Shown in pieces: positions 1 through 64,000 of a stretch of DNA of 64,000 bases (its first letter is position 1; each line of letters opens with the position of its first letter). The stretch is from Thermoproteota archaeon (GTDB taxonomy: Archaea; Korarchaeota; Korarchaeia; Korarchaeales; Korarchaeaceae), in contig JAOZGC010000002.1 in the NCBI GenBank assembly GCA_027491915.1, forward strand, positions 62,001-126,000, read 5' to 3'. Below the pieces are notes generated by a model, which worked only from the letters and a program-made list of their open reading frames with translations, did no database searches and was not told the DNA's origin. The position numbers and the translations under genes were made by a program.

Positions 1-117
1 CCTCCTCACCCTGACCAGGTACTTCTTCGGCCCACCTCTCCTTCGCTCGAGGACCAGCAGAGCCAGGTCTTCCTCCTTGATAGGCAATTCCCACCGCACT
101 CTCCACTTTCCTCCCAC
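1..117 (-). CDS. Unknown protein, N-terminal fragment cut by window edge
   Basis: A minus-strand open frame runs off the left edge. It starts at GTG (115-117) and gives 39 residues without a stop. The composition looks like real protein (alternating charged and hydrophobic residues, ending in a basic stretch), and no in-frame ATG lies upstream. I do not recognise the family. It diverges from the small winged-helix gene on the plus strand, with about 210 bases between them. Confidence 0.35.
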   Translation of the reverse strand, partial: MGGKWRVRWELPIKEEDLALLVLERRRGGPKKYLVRVRR

Positions 118-328
118 CCTTTTGAACTTTTCACTGCTCTCTTGACCCGCGTCCCCTACCGGGAGTTCAAACAGGCAGCCGCGCGATCAGCCCCCTCCCC
201 CGGGCGTCCATCGGCGTCGACGAGCGGCGAACCTGAAAACATTTTTATTCGCCTGCCGCCTTATGTTGGTGGGGTCCCCCTCGGTGGGCGGGCCTCTCCC
301 GGTCAGCCTCTGACTGCGATGCGGGGGA
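118..328. other. Intergenic spacer between divergent genes
   Basis: No convincing gene is seen here. An AT-rich patch near 239-250 (ATTTTTATTC in context) could be part of a promoter, but it lies about 80 bases upstream of the next start, so the link is weak. Confidence 0.3.
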
Positions 329-571
329 GTGAGTTTGAAGGTCTTGTTGGATGCCCACCTGAGGATCTTACGGAAACTCGAACGTGCCGGCGACGACGGT
401 CTGGTCGCGTCCGAACTCGTCCCGGACAGGGTGGCAAGGGATTTCGTGCTCAAATTCCTTTATTCTAACGGTCTGATAGACAGGAGGAGGAGGTTCAGAG
501 GCGAGAGGATCTTCATAACGAGTAAAGGGCTCCATCTTCTTAAGACCTTCGGCGACGGGGGCCGGATATAG
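329..571 (+). CDS. Small winged-helix-like DNA-binding protein
   Basis: An 80-residue protein starting at GTG. The order of helices (residues about 3-18, 24-32, 34-46) followed by a basic turn and a short strand with an ITSKG-type ending resembles archaeal one-domain winged-helix regulators. The spacing and final strand fit a recognition helix plus wing, but no specific family can be named. It lies 36 bases upstream of tgtA on the same strand, so the two may be cotranscribed. A role as transcription regulator is inferred from fold resemblance only. Confidence 0.55.
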   Translation: MSLKVLLDAHLRILRKLERAGDDGLVASELVPDRVARDFVLKFLYSNGLIDRRRRFRGERIFITSKGLHLLKTFGDGGRI

Positions 572-607
572 GCCCCCCTCCCCTAATTTTCTCTTCCGGG
601 GATCCGC

Positions 608-2392
608 TTGGCGCACTTCACCGTCCGCGCCAGAGACGCCGCCGCCAGGTTGGGGCGGCTATCGACCGGGCATGGTACCCTGGACACCCCCCTGCTCTAC
701 CCGGTGTACAATCCTAATCAACCGTTAGTCAGTCCGAGGGAGATGAGGGAGGCCGGCGCCCAGGCGATCATGACGAATTCCTACATCCTCTACAAGAGCG
801 GGCACCTAAGAGAGGCGGCCCTAGAGAGGGGGGTACACGGTCTCTTGGACTTCGATGGCGTGGTGGCAACCGACTCCGGGGCGTATCAGCTCTACAGGTA
901 TGGCAAGATTGACGTCTCGAACTTGGACGTGATAAGATTCCAGCATGCCATAGGGGCCGACGTGGGGAGTATAGTAGACGTTCCCATGTCCGACAGGATC
1001 GGCAGGGAGGAGGCGGAGCGGGGCGTCGCCAAGACCATAGAGGCCGCGAGAGAGTGGGCCAGCATCAGGGACGAGTTGGAGGGCACCCTCTGGATCGGAA
1101 CACCTCAGGGTTCCGTGTATCAGGACCTGGCGGAGAGGGCGGCGCGGGAACTGGCCAGCCTCCCCTTCGACTACTATGGCGTCGGCTCGCTCAAGATCGC
1201 CCTAGAGGAGTACAGGTACTCGACCCAGGTGGATCACTTTATCGCGGTTAGACGGAGGCTCCCAGCGGGGAAGCCCGTCCACTTCTGGGGGGTAGGACAC
1301 CCGTCGACCTTCGCCCTGTTCGCGGCCATGGGCGCCGACAGCTTCGACTCGGCCGCCTACGCCCTATTTGCACGGGACTTGCGCTACATGACGCCGGAGG
1401 GCACCCTTACACTCGGTGAGATAGAAGAATTTCCCTGCTCATGCCCGATATGTTCAAAATATGATCCGAAAGATCTGAAAAACATGCCAAGAGAGGAGGC
1501 CGTTCGCCTGATCGCCCTTCACAATCTGTACGTCTCCTTCTCTGAGATGAGGAGGGTGAGGGAGGCCATAAGGGGGGGTTGGCTCTGGGAACTGGTTCAG
1601 GAGAGGGTGCGCTCCCACCCGAGGCTGTTGGAGGCCTTATACAGGCTGCTCTCCGGTCACTCAGACTATCTGGAGGAGAGAGAGCCCTTCACCAAGAGGA
1701 CCGGTCTCTTCTACTCTGGGATCGAGACTGCCATGAGGCCTGAGGTCGTGAGGGCGCGGAGATTGCTCAATAGATTTGACGGGGGAAGGAAAATAAGGAT
1801 CCCCTTATTTGGGGAGGTCCCGGTCGGACTGAGGTATACCTACCCCTTCGGTCATATTTCGGCGCCCTCGTGGGATGAAAGGGGCATCTTGGATCCAGAT
1901 CCCACTGAGATTCTGACGTCGGTGCTCACGTACCAATTCGGCTCCGAGGCCAAGCTGGCCTTCTCCGATCCCAGGGTCGAGACCTCAAAATCGACCGGGA
2001 TGCCGAGGAACGTCTACGACGGGGGCGTGAGGGTTGGGATGATAAGACCTGGGGATGGGCTCTTTGTTCCCAGCATAGAGGGGGCCAAGAGGCTGCTGCG
2101 GGTCCTGCCGAGGCCCAGGGGACGGGTTGTCGTGGCCGAAGAGGCAGCCGACATGGTCTCTAGGGGAACTTCGGTCTTCACCCAGTTCGTCGAGGATGCG
2201 GATCCCTCCATTAGGCCCTACACCGAGGTTATGATCGTCGATCCGGGGGACAGGCTGTTGGCCACAGGAAAGACGATCCTGTCGGCTTTTGAGGTGCCAG
2301 AATTTCCTCCAGGGCAGGTGTTCGTCAGAGTAAGGCACCACATACTGCCTAGGAGATCCAAGAACAGGGGAGATAGTCCAGAAAAATCCTAG
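608..2392 (+). CDS. tgtA: Archaeosine tRNA-ribosyltransferase (tRNA-guanine transglycosylase, archaeal type)
   Basis: Archaeal TgtA exchanges guanine at position 15 of tRNA for preQ0, the first step of archaeosine synthesis. The 594-residue length fits the full archaeal form. The N-terminal TIM-barrel carries the nucleophile region (VATDSGAYQL, about residues 85-95) and a second aspartate region (SIVDVPMSD). A CSCPIC motif followed by a downstream histidine is the zinc site. The C-terminal about 80 residues form a PUA domain, which binds the tRNA acceptor side. The start is TTG at 608. Its 3' end overlaps the convergent dephospho-CoA kinase gene by four bases. Confidence 0.93.
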   Translation: MAHFTVRARDAAARLGRLSTGHGTLDTPLLYPVYNPNQPLVSPREMREAGAQAIMTNSYILYKSGHLREAALERGVHGLLDFDGVVATDSGAYQLYRYGKIDVSNLDVIRFQHAIGADVGSIVDVPMSDRIGREEAERGVAKTIEAAREWASIRDELEGTLWIGTPQGSVYQDLAERAARELASLPFDYYGVGSLKIALEEYRYSTQVDHFIAVRRRLPAGKPVHFWGVGHPSTFALFAAMGADSFDSAAYALFARDLRYMTPEGTLTLGEIEEFPCSCPICSKYDPKDLKNMPREEAVRLIALHNLYVSFSEMRRVREAIRGGWLWELVQERVRSHPRLLEALYRLLSGHSDYLEEREPFTKRTGLFYSGIETAMRPEVVRARRLLNRFDGGRKIRIPLFGEVPVGLRYTYPFGHISAPSWDERGILDPDPTEILTSVLTYQFGSEAKLAFSDPRVETSKSTGMPRNVYDGGVRVGMIRPGDGLFVPSIEGAKRLLRVLPRPRGRVVVAEEAADMVSRGTSVFTQFVEDADPSIRPYTEVMIVDPGDRLLATGKTILSAFEVPEFPPGQVFVRVRHHILPRRSKNRGDSPEKS

Positions 2393-2949
2393 AGGGGCAA
2401 AAAACACCTCTTAAGAAGACTCAGGGCCTCCCTTCTGACTCTCTCGTTGATCCTCAGCATAACCATTCCCATCGAGGGCTGCCCGTATGCCACCCACCAC
2501 CCATCTGGTGCCAGTATTACGGCAGGAAACCCAAGCAGATCTTCCTCCCCCTCTACTATTATACCTACCCTCTCACCGACCGAGGCTAGATCTATGGCCT
2601 CTCTCACCGCCGACCACGCTTCCCTGGTTATGGTCCCACTTGGATTGGCCACTTCTATGATCCTTCTTCCAGCGAGCAGGGTAGGAGAGGGGGAGACCGG
2701 GATCCTCCCTTCCTTAAGATCGAGTATCGCCACCCCGATCCCGAGCCCGGCGTCCGAGAGCACCCTGCTCACTCTGTCTCCCACCGATATGAGGAGACCA
2801 CCTTTCAGATCCCCCTCGCCGGGCGGCGAGGTCTTAATGGGTCCTCTGGGCCTTTTGAGGATGTCTCTGCACTCTCTACTCAATCTCAGGCTCTTCTTCA
2901 GATCTCTTGGTCCCATGAATTTTTCACCGAACTCTGGGGGACATTCCAT
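2389..2949 (-). CDS. GTP-dependent dephospho-CoA kinase (DUF359)
   Basis: This 186-residue protein matches the archaeal DUF359 family, which phosphorylates dephospho-CoA with GTP in the last step of coenzyme A synthesis. Recognisable features are the VGDRVSRVLSDAG segment, the ANPSGTIT segment and an acidic VEGEEDL motif followed by APDGWWVAYGQP. The open frame extends 21 codons further upstream, but those codons lie inside tRNA-Pro, so the ATG at 2949 was chosen; an ATG at 2916 is also possible. It is convergent with tgtA. Confidence 0.88.
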   Translation of the reverse strand: MECPPEFGEKFMGPRDLKKSLRLSRECRDILKRPRGPIKTSPPGEGDLKGGLLISVGDRVSRVLSDAGLGIGVAILDLKEGRIPVSPSPTLLAGRRIIEVANPSGTITREAWSAVREAIDLASVGERVGIIVEGEEDLLGFPAVILAPDGWWVAYGQPSMGMVMLRINERVRREALSLLKRCFLPL

Positions 2950-2962
2950 CCGCCTAATTTGG

Positions 2963-3038
2963 TGGGGCCGCCGGGATTTGAACCCGGGACCACCGGCGCC
3001 CCAGGCCGGCATCCTAAACCATGCTAGACCACGGCCCC
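2963..3038 (-). tRNA. tRNA-Pro(GGG)
   Basis: The cloverleaf folds with acceptor GGGGCCG/CGGCCCC, anticodon stem CCGGC/GCCGG around loop CTGGGGC (anticodon GGG) and T arm CCGGG-TTCAAAT-CCCGG. Discriminator A is followed by an encoded CCA (2962-2960). There is no intron. A TATA-like stretch (ttataatcgc, about 3061) lies just upstream on this strand. Confidence 0.95.
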
Positions 3039-3156
3039 GGAGAGCGATTGGGTCGACGACTTATAATCGCACCGCACCGCGCCGGCCCCGTCTCGATCCC
3101 CGAAACTATTCCAACCCACCAGTGATAGAACCTCTCCCTCCAAGATCGCGGCCGGG

Positions 3157-4569
3157 ATGAGCGCCGACCTCGCGCTGGTGGAGGAGATGACGAATGAGTT
3201 CCTTCGTACCCTGTCGGCGGCCTCCATCCCACCGGAATGGAAGCTCTCTCTGATCGCAGATCCCTGGGGTTCCTACGATAGGTTCAGGAAAAAGCGTCCC
3301 CGCGACTTCCTGAACATGCCCATCCCTCCTAGGATCAACAGACCGCCAGGTTGCGGCGGAGAAGATGGAGCCCCCTTTTCTTGGAGACCCTCAGAAGGGA
3401 AATCGGTACTCTTCCTACCCCGATCACTGTGCGTCGGGGCAGTGATACTCGTCAAGTTCTTGGCCGCAAAATTGGAGGGGAACTATCCGGATCCAGAAAC
3501 CAGGGATTTAACCGAGGTGTTGAACTACAGGGAGAGGTTAGCCCGTGAAATGCTCAGGTCGTGGGGTCTCCCCAGAGATGAAGGGCTCATAAGGGAGGGC
3601 GTTCTGAGGAGCACCAAGCTCTGGCCCTTTTTGGCCATCCTGTTGGACGATAGGGTCACCGAGGTATACGCGTCCGTCGGGAGGTCTCCGGTGATAGATC
3701 ACCTAGACCTCGGTAGGAGGGAGGTCGCGAACCTGAAATTCGATGACGCCGCCTTCTTCAAGCTGAAGACGATCGCAGACTCCTCTCCCTTCACGATCTT
3801 GGATCAACTGCACCCCTCAGCCAAGGTTGATCTGGGCGTTGGGAACATCAGGGCTAGAATCTCGTTGGATATGGATCCTTTCTCCCCACCTTCGGTCGAC
3901 ATTAGAAACCTCTCCGCCCTGCGATCTCTCTCAATACCAAGGCTGATATCCGGCGGCTATCTGGATCCGAGAGACGCTTCAGAGTTGATCAGGGGGCTCG
4001 TGGTGGGTAGGCCGACTCTGGTAGTCGGCCCCACCGGTTCTGGAAAGACGACCCTGTGCAACGCCATCCTCTCCTGCTTACCTCCGGGCTGGAGGGTGTT
4101 GAGCGTCGAGCTGGTTCGAGAGATAGAGGATAAGGAAAATCACGGTCTCATGCACCAGAGGTTCGTGGCCAAGAACAGGTCGAAGGAAGATATCCTCATA
4201 GACCTGCTGCACAGGAACCCAGATCTAGCTTTCATGGGGGAGATACTCGACAAGTCTCATGCCGAGGCCTTCGCCTCGGCGGCCGACGCTGGCCTGAGGA
4301 CGCTGGCCACCACGCACGCCAGGGATCCGGATTCTCTACTTAGGCGGTGGAAGAGGTGGCACCTGGCCGAAACGGTTCTGGAATCCAACTTGGCTATCAT
4401 GGGCAGAAATCGGGCTTTATTAGGGATATTCCGCTTTAAATCTGACAAGTTTATCAGGATAAGGGCGGCTCGCGACGAACTCTCGGACATCCTCTCCAGT
4501 CTCCCCGGGCACCTGACCAACAGGGAAACCGCCGAGGCGCTGATCGGGTATTGGAGGAGGCAAAAATGA
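3157..4569 (+). CDS. Type II/IV secretion-family ATPase (pilus or archaellum assembly, FlaI/GspE/TadA-like)
   Basis: This 470-residue protein is a GspE-superfamily hexameric ATPase, expected to power assembly of the pilus encoded next to it. A Walker A motif (GPTGSGKTT) sits near residue 291. It is followed by an Asp-box-like stretch (VELVREIED), a Walker B-type segment (NPDLAFMGEI) and a His-box-type LATTHA motif. The N-terminal about 270 residues match the variable N domain of this family. Its stop overlaps the start of the platform gene (ATGA), so the two are translationally coupled. Confidence 0.9.
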   Translation: MSADLALVEEMTNEFLRTLSAASIPPEWKLSLIADPWGSYDRFRKKRPRDFLNMPIPPRINRPPGCGGEDGAPFSWRPSEGKSVLFLPRSLCVGAVILVKFLAAKLEGNYPDPETRDLTEVLNYRERLAREMLRSWGLPRDEGLIREGVLRSTKLWPFLAILLDDRVTEVYASVGRSPVIDHLDLGRREVANLKFDDAAFFKLKTIADSSPFTILDQLHPSAKVDLGVGNIRARISLDMDPFSPPSVDIRNLSALRSLSIPRLISGGYLDPRDASELIRGLVVGRPTLVVGPTGSGKTTLCNAILSCLPPGWRVLSVELVREIEDKENHGLMHQRFVAKNRSKEDILIDLLHRNPDLAFMGEILDKSHAEAFASAADAGLRTLATTHARDPDSLLRRWKRWHLAETVLESNLAIMGRNRALLGIFRFKSDKFIRIRAARDELSDILSSLPGHLTNRETAEALIGYWRRQK

Positions 4570-5596
4570 ACAGGTGGCCCCCCAAAATAAAAAAAGAACT
4601 TTCAGAGGTGAAATCAGCCTATGGGTTAACGGTCGGTAGACAGATTTCCCTGATAGCTTCCCTCTACTCCTCTTCTAGGGCGGCCGACAGTCCGCTGAGG
4701 GAAACGCTGAATAGGTTGAGGATGGCATATCTGGTAGAGGGCACCATTCCGAGGGACCTCCTCCAGCGAATTCCCCTAGGTCTGCTCGGCCAGCTCTCGA
4801 CCGCCTACTCCGGTGTCTCGGTAGGGCTATATTCCGGCCTGCTGGCCTCGCTCAGATCTTATCTGAGAGAATTGGAGACCCGCCTGGGATTGATCATAAC
4901 TGGGGGTTTCGGGGGCCTTATCTTCCTGACTTCCTTGGGTGCCGTGGGCCTGATCCCGAGGATACTTTTCGTTGCGTTGGCCACCCTCTTCTCTCTTGCG
5001 TTCCTCCTCTTGAAATGGGAGGAGATAGGTCTTCCACCTGGGGGGATCCGAGCATCCTTGAAGATCTCGCCGAGGCGATTTCCGCTGGCGAGTCTCCGGT
5101 CAGGAGGATCCTCTCATCCGAGGGCTGGGATCCTATCACCTTCACGATCTCGGAGGCTTCCATCACTTCTGGGGATGTCATATCCAATTTCTCCTCGAGA
5201 TTCGGCGGGTTCTCGGGTCTTATCGAGGTGGAGGCGTCCGCGGTGCATAACGAAAAAACTCCAACTATATTGATAGAAACGGCTAAAATATTAAGAGAAT
5301 TTGGGGCGATAGAGCGGGAGGCGCAGGGAATACTCAGGGTAAAAAGATCCGTGTTCAGAGTAGTGTCCCTGCTCTCTGGATTCATACTCGCCGAGGTAAT
5401 CAGAGCCGGTCAGATCGTTGGTTCCTCACTTGGCGTCTCAGACGGAGGCTCGGAGTGGATGATACCGCCTCTGATTGGTGTGGAGATCTCGGTCCTCCTT
5501 TCTGCCGCCCGAGCCCTAGACGACTCTCCTCTGTGGGCCGCCCTAGCGTTGATACCGACTATCCTGATCCTGATAGCGTCCGGGTCAACATTATGA
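4566..5596 (+). CDS. TadC/FlaJ-like pilus platform membrane protein, interrupted by a frameshift
   Basis: Two overlapping frames together encode one T2SS-F-type platform protein. The first frame has a soluble about 100-residue head and two membrane spans (near 4880-5010). It then turns into arginine/serine-rich nonsense after 5046. The second frame continues smoothly as a soluble domain (LEDLAEAIS) and three further hydrophobic spans to 5596. Adding one G to the six-G run at 5040-5045 joins them as LPPGG-DPSILEDL. The ATG at 4566 overlaps the ATPase stop and has a good ribosome-binding site (ggaggaggc). The shift may be an assembly error, a real mutation or recoding. Confidence 0.8.
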
Positions 5597-5967
5597 TTGG
5601 ACCGCCCCTGGCAGCAGCCGAAGGGGTCATCGCCGCTCTGTTGGACATTAAGACTGGAAAGATAAATAACAAATTCATTTTAGTGGCCATATTATTAAAC
5701 CTATTTTCTTATCATATAGATGAACCAAACATCGTACCAAATATAATATATTGGATCTTAATGGCGATCATCCTGTCAAAATTTAAATTTTCTTGGGGAG
5801 ACATAAAATACGCCTTTCTCTATACACTGATCCTGGATCCCAGATCATATTTCCTCTGGATCGACCTGGTGCTCTTCGGCTCGCTCTTGACGGGATCCCT
5901 CTTTCGGAAGGTCTCCTTTCCAGTGGTCGGGTTGGTGAGCTTCTTCGCCCTCCAGCTCCTCGATTGA
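5593..5967 (+). CDS. Short A24-family prepilin peptidase-like protein
   Basis: This 124-residue, multi-span membrane protein carries the two aspartate motifs of A24 signal peptidases: LLDIKTGKINN near residue 20 (like the D-x-x-x-x-x-IPN motif) and SWGDIK near residue 71 (like GxGD). It should cleave the class III signal peptide of the adjacent pilin. The ATG at 5593 overlaps the platform stop (ATGA); a longer upstream frame is only the shadow of that gene. It is shorter than typical FlaK or PibD enzymes and lower in GC than its neighbours. Confidence 0.72.
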   Translation: MIGPPLAAAEGVIAALLDIKTGKINNKFILVAILLNLFSYHIDEPNIVPNIIYWILMAIILSKFKFSWGDIKYAFLYTLILDPRSYFLWIDLVLFGSLLTGSLFRKVSFPVVGLVSFFALQLLD

Positions 5968-6034
5968 CATTTTCTCGTCGGGAAAAATATTCTGACCACA
6001 ACCTGAGATATTCCCCCCAGGGAATTATTGGACG

Positions 6035-6310
6035 ATGAGAATGGGGTCGCGTCTTGTGGAGAAGCTGCAGGAGATGCTGAGAGACGAGAGGGGGGTGACA
6101 GAGGTCCTAGATGAGGCCCTCTTGGTGGCCCTGGGGATAGCCCTATTCATAGGAGTCATAGTGTCACCCATATCCGGGATCTTTGACTTCATATGGAATC
6201 TGCCGGATATAACTGAGCAGGGATTTCAGGCCTTTGTGGATCAACTATCAAAATTAACTCAGGCTTCTGGCCTATTCCCCCACATTCTCTCCCCTCTATC
6301 CCCCTATTGA
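6035..6310 (+). CDS. Pilin-like protein with class III signal peptide
   Basis: A 91-residue protein with a charged N terminus ending in DERG, directly followed by VTEV and a hydrophobic helix (LLVALGIALFIGVIV). This is the layout of an archaeal type IV pilin, with likely cleavage after the glycine. The remaining about 45 residues are amphipathic with few motifs. Its place right after ATPase, platform and peptidase supports the role. An ATG six bases further in (6041) is an alternative start. Confidence 0.72.
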   Translation: MRMGSRLVEKLQEMLRDERGVTEVLDEALLVALGIALFIGVIVSPISGIFDFIWNLPDITEQGFQAFVDQLSKLTQASGLFPHILSPLSPY

Positions 6311-6350
6311 ATGCTAAAATTAATATCTCCCCCGAACATGTGAGACGATC

Positions 6351-7055
6351 GTGAGACCGACCCTGTCCGTGGTGATACCCACCTACAACGAGGAGCTCAT
6401 CCTGGCCAGGTGCCTTGCCGCCCTGAGGAATCAGGACGTCCAGATGGAGATCTTGGTAGTCGATGGAGGGAGCTCTGATTCCACCGTCGATGTCGCCGCG
6501 AAGTGGGCCGATGAGGTCATAGTCTCCCGAGAGGCCGATTCTCCCGCCGCCGCCAGAAACATGGGGGCCGAGGCGGCGTCCGGGGACGTGATAGCCTTCG
6601 TGGACGCTGACACCGTCGTGGCCGAAGGTTGGGCCCAGGCAATCTTGGGCGACTTCTCCGACGAATCGGTGGTTGGCGTCACCGGGCCGGTTCTCCCCCT
6701 ATCGCCTGCGAGCTTTTGGGAGGTGTTAGGTCACCTGCTCTCATACGACATCTTCGTCAGACTCACCATGCTCGTCGGAAGGGCCCACATGCTGGGATTG
6801 AACGTCGCTTACAGGAGGGACTTCTTCCTTGACGTGGGGGGTTTCCCCCCATTCGATCTGTCGGAGGACGTGATGCTGTCGTCGATCGTCTCGAAGATCG
6901 GCAAGGTATTATTCGACCGGAGAATGGTCGCTTATACCTCTCCCAGGCGCCTCAGGAAGATGGGGGTGGGTTGGTCCTCCTACTACCTCTTCTTCAACGG
7001 TCTCAAGACGCTGGCGGGCCTCAAGCCGGAGGACTACTACCCGAAGGTCAGGTGA
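6351..7055 (+). CDS. Family 2 glycosyltransferase
   Basis: A GT-A fold enzyme of 234 residues. The N terminus has VVIPTYNEE and VVDGGSSDST, the nucleotide-sugar binding strands. The metal-binding DxD is FVDADT near residue 85. A LSEDVML motif near residue 180 supplies the ED acid/base region. No large membrane domain is present, only a weak hydrophobic stretch in the middle. The start is GTG at 6351, with an AT-rich promoter-like stretch near 6313-6325. Substrate unknown; pilin or surface glycan modification is a guess from the neighbours. Confidence 0.85.
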   Translation: MRPTLSVVIPTYNEELILARCLAALRNQDVQMEILVVDGGSSDSTVDVAAKWADEVIVSREADSPAAARNMGAEAASGDVIAFVDADTVVAEGWAQAILGDFSDESVVGVTGPVLPLSPASFWEVLGHLLSYDIFVRLTMLVGRAHMLGLNVAYRRDFFLDVGGFPPFDLSEDVMLSSIVSKIGKVLFDRRMVAYTSPRRLRKMGVGWSSYYLFFNGLKTLAGLKPEDYYPKVR

Positions 7056-7080
7056 GGGCTTATTTAAGCAATCCGCAAAT

Positions 7081-7088
7081 TTTATATA
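7081..7088 (+). promoter_or_regulatory. TATA box for tfb
   Basis: TTTATATA lies about 31-38 bases upstream of the tfb start codon, preceded by an A-rich stretch. This fits an archaeal TATA box with a very short leader. Confidence 0.6.
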
Positions 7089-7118
7089 TCGGCTAATGCG
7101 ATCTAGATCTGGAGACTT

Positions 7119-8108
7119 TTGGGGGGAATCGAGACGGAAGAGGGCGAGGGTGGTGCCGACCGGAGAGAGGGAGGACCACTGTCTCCGGAGGTTCTGTCTT
7201 GTCCCAGGTGTGGGAGCACCGAGATAATCCACGACCCCGAGACGGGGGAGATGTTCTGCGCCAGCTGCGGATTCGTGTTGAGGACCGGGCTGCCCGACTC
7301 TAGCAAGGATTGGAGGGCCTTCGACGTTGACGAGTACATGAACAGGGCGCACACCGGCGCGCCGGTGACGCCGACCAGGCCGGGTTATGGCCTAGATACC
7401 GACATAATGATGACCAGCGGCGGCCTCAGCCGCAAGACCATCCAAATACTCCGGAGAACCCACAGGCACGTGAGCGACCCGAAGGAGAAGACCATAGAAC
7501 CGGCACTCAGGAAGATAAGGCAGGCGGCCGAATCCCTCAAGCTCCCTCCCGAGACCGTCCAAGACGCGGCGATGCTCTACAGGGCGGCGGCCAGGGCCGG
7601 GCTGGTTAAGGGGAGGAGCATGGACGCCATGGTCGCGGCGGTGCTCTACGCTTCCTGCAGGAGGACGGAGATACCCAGGACCTTGGAGGAGGTGGCCTCC
7701 CTCTTCAACCTGAAGGAGAAGGAGGTGGGCCGGAACTTCAGGTTCCTCTTCAGGAAGCTCGGGATCCAGATACCCCCTCCCAAGCCGGAGAATTTCGTCT
7801 ACACCATCTGCGCCAACCTCGGTCTCTCCGAGAGGATCGCCACGCAGGCTGTCCGCATACTGAAGCTCTCCAGGGAGAAGGGGGCCATAATGGGAAGGGA
7901 GCCTGTCGGGGTGGCGGCCGCCGCCATATACATGGCCAGTCAACAGTTCGGCGAGCACAGAACGCAGAGGGAGCTGGCCCAGGCAGCCGGGGTAACAGAG
8001 GTCACCGTCAGGAACAGGTACAAGGAGCTCATGAAGAAGATAGGTCACCTGATAGCGGAGGAGAGGGAGGAGACCATAGAGGGAGGAGGGGAATCCCGGG
8101 AGCGGTGA
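7119..8108 (+). CDS. tfb: Transcription initiation factor B (TFB)
   Basis: TFB bridges TBP-bound promoter DNA to RNA polymerase. The 329-residue protein has an N-terminal zinc ribbon (CPRCGS...CASCG, residues about 28-50), a B-reader/linker stretch, and two cyclin folds ending in a helix-turn-helix (TQRELAQAAGVTEVTVRNR). Start is TTG at 7119, about 30 bases after a TATA box, so the transcript is nearly leaderless. An acidic, glycine-rich stretch precedes the zinc ribbon. TBP lies about 900 bases downstream, with rpoP between them. Confidence 0.95.
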   Translation: MGGIETEEGEGGADRREGGPLSPEVLSCPRCGSTEIIHDPETGEMFCASCGFVLRTGLPDSSKDWRAFDVDEYMNRAHTGAPVTPTRPGYGLDTDIMMTSGGLSRKTIQILRRTHRHVSDPKEKTIEPALRKIRQAAESLKLPPETVQDAAMLYRAAARAGLVKGRSMDAMVAAVLYASCRRTEIPRTLEEVASLFNLKEKEVGRNFRFLFRKLGIQIPPPKPENFVYTICANLGLSERIATQAVRILKLSREKGAIMGREPVGVAAAAIYMASQQFGEHRTQRELAQAAGVTEVTVRNRYKELMKKIGHLIAEEREETIEGGGESRER

Positions 8109-8171
8109 AGGGAGGCTAAGATGAAGGAGGATGGAGGGCGGCGCGGGTAGAGGAAAGCGGGAGGGGATCTC

Positions 8172-8318
8172 GTGTACGTCTGCGTGAGGTGCGGCTACGT
8201 CTTCACCAAGGAGGAGATGGAGGAGTTCTTCAGGCGGGACTTCAAGTGTCCCAGGTGCGGCTATAGAATCCTGAGGAAGGTCAGGAAGGAGGTCCCCAAG
8301 AGGGTGAAGGCCGTCTGA
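8172..8318 (+). CDS. rpoP: RNA polymerase subunit P (RpoP/Rpb12)
   Basis: This 48-residue gene encodes the small zinc-binding RNA polymerase subunit. It starts at GTG and has CVRCGY near residue 4 and CPRCGYRIL near residue 27, spaced as in RpoP, then a basic C terminus. A purine-rich ribosome-binding stretch (gaggggat) precedes the start. It lies 63 bases after tfb and 22 before the signal peptidase gene, probably in one transcript. Confidence 0.92.
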   Translation: MYVCVRCGYVFTKEEMEEFFRRDFKCPRCGYRILRKVRKEVPKRVKAV

Positions 8319-8340
8319 GTCCCGTCTCCGGGGGACCGCC

Positions 8341-8901
8341 ATGAAGATAGGAGGGTTTGCAAAAGAACTGTACTTTCTGGCCATAATTTTTATAGTATTT
8401 TATGTAACTTTCAATATATTGATGCCATTTTTCCTCGGTGTCGACAACCCAATAGCCACTGTCAACGGACCCTCCATGGAACCCACTTTCCACGACGGAG
8501 ACCTGGTGATACTGGCTGGCGTCCGACCGGAGGACATAAAGGTGGGCGACGTGATCGTCTACTCGGCCAGCTGGGCCGGGGGAGAGGACGTCATACACAG
8601 GGTGGTCTCGATAGAGGAGAGAGGTGGAACTTACCTTTTCAGGGTTCAGGGAGACAACAGGGAGACCAATCCCGTCCCAGATCCGGGTTACGTCACCCCC
8701 GACGAGATAAGAGGAAAGGTTATTGTTGGGGGAATCCCCATGGCCGGGAGGCTGCTCTCCATCGTTCAGAGTCTTCCCGGCAGGGTGACCGTGATGGCCC
8801 TCTTGGCCTCCCTGCTGATAAAGGATTACGTCGATTACAAGAGGAAGTCCGAATCGGGCGGCCCTCGGGACGCGGGAGAACCAACCCTACTGGAATCTTG
8901 A
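8341..8901 (+). CDS. Signal peptidase I (archaeal S26B type)
   Basis: A 186-residue membrane peptidase that removes signal peptides from secreted proteins. One N-terminal membrane span (residues about 10-32) precedes the catalytic serine in NGPSMEPT. The archaeal-type histidine is in VIHRVV and the conserved GDN motif follows. A second hydrophobic segment near residues 150-160 may anchor the C terminus. The first 100 bases are AT-rich compared with the rest. Confidence 0.92.
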   Translation: MKIGGFAKELYFLAIIFIVFYVTFNILMPFFLGVDNPIATVNGPSMEPTFHDGDLVILAGVRPEDIKVGDVIVYSASWAGGEDVIHRVVSIEERGGTYLFRVQGDNRETNPVPDPGYVTPDEIRGKVIVGGIPMAGRLLSIVQSLPGRVTVMALLASLLIKDYVDYKRKSESGGPRDAGEPTLLES

Positions 8902-8943
8902 GGGGGCGAATTCCGTTCTGGGGATCTCCCCCACGGACGGGGA

Positions 8944-8953
8944 TTTATATATA
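8944..8953 (+). promoter_or_regulatory. TATA box for tbp
   Basis: TTTATATATA lies about 31-40 bases upstream of the TTG start of tbp, the expected place for an archaeal TATA box with a short leader. Confidence 0.65.
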
Positions 8954-8983
8954 CTCCCAAATATAAAGACCAGGTCGGTCAAC

Positions 8984-9577
8984 TTGGATGAGGCCTCCTC
9001 AGGCGCGGTTAGATTCCCAAGGGAGCCTGAGATAAATATACAAAATGTTGTATCTTCCGCTGATATTAGGCAAGATTTAGATCTAGATGAGATACACAAA
9101 AGAATAAAGGAATCCAGATATGAGCCTAACAAATTTCCCGGGCTAGTTCTCAAACTTAAGGAGCCGAAGGCCGCCTTGCTCATATTCAGCAGCGGCAAAT
9201 TCGTCTGTACCGGAACGAAATCCGTCAGGGAATCCTCGGAAGCTATCCACAAAGCTATTTCAATTATGAACGAGAAAGGTATAAAGATACGAAACAAACC
9301 CCTCATAAAGGCGGAGAACATAGTCGCGTCAGCCAGGCTCTTCGTCAGGGTGGACATAGAGAAGCTGGCCAGGAATGAGCCCAACACCCTCTACGAGCCG
9401 GAGCAGTTCCCCGGGCTTATATTCAGGATGAGCGATCCCCAAGTGGTCTTCTTGGTATTCGCCTCTGGCAGCCTGGTCTGCACCGGGGCCAAGAAGGAGG
9501 CGGACGTCAAGAGGGCGGTCTACAAACTGCGGAAACTGCTGGCCGATAAGGGGTACCTGGTTTTCGAGGAGTACTGA
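8984..9577 (+). CDS. tbp: TATA-box-binding protein (TBP)
   Basis: TBP binds the TATA box and recruits TFB. The 197-residue protein shows the two-fold TBP repeat: INIQNVVSS...YEPNKFPGLVLKL...GKFVCTGTKS and then AENIVASAR...YEPEQFPGLIFRM...GSLVCTGAKK. Start is TTG at 8984, chosen because it directly follows the TATA box. The next gene begins right after its stop (TGAATG), so a transcript through tbp, DUF89, AMMECR1 and the glycosyltransferase is likely. Confidence 0.96.
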   Translation: MDEASSGAVRFPREPEINIQNVVSSADIRQDLDLDEIHKRIKESRYEPNKFPGLVLKLKEPKAALLIFSSGKFVCTGTKSVRESSEAIHKAISIMNEKGIKIRNKPLIKAENIVASARLFVRVDIEKLARNEPNTLYEPEQFPGLIFRMSDPQVVFLVFASGSLVCTGAKKEADVKRAVYKLRKLLADKGYLVFEEY

Positions 9578-10444
9578 ATGGGGGCCCCCGTGAGGACCTC
9601 GACCGAGTGTGAGAGGTGCCTCGCTGGAAGGCTGGCCGACCGCCTGACCGAATGCGGGATAAACCCCAATTCGGTTTCTAATATCCTCCTACATGTGGGA
9701 AATATGGTGAAAAAATATGAGATTCCGACCGATATAAAATCAAAATTGTGGAAAGAGATTGCCTCCAACGACCGGCTGCTGCGTTGCTTCTTAGATGACA
9801 GACTCAGGAGATCGCGGATCGGGGCCGAGCTGGCCAAGATAGCCATGGAAGAGGCCGACAACGTTCCCAGGGGGTATATGAGGTTTAGGTGGCTCTCTTG
9901 GCTGTCGGCCGCTGCGAGCTCCCTTGGGTGGTCTCTCCAGAGGTACACCGACTGGGGTGAGGGGGGCCTAACGGGATTAGGCGGGGTCCCCCCTCTGGAC
10001 GATACCGAGGAGGCCTTCGAGATAGTGAGCACCGGGTCGTCCATAGTGCTGGTGGCCGGAGGCCTGCCTGAGTACCACATTGATTCCGTTCTCTTAGAAT
10101 ATCTGACCCTGATGGGAAGGAAAGTTTCAGTAATAGCCAAATTCTCTCCCATTTTTTACGATGTAACCGTAAAAGAAGTGAGAGAGATCTCGCCATGGGT
10201 GAAAGTGGCCCCCGCCGGAGACGGCCCAAATTCTGGGTTCAGACCGTCCACCGCGAGCGGGGAGGCGAAGGATCTCATGGAAGAGAGCGACCTAGTGATC
10301 TCCAAAGGGGTGGAAAACTTCATTTCCCTGCAGGGGGAGCCGCCCGACACCCCCACCCTCCATCTCCTCTCGGTCGGTTGCGGCCCGGTGGCCAGGGCGG
10401 TGGGCGTCCCCATAGGTTCTGTGGTTGCCTTTTTAGTGGGGTGA
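9578..10444 (+). CDS. DUF89/ARMT1-like protein lacking the usual catalytic motif
   Basis: The 288-residue protein resembles archaeal DUF89 (damage-control phosphatase-like) proteins: an N-terminal CERCL motif, a helical first half, and a Rossmann-type second half with VSVIAKFSPIFYDVT and DLVISKGVENFISL, matching the family segments around PI-ND-AT and D-vI-KG-gN. The metal-binding DNAGE segment expected before these appears as VAGGLPEYHID, so the Asp-Asn pair is missing, and the Asn of the ND pair is Tyr. It may be a non-catalytic relative. Start ATG abuts the tbp stop. Confidence 0.7.
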   Translation: MGAPVRTSTECERCLAGRLADRLTECGINPNSVSNILLHVGNMVKKYEIPTDIKSKLWKEIASNDRLLRCFLDDRLRRSRIGAELAKIAMEEADNVPRGYMRFRWLSWLSAAASSLGWSLQRYTDWGEGGLTGLGGVPPLDDTEEAFEIVSTGSSIVLVAGGLPEYHIDSVLLEYLTLMGRKVSVIAKFSPIFYDVTVKEVREISPWVKVAPAGDGPNSGFRPSTASGEAKDLMEESDLVISKGVENFISLQGEPPDTPTLHLLSVGCGPVARAVGVPIGSVVAFLVG

Positions 10445-10468
10445 CCCCCCCGACTCGGGGGAGGTCCT

Positions 10469-11089
10469 TTGGGGCTGGACCGACGAGAGGGAGAGTACCT
10501 GGTCAGGAGGGCCAGAGACGTCATACAGTCACGTCTGATCGGGGAGCAGCCGCCTCCTGCCGCGGAAGTGTCTCCCGGGTTGACCGAGAAGAGGGGGGCG
10601 TTCGTCACCATCAGGACCCACCCCGAGAACAGGCTGAGGGGATGCATAGGGTTTCCCGAGCCCATATACCCCCTCCACGTGGCCGTGGAGAGGGCCGCCC
10701 TGGCAGCGGCCTTCGAGGACCCACGGTTCCCTCCCCTAACTCTGAGGGAGCTCCCCGTGATTACCATCGAGGTCAGCGTCCTGTCCCCCCTCAAGAGGCT
10801 GAAGCCTGAGTCTGCGGAAGACCTCCCTAAGATGATAGTGATAGGCAGAGATGGGTTGGTTGTCAGGAAAACTCCATTCAGCGGTCTCCTCCTCCCTCAA
10901 GTTCCTGTCGAAGAAGGATGGGGACCCTTGGAATTCTTGGACTATTCCTGCCTGAAAGCCGGGATGGAACCCGGGTGTTGGAGGGATCCCGGGGTTGAAG
11001 TTTACTCTTTCACGGCTCAAATATTCGCGGAAGAGAGTCCATTAGGGAATATTGTTGAAATTAGATTATCAGAGTCAGGTGGGGGATAG
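10469..11089 (+). CDS. AMMECR1-domain protein
   Basis: A 206-residue member of the AMMECR1 family (TIGR00296 type), widespread in archaea and of unproven biochemical role. The diagnostic LRGCIG motif is near residue 51, followed by DPRFPPLT and ISVLSP-like segments and a C-terminal YSFTAQIF. It starts at TTG (10469) and its stop directly abuts the GTG of the glycosyltransferase gene, so cotranscription is likely. Confidence 0.9.
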   Translation: MGLDRREGEYLVRRARDVIQSRLIGEQPPPAAEVSPGLTEKRGAFVTIRTHPENRLRGCIGFPEPIYPLHVAVERAALAAAFEDPRFPPLTLRELPVITIEVSVLSPLKRLKPESAEDLPKMIVIGRDGLVVRKTPFSGLLLPQVPVEEGWGPLEFLDYSCLKAGMEPGCWRDPGVEVYSFTAQIFAEESPLGNIVEIRLSESGGG

Positions 11090-12271
11090 GTGCTCGTTTA
11101 CCTGTCCTTCTCCGGCATAGGGTTGGGGCACGCCTCGAGAAGCGTGGCCCTGGCTAGGAAAATCAGGAGCATGGGCTTGGAGGTGATCCTGTCATCTTAC
11201 GGGGATGGACTGGCATACGCCAAGAGGGAGGCGCGAGACATCCCAATCCTGTACGGGGGCAGGCCGTCCGTCTGGGAGCAGGGGGCCGGGGGGAGGCCTG
11301 ATGTTAAAAAAACCGTAAAGAAAGCTCCAAAACATATAATTATTTTTTGGAATCATTTGAGAGCAGAGGTAAATAACGTGGAAATGACGTCCCCCGACTT
11401 GGTGGTCTCGGACTCCCGCGTGTCCACCCTGATAGCCGGCGCGATCTTCGGCCTCCCCCAGGTGGCCCTGGTAAATCAACCCAGGGTTCTCATATCCCCA
11501 ATGATAGAGAGGTCTGGCAGGAAGGTGCTGAAGAAGTTGGCTAGGCCCGTCCAGCTCGGCGCGGACGGCCTCCTGGGGCTGATATGGTCCACCTCTAGGG
11601 CGGTCATAGTACCGGATTTCCCACCCCCATTCACAATAGGGGGGAAACTGGTGGAAGATCTCCCGAGGAGGCTTTCGTCCAAGCTGGTGTTTGTCGGGCC
11701 CTTGATCACCCGACCGCCGGCACCTGATTCGGTGCGTGGGGAAGTCGACTCAAAACCTCGCGTTTTGGCCCTCATCTCCGGTCCGGAGAGGGAGAGAAAG
11801 GATCTTCTGAGGGTCATTGAGAGTTACCTGTTGTCCAGGAACTCGCTTCCATTTCGAATGGTGATCTCTTCGGGAGATCCTAAGGGTGAAGGAAGGGTGG
11901 TGAGCAGAGGGAGGGACTGGGTGATCTACGATTGGCTTCCAGATAAGTGGACTGAGCTGACCTCAGCCGACGTCGTCCTCTGCAGGGCTGGCCACACCAC
12001 AATAGCCGAGAGCCTCATGGCGGGTAAACCCTTGATTCTGATTCCCGTTCCCGGACACACGGAGAAGGAGGCCAACGCGGCCTCCGTCGAGTCGATGGGT
12101 CTGGGTAAGATCTTGCCCCAGGAAGAGTTCGCTTACGGGCTGGAGAGGGTTGTCGAAGAGATCGTCTCAGACGATTCGATGCGGAGTCGTCTGGATAACT
12201 TCGTCGATAGGTTCTCCCGCTGGGATCCCCTGGACAGGGCGGCCTCCATAATCGCGGCCTCCTCAGACTAG
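11090..12271 (+). CDS. MurG-like (GT28/GT-B) glycosyltransferase
   Basis: A 393-residue GT-B-fold enzyme. The N-terminal half begins VYLSFSGIGLGHASRS, the glycine-rich acceptor-domain motif of UDP-GlcNAc transferase relatives. The C-terminal half has DWLPDKWTELTSADVVLCRAGHTT and LIPVPGHTEKEANA, the GT28 nucleotide-sugar site. It starts at GTG immediately after the AMMECR1 stop. A short stretch at 11305-11360 is AT-rich. Donor and acceptor cannot be told; a lipid- or protein-linked glycan step is inferred. Its end overlaps the convergent gene by four bases. Confidence 0.85.
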   Translation: MLVYLSFSGIGLGHASRSVALARKIRSMGLEVILSSYGDGLAYAKREARDIPILYGGRPSVWEQGAGGRPDVKKTVKKAPKHIIIFWNHLRAEVNNVEMTSPDLVVSDSRVSTLIAGAIFGLPQVALVNQPRVLISPMIERSGRKVLKKLARPVQLGADGLLGLIWSTSRAVIVPDFPPPFTIGGKLVEDLPRRLSSKLVFVGPLITRPPAPDSVRGEVDSKPRVLALISGPERERKDLLRVIESYLLSRNSLPFRMVISSGDPKGEGRVVSRGRDWVIYDWLPDKWTELTSADVVLCRAGHTTIAESLMAGKPLILIPVPGHTEKEANAASVESMGLGKILPQEEFAYGLERVVEEIVSDDSMRSRLDNFVDRFSRWDPLDRAASIIAASSD

Positions 12272-12765
12272 GTGGTTCTCTCCCCGCTAACCCTCCTGAT
12301 CGCCCAGATCAGCTTTCCAGAGAGGTCCCTAATGATCTCATCCGACGGGCTCGTTATGCGCAGGTGGACCAACCTGCCCGCATCATCAGTCCCCACCTCA
12401 TAATCCAACTTGCCCTCCGATCGGAGCGGGTCGAGGACCTTCTTAACATACCATCCCTCCAACAGGGATCCCCGGAAAGGTATCTCCGCGTCGTCCCTGG
12501 CGTTGAAGGAGAGACCGCCCCCGCCGAAGGACAGGGTCCCAATCTCCTCTCCCGCAACCATTATCCTGCGGACTTCTCCCCCTGACTCGGAAGCTGGGGG
12601 AGGCCCCCCCACCTGGGTTCCGGGGGCTATCGACACCCTTATCAGCACCTCGTCTATGGTCTCCAACATCCGCCTCAGGCGGTTCAATCTTCTCTCGGTC
12701 TTCTCTATCTGCCTCTTGAGGGAATCTCTGAGCCACAAGAGATCCCTTATCCTCTCCTCTTCCAT
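12268..12765 (-). CDS. Conserved-looking coiled-coil protein, downstream of lysS
   Basis: A 165-residue protein of unknown family. Residues 1-45 are a charged heptad-like helix (likely coiled coil). Residues about 75-165 form a compact alpha/beta domain with GGGGLSFNA, WYVKKVLDPL and LIWAIRRV segments. The ATG at 12765 overlaps the lysS stop by one base (TGATG), so translation is coupled. A much longer upstream frame only shadows lysS. A dimerising or nucleic-acid-related role is possible, but the sequence does not show it. Confidence 0.7.
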   Translation of the reverse strand: MEEERIRDLLWLRDSLKRQIEKTERRLNRLRRMLETIDEVLIRVSIAPGTQVGGPPPASESGGEVRRIMVAGEEIGTLSFGGGGLSFNARDDAEIPFRGSLLEGWYVKKVLDPLRSEGKLDYEVGTDDAGRLVHLRITSPSDEIIRDLSGKLIWAIRRVSGERTT

Positions 12766-14378
12766 CAAGGGGATCCACCCACCTCCCTGGAGAGGGAAGC
12801 TCTTATCCATTCCTTTGTCCTGCCTATCCCCAACCTGACCACTAGGGGACCAAGCCTCGGTCCCCTGGGGGCGCCTACCAGAAGCTGGTACACCGCAGAG
12901 AAGAATCTCTTGTCGCCCACGGTGGCCGAGGCCACCTCGTGTGCAAGGTTTTGAACCTCTTCCTCGCTCATCCCATCTCTCAGCCTGGCCGCGAACTCCC
13001 GCACCGCCTCTAGGGTCTCCCCGTCGAGGCGACTCTCCTCGGGTTGAACCCAACCCACCTCTCCCACGAAGTTGGCCGCGTGGTCGAACCACCTAACGAA
13101 GGTGGGGTCGTTCAGCAGATCCTCCCTGCTAACCCCGTAGTATCCGGCCAGCATCTCGGCCGCGATGAACCTCAACTCTCTCCTGTCCAGCGTTCTGTGG
13201 GGGAGTATGCTGATCACGTTTAGGAGGGAGGAGAAGCTGAAGGGAGGGGGCCGCGGGACCTTCCCCAGCATGAACGAGTACTCGACCAACCTCCTCACGG
13301 TCAGCCTGTCCCTCTCGGACATACCTTTGGGGTTCCAATAGGCTCTGAGGTTCCTCTCAAAGTCAGCCACGTACGTCGGGATCTTCTCCACGGCTAGTTT
13401 CCTGGCCCCCCTGTACCTCTTGAACATGAGCATCCTCAGGCTCTCCTTCGGGGCGTACCTCAGCCAACGCTGGGGGGTGAGGACGTTCCCCCTGGACTTG
13501 GATATCTTGGTTCCGCTCGCGTCCAGGAACATCTCATACCTTATGGTGTGAGGGGGTTCGAATCCGAGCACTTCCCTGGATATCCGCGAGTTCACCCTGA
13601 AGCTGTCCGTTATGTCCTTGCCGTGCGGCTCGAAGGAGATCTTCAGGGCATCCCACCTGGCGGCGAATTCTCCCCACATCCACGGGAGCTTTCCATCCCC
13701 CCTCGAGTAAGACGCCTCTCCGACGTGACCGCAGCCTTTGATCCCCTTAAACTCCTGATCGCATACGTAGATTACCTTTCTCTCTTCCGGGATTACTCGG
13801 ATGACCCTCGTTGTATACATGCGCCCGCAATTCTCGCACACGGGCCAGTAGGGTATCCATCCCCTGGGCTTGCTGGACCCGACCTCCTCCCTGACTATAG
13901 CCTCCACCTTCTCCCTGCGGGTGAGTATCCTGTGGATCTGATCGTCGAGGACTCCTGATTTGTAGACCTCCCTCGCGGTCATCAGCTTAAAGTCGAGATC
14001 TAGTTTCTCCAACGCGTCTACCAGCAGACCGCTCATGTGCTCCCCATAGCTCCCGTGACACCCCCACGGGTCGGGGATGTCAGTGACGGGCATTCCCAGA
14101 TACTTCCTATACTCCTCCGGCACCCCGATTGGAACCTTTCTCAGGCCGTCCCTGTCGTCGGAGAAAGCTATCATCTCGCTGGGATGACCCAGAGATTCTA
14201 TCCCCAGCTTAACGCCGTAGGCCCTGAGAGAATCGCCGACGGAGCCTATGTGAGGGAAGCCGCTCGCCCCTATCCCAGATTCCACCCTTATCGGCCTCAG
14301 ATTCCTCCCAAGTCTATTCTCTCTCTCGACGACCTCCTCTGCCAGCTTGTCCAGCCAGAACGCCGCGGGCAAACCCAC
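12765..14378 (-). CDS. lysS: Class I lysyl-tRNA synthetase
   Basis: This is the archaeal class I LysRS, unrelated to the class II form in most bacteria and eukaryotes. The 537-residue protein has a HIGH-type motif (GFPHIGSVGD, about residue 40), zinc-binding Cys pairs (CENCG and a later CGH), and the KMSKS-type KISKSRGN near residue 295. The C-terminal helical anticodon-binding cage follows. Start is GTG at 14378, preceded by a GGCGGGAGG ribosome-binding stretch. It lies 116 bases downstream of alba. Confidence 0.95.
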   Translation of the reverse strand: MGLPAAFWLDKLAEEVVERENRLGRNLRPIRVESGIGASGFPHIGSVGDSLRAYGVKLGIESLGHPSEMIAFSDDRDGLRKVPIGVPEEYRKYLGMPVTDIPDPWGCHGSYGEHMSGLLVDALEKLDLDFKLMTAREVYKSGVLDDQIHRILTRREKVEAIVREEVGSSKPRGWIPYWPVCENCGRMYTTRVIRVIPEERKVIYVCDQEFKGIKGCGHVGEASYSRGDGKLPWMWGEFAARWDALKISFEPHGKDITDSFRVNSRISREVLGFEPPHTIRYEMFLDASGTKISKSRGNVLTPQRWLRYAPKESLRMLMFKRYRGARKLAVEKIPTYVADFERNLRAYWNPKGMSERDRLTVRRLVEYSFMLGKVPRPPPFSFSSLLNVISILPHRTLDRRELRFIAAEMLAGYYGVSREDLLNDPTFVRWFDHAANFVGEVGWVQPEESRLDGETLEAVREFAARLRDGMSEEEVQNLAHEVASATVGDKRFFSAVYQLLVGAPRGPRLGPLVVRLGIGRTKEWIRASLSREVGGSP

Positions 14379-14494
14379 CCCGGCAGCCTCCCGCCGGGGC
14401 TAAAAAAGGTTGGAAGCGGAAGAAAGAGTTGCGGGAGAGAGGATCGAGAGCCCCCTCCCCCACCTCCCTCCGCTCATTCCGCCTACTTTCGCGT

Positions 14495-14782
14495 TCAGAC
14501 CTGGGTGAGCTCTATCTCTATGACGCTTATGTCCCTCCTGTTGCCGTACTCGTCTATTATCTCCTCTGTTCCGGTTCTTATGTCGGATATCTTGATCTTG
14601 TCCGGGAAGTACTTGAGCCTCGTGATCTCGGCGACGTCAACGGCCCTGGAAATCGACCTGCCCCTGGCCTTGAGTATGATCTTCTTGACGCCCCTGTTTA
14701 TCTGGAGGGTGGTCGCCATCACGTAGTTGATGGCAGGCTTCTTCCCGACATAGACAATTCCCTCCTCCCCTTCTCCTGGCAT
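14495..14782 (-). CDS. alba: Alba chromatin protein (DNA/RNA-binding)
   Basis: A 95-residue Alba family protein that coats DNA and binds RNA in thermophilic archaea. Diagnostic segments are VYVGKKPAINYVMA at the N terminus (with the lysines contacting nucleic acid), ILKARGRSISRAVDVAEI in the middle and VIEIELTQ at the end. The ATG is at 14782. A TATA-like box at 14871-14878 lies upstream on the same strand. Confidence 0.95.
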   Translation of the reverse strand: MPGEGEEGIVYVGKKPAINYVMATTLQINRGVKKIILKARGRSISRAVDVAEITRLKYFPDKIKISDIRTGTEEIIDEYGNRRDISVIEIELTQV

Positions 14783-14870
14783 ACGTCTCCACCTCTCTGA
14801 AACGCTGGCTCGCCGGGAAATGTGGTGTCCCTCGAACCTCCAGCGAGGCCGCGTCCTAGAGGATGGTCGA

Positions 14871-14878
14871 TTAATAAA
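14871..14878 (-). promoter_or_regulatory. TATA-like box upstream of alba
   Basis: On the minus strand this reads TTTATTAA, about 90 bases upstream of the alba ATG and immediately after the rpoK stop. This would give a leader of about 60 bases. Confidence 0.4.
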
Positions 14879-14881
14879 TTT

Positions 14882-15133
14882 TCAGGCGAGGAGCTCGTCT
14901 AAGGAGTACTCCCTGGATCTCCCCACGGCCTCCCTCCTTATCCTCACCGGGATCCTGCCGAGACTCAGTTCCATCTCGGCCAGTTTTATTGGATCAGCCT
15001 CTCCCTCTGGTATCTCATCATCCCTCAAAAATAGAGGAGAGCCGGCGGCTATCTGCTGGGCCCTGAAGGCGATTATCCTCGCCCTCTCAAATTTGGTCAG
15101 CCTTCTCGGGCCCAGCTCGCCGCCTTCACCCAA
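14882..15133 (-). CDS. rpoK: RNA polymerase subunit K (RpoK/Rpb6)
   Basis: An 83-residue RpoK, the archaeal form of bacterial omega and eukaryotic Rpb6, which helps assemble RNA polymerase. It has the signature LTKFERARIIAFRAQQIAAG near residue 12 and ends with IRREAVGRSREYSLDEL. It starts at TTG three bases after the thermosome stop, so it is in that transcript. Confidence 0.94.
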   Translation of the reverse strand: MGEGGELGPRRLTKFERARIIAFRAQQIAAGSPLFLRDDEIPEGEADPIKLAEMELSLGRIPVRIRREAVGRSREYSLDELLA

Positions 15134-15136
15134 TCC

Positions 15137-16762
15137 TCACTCCTCCTCCTTGGATTCCTCCTCGAACTTCTTTCCGGCAGCCGCTATTATGTCGTCTATC
15201 TTCAGTATCGTCTCTGCGAACTCGGCGGCGGATTCGATGGCGTTCTTCACAACCCTGGCTGGCTCTATGACCTTTTTGGCCCTCATGTCAACTATGTCGC
15301 CCGTGAAGACGTCGAAGCCGTGAGTGGTCTTTCCGTCCGCGTGGGCCGCCACCAGCTCGGCCATCTTGATCACAGGATCGTGTCCGGCGTTCTCCACGAG
15401 GGCCCTGGGTATCACCTCTATGGCCTCGGCGAACTTCTGAACAACAGTCTGCTCCTTTCCGCTCAGGTCCTTGGCGTACTCCCTCAATCCAAGGGCAACA
15501 TCCATCTCTATGGCCCCTCCGCCCACCACGATCTCCCCATCCTCTATCACATCCCTGACGACGCTTATCGCGTCGTGTACCGTCCTCTCGGTCTCATCTA
15601 TAACCTGCTTCGATCCGCCCCTTATCAGTATGGAGACGGCCTTGGGATCCTTGCACCCCTCGACGAAGACCATCTTGTCCTCTCCGACCCTCCTCTCCTC
15701 AACCAGGCTTGCCTCTCCGAGGTCGGCCGGGGAGATGTCCTTCACGTTGACCACTATCTTGGCGCCCGTGGCCTTGGCGAGCTTCTCTATGTCGGACTTC
15801 CTCACCCTCCTGACGGCCAGTATGCCCCTCTTGGCCAGGAAGTGCTGGGCAACGTCGTCTATCCCCTTCTGGCAGAAGACGACGTTCGCGCCGGTGGAGG
15901 CTATCTTGTCCACCAGGTCGGCGAGTATCTTCTTCTCCTGAGAGAGGAACTCCTTTATCTGGTCAGGGGACACCACCCTTATCTTGGAAGAGATCTCCGG
16001 CTTCTTCACCTCGAGCGCGCTCTCTATCAGGGCTATCTTGGCGTTCTCCACCCTCCTTGGCATTCCCGGGTGGACCACCTCCTTGTCTATCACTATGCCC
16101 CTGATCAGCGCGGTGTCGGTGAGGGCCCCTCCCTCCTTCTTCTCCCGCTTTATGTTGTCGAGGTCGACGACCCTCTTCCCGTCTCTCTCCTCCACTACCG
16201 TCAGGGCCGCCTCGACCGCTATGTTGGCTATGTGATCCCTGGCGCTTGCCACCGCCTTGGAAGCCATGGCGAGCTTGGCTATCTCCTTCAGCACCTCTTT
16301 ATCGTTCCACCTGACCTTCTCTGCATGCTTGCTGACGAGCTCTATCGCCTTGGCGGCCGCCTTGCGGTACCCCTCTATTATCACGGTAGGATGAATTCCT
16401 ACGTCCATCAGCTCCTCGGCCTTGGACAGGAGCTCTCCAGCCAGCACCACGACGGTGGTGGTCCCGTCTCCCGCCTCCTGCTCCTGGCTCTTCGCCAGGT
16501 CCACCATCATCTTGGCGGTGGGATGCTCAACCTCTATTTCCTTCATCACGGTGGCCCCGTCGCTCGTTATTATGACGTCGCCGAACGGGTCGACGAGCAT
16601 CTTCTGCATGCCCTTGGGTCCCAAGGTGGTCTTCACGGTCTCCGCTATGGCCTTGGCCACCATTATGTTGAGTCTTACGGCCTCTCTTCCCCTCGTCCGG
16701 GAGGTTCCCTCCTTCAACACGAGCACCGGGATGGTTCCTCCTCCACCTGCCGCAGCAGACAT
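15137..16762 (-). CDS. thsA: Thermosome subunit (group II chaperonin)
   Basis: A 541-residue group II chaperonin that folds proteins in an ATP-driven double ring. It has TTLGPKGMQKMLVD, the ATP-site DGATVMKEI and GDGTTT motifs, the apical-domain segment around ANVVFCQKGIDD and a GGGAIEMD stretch. The C terminus is acidic (EEESKEEE) rather than GGM-rich. The promoter lies at 16825-16832. RpoK follows in the same transcript. Confidence 0.97.
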   Translation of the reverse strand: MSAAAGGGGTIPVLVLKEGTSRTRGREAVRLNIMVAKAIAETVKTTLGPKGMQKMLVDPFGDVIITSDGATVMKEIEVEHPTAKMMVDLAKSQEQEAGDGTTTVVVLAGELLSKAEELMDVGIHPTVIIEGYRKAAAKAIELVSKHAEKVRWNDKEVLKEIAKLAMASKAVASARDHIANIAVEAALTVVEERDGKRVVDLDNIKREKKEGGALTDTALIRGIVIDKEVVHPGMPRRVENAKIALIESALEVKKPEISSKIRVVSPDQIKEFLSQEKKILADLVDKIASTGANVVFCQKGIDDVAQHFLAKRGILAVRRVRKSDIEKLAKATGAKIVVNVKDISPADLGEASLVEERRVGEDKMVFVEGCKDPKAVSILIRGGSKQVIDETERTVHDAISVVRDVIEDGEIVVGGGAIEMDVALGLREYAKDLSGKEQTVVQKFAEAIEVIPRALVENAGHDPVIKMAELVAAHADGKTTHGFDVFTGDIVDMRAKKVIEPARVVKNAIESAAEFAETILKIDDIIAAAGKKFEEESKEEE

Positions 16763-16824
16763 CCTTTCTCACCCCCTCGCGCCAAGCAGTGCGATGGGTC
16801 CCAACTCAGGGGGTCAGTCATCCG

Positions 16825-16832
16825 ATTTAAAA
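16825..16832 (-). promoter_or_regulatory. TATA box for the thermosome gene
   Basis: On the minus strand this reads TTTTAAAT, about 63 bases upstream of the ATG and between the end of the preceding gene and the thermosome start. It is one of the few AT-rich patches nearby. Confidence 0.5.
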
Positions 16833-16853
16833 TGCTTTCCGCGCCGACCCACC

Positions 16854-17489
16854 TCACCCCCGGGCGGCCCGGACCACCCGGAGCGCGGCCGAATACGGAT
16901 CTCCCGCCCTGGTGATCGCCCTTCCAACCATCACGAAGTCGGCCACCCCCCTCAGAGCTCTGATGGCCTCCGAATCTATCCCACCGGCAGCCCCCACCAG
17001 GAGGCCCTCCCTCCTGAGCCTGGGCAGCGTCTCCCACCCGGAGAAGGTGCCCTGATCTATGCCAGCATGGAGGCACACCATCTCCACCCCTAGGTTGGCC
17101 GCCTCCTCAACCCTGCCCTCGAGGTCCCTCCCCTCCAACCCGATGGTGTCCACCAGGACCGCCTTCCCCCGGGACTCCGCCTCCTCAACTGCCGACGATA
17201 TTGTCTCCCTGGGGGCGGTCGCCAGGACGCTCACCACGTCGGCCCCGGAGCCGAAGGCCAGGGAAGCCTCCAGGCTCCCCGTGTCGACCGTTTTGGTGTC
17301 GGCGAATATCTTGGCGTCCGGGAAGGCCGCCCTGACGGCTCGGACCGCGAGCATCCCGTGACTCTTTATCAGCGGAGTCCCAACCTCTATAGATCTGATC
17401 CCAGCCCTATATGCCTCGAACGCCGTTCTCAGGGCGCGGCCCAGGTCAGTAAAATCCAGGGAGAGGAAAATCTCAAGCTCCCTCGACAA
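16854..17489 (-). CDS. hxlA: Hexulose-6-phosphate synthase-like enzyme (OMP decarboxylase superfamily)
   Basis: A 211-residue TIM-barrel of the HPS/KGPDC/OMPDC family. Matching motifs are FLSLDFTDLG at the start, IEVGTPLIKSHG, FADTKTVDTG (the D-K-x-D metal/catalytic motif), GADVVSV and VGRAIT for phosphate binding. In archaea HPS interconverts ribulose 5-phosphate and hexulose 6-phosphate plus formaldehyde and supplies pentoses; an rpiA gene lies at 58681. It is last in an operon after two DUF131 proteins, overlapping the previous one by 17 bases. Confidence 0.85.
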   Translation of the reverse strand: MSRELEIFLSLDFTDLGRALRTAFEAYRAGIRSIEVGTPLIKSHGMLAVRAVRAAFPDAKIFADTKTVDTGSLEASLAFGSGADVVSVLATAPRETISSAVEEAESRGKAVLVDTIGLEGRDLEGRVEEAANLGVEMVCLHAGIDQGTFSGWETLPRLRREGLLVGAAGGIDSEAIRALRGVADFVMVGRAITRAGDPYSAALRVVRAARG

Positions 17490-17760
17490 TGGACTCCACC
17501 CTCCTCAAGACCCACCAGGTCATTCCGAGCATGAAAAGGGAGGCCGCTACCATGGCCACCACAATCTCCGGTCCGGCGCTCCGCCCGTACGCAAAGAAGA
17601 AAGGACCTATTATCACAAACCCCTCCTCAGGAGCCCCTCCCATCGATCCGACGGAGAGCAGCATTATCCCTACGAATACCAGCCCGAAGCCGAGCGTCAG
17701 CAGCATCAGTCTCAACACACCCCTCTCCACCGATTCCGGCTCGACGGCCAATCGACTCAC
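17473..17760 (-). CDS. DUF131 small membrane protein, copy 2
   Basis: A 95-residue protein with two predicted membrane spans (residues about 17-38 and 67-86) and the central glycine-rich FVIIGPFFFAYGR motif. This fits the archaeal DUF131 (TIGR00304) family of unknown role. It overlaps the previous copy by four bases and the synthase gene by 17, so all are translationally coupled. It is shorter on conserved residues than copy 1. Confidence 0.75.
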   Translation of the reverse strand: MSRLAVEPESVERGVLRLMLLTLGFGLVFVGIMLLSVGSMGGAPEEGFVIIGPFFFAYGRSAGPEIVVAMVAASLFMLGMTWWVLRRVESIVEGA

Positions 17761-18008
17761 CCCGCCAAGGAGAGGTACATCATGATCACCGCCACGGCCG
17801 CCAGGATCGACACGGCCGCCAGGGTGAGAAGCATCCCCCGGGTCACGTTCCTGCCGAACACTATCGGAATCGGGCCTACCAACACTATACCGGCTATGGT
17901 GGTCTCCGATCCACCTCGACCGGCGATCCTGTCGATCAAGAGGGCCAAGAGCATCATCGCGGCCCCTATAACCGCGAGGATCACCCCAATCGCCTGAACG
18001 AAGTTCAC
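17757..18008 (-). CDS. DUF131 small membrane protein, copy 1
   Basis: An 83-residue protein with two membrane spans (residues about 5-27 and 58-80) flanking a loop with IVLVGPIPIVFGRN, the signature of the archaeal DUF131 family. Function is unknown. It starts three bases after the stop of the epimerase fusion gene and overlaps copy 2, so it belongs to that operon. Confidence 0.82.
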   Translation of the reverse strand: MNFVQAIGVILAVIGAAMMLLALLIDRIAGRGGSETTIAGIVLVGPIPIVFGRNVTRGMLLTLAAVSILAAVAVIMMYLSLAG

Positions 18009-18011
18009 GGA

Positions 18012-19376
18012 TTACCTCACCCCCGAGGCCCTCCTGAGGCTCTCGATCCTGCTCGGCTCCCCGAGAACCCTGATGAGCGTCCCCCGGCGGAGACTCTCTC
18101 CTTCCTCCGGGATCTTAGATCTCGCCCCCTCCTGGATCGATATAACCCTCAGGCCCCACCTCTCCTCGACCTCTCTCACCGTCAATCCCGAGACCCTCCC
18201 GCCGACGGGGACTATGGAGTAGGCCGGGGCGCCTTCCTCAAACCTCGGCGAGGTGGGCGCCAGGGACTTAAGATCGACGTTCGCCAAGAAATCGGCTATC
18301 CTCTCCCCCGCCCTGCCGTCTCCAAACGGGTTTTTATCAACCCTCAACCTCCCGCGCGTCCTGCCGTATAGAACCCTCCTCACCGCCCCCACTATCCTAT
18401 CCCGCGCCGCGCCGGTCAGGGTTCCCGCGCCGATTTCGAGCATCTCTGGCCTCTCCGTATTGTCCCTCAATATCACGCAGGGGATCCCTAAGGTGGCCGC
18501 CTCCTCCTGTATTCCGCCTGAGTCTGTGGCCACCACCTTTACGCCCAGTAAAAGCGCTAAGAAGTCCAGATAACCCAGCGGCTTGATTATCCTCAAGTGA
18601 TCATACTCCCTCAGCGGCCGCAGAAGGCCCATGGTCTCCAGCCTCCTCTTGGTGTGGGGGTGCATGGGCCACACTATCTTGACCTCGCTCAGGGACCTCA
18701 CGGCCAGGACTATCTCCCTCATCCTCTCGGCCGATCCGAGGTTCTCTCTCCTGTGGACCGTGAGCACCATTGAGATCTCCCTCTTCCCTATCCCCACCTT
18801 ACTCAAGATCCTGTCCGTCCTCTCCCTTGCCCTTGGAAGCATCGCCCTTATCGCGTCGACCACGGTGTTCCCCGTCAGGAGGATCCTCCTCGGAGATATC
18901 CCCTCATCGAGCAAGTTCGCCGCCGCCCTCTCGGTGGGCGCGAAGTCGACCGCCGACACGTGGTCCACCAGCCTCCTGTTTATCTCCTCCGGCATCGTGA
19001 AGTCAAAACTCCTCAGTCCCGCCTCGACGTGAGCAAACGGAATTCCCATCTTGACCGCGGCCAGGGCCGACCCGAGGACGGAATTCGTGTCACCCACCCC
19101 GAGGGCTATGTCTGGGAGCATCTCTCCGAGGATCTCCTCCGCCCTAATCATGGTCTCCGCCGTCTGATAGGATTGAGATCCCGATCCAACCCCCAGATCA
19201 GCCACCGGCCTCGGAAGATCAAACTCCTCGAAGAACACGGCGTTTAACTCCAAGTCGTAATGCTGACCCACGTTCACTATCTCCACATCTTCACCTCTCT
19301 TCTCGAGCTCTTTTATCACGGGAGCCGCCTTGATGATCTCCGGCCTCGTGCCCAGGAAGAACAGGTGCGCGCCCAT
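18012..19376 (-). CDS. wecB: UDP-GlcNAc 2-epimerase (non-hydrolysing) fused to an RCK_C/TrkA-C-like domain
   Basis: Residues 1 to about 365 are a WecB-type epimerase that makes UDP-ManNAc: FLGTRPEIIKAAPVI, GVGDTNSVLGSALAA, HVEAGLRS, VHRRENLG and DSGGIQEEA are all present. Typical archaeal WecB ends there. This protein has about 75 more residues with the pattern of an RCK_C domain: a VxGLTVREVEERWGLRVISIQEG segment split by short turns, then a PEEGESLRRGTLIRVLG strand pair and a terminal helix. Start ATG at 19376; 55 codons of open frame upstream run toward the atpI side and were dropped. First gene of a four-gene operon. Confidence 0.85.
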   Translation of the reverse strand: MGAHLFFLGTRPEIIKAAPVIKELEKRGEDVEIVNVGQHYDLELNAVFFEEFDLPRPVADLGVGSGSQSYQTAETMIRAEEILGEMLPDIALGVGDTNSVLGSALAAVKMGIPFAHVEAGLRSFDFTMPEEINRRLVDHVSAVDFAPTERAAANLLDEGISPRRILLTGNTVVDAIRAMLPRARERTDRILSKVGIGKREISMVLTVHRRENLGSAERMREIVLAVRSLSEVKIVWPMHPHTKRRLETMGLLRPLREYDHLRIIKPLGYLDFLALLLGVKVVATDSGGIQEEAATLGIPCVILRDNTERPEMLEIGAGTLTGAARDRIVGAVRRVLYGRTRGRLRVDKNPFGDGRAGERIADFLANVDLKSLAPTSPRFEEGAPAYSIVPVGGRVSGLTVREVEERWGLRVISIQEGARSKIPEEGESLRRGTLIRVLGEPSRIESLRRASGVR

Positions 19377-19460
19377 CGGACGTCGCCCCTGCCTGTCACT
19401 TTTTTTAAAGTCCCCGGAGACCGCCCCGAGAGGTGGGGGCCGGTGCTCACACCAGAACCG

Positions 19461-21821
19461 ATGGTTAGGTTCTACGCGTACACCACGAGGGCTTCGCGGA
19501 GAAATCTGGCCGAGGCGCTGGTGGAGTTCGGTGAGGTCCACGTGGAAAGGCCAGAATGGATCCCGGGGGTCTCCCCTCCCAAGGACGTCAAGGTAGAGAC
19601 CCTTAATCTCTACAGGTCGTTGAGGGAGGTGCTGGACAGGGTGGTCTCCCTGGGAATAACCCCGGGAGAGGCCGCCGGAGGGGCGAGCCGGGCGGAGGCC
19701 GAGGATCTCAGGAGGGAGGCCGAATCTCTAATATCTTCTCTTTTGGAGGAGGAAAAGAAGTTAGAATTGGCAAAAAAGGCAAAATCAATCATTAAAGATA
19801 GAGAAAAAAGAAAAGAAGTTTTGGAAGAGAGGCTCAGGAGATTGGAGGAGGCCATAAGCTCCTACTATGAGGTGGCCGCCAGGGTGATAGCAGAGGAGCC
19901 AGAGAAGCTTAGGTTGGGTAGGATCCTGTTGGACATGGAGAGGGAAATATCGGCCATCTCCTCAGCCCTGAGGATCTGCTCAGATCCTTCCACCAGCACC
20001 TCGGATGCCAGGGAACTCCTAACCTCGGCAACGGAGCACCTGGATATCTTGCGCACCCTGATGAGGGACGTCTTCCCACACGTCCCCCATGCGATTTACG
20101 AGGAGATGGAGGAGATGGTCGACAGGGCGGCGGACAGGCTGTCATCTGCCCTGAGAGAGGTGAACAGGGCGCTCAAGAGGGAGGACGAGATCTCCGAGAT
20201 GAGGCTCGTCGAGGGCATGTGGAAGCGAATAGAGGAGTCTTCCAAGAGGATAGTGGCCCTCTCTCCCCTCGTTGTCGGCGAGTCCAGGATGTCAGAGCTG
20301 AGGGCTAAAATAGAGGAGATGGAGGCTGAGAAGGACTCCCTCCTGGCCGCAGCCCGGAGCGAGATAGAGGCGGCCGCCGGCCTTGTTAGGGAGCTCGCGA
20401 GCAGGTTCGCCTCCGTGAGGAAAAATCTCATATCCATAGAGGCGGTTGAGGTGGGGGAGGCCGAGAGGAGGCTCTCCGATGTGATCAGTGAGGCCCAACC
20501 TATCTATCTCGAGATCCAGAAGATAGAGGCCGAGTTGGAGGAGCTCTCCGAAGCCGCCTCCCCCCGATTTGTGAGGAGGGCCAGGGAGGAGAGGGACCTC
20601 ATCAGGAAGAAACTCGCCGCCGTTTCGGCCCGCATAGTGGCCCTCATGATGGATCTGAGATCGGAGGCGGCCGCAGAGAAGCTGGAATCCGACTTCCTGA
20701 TGGAGGGGGAGCACATGGTCGTGGCCGCCGGCTGGGTGCCGAGGGACAGGGCCGGCGACCTAGAGGGTCTACTGAGGGAGAGGCTCTCCGGATTTGTGGC
20801 CGTGGAGTTCGAGCCCCCGGAGGAGGAATCTAGGCCGCCCACCCTGGTGAGGCTGAAGAAGATATTCGAGCCCTTCAGGCTGCTGACTCACAAGATGTAC
20901 GGTCTACCATCCCCCAACGAGATGGATCCGACCCCGCTGGTATCCTTCCTCTTCCCGCTGATGTTCGGTTTCATGTACGGCGATCTAGGTCACGGCATCG
21001 CGCTGGCCCTCTTCGGGCTGATCGTCAGGGTGAGATCCGGTTCCGAGACCATGAGGGACTTCGGGGGGGTTCTCCTCTACAGCGGAATCGCGGCCTCCGT
21101 GTTCGGCGCCGCGTACGGCGAGCTCTTCTTCCTGAGGCTCCCCTACGAGCCGATGCTCCCTCCCCCGGTGGAGAACCCCATAGCCCTCTCCGGACTGGCG
21201 GTCATGGTCGGGGCGGCCGAGCTCTCCCTCGCCTTCCTCCTCGAGGGGATCAACAGGCTCATTTCCAGGGAGACCGCGGCCGCCCTGCTGGAGTTCAAGG
21301 GATTCGCGACCCTCCTCATGTACATCGGGGCGGCATACGCCGTATACAGGAACGGCGGGGACGTGATGTCGACTCTGCGCGACCCGCTCCTCCTGGCCAT
21401 GGCCATCCCGCTTTTCGTGACGGCGGTCTACCCGGTCGTGGAAGCCCGGGCGAGGGGACGCGGAGCGGCCGAAGGGGTGATAGAGGGCTTCATAACGATT
21501 CTGGAGAGCGTCTTGGGGCTGCTGAGCAACTCCCTATCTTATCTGAGGTTGGCCGGGTTCGCGGTGTCCCACGCAGCCTTCGGCCTGTTGGCCTGCGAGA
21601 TGGCCTTCGGAACCCACTGCACCGTCTCCAACATACTGCCCGAGTCCGCAGCCTCCCCGACCGGCCTGCTCATAGTCATATTCTTCAATCTGTTCGCCAT
21701 GGGGATGGAGGGGATGCTCTCCTTCATACAAGCCACTAGGCTCACCTTCTACGAGTTCTTCACCAAGTTCTTCTCCGCCAGCGGAGTCCCTTTCAGGACC
21801 CCGGAGGAGCTGATCGATTGA
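19461..21821 (+). CDS. atpI: A-type ATP synthase subunit I (a subunit)
   Basis: The membrane stator subunit that forms the ion half-channels against the c ring. The 786-residue protein has a long charged, coiled-coil N half (to about residue 430), then several membrane spans. FMYGDLGHGIALALFG and the NSLSYLRLAGFAVSHAAFG segment (with the essential arginine) are diagnostic. ATG at 19461 was chosen; a GTG at 19443 in the same frame is possible. It diverges from the epimerase operon and lies apart from the other ATPase genes except atpK. Confidence 0.94.
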   Translation: MVRFYAYTTRASRRNLAEALVEFGEVHVERPEWIPGVSPPKDVKVETLNLYRSLREVLDRVVSLGITPGEAAGGASRAEAEDLRREAESLISSLLEEEKKLELAKKAKSIIKDREKRKEVLEERLRRLEEAISSYYEVAARVIAEEPEKLRLGRILLDMEREISAISSALRICSDPSTSTSDARELLTSATEHLDILRTLMRDVFPHVPHAIYEEMEEMVDRAADRLSSALREVNRALKREDEISEMRLVEGMWKRIEESSKRIVALSPLVVGESRMSELRAKIEEMEAEKDSLLAAARSEIEAAAGLVRELASRFASVRKNLISIEAVEVGEAERRLSDVISEAQPIYLEIQKIEAELEELSEAASPRFVRRAREERDLIRKKLAAVSARIVALMMDLRSEAAAEKLESDFLMEGEHMVVAAGWVPRDRAGDLEGLLRERLSGFVAVEFEPPEEESRPPTLVRLKKIFEPFRLLTHKMYGLPSPNEMDPTPLVSFLFPLMFGFMYGDLGHGIALALFGLIVRVRSGSETMRDFGGVLLYSGIAASVFGAAYGELFFLRLPYEPMLPPPVENPIALSGLAVMVGAAELSLAFLLEGINRLISRETAAALLEFKGFATLLMYIGAAYAVYRNGGDVMSTLRDPLLLAMAIPLFVTAVYPVVEARARGRGAAEGVIEGFITILESVLGLLSNSLSYLRLAGFAVSHAAFGLLACEMAFGTHCTVSNILPESAASPTGLLIVIFFNLFAMGMEGMLSFIQATRLTFYEFFTKFFSASGVPFRTPEELID

Positions 21822-21837
21822 ACGTTCCGTTCAAATC

Positions 21838-21844
21838 TTTATAT
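21838..21844 (+). promoter_or_regulatory. TATA box for atpK
   Basis: TTTATAT lies 41-47 bases before the chosen ATG of atpK. It overlaps an in-frame upstream ATG (21843), which argues that the earlier ATG is not used. Confidence 0.5.
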
Positions 21845-21884
21845 GGGATGGCCGTCGCCCCCCGTGGCCACGAGGTGGATCGTG

Positions 21885-22238
21885 ATGACCAAGATCGGCG
21901 GTATTAGGAGGCTCGCCCTCATCACCGTGGTGGCGCTGCCTGCCATCCTCCTGCCCCTGTCAATAAATCAGACGCTTACTCTGGCCGCCCAGCCGGAGGT
22001 GAGCGGGTCCCCGCCGGGCGGAGATTCCAGGGGCCTGGCCTTCCTGGGGGCCGCGGTGGCCGTCCTGGGGAGCACCATAGGAGCGGGTATAGCGCTGTAC
22101 GGGGTGGGGGTCGGCGGCAGCGCCCTCCTGGCGGAGAGGCCCGACCAGTTCACCGCCGTGCTCATACTGGGGGGACTATCCGAGGGGGTCGCGATATACG
22201 GGCTGCTGATAGGCATCATGATCCTGGGGAAGATCTAG
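21885..22238 (+). CDS. atpK: A-type ATP synthase subunit K (c-ring proteolipid)
   Basis: The rotor proteolipid. From ATG 21885 it has 117 residues: an N-terminal hydrophobic segment (about 8-30) that looks like a signal or extra span, a linker rich in Pro/Gly/Ser, then one two-helix hairpin with GAAVAVLGSTIGAGIALYGVG and the ion-binding glutamate in LGGLSEGVAIYG. An earlier in-frame ATG at 21843 overlaps the TATA box, so the later start is preferred. It is downstream of atpI and convergent with atpC. Confidence 0.9.
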   Translation: MTKIGGIRRLALITVVALPAILLPLSINQTLTLAAQPEVSGSPPGGDSRGLAFLGAAVAVLGSTIGAGIALYGVGVGGSALLAERPDQFTAVLILGGLSEGVAIYGLLIGIMILGKI

Positions 22239-22280
22239 ACTAAGACGGTATACAGACCGGATCGTCTCAAACCCCCCACC

Positions 22281-22300
22281 TTTCATTTTCCTCTTATTTT
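22281..22300 (+). terminator. T-rich stretch after atpK
   Basis: TTTCATTTTC CTCTTATTTT follows the atpK stop by about 40 bases, as for archaeal oligo-T termination. It runs into the end of convergent atpC. Confidence 0.4.
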
Positions 22301-23328
22301 CCCCTCCCGGCGGCGAGGAGGTCGTAGAGCTCTGGCCCCAGGATCCCGCTCACCCTCCCCAGGAGGAGGGTCTTGAACCTGGTCCACTCCCACTCACACT
22401 CTACGACGTACCACAGAACGTATGGTTTGTCTAGGGGATATCTGGAGGCGACCCTCCTTGTCCTCCCGACCGCGTCCCTGAAAAGGGCCAGCTCCATCAC
22501 CCACGGTTCACCCACCCTCTTCAGGCTGTCCAACATTAACAGAGCCGCCGACTTGTACTCTTCCAGACCGGACAGCCTGGTTATGGCATCCTCCAGATCT
22601 CCCGCCTCGAATACCGCCCTCAGGGCGTGCCCTCCTATCTTTCCCCTGAAGAGCTCGGAGAACCCTTTGACGTCCCTCCCCTCATAGTGCAGCTTCAGGG
22701 CGATCGCGAGCAGCCTTCTCTCCACGATTTCCCTGAGCACCCCCTCGGTTCTCGCGTCCCCGGTCGCCGCGGCGGCCTTATTTACCATCTCCCCGTGGGC
22801 GGTCTCGAGTCGAACGTCGAGCCTGGAGAGGTCCTCCCCATCCGAAGATCTCCAACTCTCCAGCGCCGACCTGACCTCGGCCTCTCTCACGAGCTGAACC
22901 AACTCTCCCAGATCCTCCGCCTTGGAGAGCACCCCAACATCCAAGAGGAACCCGCTCAGGGGGAGCATAGCCCCCTCTATCTCGCCCTTCCTCCCGGCCA
23001 TCAGGGCGTACACAATCCTCCTCAGATTCTCCAGGTCGTACCTGGCCGAGTAAACCCTTATGAGCCTCCTGAGGGGATCCGAAGTTAGAGATATTATCCT
23101 CCTGACTCTGAGGCCGAACACCCTGGCGGAGTTCCTTTCTATAGCTTTAGGATCCCTCAGATCCTCAGGAGAATCGAAGAACGGTCCGTACTCGGTGTTC
23201 GCCAGCTCTGAGAGCAGCCTCGAGTCGTCCTCTATCAGGGCCCAGGACCTGAGCCTGTCCTCTGGTATGAGGTGGGTCCCCAGCCCATGGGCCCTTACCA
23301 CAACGTACGTGGATCTGCCGGAGGGCAA
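22294..23328 (-). CDS. atpC: A-type ATP synthase subunit C
   Basis: The 344-residue subunit C links the central stalk to the c ring. Recognisable parts are YVVVRAHGLGTHLIPEDRL at the start, LRRLIRVYSARYDLENLRRIVYALMAG, and the C-terminal YVLWYVVECEWEWTRFKTLLLG segment typical of V0 d/C subunits. It directly follows atpD (start and stop abut at 23328/23329) and is the last gene of the minus-strand ATPase operon. Confidence 0.9.
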   Translation of the reverse strand: MPSGRSTYVVVRAHGLGTHLIPEDRLRSWALIEDDSRLLSELANTEYGPFFDSPEDLRDPKAIERNSARVFGLRVRRIISLTSDPLRRLIRVYSARYDLENLRRIVYALMAGRKGEIEGAMLPLSGFLLDVGVLSKAEDLGELVQLVREAEVRSALESWRSSDGEDLSRLDVRLETAHGEMVNKAAAATGDARTEGVLREIVERRLLAIALKLHYEGRDVKGFSELFRGKIGGHALRAVFEAGDLEDAITRLSGLEEYKSAALLMLDSLKRVGEPWVMELALFRDAVGRTRRVASRYPLDKPYVLWYVVECEWEWTRFKTLLLGRVSGILGPELYDLLAAGRGK

Positions 23329-23955
23329 TCACTCACCTCTCTTGAGAACCCTGTACTTCTTCACCCTGAGAAACTCCTCCAGCCCTTCCTCCTCCAGGGA
23401 CTCCTCTATGTACCTTATGGCTTCCTCGTGCTCTGGTATCACCAGCTTCTCGAGAGAGTTGACCTTCCTCATGGTCTCGGCGAGATTCGAGGCTATCCTC
23501 TCGAACTTGGCCTCCACGTTGGCCACCCTTATCATCTCGTTGATCGCGTCGGCAAGCTTCCTCGCGGCCGCGATGACGGCCGCGTCCATGCTCGGTGTCG
23601 TCCTGACTTCCAGCGCCTCGACCTCCACCTCCGGCACCTCCACTCCTATCACGCTCCTCACCCTCATCTTGGTCTTCATGGGCCTGCTCAGCAGGGCGAC
23701 CTTCTTGGCCTCCCCGGGGCCGGCCGCGGCGAAGGCCATCCGGAGCATCTCGTAGGCCTCCACGAATCTGGCCTCGGCCTTTTCCCTCTTCCTGATCTCG
23801 GGGAGGAGGCCCTGGGCCTCCTTTATCAGCTGGTCCCTCTTCATCTTCAGGGCCTCGACCCCTCTCCTCAGGAAGCCGACCCTCTCCCTGAGCATTATCA
23901 GGAAACCCTTGGTGGCCACGATCCTGCCAACGGACTTGAAGGCCACTTCCCCCAC
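23329..23955 (-). CDS. atpD: A-type ATP synthase subunit D (central stalk)
   Basis: A 208-residue rotor shaft subunit. The long N-terminal helix has TKGFLIMLRERVGFLRRGVEALKMKRDQL, split by family-typical basic residues. A beta-rich middle (VEVPEVEVEALEV) and a C-terminal helix with VNSLEKLVIPEHEEAIRYIEE complete it. It lies 31 bases after atpB and abuts atpC. Confidence 0.93.
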   Translation of the reverse strand: MGEVAFKSVGRIVATKGFLIMLRERVGFLRRGVEALKMKRDQLIKEAQGLLPEIRKREKAEARFVEAYEMLRMAFAAAGPGEAKKVALLSRPMKTKMRVRSVIGVEVPEVEVEALEVRTTPSMDAAVIAAARKLADAINEMIRVANVEAKFERIASNLAETMRKVNSLEKLVIPEHEEAIRYIEESLEEEGLEEFLRVKKYRVLKRGE

Positions 23956-23986
23956 CCGCCCGACGTCCGGTCGGTTTACCGCGATC

Positions 23987-25390
23987 TTATTCTCCCCCAG
24001 TCGGGGGCTTCCTCCTCGGGTGGTACTTCTCCAGGGTCCGGTCGCTTATTCTCGTGAGTTCGGTCTCGGGCAGCAGGGATATTATCCTCCAGGCTATGTT
24101 CAGGGTCTCCTCTATAGGCCTCCTCTCCTTATACCCCTGGGCCACGAACTCCGTCTCGAACCTCTTGGCGAATTCCAGGTAGGTCCTCTCCCTCTCGCTG
24201 AGCCCGGCCTCCCCTATTATCTGAACGAGCTCCCTGGCCCTCGTCCCCTCTTTATAGGCGGAGTACATCTGGTCGGCGACCTCCTTGTGATCCTCCCTGG
24301 TCTTGCCCCTGCCTATGCCGTCCTTCATCAACCTGCTCAGGCTCGGGAGGACGTTTATCGGCGGGTATATCCCCCTGTTGTTCAGGTCGAAATCCAGGAA
24401 GATCTGTCCCTCCGTTATGTAGCCGGTCAGGTCCGGTATGGGGTGGGTTAGATCCCCACCCGGCATCGTGAGGATCGGCATCATCGTGATGGATCCGGGC
24501 CTGCCCTTTATCCGCCCGGCCCTCTCGTAGATGCTGGCCAGGTCGCTGTACATGTATCCTGGGTACCCCTTCCTGCTGGGCACCTCCTCCCTGGCCGCGC
24601 TGAGCTCCCTCAGGGCCTCGCAGTAGTTGGTCATGTCGGTGAGTATCACCAGGACGTCCATGCCCTGGTCGAAGGCCAGGTATTCGGCGGCCGTCAGGGC
24701 CACCCTGGGCGTTGTTATCCTCTCTATCACCGGATCGTTGGCCAGATTGAGGAAGAGCACCGATCTGCTCAGGGCGCCGAACTTCTCGAACTCCCTCCTG
24801 AAGAAGAGCACCTCGTCGTGCTTCAACCCTATGGCCGCGAAGACTATCGCGAACCTCTCCTCCTTACCGGGAACTATCGCCTGCCTCGCTATCTGGGTCG
24901 CCACGTGATTGTGGGGCAGCCCGGATTCCGAGAATATGGGGAGCTTCTGACCCCTTACCAGACTGAGCATGCCGTCTATCGCCGATATCCCCGTCTCTAC
25001 GAACTCGTCGGGATAGTCCCTCATGGTCGGGTTGATCGGGGCGCCGTTTATGTCTCTCCTCTCCTCGGCCCTGACTGGAGGTCCCCCGTCTATGGGGACG
25101 CCCGAGCCGTTGAACACCCTGCCCAGGATCTCCATGGAGACCGGCAGCCTCAGGGGCTCGCCGGTGAACTTCACCAGGGAGCTCACATCTAGCCCCTCGG
25201 TGTCTCCCAATATCTGGATCACGGTGGAGTCGGAGGTCACCTCCAGAACCTGCCCCAGCCACTCCCTGCCGTCCTCCGAGTACACCCTGACGACCTCGTC
25301 GTAAGAGGCCTCGGGCACGCTCCTCATGACGACCAGGGGCCCCTTGACGGCCTTTATTCCCCTATAGGTCAGCCCGTAGATCTGGCTCAT
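23987..25390 (-). CDS. atpB: A-type ATP synthase subunit B (regulatory/non-catalytic)
   Basis: The 467-residue non-catalytic hexamer subunit. It lacks a full Walker A; the equivalent region reads [21 protein letters not shown] as in archaeal B subunits. [38 protein letters not shown], in pieces, gives the conserved nucleotide-interface block. Its start overlaps the atpA stop by four bases. Confidence 0.96.
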
Positions 25391-27195
25391 GCCCTCACCT
25401 CCGCCATCAGGCTCGAGGCCTCGGCCTCCAGCCTGGAGACCGCCTCATCCAGCGCGGAGTCGAACTCCTCGGGGGGGACGAACTTCAACCTCCTGAGCGC
25501 CCCCAGCGACTTCATCCCCTGTATCGCCGACATCGGAACGCCGGCGTCCACCAAGGGCCTCAACCTGTCGTAGAACTCGGTGAACACCTTGAGCATGAGA
25601 GCCTGCTTCCTCGGGGGGCAGAAGGTGTCCACCTCGTGGTAGGCGTTCTGGACCAAGAACCCCTCTTTTATCAACTCGGCCGCCAGCAGGACCAACCTGT
25701 TCTCGTCGCTCAGGGCGGCCTCCCCCACCACCCTAGCGACCTCCTCGAGGCTCGACGCCCTCTGGAGAAGGGCCATCGCCTTGTCCCTGTACTCCATCAT
25801 GTCTTGTCCGGTCTCGGACAGCCACCAGTTTCTAAGGCCCTCCAGATACTTGGAGAAACTCCTGAGCCAATTTATGGCCGGGAAGTGCCTCTTGAACGCG
25901 AGGTCCTTGTCCAGCGCCCAGAACGCGCCCACGTATCTCATCGTGTGCTGGGTCACAGGTTCGTTGAAGTCCCCGCCTGACGGGCTGACCGCCCCTATTA
26001 TAGCCACCGAACCGACCTCATCCCGGTTCGAGCCAAGCACCCTAACCCTGCCGGCCCTCTCGTAGAAGGAAGCTATGAAGTCCGGCAGGTAGGCTGGGAA
26101 TCCCCTCTCAGATGGTATCTCTTCTAGTCTGGAGCTCAGCTCCCTGAGGGCCTCGGCCCACCTGCTGGTGGAGTCGGCCGTGAGCACCACGTGGAGGCCC
26201 ATGTCCCTGAAGTACTCCGCGTAGGTCACGCCTATGAAGATGCTGGCCTCCCTGGCCGGGACGGGCATGTTGCTGGTGTTCGCTATGAGGACGCTCCTCT
26301 CCATGAGCGGGCGGCCGGTCTTAGGATCAACTAGCTTCGGGAAGGTGTGCAGGAGGTCGGTCATCTCGTTTCCCCTCTCCCCACACCCGACGTACACCAC
26401 CACGTCCGCGTCTGCCCACTTCGACACCTGGTGCAGGGTGACCGTCTTTCCGGTGCCGAATCCCCCGGGTATGGCCACTGCTCCTCCCTTGACGGCCGGG
26501 AAGAAGGTGTCTATCACCCTCTGCCCGGTCACCAAGAGCTCGCTCGGGTCGAGTTTCTCCTTGAAGGGCCTGGGGATCCTGACCGGCCACCTGTGGTGCA
26601 TCTTCAGGTCTTCTCTCCCCCCGGGACCGGATAGGGTGGCGACCACCTCCTCCACGGTGTAGTCCCCCTCCGGGGCCACGTACTCAGCCCTGCCCCCGGC
26701 GGATCCGGGCGGCACCATTATCTTGTGCTCTATGGCCCCCTCCATCACCGTGCCTATCACGTCGCCCGGAGTGAGGGCGTCTCCCTGGGACGCCTTGGGA
26801 ACGAAGTGCCACACCTTGTCCCTGGGGAGTGTTGGCACCTCTATCCCCCTGGTTATGAAGGGCCCACCGGCCTCCTCGGCTATCCTCTTCAAGGGGCGCC
26901 CCAGGCCGTCCAGCACCAACCCCAGGAGGCCCGGCCCGAGCTCGGCGGACAGGGGCTCTCCGGTTCTCTTCACCGGCTCGCCCACCCTCATCCCGCTGGT
27001 CGGCTCGTAAACCTGGATTACTGCGACGTCCCCCCTTATCCTGACTATCTCCCCAATGAGCTCCTCCTCCCCGACTCGGACGATCTCCCTTATCTTTGCC
27101 CCTCTCATGCGATCCGCGGCGACCACCGGCCCCTTCACCTGAATGATCCGTCCGACGGCGGTTTCCTCCTCCCCCTCTCCCACAATCCGCTGCAT
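25387..27195 (-). CDS. atpA: A-type ATP synthase subunit A (catalytic)
   Basis: The 602-residue catalytic subunit. The Walker A motif reads [13 protein letters not shown], where many relatives have [21 protein letters not shown] and [21 protein letters not shown] are the other catalytic blocks. The bulge (non-homologous) region is present between about residues 110 and 190. It overlaps atpB by four bases and starts seven bases after atpE. Confidence 0.96.
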
Positions 27196-27201
27196 GGTCC
27201 A

Positions 27202-27834
27202 TCACCCGAACAGGATCTCCAAAATGTCTCCGTATCCCTCCTCCCAGACCCTCCTGAGCCTTCCCTCGAAGGTGTTATAGTACCTCACCGTGTCCTCCTC
27301 GTCCCTCACCACCACGCCCCCTATCGTGTTCAGACCTCGCCGATCGACCTCCACCTTCACGCCCATCTCCTGCTCCAGCTCGGCCGCCACCTCTCTCAGG
27401 ATCTCCAAGTCGGCGTCCCTCCCCATGATCACGACCGACCCAGAATTGATGGATTCGATGGCCTGCCTGGCCAGTCCCTTGATTATCACCCTGTAGTCAT
27501 ATTCGGCCCTCTTGCCGGAAGATACGGCCGCCAGCTCCTCTCTGGCCGCGTCGAACGCCTTCTTGATATACTCTGCCTTGATCCGCATGATGATCTTCTT
27601 CGCCTCCAACTCTGCTGCGCTCTCCCTCCTGCTCAGCTCGTCCCGCATCTCCCTCTCGGCCCTCTCCCTCCTCGACCTGATTATCTCTTCCGCCTGCCTC
27701 CTGGCCTCCTCAACTATCTCTTCCGCCCTGATCCTGGCCTCTTCTATCTTCTCCTCCGCCTTCTGTTTGGCCAACCCGAGTATGGCCGTAACTACGGCCT
27801 CCGCCCGCCCGCCCTCATCTCCCGTCAACCTCAA
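27202..27834 (-). CDS. atpE: A-type ATP synthase subunit E (peripheral stalk)
   Basis: A 210-residue stalk subunit with a long charged N-terminal helix rich in E, A, K and R (residues about 15-110) and a C-terminal globular domain ending GRLRRVWEEGYGDILEILFG. It overlaps the end of atpH by 20 bases and precedes atpA. Confidence 0.9.
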   Translation of the reverse strand: MRLTGDEGGRAEAVVTAILGLAKQKAEEKIEEARIRAEEIVEEARRQAEEIIRSRRERAEREMRDELSRRESAAELEAKKIIMRIKAEYIKKAFDAAREELAAVSSGKRAEYDYRVIIKGLARQAIESINSGSVVIMGRDADLEILREVAAELEQEMGVKVEVDRRGLNTIGGVVVRDEEDTVRYYNTFEGRLRRVWEEGYGDILEILFG

Positions 27835-28117
27835 CCACCTTTCCCACTATGTATCTGACGGCCTGCGGGAGGGATCCGTCGGCCTTCAGCCTGAGCTGCT
27901 CGGCCCTCCTGCTCGCCTCCTCCAGCAGGGCCCTTATCTTTGCCTCCACCTCCCCGGCCACGCTCACCTCTATCGGAGCCTCCCTGGCCTCCCTCAGGAT
28001 CTCTTCAGCCTTGGCCCGCGCCTCTCCGATGATCCTCTCGGCTTCTCTCTCGGCCTGCTCAATGACGGCCTTGGCATCGGCCTCACTCTTCAAGAGGACC
28101 TCTATCAGCCTGGCCAT
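27815..28117 (-). CDS. atpH: A-type ATP synthase subunit H (peripheral stalk)
   Basis: A 100-residue, almost wholly helical, alanine- and glutamate-rich coiled-coil protein, as expected for the partner of subunit E in the peripheral stalk. It lies between atpF and atpE, overlapping atpE by 20 bases. The call rests on composition and position. Confidence 0.8.
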   Translation of the reverse strand: MARLIEVLLKSEADAKAVIEQAEREAERIIGEARAKAEEILREAREAPIEVSVAGEVEAKIRALLEEASRRAEQLRLKADGSLPQAVRYIVGKVVEVDGR

Positions 28118-28129
28118 TTCGACACCTCC

Positions 28130-28471
28130 TCACACCTTCAGACTTTCGCTCCCGAGGGCCCTTATTAGGAGCTCCCTGAGCTCCCTGAATCTGACCCCCC
28201 TCGGCCCCTCCAGGTCGGGGACGACCGCGAAGACGGGCTTTACCAAACCCATCCTGAGGATCTCCCTCCTATATGGTTCTATCTCCTCATAAACCCTCTC
28301 ATTCACGAAGATCACGTGGGGGACGGAATCTCCCATGTCTCTTAAGAACTTCAGCAGATTCTTCCTCCCCCTGATGACGTGTGGCTCTATCCCGAGCATC
28401 GCGAACCCGAGCGCCAGGATGTCGTCATCCACCAGGGCTATCGGAGAGCCCTCCCCGGAGTCGCGATCCAC
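28130..28471 (-). CDS. atpF: A-type ATP synthase subunit F
   Basis: A 113-residue small Rossmann-like subunit of the central stalk. It begins with IALVDDDILALGFAMLGIEPHVI, the usual subunit F opening, and has VIFVNERVYEEIEPYR and VFAVVPDLEGP. It is the first gene of the minus-strand ATPase operon, just upstream of atpH, and diverges from tRNA-Leu. Confidence 0.9.
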   Translation of the reverse strand: MDRDSGEGSPIALVDDDILALGFAMLGIEPHVIRGRKNLLKFLRDMGDSVPHVIFVNERVYEEIEPYRREILRMGLVKPVFAVVPDLEGPRGVRFRELRELLIRALGSESLKV

Positions 28472-28535
28472 CCCTCACCCCTCGGCCGACCGGCTCTCTG
28501 CTAATCTATAAAAACCGGGTGCCGGCGGGTGACCT

Positions 28536-28620
28536 GCGGGGGTGGCCGAGCCAGGTCAAAGGCGGCGGACTTAAGATCCGCTCCCCCAGGGGTTCGTGGG
28601 TTCAAATCCCACCCCCCGCA
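28536..28620 (+). tRNA. tRNA-Leu(TAA)
   Basis: A class II tRNA with acceptor GCGGGGG/CCCCCGC, anticodon stem GCGGA/TCCGC around loop CTTAAGA (anticodon TAA), a long variable arm (CTCCCCCAGGGGTTC region) and T arm GTGGG-TTCAAAT-CCCAC. CCA is encoded at 28621-28623. TATA-like ctataaaaa lies near 28505-28513. No intron. Confidence 0.95.
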
Positions 28621-28661
28621 CCAGGGCCCGCCGCCTGGATCCCCCCGCCCACGGGTCGCCG

Positions 28662-29249
28662 GTGAGCCCATTGAGGGAGACAGAGGTCAAGCTTAGGATC
28701 GCCCACTCGGAATTCCTCGCGGCCCTGGAGAGGGCCGGCCTGACCTTCAGGGAGGAGGGAGGCTGGGAGGAACAGGAGGACATCTACCTGGACACCAAAG
28801 ATGGGGACCTGAGGAGGAGGGGGCTCGCGCTCAGGATCAGGGTGGTCGGGTCTGAGATCCTGGTCACTCTCAAGGGCGGCGCGTCATTTGGCCCATCCGG
28901 TGAGAAGGTGAGGGAAGAGCTGGAGCTCCCATTGACGGATCCCGGCGTCGCCGAGATCTTGGCCGCGGCCGGTTTGAGGATCGCCTCGCCGCCCTCCTCT
29001 CTGGAGGAGCTCTTCTCAGCCTTGGGACGCGGTGGGTTGATTCCTCGGGTGACCGTCAGGAAGAGGAGGAAGAAGATCTCTGTTCCGGGATGGAACTCCT
29101 TAGTCTTCCTCGATCTGGTGGATGGACTGGGAGAGTTCGTCGAGGTGGAGGGGGAGGACTCCCCCCGGCTCGTGGCCAAGCTGGGACTAGGGGATAGAGC
29201 GGTCAGGCTGACCTACGCCGATCTCGTGGAGGCCTTATCTCGCGTATGA
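28662..29249 (+). CDS. CYTH-domain (class IV cyclase/triphosphatase-like) protein
   Basis: A 195-residue triphosphate tunnel protein. The N-terminal ETEVKL matches the ExExK motif. QEDIYLDT, LRIRVV, VTLKGG, REELELP and TVRKRRKK supply the alternating charged tunnel strands. CYTH proteins act on triphosphates (ThTP, PPPi or ATP); the substrate here is unknown. The open frame extends upstream into tRNA-Leu, so GTG 28662 was chosen, with TTG 28671 as alternative. It overlaps the convergent deaminase gene by 47 bases. Confidence 0.87.
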   Translation: MSPLRETEVKLRIAHSEFLAALERAGLTFREEGGWEEQEDIYLDTKDGDLRRRGLALRIRVVGSEILVTLKGGASFGPSGEKVREELELPLTDPGVAEILAAAGLRIASPPSSLEELFSALGRGGLIPRVTVRKRRKKISVPGWNSLVFLDLVDGLGEFVEVEGEDSPRLVAKLGLGDRAVRLTYADLVEALSRV

Positions 29250-30561
29250 GGGAGGTCACTCCACCCTTCTCCAGCAGCCTGACCGCCGATTCGGCGGCCC
29301 TCTCGTATACCTCATCGGCGTCGACCGAGACGTGCCTACCCTCCCTAATCACGATCCTCCCGCCGACTATCACGTCCGAGACGTCCGAGCACCTGGCCGA
29401 GTAGACCAGGTGGGAGATCACGGAGTGGACCGGCTGCCACCACGGGGCCTCGATTGAGACGGTGATCACGTCAGCTCTGGCGCCCTCCTCCAGCCGGCCC
29501 AGGTCCCTCATCCCCATGGCGTCCGCCGGGATCCGGGTGGCCATGTCCAGCGCGGTCTGGGCGCCGACCACCCTGGGATCCCGGCCAACCCCCTTGTGGA
29601 GGAGGGCCGCGAACTTCATCGTCTCGAACATGTCCAGGGAGTTGTTGCTCGCCGCGCCATCCGTCCCAAGACCGACATTGACCCCGGCCTCGATCAGCTC
29701 CGGGACGGGTGAGATACCCGCCCCCGTCTTCAGGTTGCTGACCGGGTTGTGGGACACCAGCGCGCCCGACTCCGCCAGGATCTTGATATCTCCCTCCCGG
29801 GGCCACACGACGTGGGCCATGACGGTCCCCTCTGACGCGAGGCCGACCTGGGCCATCAGGCGCACGGGGCTCACCCCAAACTCCCTCTCTATCTGCTCGA
29901 TCTCGCTCCTGTCCTCGGCCACGTGTATCTGGATCGGGACGGCCAGCTCCCGGGCGGCCTCTGCCGTCGCCTCTAGGAGATCTCTAGAGACGCTATACGG
30001 GGCGTGGGGGCCGAGCGACGGGGTGATGAGCTCGCTCCTCCCGCGCCACCTGGCGACGAAGTCTTTAGCCTTCTCGAATGCCTTCCACCCATCCTCGCTT
30101 TCGGGGGTCCCGGCATCTATGTAGCTCGAGGCCAGAACCCCCCTGATCCCCAGCCTGGTGGCCGCCTCCGCGACGGAGTCCTCGTAGAAGTACATATCGA
30201 ACACGGTGGTCGTCCCCCCGCGGAGCGCCTCCAACATCCCGAGCTCCGCCCCAGCTCGAACGTCTTCAGCGGTGAGGTTGGACTCCAGCGGCCATATCTT
30301 CTCCGTGAGCCACCTCATCAGCTCCATGTCGTCCGCCACCCCCCTGAACAGAGTCATGGCTATGTGGGTGTGGGTGTTGATGAGCCCGGGCATTACGATC
30401 TTCCCGGCCGCATCCAGTACCTCGTCCGCCTGGACCGGTAGATCCCTCCCTATCCTCGATACGCGGCCGTCCTCAACTAGCACGTCCCCCCCGAATATTA
30501 TCCTCCTCTTCTCATCTTGGGTGACCACGGCCGAGGCCCTCCTCAGCAGGATGCTCTCCAC
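29203..30561 (-). CDS. mtaD: 5-methylthioadenosine/S-adenosylhomocysteine deaminase (amidohydrolase)
   Basis: A 452-residue amidohydrolase. Metal ligands are in NTHTHIAM (HxH) and HVAEDRSEI, and the later SHNPVSNLKTGAGI plus GLGTDGAASNN segments match the MTA/SAH deaminase group. DDMELMRWLTEKIWPLE is typical too. It probably deaminates methylthioadenosine, SAH or other adenosine compounds in purine/methionine salvage. It is divergent from the metalloprotease gene. Confidence 0.88.
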   Translation of the reverse strand: MESILLRRASAVVTQDEKRRIIFGGDVLVEDGRVSRIGRDLPVQADEVLDAAGKIVMPGLINTHTHIAMTLFRGVADDMELMRWLTEKIWPLESNLTAEDVRAGAELGMLEALRGGTTTVFDMYFYEDSVAEAATRLGIRGVLASSYIDAGTPESEDGWKAFEKAKDFVARWRGRSELITPSLGPHAPYSVSRDLLEATAEAARELAVPIQIHVAEDRSEIEQIEREFGVSPVRLMAQVGLASEGTVMAHVVWPREGDIKILAESGALVSHNPVSNLKTGAGISPVPELIEAGVNVGLGTDGAASNNSLDMFETMKFAALLHKGVGRDPRVVGAQTALDMATRIPADAMGMRDLGRLEEGARADVITVSIEAPWWQPVHSVISHLVYSARCSDVSDVIVGGRIVIREGRHVSVDADEVYERAAESAVRLLEKGGVTSLIREIRPPRDRRRSA

Positions 30562-30624
30562 CGCCTCACCCCGGCGGGGTCGGGGCCGGCAACGGTTAAT
30601 AACCCAACCGGACCCCTCCTCCCG

Positions 30625-32274
30625 ATGTCGAGGTTATGGGGCGCGGCCGCAGCGATCTCCATCTCCCTAATAGCCCTTCATCCCCTCCACGTCGCGGCCC
30701 AGCCAGCGAAGCCGGCGACCTTCACCTACCGCTTCGACGTGGCAGAGAACGGGTGGATCAACGTGTCGATAACGTTCGAATCGACCGGATCGGGGACCTC
30801 GTGGTTGATGGTCCCAACCTACCAGAAGTTCGACTTCACCGTAGAATCGGGGAACTTCGAGAACGTCAGCTGGAGAAGGTACGGCCCCTTCTACGCCAAT
30901 CAGACCTTCAACTTCACGGACGGCACGTCGTTCGAGATATCCTACAGCTACCGCTTCGGCGCATTCATAGTAGAGCCGACCGGGGCCTTCTTCTCCACCC
31001 TGGTTGGGTTCGATCCGAGGACCCGTGGGAGCGTCACGGTCAGCCTGCCGCCCGGCGTCTCCATCCTGAGAACCTACCTTAACAAGGCGGAGCTCGAGCC
31101 GGACAGTCGATCGGCGGAGGGCGCGCCGTCCATAACCTACGATCTGCCGAAGGAGAACGTCGCCCTATACAGGGTTATGGTCATCTTTCAGGTCCCCGGA
31201 GAGCTCCAGACCGTCGAGAGGACCTCGGGCCTGCTCACCGTCACAGCACCTGCTCGATACGCCGACGTCGCCGAGAACATAACAAGGCTGTACGATAGGT
31301 ACCTCCACTACTTGCTGGACCTGACCGGGGTAGGCGAGGTGCCCATCAACCTGACCCTCTACATGCCCAGCAGCCCAGACGAGATCTTCACCTTGGGATA
31401 CACCAGCGTCTCCTCGCCGTACGAGCTGTACGACAACGTGATAACTCCGGGTTCCGTGTCCCTCAACCTGATACTGGTCAGGATGGTGGGGAGCCAGCTT
31501 CAGAACACCCTGATCCACGAGCTCCTGCACCAGTACATGCTGAGGGCGGGCCTGTCGACCGAGCTGAGGTGGGCACACGAGGGTATGGCTCAGTACCTGT
31601 CCATCTTGATAGTGAGGCAGGAGACCGGAAACTCATCTTACGGTCAGGAGGACATACAGGCCGCCGGGAAGATGGCCCAGATGCTGAACTACGACCTCGG
31701 ATTCCTCCAGGACTGGAGGGGCGGGGGGATACCGGAGGACTCAAACAAGTACTACCTCTCTTCCCTCTACATCTTCTCCCAGATTGGGGAGGGGGGCGGA
31801 GGGTTCGACCTCTACAAAAGGTTCTTCCACCTGATAAGGGAAGACGGCGTCTTGGTGAACACCACCGGACAGTTGGTATCCTACCTGAGCAAGGCCGCCG
31901 GCTCAGATCTCTCCGTGGATTTCCGGAGACTCGGCTTCAGATTCTCGACGGTTCAGTCGACTCCTCCCGCCGGAGTGGTGGTTCCCATGGGCGGGGGAAG
32001 GTACCCGCCACTCATGGTGGAGCTGAATCCCTTCTCGGCGCTAGCCTGGGAGATGGACAGGATGTCCGTGAGGGCGGCCCTGGCCGGGGACATGTCCAGG
32101 GTGGGAGCCCTCAGGAGCGAGGCGAGGGCGTTCAGGGTGCTCGGCCCCCTGATGGGCGCCTCCATCATAGCCGGCGCGGTGACCCTGATCTCTGCCGCCT
32201 CTTGGGCGGCCGGCATCAGACGAAGATCCTACCGGCCGCCTCGAGCTTCTCCAGGGCCTCCCACCTATCCATGA
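30625..32274 (+). CDS. Secreted, membrane-anchored zinc metalloprotease (HEXXH, gluzincin-like)
   Basis: A 549-residue protein. Residues 1-25 form a signal peptide (ISISLIALHPLHVAAQ). The next about 200 residues are beta-rich with many N-x-S/T sites. HELLHQYM near residue 298 is the zinc site and WAHEGMAQYL about 20 residues on gives the third ligand, as in M1/M61-like gluzincins. A membrane span near residues 510-533 is followed by a basic tail. It likely acts outside the cell. The upstream open frame was dropped in favour of ATG 30625. Its end overlaps porB by 59 bases. Confidence 0.82.
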   Translation: MSRLWGAAAAISISLIALHPLHVAAQPAKPATFTYRFDVAENGWINVSITFESTGSGTSWLMVPTYQKFDFTVESGNFENVSWRRYGPFYANQTFNFTDGTSFEISYSYRFGAFIVEPTGAFFSTLVGFDPRTRGSVTVSLPPGVSILRTYLNKAELEPDSRSAEGAPSITYDLPKENVALYRVMVIFQVPGELQTVERTSGLLTVTAPARYADVAENITRLYDRYLHYLLDLTGVGEVPINLTLYMPSSPDEIFTLGYTSVSSPYELYDNVITPGSVSLNLILVRMVGSQLQNTLIHELLHQYMLRAGLSTELRWAHEGMAQYLSILIVRQETGNSSYGQEDIQAAGKMAQMLNYDLGFLQDWRGGGIPEDSNKYYLSSLYIFSQIGEGGGGFDLYKRFFHLIREDGVLVNTTGQLVSYLSKAAGSDLSVDFRRLGFRFSTVQSTPPAGVVVPMGGGRYPPLMVELNPFSALAWEMDRMSVRAALAGDMSRVGALRSEARAFRVLGPLMGASIIAGAVTLISAASWAAGIRRRSYRPPRASPGPPTYP

Positions 32275-33118
32275 AGGCCCTCTCCAGTGCCCTAACGTCT
32301 TCCTCCGTCAGGTGGGCGAACCTCCTCTGCGGCGCCAGGTACTCCCTCAGCGGCCTCCTCTTGGGCCTCATGGTTATCCTGAGTTTTCCGTCTTCAACCT
32401 CGTACAGGGGCCACACGTACGTGTCGACGGCGAGCCGGGCCAGCTCTATCGTCTTGTTCACCGGGTAGTTCCACCCCGTGGGGCAGGTGGACAGTATCTC
32501 GATGTACCTGAATCCCCTCTTGTCTCTGGCCTTCGCGACCTTGTTCACCAGGTCGAACGGGTAACCTATGCTGGCCGTGGCGACGTAAGAGGCCCCGTGC
32601 GCGGCCACGATGAGGGGCATGTTCTTCTTCATCTCCGCCTTCCCCGTCGGCGTGGTCTTGGTCCAGGCCTTAGGCGGTGTGGCCCCGGACCTCTGTATCC
32701 CGGTGTTCATGTAGGCCTCGTTGTTGTAGCATATGTAGAGGACGTCGTCCCCCCTCTCCGCCGCCCCGGATAGGGCCTGTATACCTATGTCGTAGGTTCC
32801 TCCGTCCCCGGCCCACGCCACGACCCTGACGTTCCCCCTGCCGAGCGCTGCCAGCCCGGCGGCCATGCCGGCCGCCGTGGACGCCGCGGCGGCGAACGCC
32901 ATGTTGAACACCGGGACCCTGAACCCGCTCTTCGGGTAGGGCCCCTGAATGACGCTCGTGCAGCACGCGGGTATCACGTAGACCGCGTCCTTCCCCAGAA
33001 CCTTGGACACCAACTTGAATGCCACGAGGGCCCCGCATCCGGGGCACGCCGCGTTGCCCGGCATCACGAACTTCCCGGCCCTCCTGAGGTCTTTCATCGT
33101 GATGGGCATGTCACTCAC
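32216..33118 (-). CDS. porB: Pyruvate:ferredoxin oxidoreductase beta subunit
   Basis: A 300-residue TPP-binding subunit. CPGCGALVAFKL gives the first cluster cysteines, and WAGDGGTYDIGIQALSGA with NNEAYMNTGIQRSG is the TPP/Mg site. CPTGWNYP is also typical. The Por/Vor family converts 2-oxoacids to acyl-CoA, CO2 and reduced ferredoxin; the sequence favours pyruvate. It overlaps porA by eight bases. Confidence 0.93.
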   Translation of the reverse strand: MSDMPITMKDLRRAGKFVMPGNAACPGCGALVAFKLVSKVLGKDAVYVIPACCTSVIQGPYPKSGFRVPVFNMAFAAAASTAAGMAAGLAALGRGNVRVVAWAGDGGTYDIGIQALSGAAERGDDVLYICYNNEAYMNTGIQRSGATPPKAWTKTTPTGKAEMKKNMPLIVAAHGASYVATASIGYPFDLVNKVAKARDKRGFRYIEILSTCPTGWNYPVNKTIELARLAVDTYVWPLYEVEDGKLRITMRPKRRPLREYLAPQRRFAHLTEEDVRALERAFMDRWEALEKLEAAGRIFV

Positions 33119-34337
33119 CCACCTCCCTCACCTTCAGCCCGTACCAGTAGGATACCCTGTCCACCCCTTCCGATATCTTCCGCTTGGCCGACCTGAAGAT
33201 CGCCTTCAGATCCCTCACCCGGACGTCCCTGCCCCCCAATCCGGCGATGAAACCGACCACCGGGGGTCTGTCCTCCGCGTGATACAGGGAGGCTCTGAGG
33301 TCCGAGGCGAGGGGCCCTCCATGACCGAATGACACGCTCCTGTCAACCACTATTATCCCCTTCTTTCCGGCCGCCAACTCCGTGATCTCTTCTCCGGGAA
33401 ACGGCCTGTACAGTCTGATCTTGACGAGACCGACGCTCTCCCCCTCCCTCCTCAATTCCTCGATCGCAACCTCGGCCTCCGAAGCCAGCGTCCCAGAGGC
33501 GACCATGAGGTAATCCGAATCCTGAGACCACCTCTCGTAGATGGCTGAGCCGTGGTACCTCCCGAACTTCTCGGCGAACTCCGTCGATATCTCCTTCAGG
33601 CGATCCTTCGCGGCCCTGGAGGCCCTGTCTATGGACCACCTCATCTCCATGTAGAGTTGATCCGGCATAACCAGGTTTCCGTAAGTTATGGGCGCGTCCG
33701 GATCCATCCTCCAGTGGGGAGGATCGTAGGGCGGGAGAAAAGAATCCACGTCTCCCTGATCGGGGATGTTCACCGGGGCGTAGGTGTGACTCAGGACGAA
33801 CCCGTCCAGGCACACCATGAAGGGAAGCAGGACGTCCGGACTCTCGGCCACCTTGTACATCATCAGAACGGAGTCCAGGGCCTCCTGATTCGACGAGACG
33901 AACAGCTGCAGCCAACCGGTGTCCCTCTGGGAGATGGCGTCTTGGTGATCCACGTGTATGCTCCAGGGCGGGCCGACCGCCCTGTTGACCACGGCCATGC
34001 CTATCGGGAGCCTGGCCCCGACCGCCCAGTGCAGCACCTCGTGCATGAGCAGGAGCCCCTGGCTGGCCGTGGCCGTGAAGGCCCTGGCGCCCACGGTGGA
34101 GGCCCCTATGGCCGCCGCCATCGCGCTGTGCTCGCTCTCGACCCTTATGTACCTGGCGTCGAGCTCTCCCCTCTCTATGAAGTCGGCCAGATACTCCACT
34201 ATGGTGGTCTGGGGGGTTATGGGGTAGGCCGGGACCACCTGCACCCTGGCCAGCCTGGCGGCGTGGGCGACCGCGTGGTTCGCGGTTATTATGTCCCACC
34301 TTCCCCCCTCAGCCAGCCTGGAAGCCTGCGCGGTCAA
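33111..34337 (-). CDS. porA: Pyruvate:ferredoxin oxidoreductase alpha subunit
   Basis: A 408-residue alpha subunit with NHAVAHAARLARVQVVPAYPITPQT at the start, RVESEHSAMAAAIGAS and TATASQGLLLMHEVLHWA, all typical of Por alpha, and a C-terminal VDRSVSFGHGGPLASDLRA transketolase-like part. The start is TTG at 34337, overlapping the porD stop (TTGA); the longer frame shadows porD. It works with porB and porD. Confidence 0.93.
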   Translation of the reverse strand: MTAQASRLAEGGRWDIITANHAVAHAARLARVQVVPAYPITPQTTIVEYLADFIERGELDARYIRVESEHSAMAAAIGASTVGARAFTATASQGLLLMHEVLHWAVGARLPIGMAVVNRAVGPPWSIHVDHQDAISQRDTGWLQLFVSSNQEALDSVLMMYKVAESPDVLLPFMVCLDGFVLSHTYAPVNIPDQGDVDSFLPPYDPPHWRMDPDAPITYGNLVMPDQLYMEMRWSIDRASRAAKDRLKEISTEFAEKFGRYHGSAIYERWSQDSDYLMVASGTLASEAEVAIEELRREGESVGLVKIRLYRPFPGEEITELAAGKKGIIVVDRSVSFGHGGPLASDLRASLYHAEDRPPVVGFIAGLGGRDVRVRDLKAIFRSAKRKISEGVDRVSYWYGLKVREVGE

Positions 34338-34606
34338 AGGGAGTTCCCCCTCCCCTCGGGAACCATCTCTATGGCCTTGGTGGGACATTCATTGGCGCAC
34401 ATGCCGCACCCCTTGCAGTAAGTGTAGTCTATCTCCGGGAATCCGTCCGCTCCCTCGCTTATCACCTCCTCCTGACAGTACAACCAGCACAGCCAACACT
34501 TCACGCACTTCTCCTTATTTATCACCGGCCTGAAGACCCTCCAGATGCCTGTCTCGCCCGAGGCCCCGGCTTCTGGGAGGGACACCGGGATCACGTTTGT
34601 AGCCAC
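34334..34606 (-). CDS. porD: Pyruvate:ferredoxin oxidoreductase delta subunit (2[4Fe-4S] ferredoxin)
   Basis: A 90-residue electron-transfer subunit with two CxxCxxCxxxC clusters: CVKCWLCWLYC near residue 34 and CKGCGMCANECP near residue 64. The N terminus (VFRPVINKEKC) is typical of PorD. It is first in a porD-porA-porB order. No gamma subunit gene is found beside it. Confidence 0.93.
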   Translation of the reverse strand: MATNVIPVSLPEAGASGETGIWRVFRPVINKEKCVKCWLCWLYCQEEVISEGADGFPEIDYTYCKGCGMCANECPTKAIEMVPEGRGNSL

Positions 34607-34711
34607 CGGTCTGTCACCTGGCCGCCGACGCCCCGGTCGAATAAAATATGTACCAGTCGGAGGACTGCGGCAGGAGGGGCGCGCGCAGGGATCAAAAAGT
34701 TTGGAGGGGGC

Positions 34712-34990
34712 TCACAGGCCCCGCTCTGGCCTGGGCCGCCTCTCGGGGATGCTTTCCTCCTTAACGGAGATGCTCTTCCCCTCGAACTCCAGCTCGAGGG
34801 TTCCCCCTCCCAGAGAGCCCGGCTTGACGCTGACCTCTATCGGAACCTCGGACCTCATCGGGTAGAATATCTTCCACACAGCCGACTTGAGACCGGGCTG
34901 CTTCTGGTCCAGGAACTCCAGTATCCGATCCGTCATGGGAACTCCGACGCGCCTCGCGGACATATGCACCACCTCTGGCGGGGCCACCAT
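34712..34990 (-). CDS. Unknown small protein upstream of porDAB
   Basis: A 92-residue protein of no recognised family. It has a helical first half (TDRILEFLDQ, SAVWKIFYPM) and a beta-type second half (VPIEVSVKPGSLGGGTLELEFEGKSISV, in pieces), with a basic tail. An AT-rich TATA-like patch at 35022-35032 fits a start at ATG 34990. It lies about 105 bases upstream of porD on the same strand and is far too short for a gamma subunit, with no oxidoreductase motif. Confidence 0.6.
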   Translation of the reverse strand: MVAPPEVVHMSARRVGVPMTDRILEFLDQKQPGLKSAVWKIFYPMRSEVPIEVSVKPGSLGGGTLELEFEGKSISVKEESIPERRPRPERGL

Positions 34991-35048
34991 TCGAGTGACC
35001 TTGGGTTGGACGGTGCATCCCCTTTAAAATATTATGCGGTCTTCCCCA

Positions 35049-35076
35049 CCGGCAGAGCCGAATCTCCGGCTGCCGG
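35049..35076. repeat. GC-rich inverted repeat between divergent small genes
   Basis: CCGGCAGAGCCG and CGGCTGCCGG form about ten pairs with a two-base bulge and a six-base loop. It sits upstream of the TATA box of the 48-residue gene and upstream of the other divergent gene. It could be an operator-type palindrome or a chance hairpin. Confidence 0.45.
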
Positions 35077-35101
35077 AGTCAGCCTGACGTCGAATCTCAG
35101 A

Positions 35102-35108
35102 TTTATAT
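35102..35108 (+). promoter_or_regulatory. TATA box of the 48-residue gene
   Basis: TTTATAT lies about 39-45 bases upstream of the ATG, and a strong ribosome-binding sequence (gggggaggtga, 35130-35140) lies between them. Confidence 0.6.
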
Positions 35109-35146
35109 CTTTGTCCGACCTTAACAACAGGGGGAGGTGAGCCGCG

Positions 35147-35293
35147 ATGCCTTCGATTCTCCCCGATCAGATCGATGACTGGGATACCGCGCTGTACTTC
35201 GTCTACCTCTACCTGGCCGAGGAGGAGGAACCCCCAGGGGCCAGGGTGAGGGGATCCGGCGAGAAGAGCCGCAGGCTCGAGGTGCTCGTGTAG
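35147..35293 (+). CDS. Small acidic protein of unknown function
   Basis: A 48-residue gene with ATG 35147, preceded at good spacing by GGGGGAGGTGA and further upstream by a TATA box. The protein opens with an acidic/aromatic helix-like part (DDWDTALYFVYLYLAEEEE) and ends basic. No family is recognised. The joint presence of TATA box, ribosome-binding site and correct distances makes a real, well-expressed gene likely. It precedes the arginase-family gene by 34 bases and may share its transcript. Confidence 0.6.
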   Translation: MPSILPDQIDDWDTALYFVYLYLAEEEEPPGARVRGSGEKSRRLEVLV

Positions 35294-35327
35294 GGGTAAT
35301 AAACTGGGCCCCCGCCGCCCAGCCCCG

Positions 35328-36233
35328 ATGGCGCGCGCGATTAGGCCGGGTGGTCCCTGGGAGCCCAACCCCTCACTCTTTCTTGGATACAACCAGTCAT
35401 ACGAGAAGTCTAAGTACGTCGTGCTGCCGGTCCCCTCGGACTCAGGCTCGACCTGCCTCCCGGGTGCCAGGTTTGGCCCCCAGGAGCTGATATCCGCGAG
35501 CCGATTTCTCGAGCCCTACGACCCCGAACTGGATTTCTCTCCGGCCGACGCGGGCATCCACACCCTGCAGCCGCTGGAGCCAGTTCAGGGGGATCCGAGA
35601 TCGACAGCCGAGAGGGTCGGTAGGCAGGTGGCCGCAATATACAGCTCGAACAGGATCCCGGTCATAGTTGGGGGGGATCACTCGATCACTCCCGGGGCAG
35701 TATCAGCCCTGTCGTCGGAGCTCGGGGGAGACCTGAACCTCGTGGTCTTGGACGCCCACCTGGACCTCTACGACGAGTACGGCGGCTCGCGTTTCAGCCA
35801 CGCCTGCGCGATCCGCAGGGCCGCAGAGGCCAGCCGAAAGACGGTCATAATCGGCGTTAGATCGGCAGGGATAGAAGAAATCACCTTTCTGCGGAATTCA
35901 AGCGGCATTCAGGCAATCTGGAGTCGGGAGATCAGGGACGGGGGGGTGGACGTGATCTCTGAGGCGATGAGGAGGTTGCCCCCTCATCCGACCTACCTGA
36001 GCCTGGATCTGGACGTCATGGACCCCGGCGCCATGCCCTGCGTCGGCTGTCCTGAACCTGGAGGCTTGGACTGGTGGGAGACCACCGGAGTGTTGGAAGC
36101 TGTATTCAGGCTGGTCGACGTGATCGCCTTCGACCTTACCGAGTTCACGCCGTGCCCCGGCTCAGGCCTGAGCTCGGCCTACACGGCCGCCAAGCTGCTC
36201 TACAAGATGATCGCCCTCTCCGAGCTTAGTTAG
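35328..36233 (+). CDS. speB: Agmatinase/arginase-family ureohydrolase
   Basis: A 301-residue binuclear manganese ureohydrolase. Metal motifs are VGGDHSITPG, VVLDAHLDLYDE and SLDLDVMDPG. Agmatinase, giving putrescine and urea in polyamine synthesis, is the commonest archaeal role, but arginase or another guanidino substrate cannot be excluded. The start is ATG 35328. Its 3' end overlaps the convergent membrane protein gene by 72 bases. Confidence 0.88.
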   Translation: MARAIRPGGPWEPNPSLFLGYNQSYEKSKYVVLPVPSDSGSTCLPGARFGPQELISASRFLEPYDPELDFSPADAGIHTLQPLEPVQGDPRSTAERVGRQVAAIYSSNRIPVIVGGDHSITPGAVSALSSELGGDLNLVVLDAHLDLYDEYGGSRFSHACAIRRAAEASRKTVIIGVRSAGIEEITFLRNSSGIQAIWSREIRDGGVDVISEAMRRLPPHPTYLSLDLDVMDPGAMPCVGCPEPGGLDWWETTGVLEAVFRLVDVIAFDLTEFTPCPGSGLSSAYTAAKLLYKMIALSELS

Positions 36234-36734
36234 GGCCGGGATCAGGAACTCGGCCAAGACGCCTAAGACCGCGATCTCGCCCCAGGCCTTGATCACGATC
36301 CCCATCACCACCCACTCACTCAGGTACGCATACTCCGCGCCCAAGAGCAGGGACCTCGCCATCTCCAGAGTGAAGTAAGTCAACACAGATTCCGGAATGT
36401 ACCCCACCAGAACGGCCAGGATTGGCCTGACTCCCCTCCTGAGGAGGAGACCCCAGACCACCCCGCTGATGGCTTTACCCGGGAATATGAGCGCCCCCAC
36501 CAGCGGCGGTAGGTAGCCCAGTAGGGAGTACCTGACAAACGGCGTCACGGAGACCGCGCATCCGACCAGCCCCCCCCACCCCGGCCCCATCAGGGCGGCC
36601 GCGGCCAGCGTACCGACGTGGCTAAGGTCTATCGCGATTTGGGGCGCCAGATTGCCTAGAGCCATCGAAAGAATCGCCAGGGCATTTCCCAGGGCCCCAA
36701 ACATGCCAGCCAGGGCGACCTCCCTCGTACTCAT
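36162..36734 (-). CDS. Multi-span membrane protein, ECF transporter S-component-like
   Basis: A 190-residue hydrophobic protein with five or six spans. The opening TREVALAGMFGALGNALAIL and the following glycine-rich spans (GTLAAAALMGPGWGGLVG, ALIFPGKAISGVVWGLLLRRG) resemble substrate-capture components of energy-coupling-factor vitamin transporters. No specific substrate can be read. It is convergent with and overlaps the arginase-family gene by 72 bases. Confidence 0.6.
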   Translation of the reverse strand: MSTREVALAGMFGALGNALAILSMALGNLAPQIAIDLSHVGTLAAAALMGPGWGGLVGCAVSVTPFVRYSLLGYLPPLVGALIFPGKAISGVVWGLLLRRGVRPILAVLVGYIPESVLTYFTLEMARSLLLGAEYAYLSEWVVMGIVIKAWGEIAVLGVLAEFLIPALTKLGEGDHLVEQLGGRVGRAQA

Positions 36735-36775
36735 CTCGCTCTAGCCCACCCCGACCATATTTCTTATTTTTGGAT

Positions 36776-37918
36776 TTAAATCTCAATATTGGAAACTATC
36801 TCGGACGGGGACTCCCTCTCCCCCAGCCTCTCGAACAATGAGTGGACGAGATCCTCCAATCCGAATCCACTCTTGGCGGACACCAGAACCATCGGTATAT
36901 CCCTCACCTCCTCCCTCAAGGAGGCCACCCTGACCGCGAGGGCCCTCTCGTCCACCAGGTCCACCTTGTTCAACACCAGGATCAGGGAGTCCCTTGGGAC
37001 CCCTATCCTCTCTAGGATCTCCAGGGCCTCCCTCGTCTTGATCCTTATCATCTCCGCGCTGTCGGAGACGTCGGCGACCAGCAGGACGATGGAGGAGTTG
37101 ATCACGTCGAGCAGGTTAAGGTTGAAGGACTGTATTAGCCGAGGGTCCAGGTCGAGCACGAACCCTATGGTATCTACGAGGTATACCCTCCCTCCCGCCA
37201 GGCTGGCGTACTTGCTGGAAAGGGTGGTGAAGGGCTCGGGACTGACCGGCTTCCTCATCCCGGTGAGGGCGTTGAAGAGGCTGGTCTTCCCGGCGTTGTA
37301 ATATCCAGTCAGGGATACTATGCTTCCACCCTCCCTCTTTATCCTCTCTATCCTCAGCAGCTTGTCCCTGGTCAACTTCGCTATCTTATCTCGGAGGACC
37401 TTCATCCTCCTCTGCACCGCCCTCAGTTGGCTGTGATACGCGTATTCCCCCCCACCTCGAAAGCCAGCCTTCACCCTCATATACTTCATCCTGGCGGCCA
37501 GCTTTATGTCAGGGAACGATCTGGACAGCTCCGCCAGTTCTATCTGGAGCTTAGAGAGAATGTCCCTGGCGGCCATCCTGAATATCCTGAGCGTGACGTC
37601 GTACCTGTCCAGCACCTCCGTCCTCAAGACCCTCTCCAGGTTCCACCTCTGCTTGCTGCTGAGGACGTTGTAGAAGACTACCATGTCTGGCGAGAGCTTT
37701 CTGACCAGAGCCCTCACCTCTTCGACCTTCCCCCTGCCCAGGAGAAAGTTGGTCGTCGGCCTCCGCCTGACTTGGATCACCCTGTGAATTGTGGCCACTC
37801 CGAGCGTGTCGAGCAGTGACTCCAGCTCCGCCATCCTGATCTTGAACATTACGTGATCGTGCACGTCCGTCTTAAGCATCACCGTGATCGCGCGCCGTCT
37901 CTCCCTCCTCCTGGGCAT
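36776..37918 (-). CDS. hflX: HflX-type GTPase
   Basis: A 380-residue ribosome-associated GTPase. The N-terminal domain contains TNFLLGRGKVEEV and VVFYNVLSSKQRWNLER, typical of HflX, followed by a long coiled coil (residues about 120-200). The G domain shows GYYNAGKTSLFNALTG (G1), PFTTLSSK (G2), DTIGF (G3) and LNKVDL (G4). It is expected to act on ribosomes under stress. Confidence 0.93.
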   Translation of the reverse strand: MPRRRERRRAITVMLKTDVHDHVMFKIRMAELESLLDTLGVATIHRVIQVRRRPTTNFLLGRGKVEEVRALVRKLSPDMVVFYNVLSSKQRWNLERVLRTEVLDRYDVTLRIFRMAARDILSKLQIELAELSRSFPDIKLAARMKYMRVKAGFRGGGEYAYHSQLRAVQRRMKVLRDKIAKLTRDKLLRIERIKREGGSIVSLTGYYNAGKTSLFNALTGMRKPVSPEPFTTLSSKYASLAGGRVYLVDTIGFVLDLDPRLIQSFNLNLLDVINSSIVLLVADVSDSAEMIRIKTREALEILERIGVPRDSLILVLNKVDLVDERALAVRVASLREEVRDIPMVLVSAKSGFGLEDLVHSLFERLGERESPSEIVSNIEI

Positions 37919-37948
37919 TCTCTCTGACCCCGGCGGGAGGTGGCCAAT

Positions 37949-39304
37949 TTAATCTTCTCCAGCGCCGTCCGGGATGATCGGTCTCTCGAACAGGTCCCTA
38001 GGTCCCTTTACGGTCGCGTCTATCACGAGCTTTGATCGGGGCAGCTCCACTAGGGCCTTCCTGCCGTCTACCCTCATAACCCTCACGTTGCTGTGATCCA
38101 GGGTGGATCCCATGAGCCCCCTGATGACATGGTAATCCGAGGCGGGATCGGCCCTCTGAACCACGGCTGACATGACCTCACCGTAATCTGCCACGTTAAC
38201 GTCGGAATCGACAATTATGACTCTCTTCAGGCTCTTGTGGGCGTACATAGCTGCCAAGGCCACTGAGAGGGGCTGTCCCTCATCCTCCTTCTCTATCGAT
38301 ATGGCCACCTCCACCCACCCCCCGCCCGCGGGCGTCATGGCCACCCCCCTAACCTCGGCGAACTTGGATGCGGCCTCCCATATCAGGGGCTCCACGGGCA
38401 GCCCCATCAGGAGAGAGTGCTCTCTGCCCGCCGGGAGGATCGCGTGGTAGCATCCCCCCCTCTCGTACCTGATCTCCGACACCTCGAGGACCGGCTGCTT
38501 TCTCACGATATCCTTCCCCATTATCTCATAGAAGGGTCCCTCCTCGGCCAGCCTATCAGGGAATATCCTCCCCTCAAGCACCAGGTCGGCGTCCACCACC
38601 GCGTCCGCGTCCACCGTGTCGCATGGGGTCACCTCCACGGGAGAACCTGCCAATCCCCCGGCGATGCCCAACTTGTCCCCGTCTTCCTTCGGCGTGGCGG
38701 CGGCCACCATGATCTCCGGCCTGACTCCAATCGCGACCGAGACCTCCAGGGGTCGTCCTTCCCTGCCGGCCCTTGAGATCATCCTGTGGAGCCTCCTCCC
38801 CTCGACCGCCCTGAGGACCAACTCCCTCCTCCCTACAAGCAGCATCCTGTGGAAGGAGGCGCTGTGCGATCCGTCCTCATCCCTGGCTACGACGATGCTC
38901 GAGGTCATGTATGGACCCGGCTCCCCGACGTAATGCCTCAGGATAGGTATGCGTCGAAGGTCCACCTCGTCTCCCCCCACCTCAATCTCCCACTCCCAGT
39001 CGACCGTCTTGGGATCTAACCTCTTCCTGACCGCTTCGGCCATCTTACGCCACAGAAGTCTCTCTTCAACCCGCAGGGCCTCGGCCAGGAACTTTCTGCT
39101 TGCGGCCACTCCTCCAACGACCTTCAAATCTGCCGCGCTTCCGTCCCTGAGCCTCACATCCTCCATAGAGACTATCTTCGTGCCCTCCCACTTCTTTATC
39201 TCCCTGGCGGCCTCAAAGTCGACGCTCCTGGGATCGCTCACAACTTCTACAAACTCTGGCCGGATCTCGCTCAGGAATCCGCTAAGACCGCGGGTCGCGC
39301 GCAC
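37949..39304 (-). CDS. UbiD-family decarboxylase, candidate anhydromevalonate phosphate decarboxylase
   Basis: A 451-residue UbiD-type enzyme that would use prenylated FMN. DLRRIPILRHYVGEPGPYMTSSIVVARDED, in pieces, and HSASFHRMLLVG, EIMGKDIVRKQPVLEV and VVDSDVNVADYGEVMSAVVQRADP are family motifs, including the E/R catalytic region. In archaea the UbiD homologue decarboxylates trans-anhydromevalonate 5-phosphate in isoprenoid synthesis, the likeliest role. The annotated start is GTG 39304, with no other clear upstream start. It shares a TATA region with divergent asnS. Confidence 0.85.
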   Translation of the reverse strand: MRATRGLSGFLSEIRPEFVEVVSDPRSVDFEAAREIKKWEGTKIVSMEDVRLRDGSAADLKVVGGVAASRKFLAEALRVEERLLWRKMAEAVRKRLDPKTVDWEWEIEVGGDEVDLRRIPILRHYVGEPGPYMTSSIVVARDEDGSHSASFHRMLLVGRRELVLRAVEGRRLHRMISRAGREGRPLEVSVAIGVRPEIMVAAATPKEDGDKLGIAGGLAGSPVEVTPCDTVDADAVVDADLVLEGRIFPDRLAEEGPFYEIMGKDIVRKQPVLEVSEIRYERGGCYHAILPAGREHSLLMGLPVEPLIWEAASKFAEVRGVAMTPAGGGWVEVAISIEKEDEGQPLSVALAAMYAHKSLKRVIIVDSDVNVADYGEVMSAVVQRADPASDYHVIRGLMGSTLDHSNVRVMRVDGRKALVELPRSKLVIDATVKGPRDLFERPIIPDGAGED

Positions 39305-39325
39305 TCTAATATATCCGGTCGCCAG

Positions 39326-39333
39326 TTTATATA
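39326..39333. promoter_or_regulatory. Nearly palindromic TATA box between ubiD-family gene and asnS
   Basis: TTTATATA reads as a TATA box on both strands. It is about 34-41 bases upstream of the asnS TTG on plus and about 22-29 upstream of the GTG of the decarboxylase on minus, so it could serve both. A second weaker stretch (taatatat, 39307-39314) lies very close to the minus start. Confidence 0.5.
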
Positions 39334-39366
39334 GGACGACGGGTCCGCCCGCGAACGGGGGGGAAC

Positions 39367-40662
39367 TTGTTCAGGTTCTCCAAAACCCACTACGCCTCCG
39401 AGGCCCTCGGGCTCGGGGAGGGATCCAGGGTCAGGCTGGCCGGTTGGATCTTCAGGAAGAGGGAGCTCGGGGGGGTCATCTTCATAGTCCTCAGGGACTC
39501 TACCGGCAGCATACAGGTCGTGGTTAGGGAGCCGGAAATAGGTCCATCTCAACTCAGATCCGCCAGGGAGGCCGGGTTAGAGAGTTCCATAATCGTGGAG
39601 GGCGTGATCAGGAAGGATCCCAGAGCCCCAGGGGGAACCGAGGTCTTGGCCAACTCTCTGGAGGTGGTGGGAGAATCCGACAACTATCCGATAAGGAAGG
39701 GGGCCGGAGAGGAGTTCCTGCTGGACAATCGTCACCTCCATCTGAGGAGCAGGAGCATGTGGGCCATACTGAGGATCAGGGCCGAGGCCCTGCGGGCCGC
39801 CAGGGAGTGGTTCGATTCCAACGGATTCACGTCCGTGGAGGCCCCGAGCATAGTAGGGGCGGCCGTAGAGGGGGGAGCCACCCTCTTCGAGATAAACTAC
39901 TTCGGCAAGAAAGCCTATCTTACCCAGAGCTCCCAGTTCTACTTGGAGGCCGCCATATTCTCTTTGGAGAACGTGTACACGATACAACCTAGTTTCAGGG
40001 CGGAGAAATCCCGGACCAGGCGGCACCTCACGGAATTCTGGCACGTGGAGGCCGAGATGGCCTGGGCGGATCTGAACGGGGTCATGGAGGTAGTCGAGGG
40101 GCTCGTGGGTCACATGGCATCGGCCGTGGCCGAGAGAGGGGCGGAGGAGTTGGAGATACTGGGCAGAAGGTTCGACCCACCCGATACCCCCTTCCCCCGC
40201 ATATCCTACGACGAGGCCGTGGACATCGCCAAGAGGAAGGGGGTGGACATAGAGTGGGGGGACGACCTATCCACAGAGGCCGAGAGGGCCGTCTCCCTAG
40301 AGTTCGACTCCCCCGTCTTCGTTCACAGGTATCCCAAGTCGGCGAAGGCCTTCTATCACATGCCAGATCCATCCAGACCGGAGGTGGTGCTCTGCGTCGA
40401 CCTGCTTGCTCCGGAGGGGATAGGAGAGATAGTCGGAGGTGGACAGAGGATCCACGACTACGACCTCCTGGTTCAGAGGATAAGGGAGGAGGGCCTCAAC
40501 GTCGAGGACTACAAGTGGTACCTGGACCTGAGGAAGTACGGATCGGTTCCCCACGGCGGGTTCGGCCTGGGCCTGGAGAGGACCGTCAGGTGGATTGCCG
40601 GTCTCCCCCACATCAGGGCCGCCGTTCCGTTCCCGAGGACCATAACCAGGGTGACCCCCTAA
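39367..40662 (+). CDS. asnS: Asparaginyl-tRNA synthetase (AsnRS-like class IIb)
   Basis: A 431-residue class IIb synthetase. An N-terminal OB fold (VRLAGWIFRKRELGGVIFIVLRD, in pieces) is followed by motif 2 (SRTRRHLTEFWHVEAEMAW) and motif 3 (GSVPHGGFGLGLERTVRWI). VDLLAPEGIGEIVGGGQR is closer to AsnRS than to AspRS, but the two families are close relatives. Start is TTG 39367, with TATA box about 35 upstream. It overlaps the end of the convergent XPF-type gene by four bases. Confidence 0.87.
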   Translation: MFRFSKTHYASEALGLGEGSRVRLAGWIFRKRELGGVIFIVLRDSTGSIQVVVREPEIGPSQLRSAREAGLESSIIVEGVIRKDPRAPGGTEVLANSLEVVGESDNYPIRKGAGEEFLLDNRHLHLRSRSMWAILRIRAEALRAAREWFDSNGFTSVEAPSIVGAAVEGGATLFEINYFGKKAYLTQSSQFYLEAAIFSLENVYTIQPSFRAEKSRTRRHLTEFWHVEAEMAWADLNGVMEVVEGLVGHMASAVAERGAEELEILGRRFDPPDTPFPRISYDEAVDIAKRKGVDIEWGDDLSTEAERAVSLEFDSPVFVHRYPKSAKAFYHMPDPSRPEVVLCVDLLAPEGIGEIVGGGQRIHDYDLLVQRIREEGLNVEDYKWYLDLRKYGSVPHGGFGLGLERTVRWIAGLPHIRAAVPFPRTITRVTP

Positions 40663-41288
40663 ATCGGCAGCCCCCTCTCCTCCCCCCTCTTCTCTCCCAC
40701 CTCCCTCAACAGGGCCTTGAACTCCCTTGCCCTCTTATCCCCTATTACCTCCCTCAACTCCGGGATCCCCGCGGCGAACACCCTCTCTAGGCTGCCGAAT
40801 CTCTCCAGCAGCCTCTCGGCCAGCCTGGGACCTATCCCGGGAAACGCCTCCAGAACGGCCACGCGCCTCTCCTTGGGGTTGACCCTCCTCCTGATCCTGG
40901 CCGCCGGGAGAAGAGATCCGACCGGCTCCAGTCTGGCCAGCGCCTCCAGGAATCTGGGACCCGTGCCCTCGGGAATGCAGACTATTGGGACCCCCGACAC
41001 GATCGACTTGGCGGCGGCCCCTACCACCACCTTCCTCTCCCTCTCGCTCAGTGAGGGCAGGGGCACCTCCACCATCACGAGCCCGCCGCCCCGCGCCTCC
41101 ACCATCCTGCGGATTTGATCAAATAATCTACCATCATACACCGATTTTAGAAAGTCTTTTAGAGTTTTCCTCTCAATGCATATAACTCCATTGACTATAT
41201 AGTCGCACGGATCAAGCTTTCTCCTCTCAACGGGGATCCCTCCCTCCCTCAACTTCCTGTAAACCCCATTCGGCTCTCCAGAATCCAC
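40659..41288 (-). CDS. xpf: XPF/Mus81-type structure-specific endonuclease
   Basis: A 209-residue nuclease without helicase domain, like crenarchaeal XPF. The ERCC4 core has CDYIVNGVICIERKTLKDFLKS (the ERK active site) in pieces, and the C terminus has two helix-hairpin-helix motifs (AFPGIGPRLAERLLERFGS). Start GTG 41288 falls within the expected first strand (IVVDSGE), so the N terminus is tight. It follows rpa by two bases and should cut branched or flapped DNA. Confidence 0.9.
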   Translation of the reverse strand: MDSGEPNGVYRKLREGGIPVERRKLDPCDYIVNGVICIERKTLKDFLKSVYDGRLFDQIRRMVEARGGGLVMVEVPLPSLSERERKVVVGAAAKSIVSGVPIVCIPEGTGPRFLEALARLEPVGSLLPAARIRRRVNPKERRVAVLEAFPGIGPRLAERLLERFGSLERVFAAGIPELREVIGDKRAREFKALLREVGEKRGEERGLPI

Positions 41289-41290
41289 GA

Positions 41291-43027
41291 CTATCCTTCT
41301 CGGCCCGCTTGCCCTGGTCGTCTTTCCTCACCGCCCAAGTATCCCTCAATCTCGCTGATTACCATCTCAGATTCCTCCAACGGGTCGGCCTCCTCAAGGT
41401 AATCTGCGAACATTACGACCACGGAAGAGGACTCGTCATACCTCAGGTTTCCGCCCGCCCTGATCTCCTTCCCGATCAACCTGGAACTGACCTCGTCAGC
41501 TGGCATTGAATCCTCAGGAAAGCCCTCCTGCTCTATTATCTCCAACACCTCACCTGGCGACTTGCCAAGCACCTCCTCCGCCCTGTCTCCCGTGAATATC
41601 ACCCTGGCCACGCCAGCCCCATCGTCCACCCAGAGGTGAAAGGTGAGCGACGGGCGCGCCTCCTCCACCTCGCCGCAGTTGGGGCACGCGAAGACCCCGT
41701 ACTCCCTCCTCACCTTGGACCCGCACCTATTGCAGTGCCAAGTCACCCTGACGAATCCGGAAGTTCCGACGACCGTTCCCCGGATCTCCCTGTAACCCTC
41801 TCCCTGGCTGAGATCCAGCCAGGTCCTCGGGTACCTGAGCGAGTAGGCTATCCTCTCGGCCGACGCGGGTACCCTCCCCTCGCCTTGGGAGATCACCTCT
41901 ATATTCCCATAATCCCCAACGTTGGCGATTTTGGAGTCTCCCCCCACGGTCCAGAAGACGTTGCTGATCCTCACAGTGGCGGGCAGGTCGAGTCCGATCA
42001 CCTCGTCCACCCTGTTTCCCCACGCCCTCACCAGCCTGGGTCCCTCCTCCGTGATGAGCAGGAAGTCTACCATCCTCTTTCCGCTGGGCCTCTCGCTCGG
42101 TCTGAACACGTAGACTATCCTGCCCTTCAGGTCGGATGATAGGCCGCCCTTCCCCTCCTCCTCCACCTCGACGCTGGTCCTTGGGGTGCTGTGGATCTCG
42201 ATCTCCCCATTTCTCAGCGATACTCTGCAAGCCCTTATCGTGATCTTCGACCCGACCGGAACCGACGACAGGAGGTTCACCGCGTCCCCCCAGAACACTA
42301 CCCTGATCTCCTCCTCCATGGAGCAATCTGACAGTATCGCGGTCGCCATCCTCCCAACCGACCCGTCCCTCCTGGTGAACTCCCTCTCGCCGCTCACCAC
42401 GGTCAGGATACCCCTGACGTCCACTTCCTCCCCCACTGTGTCCTCAGTGACCTCGTGCACCTCCAATACCGGATGGGCGGGCAGCGGGAACTCCGGGTGA
42501 TCTCCGGGAATCTTCTCTATTGTCGACTCCGATCCGACGTGAATCACCTTGGAACCGTCCATCCTCTTTCCTATCCTGGCGTTGACTATCTCAACGACGT
42601 CTCCCTCCTTGAACTCCCCAGAGGAGAATCGGCCCACTTTTCCCTCATCCCAAACTATGGTGAGCACGTCTCCCGTGCTGTCAGAGAGCATGAACTCTAT
42701 CCTCACTCCCTCTGTTCCGTCCCTCCTGGCGTATCTTATCGGTCTGTATAGTCTGGTAATCCTCCCAACCACGCGGGCTCTTCTCATCCCAGGTATCAGC
42801 TTGGATATGCTCACGATCCTCGGCCCCTGAGATTCCCCGCCCATTACAGGAGCTAGAGATAGACCGAGTTCCTTGGCCACCATGTATAGAGCGGCGTCGG
42901 CGCTTATCATCCCAGAGTACCTCTCTATATAGGACTCGGCGATCGATCTTATCTCCTCGGGGGTCCTACCGGAGGCTTCACTTATCTTCCTCAGGAGGCC
43001 CTCATCCCAACCTTGTTCATATCCCAA
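41291..43027 (-). CDS. rpa: Replication protein A-like single-stranded DNA-binding protein, four OB folds and a zinc finger
   Basis: A 578-residue RPA. OB folds can be read at residues about 70-170, 185-290, 300-390 and 405-540. The last carries a zinc finger CNRCGSKVRREYGVFACPNCGEVEE, in pieces, between its strands. An N-terminal helical part precedes the first fold. This multi-domain form is euryarchaeal-like; Crenarchaeota usually have a one-OB SSB. It follows rtcA, overlapping it by 11 bases. Confidence 0.9.
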   Translation of the reverse strand: MGYEQGWDEGLLRKISEASGRTPEEIRSIAESYIERYSGMISADAALYMVAKELGLSLAPVMGGESQGPRIVSISKLIPGMRRARVVGRITRLYRPIRYARRDGTEGVRIEFMLSDSTGDVLTIVWDEGKVGRFSSGEFKEGDVVEIVNARIGKRMDGSKVIHVGSESTIEKIPGDHPEFPLPAHPVLEVHEVTEDTVGEEVDVRGILTVVSGEREFTRRDGSVGRMATAILSDCSMEEEIRVVFWGDAVNLLSSVPVGSKITIRACRVSLRNGEIEIHSTPRTSVEVEEEGKGGLSSDLKGRIVYVFRPSERPSGKRMVDFLLITEEGPRLVRAWGNRVDEVIGLDLPATVRISNVFWTVGGDSKIANVGDYGNIEVISQGEGRVPASAERIAYSLRYPRTWLDLSQGEGYREIRGTVVGTSGFVRVTWHCNRCGSKVRREYGVFACPNCGEVEEARPSLTFHLWVDDGAGVARVIFTGDRAEEVLGKSPGEVLEIIEQEGFPEDSMPADEVSSRLIGKEIRAGGNLRYDESSSVVVMFADYLEEADPLEESEMVISEIEGYLGGEERRPGQAGREG

Positions 43028-44051
43028 TTCCCCTCACCACCACTCTTCCCGGCCCCCCTTCCTCTCCCTCGAACTCTGCGCTCACGCCCAGGAGCGACTC
43101 GCACAACTTCACGTTGCTTATCGCGTGGAGGGTGAGACGGGAGATCCTTATCTCTGACTCTCCGGGGGCCAGCGCCAAGTACGGTATCACCATGTCCCCG
43201 GAATGGGGATCCATAGGGGCCCCGGAACGCAAGGCCCCGATCAGGGCCTCGGCCGCCTCCAGCCCCACGACCTCACTGGGCTTCCCCCTCCTCCCGAGGG
43301 AATCTCCCCCGAGCGTGGAGACGGAGGTTTTAGCCCACAGGGTTATTCCCGCTCCGGGCCCGAGACCCTCTCCCACCTCCCTTTCCACCCAGGCGCGCCA
43401 CCCCTCCTTCGCTATCCTCTCCTCAGCGGATCTGGCCATCCTCTCGGCCACGTGGCCCGGTAGAGAGGTGGCGTGCGCCCGGCCTCGGATCTCTCGAACA
43501 TCTCCCCTCTCGACGAGTCTGATGGGCCTGACACGTCCTCCTCCCCTCACCTCCAGCACGGCTCTTCCCCCACCCCTCGGGTAATGTCCCCTGCGGACGA
43601 CCTCTATTCTTGCCTCTACCCCCATTATCCTGAGATTCTTTAGGAAGACCTCCTTCATGTAGTCTATGGGCGGGGCCCTCGGGACGTCGGTGCCCCCGAC
43701 CGCCTCCACCCTGACGTCCTCCTCGGATCCCACGCTGGCCGCGAGTGCCGCCTGAAACAGCAGGGATATGCTCCCAGCTGTCCCTATATCTACGGAAAAT
43801 CTGCCGCCTGGTCTCCGTCTGGGTCTGAACACAACTCTGGTTGATCCAACCTCTGCGCCCTCCACGTCTGCGTCGGCCATCTCCTTCAGAAGCCTGACTA
43901 CCGCCAGGTGCTGCGGTCTGAGTCCGGGCCGGCTTCTCCTTGCCCTCACGTTGTACACCTCCACCGGCTCTCTAATCACACACGCCAGGGCCAGGGCATA
44001 CCTGAGGATGGATCCTCCTCCCTCCCCCACGCTGCCGTCTATCCTGATCAT
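43017..44051 (-). CDS. rtcA: RNA 3'-terminal phosphate cyclase
   Basis: A 344-residue enzyme making 2',3'-cyclic phosphates at RNA 3' ends with ATP. MIRIDGSVGEGGGSILRYAL is the diagnostic start, followed by RPGLRPQHL and the histidine-bearing PHSGDMVIPYLAL. A GAGGGGAAAA ribosome-binding stretch precedes the ATG at 44051; the frame has an earlier ATG at 44075. It heads an operon with rpa and xpf. Confidence 0.94.
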   Translation of the reverse strand: MIRIDGSVGEGGGSILRYALALACVIREPVEVYNVRARRSRPGLRPQHLAVVRLLKEMADADVEGAEVGSTRVVFRPRRRPGGRFSVDIGTAGSISLLFQAALAASVGSEEDVRVEAVGGTDVPRAPPIDYMKEVFLKNLRIMGVEARIEVVRRGHYPRGGGRAVLEVRGGGRVRPIRLVERGDVREIRGRAHATSLPGHVAERMARSAEERIAKEGWRAWVEREVGEGLGPGAGITLWAKTSVSTLGGDSLGRRGKPSEVVGLEAAEALIGALRSGAPMDPHSGDMVIPYLALAPGESEIRISRLTLHAISNVKLCESLLGVSAEFEGEEGGPGRVVVRGIGI

Positions 44052-44104
44052 CGTTTTCCCCTCCCTCAGGTTCAATTAAATTTGGGATAGGCCCCACGGA
44101 GCTG

Positions 44105-44728
44105 ATGTACCCCGTAATCCTGCGGACTATCAGAACGAGGGACAGATACGTCGGCCTAGCTTTCTATGGAAATCTCCTGGCCGCGAACACAATACCCCTC
44201 CCGTCGAGGGAGGAGGCCCTCTTGGAGCTCAGGGCTTCCCTGTCCGCCTCTGGAATCCACCCCCCCAGCAACCCCTCATCCCCTCTCGTTCAGGATGTGG
44301 GCGGGGATGTCTCCCAGCTCGGCTCGATGATATACAGGCTGTTCATGGGCGAGGAGGTTTCCCCCTCGCCAGCCCCTGTAGTCCTCTTGAAACCCGACAA
44401 CGACCTCACCGCCAGGGTCTTGGAGGTCGTCGCCCGAATTCCCAGGGGGAGGGTTGCAACCTACTCGGCCGTGGCCGAGGTGGTCGGCACTTCTCCCAGG
44501 GTGGTGGGAAACAAGTTGGCCCTAAACCCATTTCCACTCATAATACCGTGTCACAGGGTGATCCGGAGCGATCTGTTTGTGGGAAACTACGGATACGGCG
44601 CCCTGGTCAAGGGTGGGATCCTGGAGAGGGAGGGAGTAACCGTGGACGTCCCCTCAGGGAAGGTCTCTCGGAGCGCGTTGATCTCATCCTCCGAGCTACT
44701 CCGTTTAAAGAGCAGCGTTCCCTGGTAG
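44105..44728 (+). CDS. ogt: Methylated-DNA-protein cysteine methyltransferase
   Basis: A 207-residue repair protein that removes alkyl groups from O6 of guanine. The acceptor cysteine lies in LIIPCHRVI near residue 151, preceded by GRVATYSAVAEVVG and a NKLALNPF turn. Its N-terminal domain is about 90 residues. It diverges from rtcA across a short AT-rich spacer (44070-44090) and precedes the crenactin gene by 16 bases. Confidence 0.93.
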   Translation: MYPVILRTIRTRDRYVGLAFYGNLLAANTIPLPSREEALLELRASLSASGIHPPSNPSSPLVQDVGGDVSQLGSMIYRLFMGEEVSPSPAPVVLLKPDNDLTARVLEVVARIPRGRVATYSAVAEVVGTSPRVVGNKLALNPFPLIIPCHRVIRSDLFVGNYGYGALVKGGILEREGVTVDVPSGKVSRSALISSSELLRLKSSVPW

Positions 44729-44744
44729 GCCGAGGGATGCGCCC

Positions 44745-46022
44745 TTGCCTCCCCAGAGAGCCGTCTATGCGGAGGACTACGGAACGTCTTACTTCAAATT
44801 CGGCCCCGTCTGGATAGGGAAATACCCGGAGATGGTAGAGAACAGGGGCTACTTTCCAAAGATATCCAAGGCCGTGGCTGAGATAAGGGGGATCGAGGCC
44901 AGGACCGTCGTGGTAGGCCCCGAGGTGTCGAACTACCTGGAATCCAGGGAAGAGTTGAGAAGGTTATACTATCCAATGCGAAACGGAGTTATCGATAGAG
45001 ATGATAGAAATGGGTGGTTAATTGTTAAAGAATTGACGAGATATGGGCTCAAGAAATTCGCCCCCGTCGGCCGCGAGTCACCCATCGGTCCCTTCGACGG
45101 CTTCTACGTTGTGGCCGCCCTGGCGGCCCAAGCCCCGAGGTACATGTACGAAGAAATCTTCTCGATACACGAGGAGATAAATTCTGAGGAGGGTGGATCT
45201 CTGGTGAAGGCCGTCACCATAATTCCGCAGCCCCTGGCGGTCGCGATAGCTGAGAAGGCCACCACCTGCACGGTCTTGGAGGCCGGCCACGGGAACACCC
45301 AAATAACCCCAATAAGCAGGGACGTCATAAGGTCGGCTCTGATACCTCTCAACCGCGGCGGCGCCGACTCGAACGCCATAACCGCCCAGATATTGAAAGA
45401 TCTTGGCTACGGAAACCTGGCTCGGGAAGAAAAATTCGTCAGGATCTTCAAGGAGATGGCCGGCCTCGTCCCGATAAACCTCGACGAGGCGGTAGAGTGG
45501 GCGAAATCCCATCCGGGCTCCCTCACGAGCTCTTTCACCGTGCCGGGAACCACCGTCAAGGTCGACATGGGGGAGAAGGCCTGGCAGCGCTTCCTGATAG
45601 GGGAGTACTTCTTCAATCCTGGCCACGAGATGTTTGAGAGCTACTATTCGGTGGGATTCACTCCCCCGAGGGACACCGTCCTGCCGGGGGAGACCATCCC
45701 GGGAGACGTTTCCCTGGCCGAGGCCATCCTCATGGCCGTGCGTAAGACACCCGTCGAGATACAACCCGGACTGCTCAGTAAGATCCTCCTATCCGGAGGG
45801 GCCTTCGGCTGGAGGGTGCCAGCTGGCCTGGAGGGAATAGCAGCCGACGCGACCCAGAAGCTGGAGACCATGCTCAGATCCCTTGGCGTGTCGACCTCCC
45901 CGAAGATGGTGGCGGAGCCCCAGTTCTCCGTGTGGCGCGGCTCGATGGTCTACGGACTGTACCTACCCGAGAGGCTCAGGTGGAGCTGGAAGAGCATGGA
46001 AGGGTGGCATCAGATAAGTTGA
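44745..46022 (+). CDS. Crenactin (archaeal actin)
   Basis: A 425-residue actin homologue. The phosphate-1 loop is DYGTSYFKFGP near residue 11, phosphate-2 is LEAGHGNTQITPIS near residue 178 and the adenosine loop is ILLSGGAFGWRVP near residue 346. IIPQPLAVAIAEKA, LNRGGADSNAITAQILKDLGY, in pieces, and EPQFSVWRGSMVYG closely follow known crenactins. It probably forms helical filaments for cell shape. The start is TTG 44745, not supported by any strong ribosome site. The 3' end overlaps DUF72 by 13 bases. No arcadin-like partner is visible nearby. Confidence 0.93.
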   Translation: MPPQRAVYAEDYGTSYFKFGPVWIGKYPEMVENRGYFPKISKAVAEIRGIEARTVVVGPEVSNYLESREELRRLYYPMRNGVIDRDDRNGWLIVKELTRYGLKKFAPVGRESPIGPFDGFYVVAALAAQAPRYMYEEIFSIHEEINSEEGGSLVKAVTIIPQPLAVAIAEKATTCTVLEAGHGNTQITPISRDVIRSALIPLNRGGADSNAITAQILKDLGYGNLAREEKFVRIFKEMAGLVPINLDEAVEWAKSHPGSLTSSFTVPGTTVKVDMGEKAWQRFLIGEYFFNPGHEMFESYYSVGFTPPRDTVLPGETIPGDVSLAEAILMAVRKTPVEIQPGLLSKILLSGGAFGWRVPAGLEGIAADATQKLETMLRSLGVSTSPKMVAEPQFSVWRGSMVYGLYLPERLRWSWKSMEGWHQIS

Positions 46023-46753
46023 CGATCTAGGACCATCTTCCTGAACTCTAGGGCGTTGTTCCACATGTCCATATTGTTAAAGAGTACGTAGGCTTCTTTT
46101 TTGTTCATTTTTTCTAATTTACCCAACAAATCCTGAAATTCTTGAGTTGAATATGAATATTTATATAAAATTTTTCCATCCTTTCTCCCACCGTGTAGCC
46201 TGAAATAGGCCAAGTCTGAGCCGTCCAGAGGCCTCCGGTAGAAGGGATCCACGACGTGAATTAAATCCAGGTCGTCTAGGAGTCTGATGAGGCCGCGCTC
46301 GTCGATCCACCAACTCTCGTCTCTCGGTTCCCACCCAACCGCGAGCCCTCCCCTATCCAGAGATGAGAAGAAATCTCTCAGATCCCTCTCCGTGAGATCC
46401 GATCTCCTGAACGACGGTGGGGACTGGAAGATCACTATCTTGGAGCCCAACTTCGCCGCCACGACCCTCACCATCTCCCAAGCGGTGAAATTCCCCTCGG
46501 TGGGCCTGAGCATCCCACAATCCGCGCAATCTATTCCGGCCTTCCGCCACACCGGTCCCCCGGGGCGGTGGGTTATGGCCGCCCAGGCCTTCAACGTGTA
46601 CTCAAAATCCTTCGGCGACTCCTTCCTCCATCTCTCCACGGTCGACGCGCGGGGGATCCGGTAGAATGTACGCTGAATTTCCACCAGACCGAATTCCCTG
46701 AAATACCTCTTCCTGGAGGTCGGGAATCCGCAGCAGCCTACCTTCACCCTCAT
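46010..46753 (-). CDS. DUF72 (YecE-like) protein
   Basis: A 247-residue TIM-barrel-like DUF72 protein of unknown reaction. VGCCGFP at the start, FYRIPRASTVERWRKESPKDFEYTLKAW, in pieces, and AYFRLHGG and VLFNNMDM near the end are family hallmarks. The ATG at 46753 was chosen over an earlier ATG at 46768 because MRVKVGCCG is the usual opening. A stretch near 46080-46180 is markedly AT-rich. It is convergent with crenactin. Confidence 0.87.
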   Translation of the reverse strand: MRVKVGCCGFPTSRKRYFREFGLVEIQRTFYRIPRASTVERWRKESPKDFEYTLKAWAAITHRPGGPVWRKAGIDCADCGMLRPTEGNFTAWEMVRVVAAKLGSKIVIFQSPPSFRRSDLTERDLRDFFSSLDRGGLAVGWEPRDESWWIDERGLIRLLDDLDLIHVVDPFYRRPLDGSDLAYFRLHGGRKDGKILYKYSYSTQEFQDLLGKLEKMNKKEAYVLFNNMDMWNNALEFRKMVLDRQLI

Positions 46754-46811
46754 CGGGCGTCTCAACATACCACCCTTAATACCAGATGAGGTGCGCCCTC
46801 CCAGATGGCCT

Positions 46812-47828
46812 ATGGACCTCCCCTCAGAGGTCTACGAGATAGCCCGTGATATACGCGACATGAAGATCAGGGGAGCCGGTAGAATAGCCAGGGCGGCCGC
46901 CAAAGCTCTCCTGAAGGTGGCGCGGGAATACGAGGCCAAGGACGCGGATGATCTGGTTTCTGCGCTGCTGAGGGCATCTAAACTGCTCGTTGAGACGAGG
47001 CCGACCGCGGTCTCCCTGCCCAACGCCCTCAGGTACGTCGTGGTTAGGGTGCTGGAGGGGGTCGATAGGGGGTACGATCTGAGTGGCATAAGGGAAATCG
47101 CGTCAAAGGCTGCCGAGGAATTTACTGAGTTTTCAACACGAGCGGTCGAATACATCTCAAAATTTGGCTCACACAGGATCAGAGACGGTGATCTGATAAT
47201 GACCCACTGCAACTCGGACGCGGCGATCTCCACCCTGATACAGGCCTGGGAGGAGGGGAAAAGGTTCGAGGTCCTGGCCACCGAGACGCGGCCCAGGTTT
47301 CAGGGGAGGCTAACAGCCGCCAGGCTGGCGGATGCCGGAATCCCAGTGACCCTGATAGTGGACTCGGCGGCCAGGTACTTCATGGAAGACGTCGACGCCG
47401 TGATCGTCGGGGCGGATGCCGTCGCGGCCAACGGAGCCGTGGTGAACAAGATAGGAACCTCTTCCATAGCCCTGGCGGCCCACGAAGCCAGAGTTAACTT
47501 CTTCGTCGCGGCCGAGACCTACAAATTCTCTCCAGAGACCATGCTCGGTTCCCTCATAAGGATAGAGGAGAGAGATCCGTCCGAGGTGGTGGACCGTGAT
47601 TTCCTGGCCGCCCACCCGAACGTCAAGGTTAGAAATCCGGCCTTTGACGTGACTCCTGCGATGTATATAGACCTGATAATAACCGAGAAGGGAGTCATTC
47701 CACCCAGCGCCGCGGTGATAATACTGAAGGAGGAATACGGGTGGTTCACGAGGTCCAGGCTCCCAGAGTTTCTCACAGGCGGGTTGGGGTCGGCCAGGAT
47801 AGAGGAAGACTCCCCCACCACGGCCTGA
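46812..47828 (+). CDS. Ribose-1,5-bisphosphate isomerase (eIF2B-related)
   Basis: A 338-residue protein of the eIF2B alpha/beta/delta superfamily. IRGAGRIARAAA, ETRPTAVSLPNALRYVV, IMTHCNSDAAIST (catalytic Cys), VDSAARYFMEDVDAVIVGADAVAANGAVVNKIGTS, in pieces (catalytic Asp in GAD), and NPAFDVTP match R15P isomerase. It turns ribose 1,5-bisphosphate into ribulose 1,5-bisphosphate in archaeal AMP salvage. ATG 46812 is preferred; GTG 46791 is also in frame. It faces, two bases away, a RuBisCO-like gene. Confidence 0.92.
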   Translation: MDLPSEVYEIARDIRDMKIRGAGRIARAAAKALLKVAREYEAKDADDLVSALLRASKLLVETRPTAVSLPNALRYVVVRVLEGVDRGYDLSGIREIASKAAEEFTEFSTRAVEYISKFGSHRIRDGDLIMTHCNSDAAISTLIQAWEEGKRFEVLATETRPRFQGRLTAARLADAGIPVTLIVDSAARYFMEDVDAVIVGADAVAANGAVVNKIGTSSIALAAHEARVNFFVAAETYKFSPETMLGSLIRIEERDPSEVVDRDFLAAHPNVKVRNPAFDVTPAMYIDLIITEKGVIPPSAAVIILKEEYGWFTRSRLPEFLTGGLGSARIEEDSPTTA

Positions 47829-47830
47829 GA

Positions 47831-48925
47831 TCACGGCCTGTACCCCCATCTCTCTAGGGCTATCCTCAGATCCTCGCTCACTTTTGCAGCCTCTAAAACA
47901 GTCTCTCCCCTCAAAAAAGCGTCTATCGCCTGCCTGATTGCTGAGATCCCACTTTCCTCTCCGTTCGGATGGAGCCATGGAGAGTCCGGCATTATTAGTA
48001 CTTCCTCAATAGAGTTCTCCAGATTAGATTCCACGGTTCCAGGGTGGATCGCCCCCTGTATCACCGGCATGGACTTCCCGATCCGGTCCTCAGAGGTCAG
48101 CGCGTTCACGGCCCGCCTGAATTCCCAAACATCCGTCCCGTTCCCAACCGCCGGAACTCCCACCATGCTGCCGCCGAGCAGCCTGGCCAGGCGGCACCTG
48201 GCCGGAGGAGACAGGCCCTCCGTCTCCCTACCGTAGACGAAAATGGGGACCGCACCGAGATTCCTCCTGAACTCCAAGAGCCCCATCCAACCTCCATATC
48301 TGAGAGAGAAGCCCAGCAGCCTCGCTCCAGAATCCATGGCTCTATTGGCGTTTTCCACCGCCTTCCACCCTGACACGTTCACCACGTAGTCCACCCTACG
48401 CCCGGTCTCCTCTCTGACCCTGTCTCTCATGTCGGCAATATGCGACGACCTGGCGCTTACCTCATCAGGCTTGACCAGCCAAGGGGGATCTACTCCGACG
48501 TCCAGGCCCCTGAGGGCAAGCTCGTAGAACCTGCGCCCCACATCAGCCGGGGCCGCGCCCGGAGGAAGTCTGATGTGGGAGGCTACTCCCGGGCCCCTCA
48601 GCCCCAGTTCCCTGGACAGGTCGATCAGCCCAACCCCGGGCCCGCCGAGGCGGGATTCGACGTCGGGGGGAACCTCGAAGTCGTTCACCATCCCCACCCG
48701 GGTCAAGTCACCGAGCACCCCTATCAGGGCCTGCTCTCCCAAATCCCGGAGGATCTCAGGCGGCAGTCGTATGGTGATCCTATCACCGTGGGTTTCTACC
48801 CTTCCCCCCATGAAAGAGGCCCACTTCTCCGCCATCTCCACGGAGTCGGAGATAGAGACCGACCCGGTCAGGTTCACCTCTATTAGTATCGTCCGCCCCG
48901 AATCCGACCCAGCCAGCGGGGCCAC
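47831..48925 (-). CDS. Highly diverged RuBisCO-like protein
   Basis: A 364-residue protein with the RuBisCO large-subunit order: an N domain ending GPGVGLIDLSRELGLRGPG, then a barrel with YELALRGLDVGVDPPW, RREETGRRVDYVVNVS-like text, GAIHPGTVES and LHPNGEESGISAIRQAIDAFLRG. Catalytic sites look lost: the KPK region reads IRLPP (117-122), the KDDE region reads GVDPP (144-148), the loop 6 lysine is Asn262, the SGG serine is Gln290 and the GGG phosphate site is PDS (313-315). Start GTG 48925. It diverges from the Clp1 gene and converges with R15P isomerase. Confidence 0.72.
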   Translation of the reverse strand: MAPLAGSDSGRTILIEVNLTGSVSISDSVEMAEKWASFMGGRVETHGDRITIRLPPEILRDLGEQALIGVLGDLTRVGMVNDFEVPPDVESRLGGPGVGLIDLSRELGLRGPGVASHIRLPPGAAPADVGRRFYELALRGLDVGVDPPWLVKPDEVSARSSHIADMRDRVREETGRRVDYVVNVSGWKAVENANRAMDSGARLLGFSLRYGGWMGLLEFRRNLGAVPIFVYGRETEGLSPPARCRLARLLGGSMVGVPAVGNGTDVWEFRRAVNALTSEDRIGKSMPVIQGAIHPGTVESNLENSIEEVLIMPDSPWLHPNGEESGISAIRQAIDAFLRGETVLEAAKVSEDLRIALERWGYRP

Positions 48926-48947
48926 CCACCACCTCCCGGCCGGGTCG

Positions 48948-48954
48948 TTATAAT
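48948..48954. promoter_or_regulatory. TATA-like box between RuBisCO-like gene and Clp1 gene
   Basis: TTATAAT lies about 23-29 bases from each start codon (48925 on minus, 48976 on plus) and reads plausibly on both strands. It probably drives one or both genes with almost leaderless transcripts. Confidence 0.5.
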
Positions 48955-48975
48955 CTTCCCCCGTCCTCCGGGCCG

Positions 48976-50226
48976 GTGCCGGTGGAATTAGACCTGGACC
49001 CCGGAGAGGGCCTGCTGGTGAGAACGCCGTGCTATCTCTCGATGGCCGGCGGCGACGTGGACGTCTGGGGCCTACCCCTGGAGGGAGGCCAGCTTAGGAT
49101 AGGAATCCCGGAGCTCACCCTCCTTGTGACCGCGCGCTCTCGAACGACGCTGAGACTGGAGGCGGTCGGCCACAGGATCGTGAGGAACCCAATACCTGAG
49201 GAGTGGTGGTCGGCCGCCGAGAAGGCCAGGGATGCGGAGAGGGTAGTCATACTGGGCGAGACCGACTCTGGGAAGAGCGGGCTTCTCTTCTACCTGGCGA
49301 ACGTCCTCTCCATATCGGGACTGAGGGTGGGAATCGTGGACTCTGACCTGGGCCAGAAGGACCTGGGCCCTCCGGCCACCGTGGCGGCGGCCGCCTTCGC
49401 CTCGCCGCCCCTCCACCCCGGCCTAGCCGAGCCGGAGTTCCTGTACTTCGTCGGAGATACAAGTCCCAGGGGGCACCTCCTTCAAGTGGTCGCCGGGGTG
49501 CGCTCATCTCTGGATTACCTGGGAAGACGCCCAGACGTCACCCTAGTAAACACCAGCGGGTACGTCTCCGGGAGCGCCGCCCGGGCGCTGAAGTATCACA
49601 AGCTGGAGGTGATCAGGCCTGATCTGGTCTTCGTAATCGGCGATCGGGGAGAGGTCTCCCACTTGCCGAGGGTGATTCCCCCAGGTCCGGAGGTCCAGAT
49701 CCTGCCAGGTCCTCCGTCCATAATCAAGAAAGACCGGTCCAGGAGATACGCCGTCAGGAGGGCCAGGTGGATCCGCTACCTGTCGGGCGCCTCTGAGACT
49801 AAAGTGGATTTCTCTGAGGTCAGGGCACTCGGAACCCTCCTCTTCACCGGAAGGCCGTCTCCGGCGGCAGCCTCGTTGGCGTCGGATCTTATCGGGAGGG
49901 AGATTAACTACCTGGAGATCTCCCCGGACGTAGTCTCCATCTTGGTCGAGGGGGGGCTCTCTAGGGCGGAGATCAGGGCACTCGCCTCGTCTTTCGGGGT
50001 TGAGGTTCGTGCCGCCGCGCCGTCCTCCTACGACGGCCTCCTGGTGGGTCTCATGTCTGAGACCGGAGGCTGTTTGGGTCTGGGACTGCTGTCGGACCTC
50101 AATCCAGGTGAGATGAGGGGTTCCGTGATCTCCAGGGTAAAGAAGTTCGCTTATGTTAAATTCGGATACATAAGACTCTCCAGATCCTTGGAGGAGATCG
50201 GGAGGAGGGAGGTGGCCGCACCGTGA
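48976..50226 (+). CDS. Clp1-family polyribonucleotide 5'-hydroxyl kinase
   Basis: A 416-residue Clp1/Nol9-type kinase that phosphorylates 5'-OH RNA ends. It has a beta-rich N domain, a Walker A (LGETDSGKSGLLFYLAN), a DSDLGQKDLGPP motif and a lid/clasp-like TSGYVSGSAARALKYHKLEVI region, in pieces. RNA end processing is also represented by rtcA at 43017. Start GTG 48976. Its stop overlaps the next start. Confidence 0.9.
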   Translation: MPVELDLDPGEGLLVRTPCYLSMAGGDVDVWGLPLEGGQLRIGIPELTLLVTARSRTTLRLEAVGHRIVRNPIPEEWWSAAEKARDAERVVILGETDSGKSGLLFYLANVLSISGLRVGIVDSDLGQKDLGPPATVAAAAFASPPLHPGLAEPEFLYFVGDTSPRGHLLQVVAGVRSSLDYLGRRPDVTLVNTSGYVSGSAARALKYHKLEVIRPDLVFVIGDRGEVSHLPRVIPPGPEVQILPGPPSIIKKDRSRRYAVRRARWIRYLSGASETKVDFSEVRALGTLLFTGRPSPAAASLASDLIGREINYLEISPDVVSILVEGGLSRAEIRALASSFGVEVRAAAPSSYDGLLVGLMSETGGCLGLGLLSDLNPGEMRGSVISRVKKFAYVKFGYIRLSRSLEEIGRREVAAP

Positions 50227-51599
50227 TGATCAAGAACTTCGGGGAGCTGCTGTCTAACGCCCCCTCGGAGGTCGACAGGAAGGCCCGCTGGCTGGCCCTG
50301 TCGGCCGTAGAGGCGGCCATACGGGAGGCTGATCCGGAGGAGGCAGTGACCTCCGCCTTATCGCTCTCTAGTGGCTCCATTGAACTCCGATCCGGCCAGA
50401 CTATTCCCCTAAGCGGAAGAGTATTCGTCGTCGGGGCAGGCAAAGCCACCGGCTTGATGTGCAAGGGGGTACTCAGAGTCCTGTCGGACCTCCCAGTAGA
50501 GGGCGCGGTGAACGTGCCCCGGGGGACCGAAGGACTATTCGATCTGAACAGCGTGGAGATCACGCCCGCGGGTCACCCCCTCCCGGATAGGGGAACCCTA
50601 GAGGGAACCCGCAAGATAGTGGAGATAGCCGAGAGATCCGGCGAGGGGGACGTCCTGATCGCCCTCATATCGGGCGGCGGGTCGGCGCTCATGGAGCTCC
50701 CTGAGGGCAATATATCTCTCAATGATCTGAGAAAAATGAACGATTTATTGATAAAATCCGGAGCTAAAATACAAGAAATAAACAGCGTTCGCAAGCACGT
50801 GTCCCGCGTCAAGGGGGGGAGGCTGGCGGCCTTGGCCCAGCCAGCCAGCGTGGTGTCCCTGATAATCTCAGACGTGATAGGAGACCCCCTGGACTCCATA
50901 GCCTCCGGGCCGACCGCCCCGGATCCGACTACCTATGAAGATGCCTGGGAAGTCATCCAGAAGTACGGACTCGGAGACGATATGCCGGAATCCATCTTGG
51001 AGGTACTCAAGAGGGGGATGAGGGGAGACCTGCCGGAGACCCCCAAGCCCGGGGATCCGGTTTTCGAAAACGTGGTCAACCTCATAGTCGCCAGCAATTG
51101 GGACTCTCTGAGGGCTGCCGAGGCCGTCCTCTCCCGAAATGGCGTTAGGGTCGTCAACTTGGGCCCCCTTGTGGAGGGAGAGGCGAGGCATGTGGGAGTC
51201 GTCCTGGCCTCGATCCTGAGGGCGGCCAGCGAGGGTAGATTTTCGACACCTCCTCCCGTGGCCCTGCTGGCCGGTGGAGAAACCACGGTGAGGGTGACCG
51301 GGAGCGGAATCGGCGGGAGAAATCAAGAGCTGGTGCTCGGCGCGGTCAAGAAGCTGGCTGGCCTGCGCGGAGTCGTTCTAACTTCTGTCGGGACCGACGG
51401 GGTAGACGGAGTCACCGAGGCGGCCGGGGCCCTGGCCGACGGATCAACCCTCGACAGGGCTTACTCCATGGGAATGGACCCTGATTTCTACTTGGAGAAC
51501 AACGACTCCAACACCTTCTTCGGCAGGTTGGGCGATCTCGTGGTGACCGGGCCCACCCTAACCAACGTCATGGACGTCATGGTGGGAGTGGCCCTGTGA
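50223..51599 (+). CDS. Glycerate 2-kinase (DUF4147/MOFRL)
   Basis: A 458-residue kinase of the archaeal glycerate kinase family, producing 2-phosphoglycerate. Markers are VVGAGKATGLM, LISGGGSALMELP, VSLIISDVIGDPLDSIASGPTAPD, in pieces, and the C-terminal MOFRL motif GGRNQELVLGAVKKL with SVGTDGVDG. The start GTG 50223 overlaps the Clp1 stop; ATG 50226 is equally possible. It may channel glycerate into glycolysis. Confidence 0.9.
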   Translation: MMIKNFGELLSNAPSEVDRKARWLALSAVEAAIREADPEEAVTSALSLSSGSIELRSGQTIPLSGRVFVVGAGKATGLMCKGVLRVLSDLPVEGAVNVPRGTEGLFDLNSVEITPAGHPLPDRGTLEGTRKIVEIAERSGEGDVLIALISGGGSALMELPEGNISLNDLRKMNDLLIKSGAKIQEINSVRKHVSRVKGGRLAALAQPASVVSLIISDVIGDPLDSIASGPTAPDPTTYEDAWEVIQKYGLGDDMPESILEVLKRGMRGDLPETPKPGDPVFENVVNLIVASNWDSLRAAEAVLSRNGVRVVNLGPLVEGEARHVGVVLASILRAASEGRFSTPPPVALLAGGETTVRVTGSGIGGRNQELVLGAVKKLAGLRGVVLTSVGTDGVDGVTEAAGALADGSTLDRAYSMGMDPDFYLENNDSNTFFGRLGDLVVTGPTLTNVMDVMVGVAL

Positions 51600-51643
51600 A
51601 CCTCGGCCCTTATTAATTCGGCCAGCCCAGATCTTAGGAGAGA

Positions 51644-51958
51644 ATGCCTAGGCGCAACCCGAAGGCCAAGCCCGGCGGGACGGGCGGCAGGCGCAGGTGG
51701 CTTGGCAGGAGGGGTCGGGTCAACCTCTCCACCCACAAGTCAGCCATCCCCCAACGGCCGATAGCCACCGAGGAGAGGGGTCCCAGGGAGGGAGACAGGA
51801 TAGAGGTCCTGATAACCGACGTGAACAGGAGGGGGGAGGGCGTCGGGAGCTACGGGAACATGAGGGTTACCGTGAGGGGGGCGGCCGATCCGGGCGAGAT
51901 CGTCCGGGCCGTGGTTAAGAGGATCAGGGGTAGAGAGATCTACGCGGAGATGGAATGA
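51644..51958 (+). CDS. Small TRAM-domain protein with basic tail
   Basis: A 104-residue protein. Residues 1-35 are lysine/arginine/glycine-rich and probably unfolded. Residues 47-104 are a TRAM domain (GDRIEVLITDVNRRGEGVG and a ADPGEIVRAVVKRIRGREIYAEM end, in pieces), a small RNA-binding fold. Stand-alone TRAM proteins are RNA chaperones in several archaea. TrmB starts inside its stop (ATGA), so the two are coupled. Confidence 0.85.
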   Translation: MPRRNPKAKPGGTGGRRRWLGRRGRVNLSTHKSAIPQRPIATEERGPREGDRIEVLITDVNRRGEGVGSYGNMRVTVRGAADPGEIVRAVVKRIRGREIYAEME

Positions 51959-52680
51959 CGAGGTCGCCTCGCGGATCCGGACTTAGGAGGGCGCTCTTGG
52001 ATCTGGGCCTGACCCCGAAACAGGTCGAAGTCTACGTCGGGCTCTTGAGGGTGGGAGTCCCCCTCTCAGCGGCGGAGGTCGCCGAGATCGTGGGCATCCA
52101 CAGGACCGGAGTATACAGGATCCTGTCGGAGCTGGAGAATATGGGTCTGATCAGGACGACTCCGGGCAGGCCTGCCCACTTTGCCGCCAGGCCTATCGGG
52201 GAGGCCGTCGGCTCTCTGGTGTCTATCGAGTTGGAGAGGATCTACTCCTCCGCGATGGAGGCCCTCAACTTCAGGGCCCCCCTGTGGAGCGACGACTCTG
52301 AGTTCAGATTGGGGATAGACCTCCTAACTGTGAGGGGGGCCAGGGCCGTCAAGACGCTCCTCTTGGACCTGATCAGATCCGCCCAGAAGAGGATCCTGAT
52401 ATTGAAATCCGGGACGTTCGAGGAAATCTTCAGATCGGTTGAGGGGGAACTGCGTGCGGCCCGAGAGGCAGGGATAGAGGTTATCCTGAGGACCACCAGG
52501 CGGGTACAAGAGGTTGGGGGGGCCTCATCGGACTCCGGATGGACCATCTTGGCACTGCCTAGCTCCGATGGTGGAATCGTAGCGATCGCGAGCAGCAGAG
52601 AACCCACCTCCGGGGTCCTCAAGAAAGTTCTGGCCTCGCTCTCCGGAGCGAATACCTTTATCCATCGCCGGGGGATCTGA
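51955..52680 (+). CDS. TrmB-family transcriptional regulator
   Basis: A 241-residue regulator. The N-terminal winged helix (LGLTPKQVEVYVGLLRVG...IHRTGVYRILSELENMGLI) is typical of TrmB proteins, and the C-terminal about 130 residues form an effector-type domain. TrmB proteins control sugar or central carbon genes in archaea. It is coupled to the TRAM gene; its target cannot be inferred. Confidence 0.87.
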   Translation: MTRSPRGSGLRRALLDLGLTPKQVEVYVGLLRVGVPLSAAEVAEIVGIHRTGVYRILSELENMGLIRTTPGRPAHFAARPIGEAVGSLVSIELERIYSSAMEALNFRAPLWSDDSEFRLGIDLLTVRGARAVKTLLLDLIRSAQKRILILKSGTFEEIFRSVEGELRAAREAGIEVILRTTRRVQEVGGASSDSGWTILALPSSDGGIVAIASSREPTSGVLKKVLASLSGANTFIHRRGI

Positions 52681-52692
52681 GGTCGACCCGAG

Positions 52693-53061
52693 ATGCCTGT
52701 CGATTGTGGAGAGGGCAAGGGAGATAAGAAGCCGGAAGTGGTATCCCTCAGGCTCTCTTCGATCAGGGATCTCGCTAGACTGGCCTCCTCCGTGTCTCAG
52801 GTCGTGGCCCTCATCTACTTTGAGAAGGAAGGCGTCAACGTCCTGGGGACATTCGCACAGCCCTTCGGATCAGTGGACTACACCATTTTCTCCTACGCGG
52901 TCGTGGACTCACCCCCAGAAGGAAACTTCCTGGTTTACTCGGCCGAGGAGACTGGAGAGGAAGTCTCCTACTCCAATTTCATACAGTCCGGTGGGAGATA
53001 CTCCGTCTTCCCCATAATAAAACTTGAAAGTCCCCCGAATTGGCTGCCCCTATGCGTCTGA
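52693..53061 (+). CDS. Unknown small protein between TrmB and EndoQ genes
   Basis: A 122-residue protein of no recognised family. It is a mixed alpha/beta sequence with hydrophobic strands (VALIYFEKEGVNVLGTF, DYTIFSYAVV, NFLVYSA). No catalytic motif or membrane span is seen. It lies 12 bases after trmB and 24 before the EndoQ gene, so it is probably in their transcript. Confidence 0.65.
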   Translation: MPVDCGEGKGDKKPEVVSLRLSSIRDLARLASSVSQVVALIYFEKEGVNVLGTFAQPFGSVDYTIFSYAVVDSPPEGNFLVYSAEETGEEVSYSNFIQSGGRYSVFPIIKLESPPNWLPLCV

Positions 53062-53085
53062 CACCCTTCCGTCGAGGGGGGATCC

Positions 53086-54363
53086 ATGAGGATCTACGCC
53101 GACCTCCACGTCCACTCTCTCTTCAGCAGGGCGACCAGCTCCTCCATGGACATCCCGAGGATGGCCGCCGGGGCGGCAAAGAAGGGGCTCAACCTCATAG
53201 GGACCGGCGACTTCACCCATCCGGCGTGGCTCTCGAAGCTGAGGGAGGTCCTCTCTGAGTCAGAATTTCCTGGTTTTTTCACCTATAAAGACGACATTAA
53301 CGTCTTTTTTATATTACAAACCGAGATAAACGTCGAATTTTATCAGAATGACTCCATTAAGAAGATACACCTGATCCTGCTCGCCCCGGACTTCGACTCG
53401 GTCGAGGAGGTCAGGAGGGTGCTCTCCAAGTGGGGCGACCTGACGTCAGACGGCAGGCCCACCGTCAGGGTGGACGCGCCCACCCTAGTCGAGGAGGTGA
53501 CAGAGGCCGACGACCGGGTCGAGGTGATTCCAGCGCACATCTGGACCCCCTGGTACTCCCTCTTCGGCTCGAAACACGGGTTTGACTCACTGGAGGAGGC
53601 TTTCGGATCTCAGGTCGGGAAGATCCACGCGCTAGAGACCGGTCTCTCCTCTGACCCACCTATGAATTGGAGGGTCAGCTCCCTAGATCGATTCAAGCTG
53701 ATAAGCAACTCCGACGCCCACTCTCCTCATCCCTGGCGGATCGGCAGGGAATTCAACGTCTTCGAGCTCTCAGATCTTGGATACGACGGCCTGTTGAAGG
53801 CCCTCCGATCAAATTCTGAGCGAAATCGATTGGTGATGACCGTGGAGGTGGATCCGGCGTACGGCAAGTATCACTACGACGGCCACAGATCCTGCGGCGT
53901 CCGCCTCCACCCCAGAGAGGCCAAGAGATTAGGCAACAGGTGCCCCGTGTGCGGCAGGCCCCTGACGGTGGGGGTGCTCCACAGGGTCGAGGATCTGGCC
54001 GACAGGCCGGAGGGCTACGTCCCACCGGGCGCCCCACGATTTGTGGACACGGTCCCCCTGCCGGTGTTGATCTCGTCGGTTTTGGGAAGGTCAACCTACT
54101 CGAGGGTCGTAACCAACACCTACGAAGAGTTGATATCAAAATTTGGGAGCGAGATAGAGTTACTGCTGAACTCCCCCATGAAAGAGGTGGTCAAGGTTGC
54201 CGGGAAGAGACTCGGCCATGCCCTTCGGGCCATGAGGGATGGGAGACTCCGGATCGAGCCAGGTTACGACGGGGTCTACGGCGAGGTTAAAGTGGATCTC
54301 GATCAGGTCGGATCCGCGGGAGGACGCGGGAGCGATTTTTCCGGTCTGGAGGACTACCTATGA
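53086..54363 (+). CDS. PHP-domain nuclease, endonuclease Q-like
   Basis: A 425-residue protein that matches EndoQ, which cuts 5' of deaminated bases (uracil, hypoxanthine, xanthine). The PHP metal site has DLHVHS, GTGDFTHP, QTEINV, PAHIWTPWYS and SNSDAHSP. The C half shows KYHYDGHRSCGVRLHP and CPVCGRPLTVGV, the zinc-binding part, then a DTVPLPVLISSVLG region. The AT-rich patch at 53280-53345 is part of the gene. The next ORF overlaps its stop. Confidence 0.85.
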   Translation: MRIYADLHVHSLFSRATSSSMDIPRMAAGAAKKGLNLIGTGDFTHPAWLSKLREVLSESEFPGFFTYKDDINVFFILQTEINVEFYQNDSIKKIHLILLAPDFDSVEEVRRVLSKWGDLTSDGRPTVRVDAPTLVEEVTEADDRVEVIPAHIWTPWYSLFGSKHGFDSLEEAFGSQVGKIHALETGLSSDPPMNWRVSSLDRFKLISNSDAHSPHPWRIGREFNVFELSDLGYDGLLKALRSNSERNRLVMTVEVDPAYGKYHYDGHRSCGVRLHPREAKRLGNRCPVCGRPLTVGVLHRVEDLADRPEGYVPPGAPRFVDTVPLPVLISSVLGRSTYSRVVTNTYEELISKFGSEIELLLNSPMKEVVKVAGKRLGHALRAMRDGRLRIEPGYDGVYGEVKVDLDQVGSAGGRGSDFSGLEDYL

Positions 54364-54722
54364 GGGAAAAAGGAGTCTCGCTGGGAAAGACCTTGGTCCT
54401 CACTCTGATCCTAGCCTCCGTCTCGAGCGTTTACCTATCTCTGAGAACCCGCCCACAGCCGGAGCTGAACCTGGAGCTCTCCGCCGCCGGGGGGTCGGCC
54501 GTCCTGAGAATTACCGACGTAGGTAAGGGTGCCGCGGAGCTGGAGCTAATAGTAATACGCCTTTCCCGCGACTCCCCCTTTCTCCTCAGGGCGAGGGGTC
54601 TCCGCGTTGATCCGGGTGAGACAATACAGGTAGACCTGGGGGTTGACCCTTCGGACGTCGAGTGGGTCTCTGTGATCACCCTTCAGGGGGACTGCTTCTC
54701 AGCCCGCCCAGGAGCTCCCTGA
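54360..54722 (+). CDS. Unknown single-span membrane-anchored protein
   Basis: A 120-residue protein with one hydrophobic segment (residues about 9-26) followed by a beta-rich extracytoplasmic-looking domain with no cysteine pair or catalytic motif. The start overlaps the EndoQ-like stop (ATGA). Its 3' end overlaps the convergent DUF2110 gene by 47 bases. Function unknown. Confidence 0.6.
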   Translation: MREKGVSLGKTLVLTLILASVSSVYLSLRTRPQPELNLELSAAGGSAVLRITDVGKGAAELELIVIRLSRDSPFLLRARGLRVDPGETIQVDLGVDPSDVEWVSVITLQGDCFSARPGAP

Positions 54723-55455
54723 TCCTGCTGGGGGAGTACACCCCTATCGCCGCCCCTGGGAGGCGAGGACCCACCCTCGGTACGAGGCCCACGCCGCGGG
54801 TGTTCCCCTTGCAAAAGACGGCGTGGGCCAGGAAGGCCAGCCTCTCAATCCCAACAACATCTCTTGCGTGGTCGCTCTTCCTCAAGGCCCTCCTGACATC
54901 CCTCAGGGTGGCCCCAGTTATGACGAGTACGTCCAGGTTCCTGGCCATCCACCTGTCGTACATCTCCAGGGTTTCCCGGCCCAGCTCTCCCTCGACGGTC
55001 CCCCGCCCCATCCTGGTTATCCTCACCATGAGGGGCATGTGTTCGACCATCCCCCAGAGCCACAGGATCTTTCTCAGCGGTAACCTCCTTCCTCCTGTAA
55101 GATCTCTCCTCAGAGAGAAGAGGGGGATTAAGACGTCCTTGGATCCAGGGAAGAAGTCCACGTAGATCCCGTATCCGTACTTTCCCGGCTCGACCAGGAA
55201 CCCCCTAACCTCGTCTCCTGGGGACACGGCTCCCACGTCCTTCACCTGACCGTACCTCAGCTTCACCAGGTTCGCCGCCGCTACCTCGTCCTCCCCGTCT
55301 ATCTCGACCTCCACCCATCCCCCTTCAATGATCCTCACGTCCAGCGAGTCTATCTTGAGATCCTCAAGGGAGGATGCTATCTCCCAGCCGAGCCTCTCCA
55401 GCTTGTCCTGCCTGTTCTTCCCATATATCTTCTCCCCCAAGACTATCCTCATCAT
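54676..55455 (-). CDS. DUF2110 protein
   Basis: A 259-residue archaeal DUF2110 protein of unknown role. Its GEVRGFLVEPGKYGYGIYVDFFPGSKDVLIPL, in pieces, is an OB/S1-like strand pattern, and DVLVITGATLRDVRRAL a helix-strand region. DUF2110 is commonly next to tfe in archaea, as here: its ATG overlaps the tfe stop by four bases. A link to transcription is suggested by this linkage only. Confidence 0.82.
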   Translation of the reverse strand: MMRIVLGEKIYGKNRQDKLERLGWEIASSLEDLKIDSLDVRIIEGGWVEVEIDGEDEVAAANLVKLRYGQVKDVGAVSPGDEVRGFLVEPGKYGYGIYVDFFPGSKDVLIPLFSLRRDLTGGRRLPLRKILWLWGMVEHMPLMVRITRMGRGTVEGELGRETLEMYDRWMARNLDVLVITGATLRDVRRALRKSDHARDVVGIERLAFLAHAVFCKGNTRGVGLVPRVGPRLPGAAIGVYSPSRIRELLGGLRSSPPEG

Positions 55456-55994
55456 TCCTGCTCTCCCAGTAGAGCGTCTTCTATTCTGTCGAGCGTGGAT
55501 AAGAGATTCCTTATCTTATCCAAATTTCTGCTCCTGTCTGCCGGCTCGAGCAGTGCCCCGCACACCGGGCAGGAAGGCGGCTCTCCCCCCAGGAACTCCA
55601 TCAGTATCTCGTCGAAGGGGGCCCTGTAGTGGGACGGATCCGCGGCGCACACGTAATACTCGACGTTCTCCTCTAGGTGAGACCTCTCCAGGAGCGCCCG
55701 TCTGACCATTTCTATCCTACCTCTGAGGAAATCCCTGACGGCCCCGTAGTTAATCCTCCAGTAGACGTGCTTCGTCCCGTCCTTGGTCTCCTTCACCCTG
55801 ACCCTGTGGGCTAAGTTGGCGTCCTGCAGCATGTACAGCATCTTCCTTGTCTCCTGCTGGGATATGCCCATCCTGATGGATATCCTGGTCTCCTCCACTA
55901 TCCCTTTCCTCATGGCCTCCCTCAGTCTGTGGGCCAGATCGAAGTCCTGGACCACTGCCGCGATGGCTAGGTCGACGAGGTCCTCCTCACCCAT
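55452..55994 (-). CDS. tfe: Transcription factor E alpha (TFE)
   Basis: A 180-residue TFE, which helps open promoters. The N-terminal winged helix (residues about 5-85: EETRISIRMGISQQETRKMLYMLQDANL, in pieces) is clear. A C-terminal zinc-ribbon-like part follows with YVCAADPSHYR and CPVCGALLEP. The first knuckle lacks the usual CxxC second cysteine; a histidine may substitute. A basic/acidic tail ends the protein. It is coupled to DUF2110. Confidence 0.9.
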   Translation of the reverse strand: MGEEDLVDLAIAAVVQDFDLAHRLREAMRKGIVEETRISIRMGISQQETRKMLYMLQDANLAHRVRVKETKDGTKHVYWRINYGAVRDFLRGRIEMVRRALLERSHLEENVEYYVCAADPSHYRAPFDEILMEFLGGEPPSCPVCGALLEPADRSRNLDKIRNLLSTLDRIEDALLGEQE

Positions 55995-56058
55995 CTCCCG
56001 CCCTCAACCTTCCCGGGTAAATATTATAGAATCACCACCCTGAGCCAAGTTACGGGGA

Positions 56059-56131
56059 GCCCCGGTAGCTCAGTTGGCGGAGCGGCCGCCTCGTAAGCGG
56101 CAGGTCGCGGGTTCGAATCCCGCCCGGGGCT
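56059..56131 (+). tRNA. tRNA-Thr(CGT)
   Basis: Acceptor GCCCCGG/CCGGGGC, D stem GCTC/GAGC, anticodon stem GCCGC/GCGGC around CTCGTAA (anticodon CGT), T arm GCGGG-TTCGAAT-CCCGC. Discriminator T, typical of archaeal threonine tRNA. CCA is not encoded. No intron. Confidence 0.95.
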
Positions 56132-56244
56132 TGCACTCATCTCCCCTCTAAGATCTTGAAAAATCGCACTTCGCCTGAAGATCGCCCGGATGGGTGAGAG
56201 GAGAGAGTTCCTTCCATCCGTATCTTCACGTCGTGGATGGGGGA

Positions 56245-56317
56245 TGGGGCCGCCGGGATTTGAACCCGGGTCTCGAGGTCCCGAACCTCGTAGGATGCCA
56301 AGCTACCCCACGGCCCC
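56245..56317 (-). tRNA. tRNA-Pro(CGG)
   Basis: Acceptor GGGGCCG/CGGCCCC, anticodon stem CGAGG/CCTCG around TTCGGGA (anticodon CGG), T arm CCGGG-TTCAAAT-CCCGG, discriminator A, no encoded CCA. Its first 15 bases are also the last 15 bases of the HIT gene on the same strand. Confidence 0.95.
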
Positions 56318-56842
56318 GCCCCGCCGCGCTCCGTCCCCTCGTTTTAAAATTTGCTCGGCCCTCTCAGTGATCTCTGGTTTGAGGGACCTGTAAGTCGACT
56401 CTAGCGACTCGCTGACGACCTTGGTGTCGGCTATAACCGGCATGAAGTTTGTGTCTCCGCTCCACCTTGGGACCACGTGCACGTGTAGGTGTCCCTCAAA
56501 GCCGGCGCCTGCTATCCTGCCCAGGTTCATCCCCAAATTGAAACCGTGAGGTTCCATGACCGATTCCAGGGCACCTATCGATGCCCTCACCAGCGAGAAG
56601 ATCTCCCAGGCCTCCTCCCACCCTAGGTCTCTCGGGGACGCCACGTGTCTGTAGGGGGCCACCATCAGGTGACCCGGATTGTAGGGGAACCTGTTCATCA
56701 GTATGTAGGCCCTTTCTCCCCTGAAAAGTATTAAATTTTCCTCATCATTTCCTCCTGGAAGTTCACAAAATATGCATCCTTTCCGATCCTTCGCCGCCAC
56801 TTTTATATAATTTACCCTCCAAGTGGCCCACAGCCTCTCCAT
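56303..56842 (-). CDS. HIT-family nucleotide hydrolase/transferase
   Basis: A 179-residue HIT protein. The histidine triad is HLHVHVVPRW near residue 122. A zinc-type CIFCEL motif lies near residue 23, and NRFPYNPGHLMVAPYRHV is the usual segment before it. Relatives act on Ap4A, AMP-linked or similar nucleotides. ATG 56842 fits a TATA-like box (ctaaataag, 56868-56876 on minus) about 26 bases upstream. The stop codon TAG lies inside tRNA-Pro(CGG). Confidence 0.88.
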   Translation of the reverse strand: MERLWATWRVNYIKVAAKDRKGCIFCELPGGNDEENLILFRGERAYILMNRFPYNPGHLMVAPYRHVASPRDLGWEEAWEIFSLVRASIGALESVMEPHGFNLGMNLGRIAGAGFEGHLHVHVVPRWSGDTNFMPVIADTKVVSESLESTYRSLKPEITERAEQILKRGDGARRGGAVG

Positions 56843-56867
56843 ATCGATCGGGGCGGGCGGCGCGGCG

Positions 56868-56878
56868 GACTTATTTAG
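56868..56878. promoter_or_regulatory. TATA-like box between HIT and MBF1 genes
   Basis: ACTTATTTAGG reads as TATA-like on both strands, about 26-36 bases from the HIT ATG (56842) and about 32-42 from the MBF1 TTG (56910). A second, strong TTTATATAA at 56803-56811 lies inside the HIT coding start. Confidence 0.4.
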
Positions 56879-56909
56879 GGCTGCCCACGATCGGACCCGG
56901 TGGCCTCCC

Positions 56910-57509
56910 TTGTCAGAGGAGATCTACGTCTGCGAGGTCTGTGGGGGAACCTTCTTTGGCCGGCCGATAAAGGTAAAGGTGGACGGCTACACCGCGTTGG
57001 TCTGTCCCTCGTGCGCGAGGACCATAAGGCACCAGGCTGGAAGACGAAGGGAACCCGTCGATCTGAGTGGCAGGAGGGCTTCCGCGCCCCTGAGGGAGGC
57101 CCGGTCGAGACCCATGAGGCCCAAGGTCTCCACGAAGGAGACCGTCAGGGCGAGGGAGGTCAAAAGAGAGGAGGCTAGGATCGCCGCCAGGCTGAGTCCA
57201 GACACCTACGAGCTGGTGGAAGGTTACGGATCCGTGCTGAGACGGGCCAGGGAGGAGATGGGGCTGACCCTAGATCAGGTTGCCAAGGCCGTCAACATAA
57301 AGACGTCCCTCCTCCGAAATATAGAGACCGAGAGGATGGTCCCTCCCCTCAGGATTGTCAGGGCCTTGGAGAAGTTGTTGGACGTAAAGATAACCACGGT
57401 GGTCTCGGATGTTGAATCGGCCGCCGCCCCTCCCGCCTCGGACACCCAGGACAGACCCCTTACCCTGGGCGAGATATTGGAACTGAAGAAGAGGAGAGCG
57501 GTCGATTAG
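56910..57509 (+). CDS. Archaeal multiprotein bridging factor 1 (MBF1)
   Basis: A 199-residue archaeal MBF1: an N-terminal zinc ribbon (YVCEVCGGTFFG...VCPSCARTI) followed by a basic linker and a helix-turn-helix of the Cro/C1 type (LRRAREEMGLTLDQVAKAVNIKTSLLRNIE, in pieces) near residues 110-170. MBF1 associates with ribosomes and transcription components. TTG 56910 was chosen over the longer frame because it starts just before the zinc ribbon and after a TATA-like box. Confidence 0.9.
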   Translation: MSEEIYVCEVCGGTFFGRPIKVKVDGYTALVCPSCARTIRHQAGRRREPVDLSGRRASAPLREARSRPMRPKVSTKETVRAREVKREEARIAARLSPDTYELVEGYGSVLRRAREEMGLTLDQVAKAVNIKTSLLRNIETERMVPPLRIVRALEKLLDVKITTVVSDVESAAAPPASDTQDRPLTLGEILELKKRRAVD

Positions 57510-57523
57510 AGTCGGGATCACAG

Positions 57524-58684
57524 ATGCCGACCAACATTCCTCCAGAGGCCTGGGCCAAATTTGAGGAGTATAAATCGGCCAGGACCCCTGAGGAGAAGCT
57601 GCGGAAGCTGAGGGAGTTCCTGGCCCTGATGCCCAAGCACAAGGGAACTGAGAAGATGGAAAAATTCGTTAGGAGGAGAATATCTCAACTTAGAGAGGAA
57701 ATAGAGAAAAAAAGAATGAAAAAATCTGGGAGGAGGGGCCTCCTCGTTGAGAAGAGGGGGGCGGCCCAGATAGTGCTGCTGGGATTCACCAACTCCGGGA
57801 GGAGCACCGTCCTTTCCGCGTTGACGAACGCCAGGCCGCCCATCTCCCCCTCACCCTTCACCACCTCCAAACCCGTCGAGGGTATGATGCAGTTCAGGGG
57901 GGCTCAGGTCCAGGTGGTCGAGGCCCCCCCACTCGTTAGGGGGGGTGGGGGAACCAGTCCGATCGCCTTGGCCCTCGCCTCGAACTCGGACGTTCTCGGA
58001 GTTGTCGTGGACGGGACCGGTGATCCCGTCGGCGACGCCGAGGAGATCATGAATGTGCTCTCCTCCCGGGGAATAGGCGTAGGTCGAAGTGGAGGGAGGG
58101 TCAGGGTGAGGCGGACTCAGGGCGTCCCCACCATCGTGGTTAGGAACAGGGGCACTATCCTGGACGGGGACGAGTCCGATCTGAGGTCTGCATTGGAGTC
58201 TCTTGGAATACACAGGGCCGTGGTCGAGATAATCGGCAGGGTGACCCTGGCAGACGTCGAGAGGGCAATCCTCGGAGAGAGGAGCCATAAACCGGCGGTG
58301 GCTTTCGTGACCCGATGCGATTTGAGGCGAGGCCTACTCGGCTGCGGGAACCTGAGGTCCAGGCTGGGGGACAGGCTGGCCGACGTGATCTGCTTCTCTC
58401 CAGAGAACCCGCCAGATCCCGAGGACCTCGGTCCCCGGATCCTGAAACTCCTCGGTCTGATAAGGGTATTCACCAAACCGGTCGGTCAGAAGACCCCCTC
58501 TGAGAGGGCCCTAATACTCGAGGAGGAGTCCACCGTGGCCGACGCCGCAAGGGCAATACACCGGGATCTGGTCGATAGGATGAGGTACGCCAGGGTCTGG
58601 TCTGAGAGGCTCCCATATAGCCCTATGAGGGTGGGCCCTGATTTCAGGCTGGAGGACCTAGACGTGCTGGAGATAAGGGTGTGA
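57524..58684 (+). CDS. Obg/DRG-like GTPase with TGS domain and altered G motifs
   Basis: A 386-residue protein with a charged helical N terminus, an Obg-type G domain and a C-terminal TGS domain (RVFTKPVGQKTPSERALILEEESTVADAARAIH, in pieces). The nucleotide site is unusual: G1 is GFTNSGRST (Arg for Lys), the G3 DxPG becomes EAPPL, and the G4 NKxD becomes TRCD. It may bind GTP poorly or not at all. It lies between MBF1 and rpiA and overlaps rpiA. Confidence 0.78.
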   Translation: MPTNIPPEAWAKFEEYKSARTPEEKLRKLREFLALMPKHKGTEKMEKFVRRRISQLREEIEKKRMKKSGRRGLLVEKRGAAQIVLLGFTNSGRSTVLSALTNARPPISPSPFTTSKPVEGMMQFRGAQVQVVEAPPLVRGGGGTSPIALALASNSDVLGVVVDGTGDPVGDAEEIMNVLSSRGIGVGRSGGRVRVRRTQGVPTIVVRNRGTILDGDESDLRSALESLGIHRAVVEIIGRVTLADVERAILGERSHKPAVAFVTRCDLRRGLLGCGNLRSRLGDRLADVICFSPENPPDPEDLGPRILKLLGLIRVFTKPVGQKTPSERALILEEESTVADAARAIHRDLVDRMRYARVWSERLPYSPMRVGPDFRLEDLDVLEIRV

Positions 58685-59376
58685 TGATGTCCCTTGAGGA
58701 GGAGAAGGCGGCGGCCGCCGAGGCCGCCGTCGACATGATCCCCAGCGATGCCCGGGTTATCGGCCTGGGATCCGGCTCCACGGTGGCGCACTTCGTCCGG
58801 AGCGCGGCGAAGAGACCAGCTCTGAGGGATCTCACTTACGTCCCGTCGTCGTCGCAGATAATGGACGAGGCTCTTGGGGCAGGACTCCGGGTGATCGACG
58901 TGGACGAGGTTGAGTGGGTGGATCTGACCGTGGACGGGGCAGACGAGATCACTCCCGGAGGAACCCTGCTCAAGGGCGGCGGGGGCGCCCTGACCAGAGA
59001 GAAGGTGCTCGCGGTTAACTCCGACTTCTACCTGATAATAGCGGATCACACCAAGCTGGTCGGGGCCATATGCGAGACGAGGCCGCTGCCGGTGGAGATA
59101 CTGAGCTTCGGCAGCTCGAAGACTGTGAAGCTTCTGGAGGAAATGACCGGCTGGAGAGCATCCCTCAGGGAGGTGGGTGGCAGGCCCTTCGTCACCGACA
59201 ACGGTCAACTCATAGTGGATCTACATCCCCCAGATCCGCTGGAGGATCCAGAGTCGGTCTACACGAACCTCAAATTGGCGCCCGGCGTGTTGGAGGTGGG
59301 CATCTTTCTGGAACTTGCCGACGAGGCCGTGATCGCGAGGGGAGACCTCGTGGAGGTCCTTACCTTCTCCGCCTGA
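58681..59376 (+). CDS. rpiA: Ribose 5-phosphate isomerase A
   Basis: A 231-residue RpiA interconverting ribose and ribulose 5-phosphate. GLGSGSTVAHFV, DLTVDGADEI, LLKGGGGALTREK and ADHTKLVG are all present, including the catalytic glutamate after the lysine-glycine-rich loop. The reading frame opens GTG-ATG-ATG overlapping the previous stop; the ATGs at 58684 and 58687 are plausible starts. With the HPS-like enzyme at 16854 it fits archaeal pentose supply. Confidence 0.94.
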   Translation: MMMSLEEEKAAAAEAAVDMIPSDARVIGLGSGSTVAHFVRSAAKRPALRDLTYVPSSSQIMDEALGAGLRVIDVDEVEWVDLTVDGADEITPGGTLLKGGGGALTREKVLAVNSDFYLIIADHTKLVGAICETRPLPVEILSFGSSKTVKLLEEMTGWRASLREVGGRPFVTDNGQLIVDLHPPDPLEDPESVYTNLKLAPGVLEVGIFLELADEAVIARGDLVEVLTFSA

Positions 59377-59602
59377 TCAGCCGGAGCAGCGCCTGCGCCT
59401 CCTCCCTTTTCCTGTGAGATAAAAACCAGTCCAAGGCCTCGGAGACCTCGACAGGTGGAATGGGATTAGACTCGAAGAATTCCAGCATGCCTTGGAATAT
59501 TACCTCCACCCGCTGACCGGGACTGAGCCTTCTGATCCCCCGCAGGTATCCCCTCTCGGCCAGGTACCTGTGGGCCCTCTCGGCCCACTTCTCTCCCTCC
59601 AA
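59360..59602 (-). CDS. Unknown small basic protein behind methyltransferase remnant
   Basis: An 80-residue, arginine-rich, mostly helical protein starting at TTG 59602, one base after the stop of the decayed methyltransferase frame. It may be a leftover partner of that gene or an intact small gene. No motif is recognised. It overlaps the end of convergent rpiA by 17 bases. Confidence 0.4.
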   Translation of the reverse strand: MEGEKWAERAHRYLAERGYLRGIRRLSPGQRVEVIFQGMLEFFESNPIPPVEVSEALDWFLSHRKREEAQALLRLIRRRR

Positions 59603-59603
59603 A

Positions 59604-61305
59604 TCAGGTCCCCCCCGTCCTGTCGAGCTCGTCCCCCGCCATCTCCTGGATCTCGTCGATCGTCTCCCGGGCGGCCGCTCCGTGTAGCCCCAACATCTCG
59701 GCCGCCAGCGAGTCTATTCTATCCCTCAGCTCGGGATTCATCTGCTCCCTGAAATCCGAGAGGATCTCGCCTTCCAACGATTCGATGAGCGAGCGGGCCT
59801 TCAACCTCAGTTCCTCCAGGCATGATTTGTGCGACGAGACCGGCATGCTCGCGAAGTCGGACCTGGGGAACCTAGTCCACCTGCCGCCGACCTGTCTCCC
59901 GGCGAGCAGCAGGCATCCCAAGAAGAAGGTGGGGTTGAACCATGCGGCCAGGAGTCCCTCCCCCCAGGAGGCAGATCCGGCCCAAACTATGTAGAAATTC
60001 TTTGTGGCCGAGACTGGTATCTCAGTCAAGTTTGCATAGACTCCTGGAAGTCAAATTCTGTCGATATACGTGGTAGTACCAGACTTCTCCGGAGGACCTG
60101 ATGGCCAGCGAGGCCGCGCCGGATCTCTCCCCCACCTACCTACACCTCCCCTACCTACACCTACCTACATATACTCTATAGGACGCCCTCGGGGAGGCCC
60201 TCCCTCCTCCGTCGGCGGTATTGCCACTAAGTGGTGGATCTCACCGGGGAACACCTCTCAGGAGTAGAGTCGCGGCCTCCTGAGGGCCGGGACGAGGAGA
60301 GACCTCGGGAGGTGGATTTGTTTTCCCCCGCCGTCTCTCAGGATTGACTTTCCATTGTCAGGAGATAACTCCCACACTCTGTTGGGAAGGAAGAAGAAAT
60401 CTGGGTCGTACATCCCCAACTCCACTGACTAGGCTGGAGAAGATCTCCCGACCGGCGAAGAGCCTCCCCTCCCTCAGACCCTCTTCAGAACCCGGAACAG
60501 GATCTCCTTCAGCTGGCCCCCCTCAACACGCTCAGATCGTTGAGGAATATCTCCCTCCCCGAGACGACCTGTTCCCGCAATCTCCCCCTCCCGGGGACGC
60601 TCACAGGGTCGCCGTCCAGAATACCCGTGGTGGAAGCCCGAGAACCCGAGGCCCCTGGTGGCCACTAGGAGGATCTCCTTGAAGCCGCTTCCCGTCGGCA
60701 GGGAGACGCCCCCTATCCTCCATGACCGCGACGGAGTCGAACCTCTCCACCAGCATGCCGGAGAACCCCGTACCCATAATTCGTGCAGAAGATTGAGGCC
60801 GGCAGGACAGCCGCCAGGACGCCCGACTCGGAGAGGCTACGATCGGTCAGGCGATCATATTCACCACTCCCTCGCGGATTCGAGGACGATCCCCCTCTCC
60901 TCTCCCTCTAAACGCTCCCCACCTGATGAAGGGAGAATTCGTGACGACCACGTCAGCGGCGGTAATCTTCTTCCAAACCCTGAATGCGTCCGCCCTCAGC
61001 ACCTCCAGCGAGAACCCCATCCTCGCCGCTTCCCCCGATATGGAACCTTCTGCCGCGTCGGCGGCCTTCGGATCAACGTCTACACATACCACGAGCCTTG
61101 GCCCAGCACCCCTCTGAAGTAGGGATTTTTATCAATTACCCGGCCCGCAGAAGGGATCTACCACGGTCTCGATCTTCCTCTCCACTGATTCGAGGACCTC
61201 CGCCGCCATCCTGTCGGCGACCCACTCCTTCGTGTAGAATGACGAGATGAGTTTTCTCCTCCCTTCGGCGAAAGGCTTCCTCGGGCTGATGAGACGGGCC
61301 GTCAA
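59604..61305 (-). pseudogene. Decayed Eco57I-type adenine-specific DNA methyltransferase
   Basis: Minus-strand fragments in changing frames together read as one adenine methyltransferase. From 61305: SFYTKEWVADRM then VVDPFCGPG (motif I), broken by TGA TAA at about 61136-61141. The same frame resumes with VVCVDVDPKAA and ADVVVTNSPFIRWG (catalytic NPPF variant) to 60847. Another frame has SGVLAAVLPASIF, a third LVATRGLGF, then LVPALRRPRLYS with a stop, and a final 141-residue frame (60029-59604) contains FNPTFFLGCLLLAGRQVGG, the target-recognition end. At least four disruptions make it a pseudogene. Confidence 0.75.
60132..60175. repeat. CCTACCTACAC-type imperfect tandem repeat
   Basis: The sequence CACCTACCTACACC repeats imperfectly about three times within the decayed methyltransferase. 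It is short and irregular and has no CRISPR-like spacing. Confidence 0.55.
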
Positions 61306-61395
61306 ACTTTCTCCCCCCTCACGCCGCCGATCTCCGCTGGCCGCGCGGTACCATCCGCTAACGCTTAAATAAAGGAGAGGAGAGGGGCTTTAAGG

Positions 61396-61512
61396 GCCGG
61401 GGTAGCTCAGCCTGGTTAGAGCGCGGGACTCATAATCCCCTATCGGCGGGCCGCCGCGCCGCCGGGCTGATGGGAGATCCCGAGGTCGCGGGTTCAAACC
61501 CCGCCCCCGGCA
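61396..61512 (+). tRNA. tRNA-Met(CAT), elongator type, with intron
   Basis: Acceptor GCCGGGG/CCCCGGC, anticodon stem CGGGA/TCCCG around CTCATAA (anticodon CAT, 61431-61433), T arm GCGGG-TTCAAAC-CCCGC. An intron of 42 bases (61435-61476) follows position 37. G1-C72 and the lack of a GGG/CCC anticodon stem in initiator position argue for elongator Met; a tRNA-Ile2 is less likely. CCA is encoded at 61513-61515. Confidence 0.9.
61435..61476 (+). other. tRNA-Met intron at position 37/38
   Basis: A 42-base GC-rich insert with its own inverted repeat (CGGCGGG-CCGCCGCGCCGCCG). Removing it restores the canonical anticodon loop CTCATAA. Placement at 37/38 fits splicing by archaeal bulge-helix-bulge endonuclease. 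Confidence 0.85.
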
Positions 61513-61585
61513 CCACCCTCCTCGACCTCCTGGATCTCCCTCCCGAGGGCAGAATTTTATTGACCGGAGGCGGCGCCCGCGCCGG

Positions 61586-61659
61586 GGGGCCGTGGTCTAG
61601 CTTGGTAGGATGCCGGCCTTGGGAGCCGGCGGCCGTGGGTTCAAATCCCACCGGCCCCA
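61586..61659 (+). tRNA. tRNA-Pro(TGG)
   Basis: Acceptor GGGGCCG/CGGCCCC, anticodon stem CCGGC/GCCGG around CTTGGGA (anticodon TGG), T arm GTGGG-TTCAAAT-CCCAC, discriminator A and encoded CCA (61660-61662). No intron. AT-rich gaattttattg near 61550-61560 is promoter-like. Confidence 0.95.
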
Positions 61660-61730
61660 CCATCAAGATAGGAGCTGGGTGGGCCTAGGCTGAGAAGAAA
61701 CCTAAAATACACCCGGGCGGCTCCTCTCGA

Positions 61731-61830
61731 GCCGGGGTGCCCTAGCCCGGTAGGGGGCCGGCCTGCTAAGTGTCACCGCGGACAGCCGGTGGCCCAATGG
61801 GCCGCGCGGGTTCGAATCCCGCCCCCGGCG
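61731..61830 (+). tRNA. tRNA-Ser(GCT) with intron
   Basis: Class II tRNA: acceptor GCCGGGG/CCCCGGC, discriminator G (typical of serine), anticodon stem CCGGC/GCCGG around CTGCTAA (anticodon GCT), long variable arm GGCCC-AAT-GGGCC, T arm GCGGG-TTCGAAT-CCCGC. An intron of 15 bases follows position 37. CCA is not encoded. Confidence 0.9.
61769..61783 (+). other. tRNA-Ser intron at position 37/38
   Basis: A 15-base insert (AGTGTCACCGCGGAC) after CTGCTA. Its removal restores the loop CTGCTAA and the CCGGC/GCCGG stem. Confidence 0.8.
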
Positions 61831-61835
61831 CTCTC

Positions 61836-61926
61836 GGGCCGGTGGTCTAGGGGTATGACGCCGCCCTTACACGTCGATTGGCGGAGGAAGAGGCGGAGGT
61901 CGGGGGTTCGAGTCCCCCCCGGCCCA
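61836..61926 (+). tRNA. tRNA-Val(TAC) with intron
   Basis: Acceptor GGGCCGG/CCGGCCC, anticodon stem CCGCC/GGCGG around CTTACAA (anticodon TAC), T arm GGGGG-TTCGAGT-CCCCC, discriminator A, CCA not encoded. A 19-base intron follows position 37. It starts only five bases after tRNA-Ser, so the two must share a transcript. Confidence 0.9.
61872..61890 (+). other. tRNA-Val intron at position 37/38
   Basis: A 19-base insert (CGTCGATTGGCGGAGGAAG) after CTTACA. It contains a copy of the GGCGGAGG sequence also found at the 3' half of the anticodon stem, so two alternative pairings of the 5' stem are possible before splicing. Confidence 0.8.
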
Positions 61927-61957
61927 CTTTCCACATCTTGGGGGCCGCGGTGATTCC

Positions 61958-63544
61958 ATGGCTAGGAGGATCGGGATCCTGGAGGAGGGAGGATTCTACG
62001 ACAGGGATCCGAGGAACTATGATCTCAGGGTTGCGGTGGTTTTTCCAGGGCCCTACAAAGAATCAATCAACTCCCTTGGCCATCAGCTGATCTACTTCCT
62101 GGCGAACTCGGTTGAGGGGGTCATGGCAGAGAGGTTCACGTCGGACATACCCGGTTCCGTAGAATCCGGCTCAAAACTGCGTGATTTTGACGTTGTGTTG
62201 GCCTCCGTTCACTACGAAGGGCAGATCCACGTTCTGCTGCGGATGCTCGCGAGGGAAGGGATATTGAGTCCCGGTTCCGGCGATCGCCCAATCGTGATGG
62301 CCGGGGGCCCTGCTCTTAGTAATCCCCTACCTGCCTCCGTCTTTCTAGACGGAGTTTTCCTAGGAGATGGGGAGAGATCCGTCCCTGCCGCCATCAGGAC
62401 GCTGGCCCAGGGGGGGAGCCCTTCAGATCTATCCGGTTACGGGGTCTACACCGGGGAGGGGAGGGTGAGGTTCGAGAGATCACCCATGGACTTCCTCCCA
62501 CCGAGGCAGCTTAGGGCGATCCTCCCCGACGGCAGACGGAACCCATTCCTCTTGGAGGTATCCAGGGGGTGCTCTAACGGGTGCAGGTTCTGCCTCATGG
62601 GATGGATCCAGCGTCCCAGGAGGGACAGGAGCTGGTCCGAACTCAGATCTCAGGTTGACCTGGCCAGGGAATTGGGATACGAGAGGATATACCTCATAGG
62701 GAGCGACGTCCTAGGGAACCCGAGATCTCTCGACCTGATGAGTTACATCTTGGACAGGGGACTGAGCTTCTCCTTGCCGTCCATCAGGGCCGACAGGATC
62801 TCCCAGGATCTGCTGGAGATCATCAGGATGGCCAGAATAAAGAGCGTCTCGCTCGCCCCGGAGACCGGGAGCCTCAACCTGGCCAAGTCAATAAACAAAC
62901 CGGTGGATCCGGATATCTACATCTCGACCGCCAGTGACCTCAGAAACGCCGGGGTCAGGAGGATTAAAGCCTATTTCATTCTGGGCCTACCCTTTGAATC
63001 TGAGGAGGACGTCTTGGAATCCGCCCGCCTCGCGTCCAAGATGTCCTCCCCCGGAAATCCCATCAAGGTAACGATAAGCCACTTCGTCCCCAAACCTCAC
63101 ACGCCGTTCGAGCGCCTCCCCATGATCCCTCCGGGCAATTACAGGGAGAGGGTGAGGCTGTTCAGGAGCCACTACGACGGCCCCATAAACGTCATGCATC
63201 CGGGGAGAGCGGCCGTTCAGGCCGCCCTTTGTCTTGGAGACGAGTCCATCGGCAAGATCGCCGTCTCGGCCGCCAGCAGACCTTTCTCCAAATATTCTTA
63301 CTGGAAGATCGCCAGGAGAGAGGGGATAGATCTCGACCGGCTGGTCTACGGGGAGAGGCCTGCTCCCTGGCGCGACGCCGTCGACGTGGGGGTGAGGGCC
63401 GAATTCTTGGAGGAAGAGGCAGATAGGGCCGTTATTGGGGAGATTACTCCATCCTGCGACGAATACTGCTCCCTGTGCGGCGCGTGTCCCCTGGGGTTCC
63501 CCGAGCGAGACGGGGCCACCCGTACATCGAGGCCAGGGCCATGA
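61958..63544 (+). CDS. B12-binding-type radical SAM protein
   Basis: A 528-residue radical SAM enzyme. The first about 180 residues resemble a cobalamin-binding-type Rossmann domain (VVFPGPYKESINSLG; VMAGGPALSNPLP). The cluster motif is CSNGCRFC near residue 204 and the barrel continues with SVSLAPETGS and AYFILGLPFESEEDV. A C-terminal CDEYCSLCGAC near residue 504 suggests a second metal or cluster site. The substrate is unknown. It begins 32 bases after tRNA-Val. Its end overlaps the convergent NTPase gene by 101 bases. Confidence 0.85.
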   Translation: MARRIGILEEGGFYDRDPRNYDLRVAVVFPGPYKESINSLGHQLIYFLANSVEGVMAERFTSDIPGSVESGSKLRDFDVVLASVHYEGQIHVLLRMLAREGILSPGSGDRPIVMAGGPALSNPLPASVFLDGVFLGDGERSVPAAIRTLAQGGSPSDLSGYGVYTGEGRVRFERSPMDFLPPRQLRAILPDGRRNPFLLEVSRGCSNGCRFCLMGWIQRPRRDRSWSELRSQVDLARELGYERIYLIGSDVLGNPRSLDLMSYILDRGLSFSLPSIRADRISQDLLEIIRMARIKSVSLAPETGSLNLAKSINKPVDPDIYISTASDLRNAGVRRIKAYFILGLPFESEEDVLESARLASKMSSPGNPIKVTISHFVPKPHTPFERLPMIPPGNYRERVRLFRSHYDGPINVMHPGRAAVQAALCLGDESIGKIAVSAASRPFSKYSYWKIARREGIDLDRLVYGERPAPWRDAVDVGVRAEFLEEEADRAVIGEITPSCDEYCSLCGACPLGFPERDGATRTSRPGP

Positions 63545-64000
63545 GGACCCCGTGCTCGTACAGGCCCGTCCTGTCCACCGCTCCCCCGGTGAGGAACCCT
63601 ATGGCGCCCTTACCCCTCTTGGCCTCAGGTTCTCCGGTGAGCTGGGCGATAACGTCCCCCAACTCTTCCCCACGGATCAGCCTCTCGAGGATCTCGGGCG
63701 GGCACTCAAACAGCCCCGAGAAACCCCTCCCGACGGTGCCGTCCCTAGCCACCACGTAGACCAGCCCGCCGAGGTAGTGGACGCCCGCTACCCTCACGAC
63801 TCCGCCCTCTATGCCCACCCCGAAATCAGCTCTGGCAACGATCTCCATCGCCCTCTCCGCCCTGTTCTTTGCCCCCCTCAATACCTCCGAGTAGAAGGGC
63901 TCCGGCGAGGTCCCGCTGCTGACTTTAACCGCCTTTACCTCGGGGATTTCTCCGAAGAAGGCTCCAAAGGCCCTCTTCACCGCGTTGACCTTAACCGGAT
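63444..64000 (-). CDS. DUF84 inosine/xanthosine triphosphatase-like NTPase, partial
   Basis: A house-cleaning NTPase family protein cut by the right edge. The frame continues past the nominal GTG at 63980 to the window end as PVKVNAVKRAFGAFF, matching the family opening NPVKVNAV. GVGIEGGVV, GGLVYVVARDG and RGKGAIGFLTGGAVDRTGLYEHGVLMAL, in pieces, follow. The last about 25 residues are basic and unlike the family core, and this stretch overlaps the radical SAM gene. Confidence 0.85.
   Translation of the reverse strand, partial: PVKVNAVKRAFGAFFGEIPEVKAVKVSSGTSPEPFYSEVLRGAKNRAERAMEIVARADFGVGIEGGVVRVAGVHYLGGLVYVVARDGTVGRGFSGLFECPPEILERLIRGEELGDVIAQLTGEPEAKRGKGAIGFLTGGAVDRTGLYEHGVLMALASMYGWPRLARGTPGDTRRTGSSIRRRME

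Follow-up and report, generated by a model that had tools for sequence, protein, structure and literature searches.

Introduction

The closest described systems are the archaeal form III RuBisCOs (TIGR03326; the T. kodakarensis enzyme, 1geh and 3a12, and the P. horikoshii enzyme, 2cwx) and the form IV proteins, non-carboxylating paralogs with the RuBisCO fold such as MtnW (2oek and 2zvi), the RuBisCO-like protein of C. tepidum (1ykw) and OiaX. According to a 2023 review, RuBP-like substrates and conserved catalytic steps are common to the RuBisCO-like proteins characterised so far (PMC10176493). A genome study of the Korarchaeia states that all genera encode the conversion of nucleic-acid pentoses to glycolysis intermediates, via AMP-R15P-RuBisCO III or DeoC; as far as RuBisCO is concerned, it mentions the AMP-R15P-RuBisCO III route alone (PMC10667645). 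We found no literature linking a RuBisCO-like protein with Korarchaeota, and a prior description in subscription papers is possible.

Here we describe a RuBisCO-like protein encoded in a 64,000-nucleotide stretch of a korarchaeal genome, hereafter the window, together with its orthologs. An earlier note, made from the letters of the window, had read it as a RuBisCO relative with an eroded active site next to ribose-1,5-bisphosphate isomerase (R15Pi). The features under discussion are collected in Table 1.

Table 1. Genes of the locus and altered active-site segments of the RuBisCO-like protein (window coordinates; equivalents in spinach numbering)
Feature	Position	Strand	Remark
Actin-like protein	44745..46022	+	Slowly evolving anchor of the conserved locus
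DUF72 protein	46010..46768	-	Same-strand overlap of its start with the end of the RuBisCO-like gene in g4
R15Pi	46791..47828	+	Ancestral neighbour, facing the RuBisCO-like gene tail to tail; lost in g4
RuBisCO-like protein (subject)	47831..48925	-	364 aa; GTG start; no internal stop
P313-D314-S315	47981..47989	-	GGG of the second phosphate site; Asp at 313 in 15/16 orthologs
Q290-G291-A292	48050..48058	-	Phosphate-site S379-G380-G381; G380 alone kept
Residues 254-265	48131..48166	-	Strand 6 and former loop 6 (H327...K334)
V145-D146-P147-P148	48482..48493	-	K201-D202-D203-E204 (carbamylated lysine, Mg ligands), end of strand 2; D202 sole survivor
R119-L120-P121	48563..48571	-	K175-P-K177, end of barrel strand 1; both lysines gone
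GRC3/CLP1-like polynucleotide kinase	48976..50226	+	Divergent neighbour; remains where the RuBisCO-like gene is lost

A RuBisCO fold outside the described forms

Profile searches, a PDB sequence search, and AlphaFold with Foldseek all agree with the RuBisCO fold and domain order that the earlier note had proposed, and the GAIHPGT and RQAIDA segments on which it drew are present. In Pfam, RuBisCO_large matched the C-terminal quarter alone (E 1.1e-8). The nearest NCBIfam profiles were form III RuBisCO (TIGR03326, 1.2e-17) and MtnW (1.8e-16), with scores about one tenth of the respective cut-offs: 63.9 bits against an equivalog cut-off of 497 for TIGR03326, and 51.8 and 59.7 bits against 513.6 and 409 for the MtnW profiles TIGR03332 and NF007095. 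The top match in the PDB sequence search was the archaeal form III RuBisCO 6hun (2.2e-19), and a PHROGs search gave no match. The AlphaFold model, built with 13 orthologs, reached a pLDDT of 88.6 and a pTM of 0.88. It comprises the N-terminal alpha/beta domain and C-terminal TIM barrel of the RuBisCO superfamily, and its top Foldseek matches were form III RuBisCOs and RuBisCO-like proteins (best E 2.5e-25, TM about 0.7-0.84). The same fold was obtained for a second ortholog, taken from a genome without RuBisCO. The predicted RuBisCO fold of the protein is beyond doubt.

The family resembles form III RuBisCO in fold and domain order, and the two have in common the HPG, HPxG and C-terminal WG motifs as well as the conserved R159 and Y180. 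The family members are shorter, however (333-406 residues versus about 425-445), and lack the catalytic, metal and loop-6 residues, with both phosphate sites altered. The closest sequences are three archaeal form III RuBisCOs (G060, G336 and G091), which score 220-230 bits against the least diverged orthologs. They share YSPIEERV-like and HPGxxxxN segments with the family but, unlike it, keep the catalytic residues.

Loss of the active site

The active site was compared in an alignment of the window protein and 15 orthologs with about 50 canonical RuBisCOs and several RuBisCO-like proteins, using spinach numbering. In the window protein K175, K177 and K201 are replaced by Arg, Pro and Val, respectively, and K334 is absent or Thr. 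The metal ligands D203 and E204 are both Pro, and H294, R295, H298 and H327 have become Tyr, Gly, Thr and Gly. At the phosphate sites S379 is Gln, G381 is Ala, and the GGG of the second site is P-D-S. What is kept is D202, G380 (the middle residue of SGG), H383, H409 and P410, whose roles are structural or unclear. The alignment thus bears out the losses at KPK, KDDE, loop 6, SGG and GGG that had been noticed by eye, with the difference that D202 and G380 are retained.

These changes extend to the family. K201-D203-E204 as a set is gone in 16 of 16 orthologs, the E204 position being Glu in two g2 sequences, and all 16 are without K334 and carry changes at both phosphate sites. The same residues are intact in the roughly 50 canonical sequences aligned. 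Among the residues expected of form III (K175, K201, D203, E204, H294, K334, SGG and GGG), the window protein has none except G380. It is a RuBisCO homolog lacking the carboxylation residues, as form IV in the broad sense implies. The metal triad of characterised form IV proteins is nevertheless missing: K201 and two acidic ligands persist in the aligned form IV sequences (MtnW, OiaX and relatives, a Vibrio protein and a further archaeal type), whereas the family has lost them. Even the Vibrio RuBisCO-like protein, with E204D, keeps K201. By its residues, then, the protein is a RuBisCO-like protein in the broad sense, which fails the tests of both form III and characterised form IV. Another archaeal RuBisCO-like type, represented by L246 (G026:C21:47999-49009) and common to L235-L237, L239-L242 and L247, carries Cys, Met and Val at positions 177, 295 and 327, respectively, and groups near MtnW.

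Given the established mechanism, a protein with no carbamate lysine, metal ligands, loop-6 lysine or intact phosphate sites would not have RuBisCO- or MtnW-type enolate chemistry available to it, and the catalytic steps described in PMC10176493 would not be possible in the same way for the Korarchaeia family. Form III RuBisCO and MtnW are the closest profiles, and one could imagine a working RuBisCO or MtnW-type enolase whose catalytic residues have been relocated. Such a protein is scarcely credible, since no lysine is conserved across the 16 orthologs, which means that the catalytic lysines are not hidden at other positions, while the metal triad is gone in all 16 and both phosphate sites are changed. 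The suggested reaction on a related sugar phosphate is likewise unlikely, given that each of the 16 orthologs has changes at both phosphate sites.

Locus, distribution and the RuBP pathway

The conserved gene order is RtcA-MGMT-actin-DUF72-R15Pi-RuBisCO-like-GRC3-glycerate kinase-TRAM-TrmB, where the names other than R15Pi, RuBisCO-like and DUF72 are putative and were assigned by reading the sequence. For contig scans the actin-like anchor was used as an alignment, which gave matches where the single protein gave none. The same locus is found in Candidatus Methanodesulfokora washburnensis, which identifies the organisms as a Korarchaeia family; its habitats are hot springs and vents. R15Pi lies two bases from the RuBisCO-like gene, as the earlier note had it, and looks intact (434 bits against the TIGR00511 cut-off of 314). 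The start given there, 46812, falls on an ATG in the same frame, 21 bases into the gene from the start at 46791. The two genes stand tail to tail, and their convergent orientation makes a single operon impossible.

In a survey of 24 genomes of the family, the RuBisCO-like gene was present at the same locus in 16 and gone in seven; in G022 the locus falls at a contig edge. No remnants were found in the gaps of the genomes without the gene, so that the losses appear clean at the sensitivity used. Further orthologs were not found among the 394 genomes searched, where other matches reached at most 214 bits versus at least 348 bits for the family; inspection of the highest-scoring of these matches showed intact RuBisCOs. 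In the locus tree genus g4 is nested within the family, and the RuBisCO-like gene is ancestral, with about three losses.

The window genome has, apart from this gene, a complete normal form III RuBisCO (G000:C4:339k), which answers a check that the earlier note had suggested, and AMP phosphorylase. R15Pi scoring over the cut-off, canonical RuBisCO and AMP phosphorylase co-occur in the same eight of 24 genomes (genera g1, g2, g3 and g5), the AMP phosphorylase of G010 being cut by a contig end. AMP phosphorylase is doubled in the window genome, with both copies outside the window and over the cut-off (G000:C4:201544-203052 and 633009-634475), and also in G001, G002, G005 and G006. All three pathway genes are absent from the 16 genomes of g4 (16/24), in contrast to the statement of PMC10667645; nine of these 16 have the RuBisCO-like gene. 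Since g4 is nested, the RuBisCO-like gene predates the loss of the RuBP pathway in this genus and survived it. Conversely, G004 has R15Pi and RuBisCO and lacks the RuBisCO-like gene. Protein and pathway are therefore separable both ways.

In every non-g4 genome with the RuBisCO-like gene, the window genome and six others, R15Pi adjoins it; R15Pi is an ancestral neighbour, lost in g4. This adjacency, together with the possibility in principle that a RuBisCO-fold subunit could form mixed dimers, would suit a protein that regulates the resident RuBisCO or R15Pi, or serves one of them as a structural partner. Such a role is quite improbable. The pair is convergent; nine g4 genomes have the protein without RuBisCO, R15Pi or AMP phosphorylase and hold it at a dN/dS of 0.05-0.14; and G004 does without the protein. 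The regulatory explanation is thus largely refuted already, and the functional tie to R15Pi and RuBP that the earlier note had drawn gives way to a tie that is positional only.

Selection on the family

Close ortholog pairs in the sister genera gave dN/dS values of 0.05-0.19 (Nei-Gojobori), the g4 pairs, with no RuBisCO pathway, lying at 0.05-0.14. These values are comparable to those of DUF72 and GRC3 and higher than those of the actin-like protein and R15Pi. The family is under clear purifying selection.

The window copy is less easily placed, as its genus, g1, is represented by one genome whose only dN/dS comparisons are near saturation. It is among the most diverged members, with a terminal branch longer than any other in the family (about 1.6 changes per site), and does not have the E256, R257 and Asp313 common to most orthologs. 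Against G005 its dN/dS is 0.56, with dS near saturation. Together with the roughly three gene losses in the family, these features might indicate a gene losing its function in the window lineage. We regard such decay as very improbable: the open reading frame is full length, the fold is confidently predicted, the other family-invariant residues are kept, and the ratio of dN between the RuBisCO-like gene and DUF72 is similar in other inter-genus pairs. The intact frame, confident fold and invariant residues suggest that selection acts on the window copy as well, and for the family as a whole the idea of a relic is rejected by the purifying selection in the sister genera.

Origin and relatives

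In a tree that included the closest archaeal form III sequences, the RuBisCO-like family formed one group (100/98). An origin as a local copy of the resident korarchaeal RuBisCO was rejected with these sequences included (AU p = 0.0014), whereas an earlier, poorer sampling had not rejected local duplication (AU p = 0.19). The archaeal form III subgroup with Cys at 177 was rejected as the sister of the family (AU p = 0.00015). Long branches remain a reason for caution. The canonical RuBisCO of g2 (L052:8609-9937 in G005; L051 in G001) groups with sequences of other archaea (L024 and L025), apart from the korarchaeal RuBisCOs, which suggests replacement by transfer.

A second RuBisCO-like protein occurs in the same family of organisms, in G017 (L050:4470-5705, minus strand, G017:C9), a genome without RuBisCO. 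It has a similar HxGNIEAN segment and may branch near the present family (86/92, one tree). Unlike the family, it keeps K175, K201-D-D-E, H294-R295 and SGG; K177 is lost, the loop-6 lysine is Ser, and the C-terminus is partly lost or rewritten. A sister genome has a broken fragment resembling this type (L061, G016:C11:3672-3896, minus strand) with a stop codon and short frames, apparently a decayed copy.

Possible functions

The protein was kept after loss of the RuBisCO pathway, and most likely the RuBisCO fold has been reused in this Korarchaeia family for a different purpose. The family would represent an old, Korarchaeia-specific RuBisCO-like branch that retained the N-terminal domain and TIM barrel and gave up the Mg2+/carbamate enolate chemistry. 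It would have no part in the AMP-R15P-RuBP-RuBisCO pathway, for which the window genome has a complete set of other genes.

Then, what could the fold be used for? One answer is a true enzyme with a new site, metal-independent or with a differently bound metal, at strands 2, 6 and 8, whose substrate would probably be no bisphosphate. Asp or Glu at 146 is found in 16 of 16 orthologs, Arg257 and Asp313 in 15 each and Glu256 in 13, where canonical RuBisCOs have D202, Val/Ile, Gly and H327 at 146, 257, 313 and 256, respectively. In DSSP assignments of both models, 146, 256-257 and 313 coincide with, or directly follow, the C-terminal ends of strands 2, 6 and 8, on the rim that bears the RuBisCO site. 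The window copy, however, reads G-V-P at 256-258, where the orthologs mostly have E-R-P, and Pro at 313, followed by an Asp at 314; in g3, residue 256 is Ala. An enzyme of this kind, though less likely than not, is the main rival of the binding role favoured below. Its full version, a wholly rebuilt active site with an Asp/Glu-Arg-Asp rim, without Mg-carbamate or bisphosphate sites, that carries out a non-enolate reaction in Korarchaeia, is rather doubtful.

We favour a binding role over the enzyme, since the window copy does not retain the pocket set and other parts of the protein have conserved residues too, such as the polar R339-G-E341 of the orthologs outside the pocket. N301 had also been considered as a family-specific residue and was rejected, as the close archaeal form III sequences have it too. 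The family would then stand outside RuBP metabolism and without Mg-enolate chemistry, as a putative pseudoenzyme whose altered barrel mouth and conserved surfaces would bind a small ligand or a partner protein; we hold the chances of this reading to be about even. DUF72 could be such a partner, given its same-strand overlap in g4. It persists in genomes without the RuBisCO-like gene and is missing from the g3 locus, which makes it a weak candidate at best.

Implications

The label "RuBisCO" on such Korarchaeia genes would falsely imply CO2 fixation. A selected family that lacks the metal triad and has outlived the RuBisCO pathway would demonstrate that the fold lends itself to a fundamentally different use, and its orthologs form a defined set in which to learn how.
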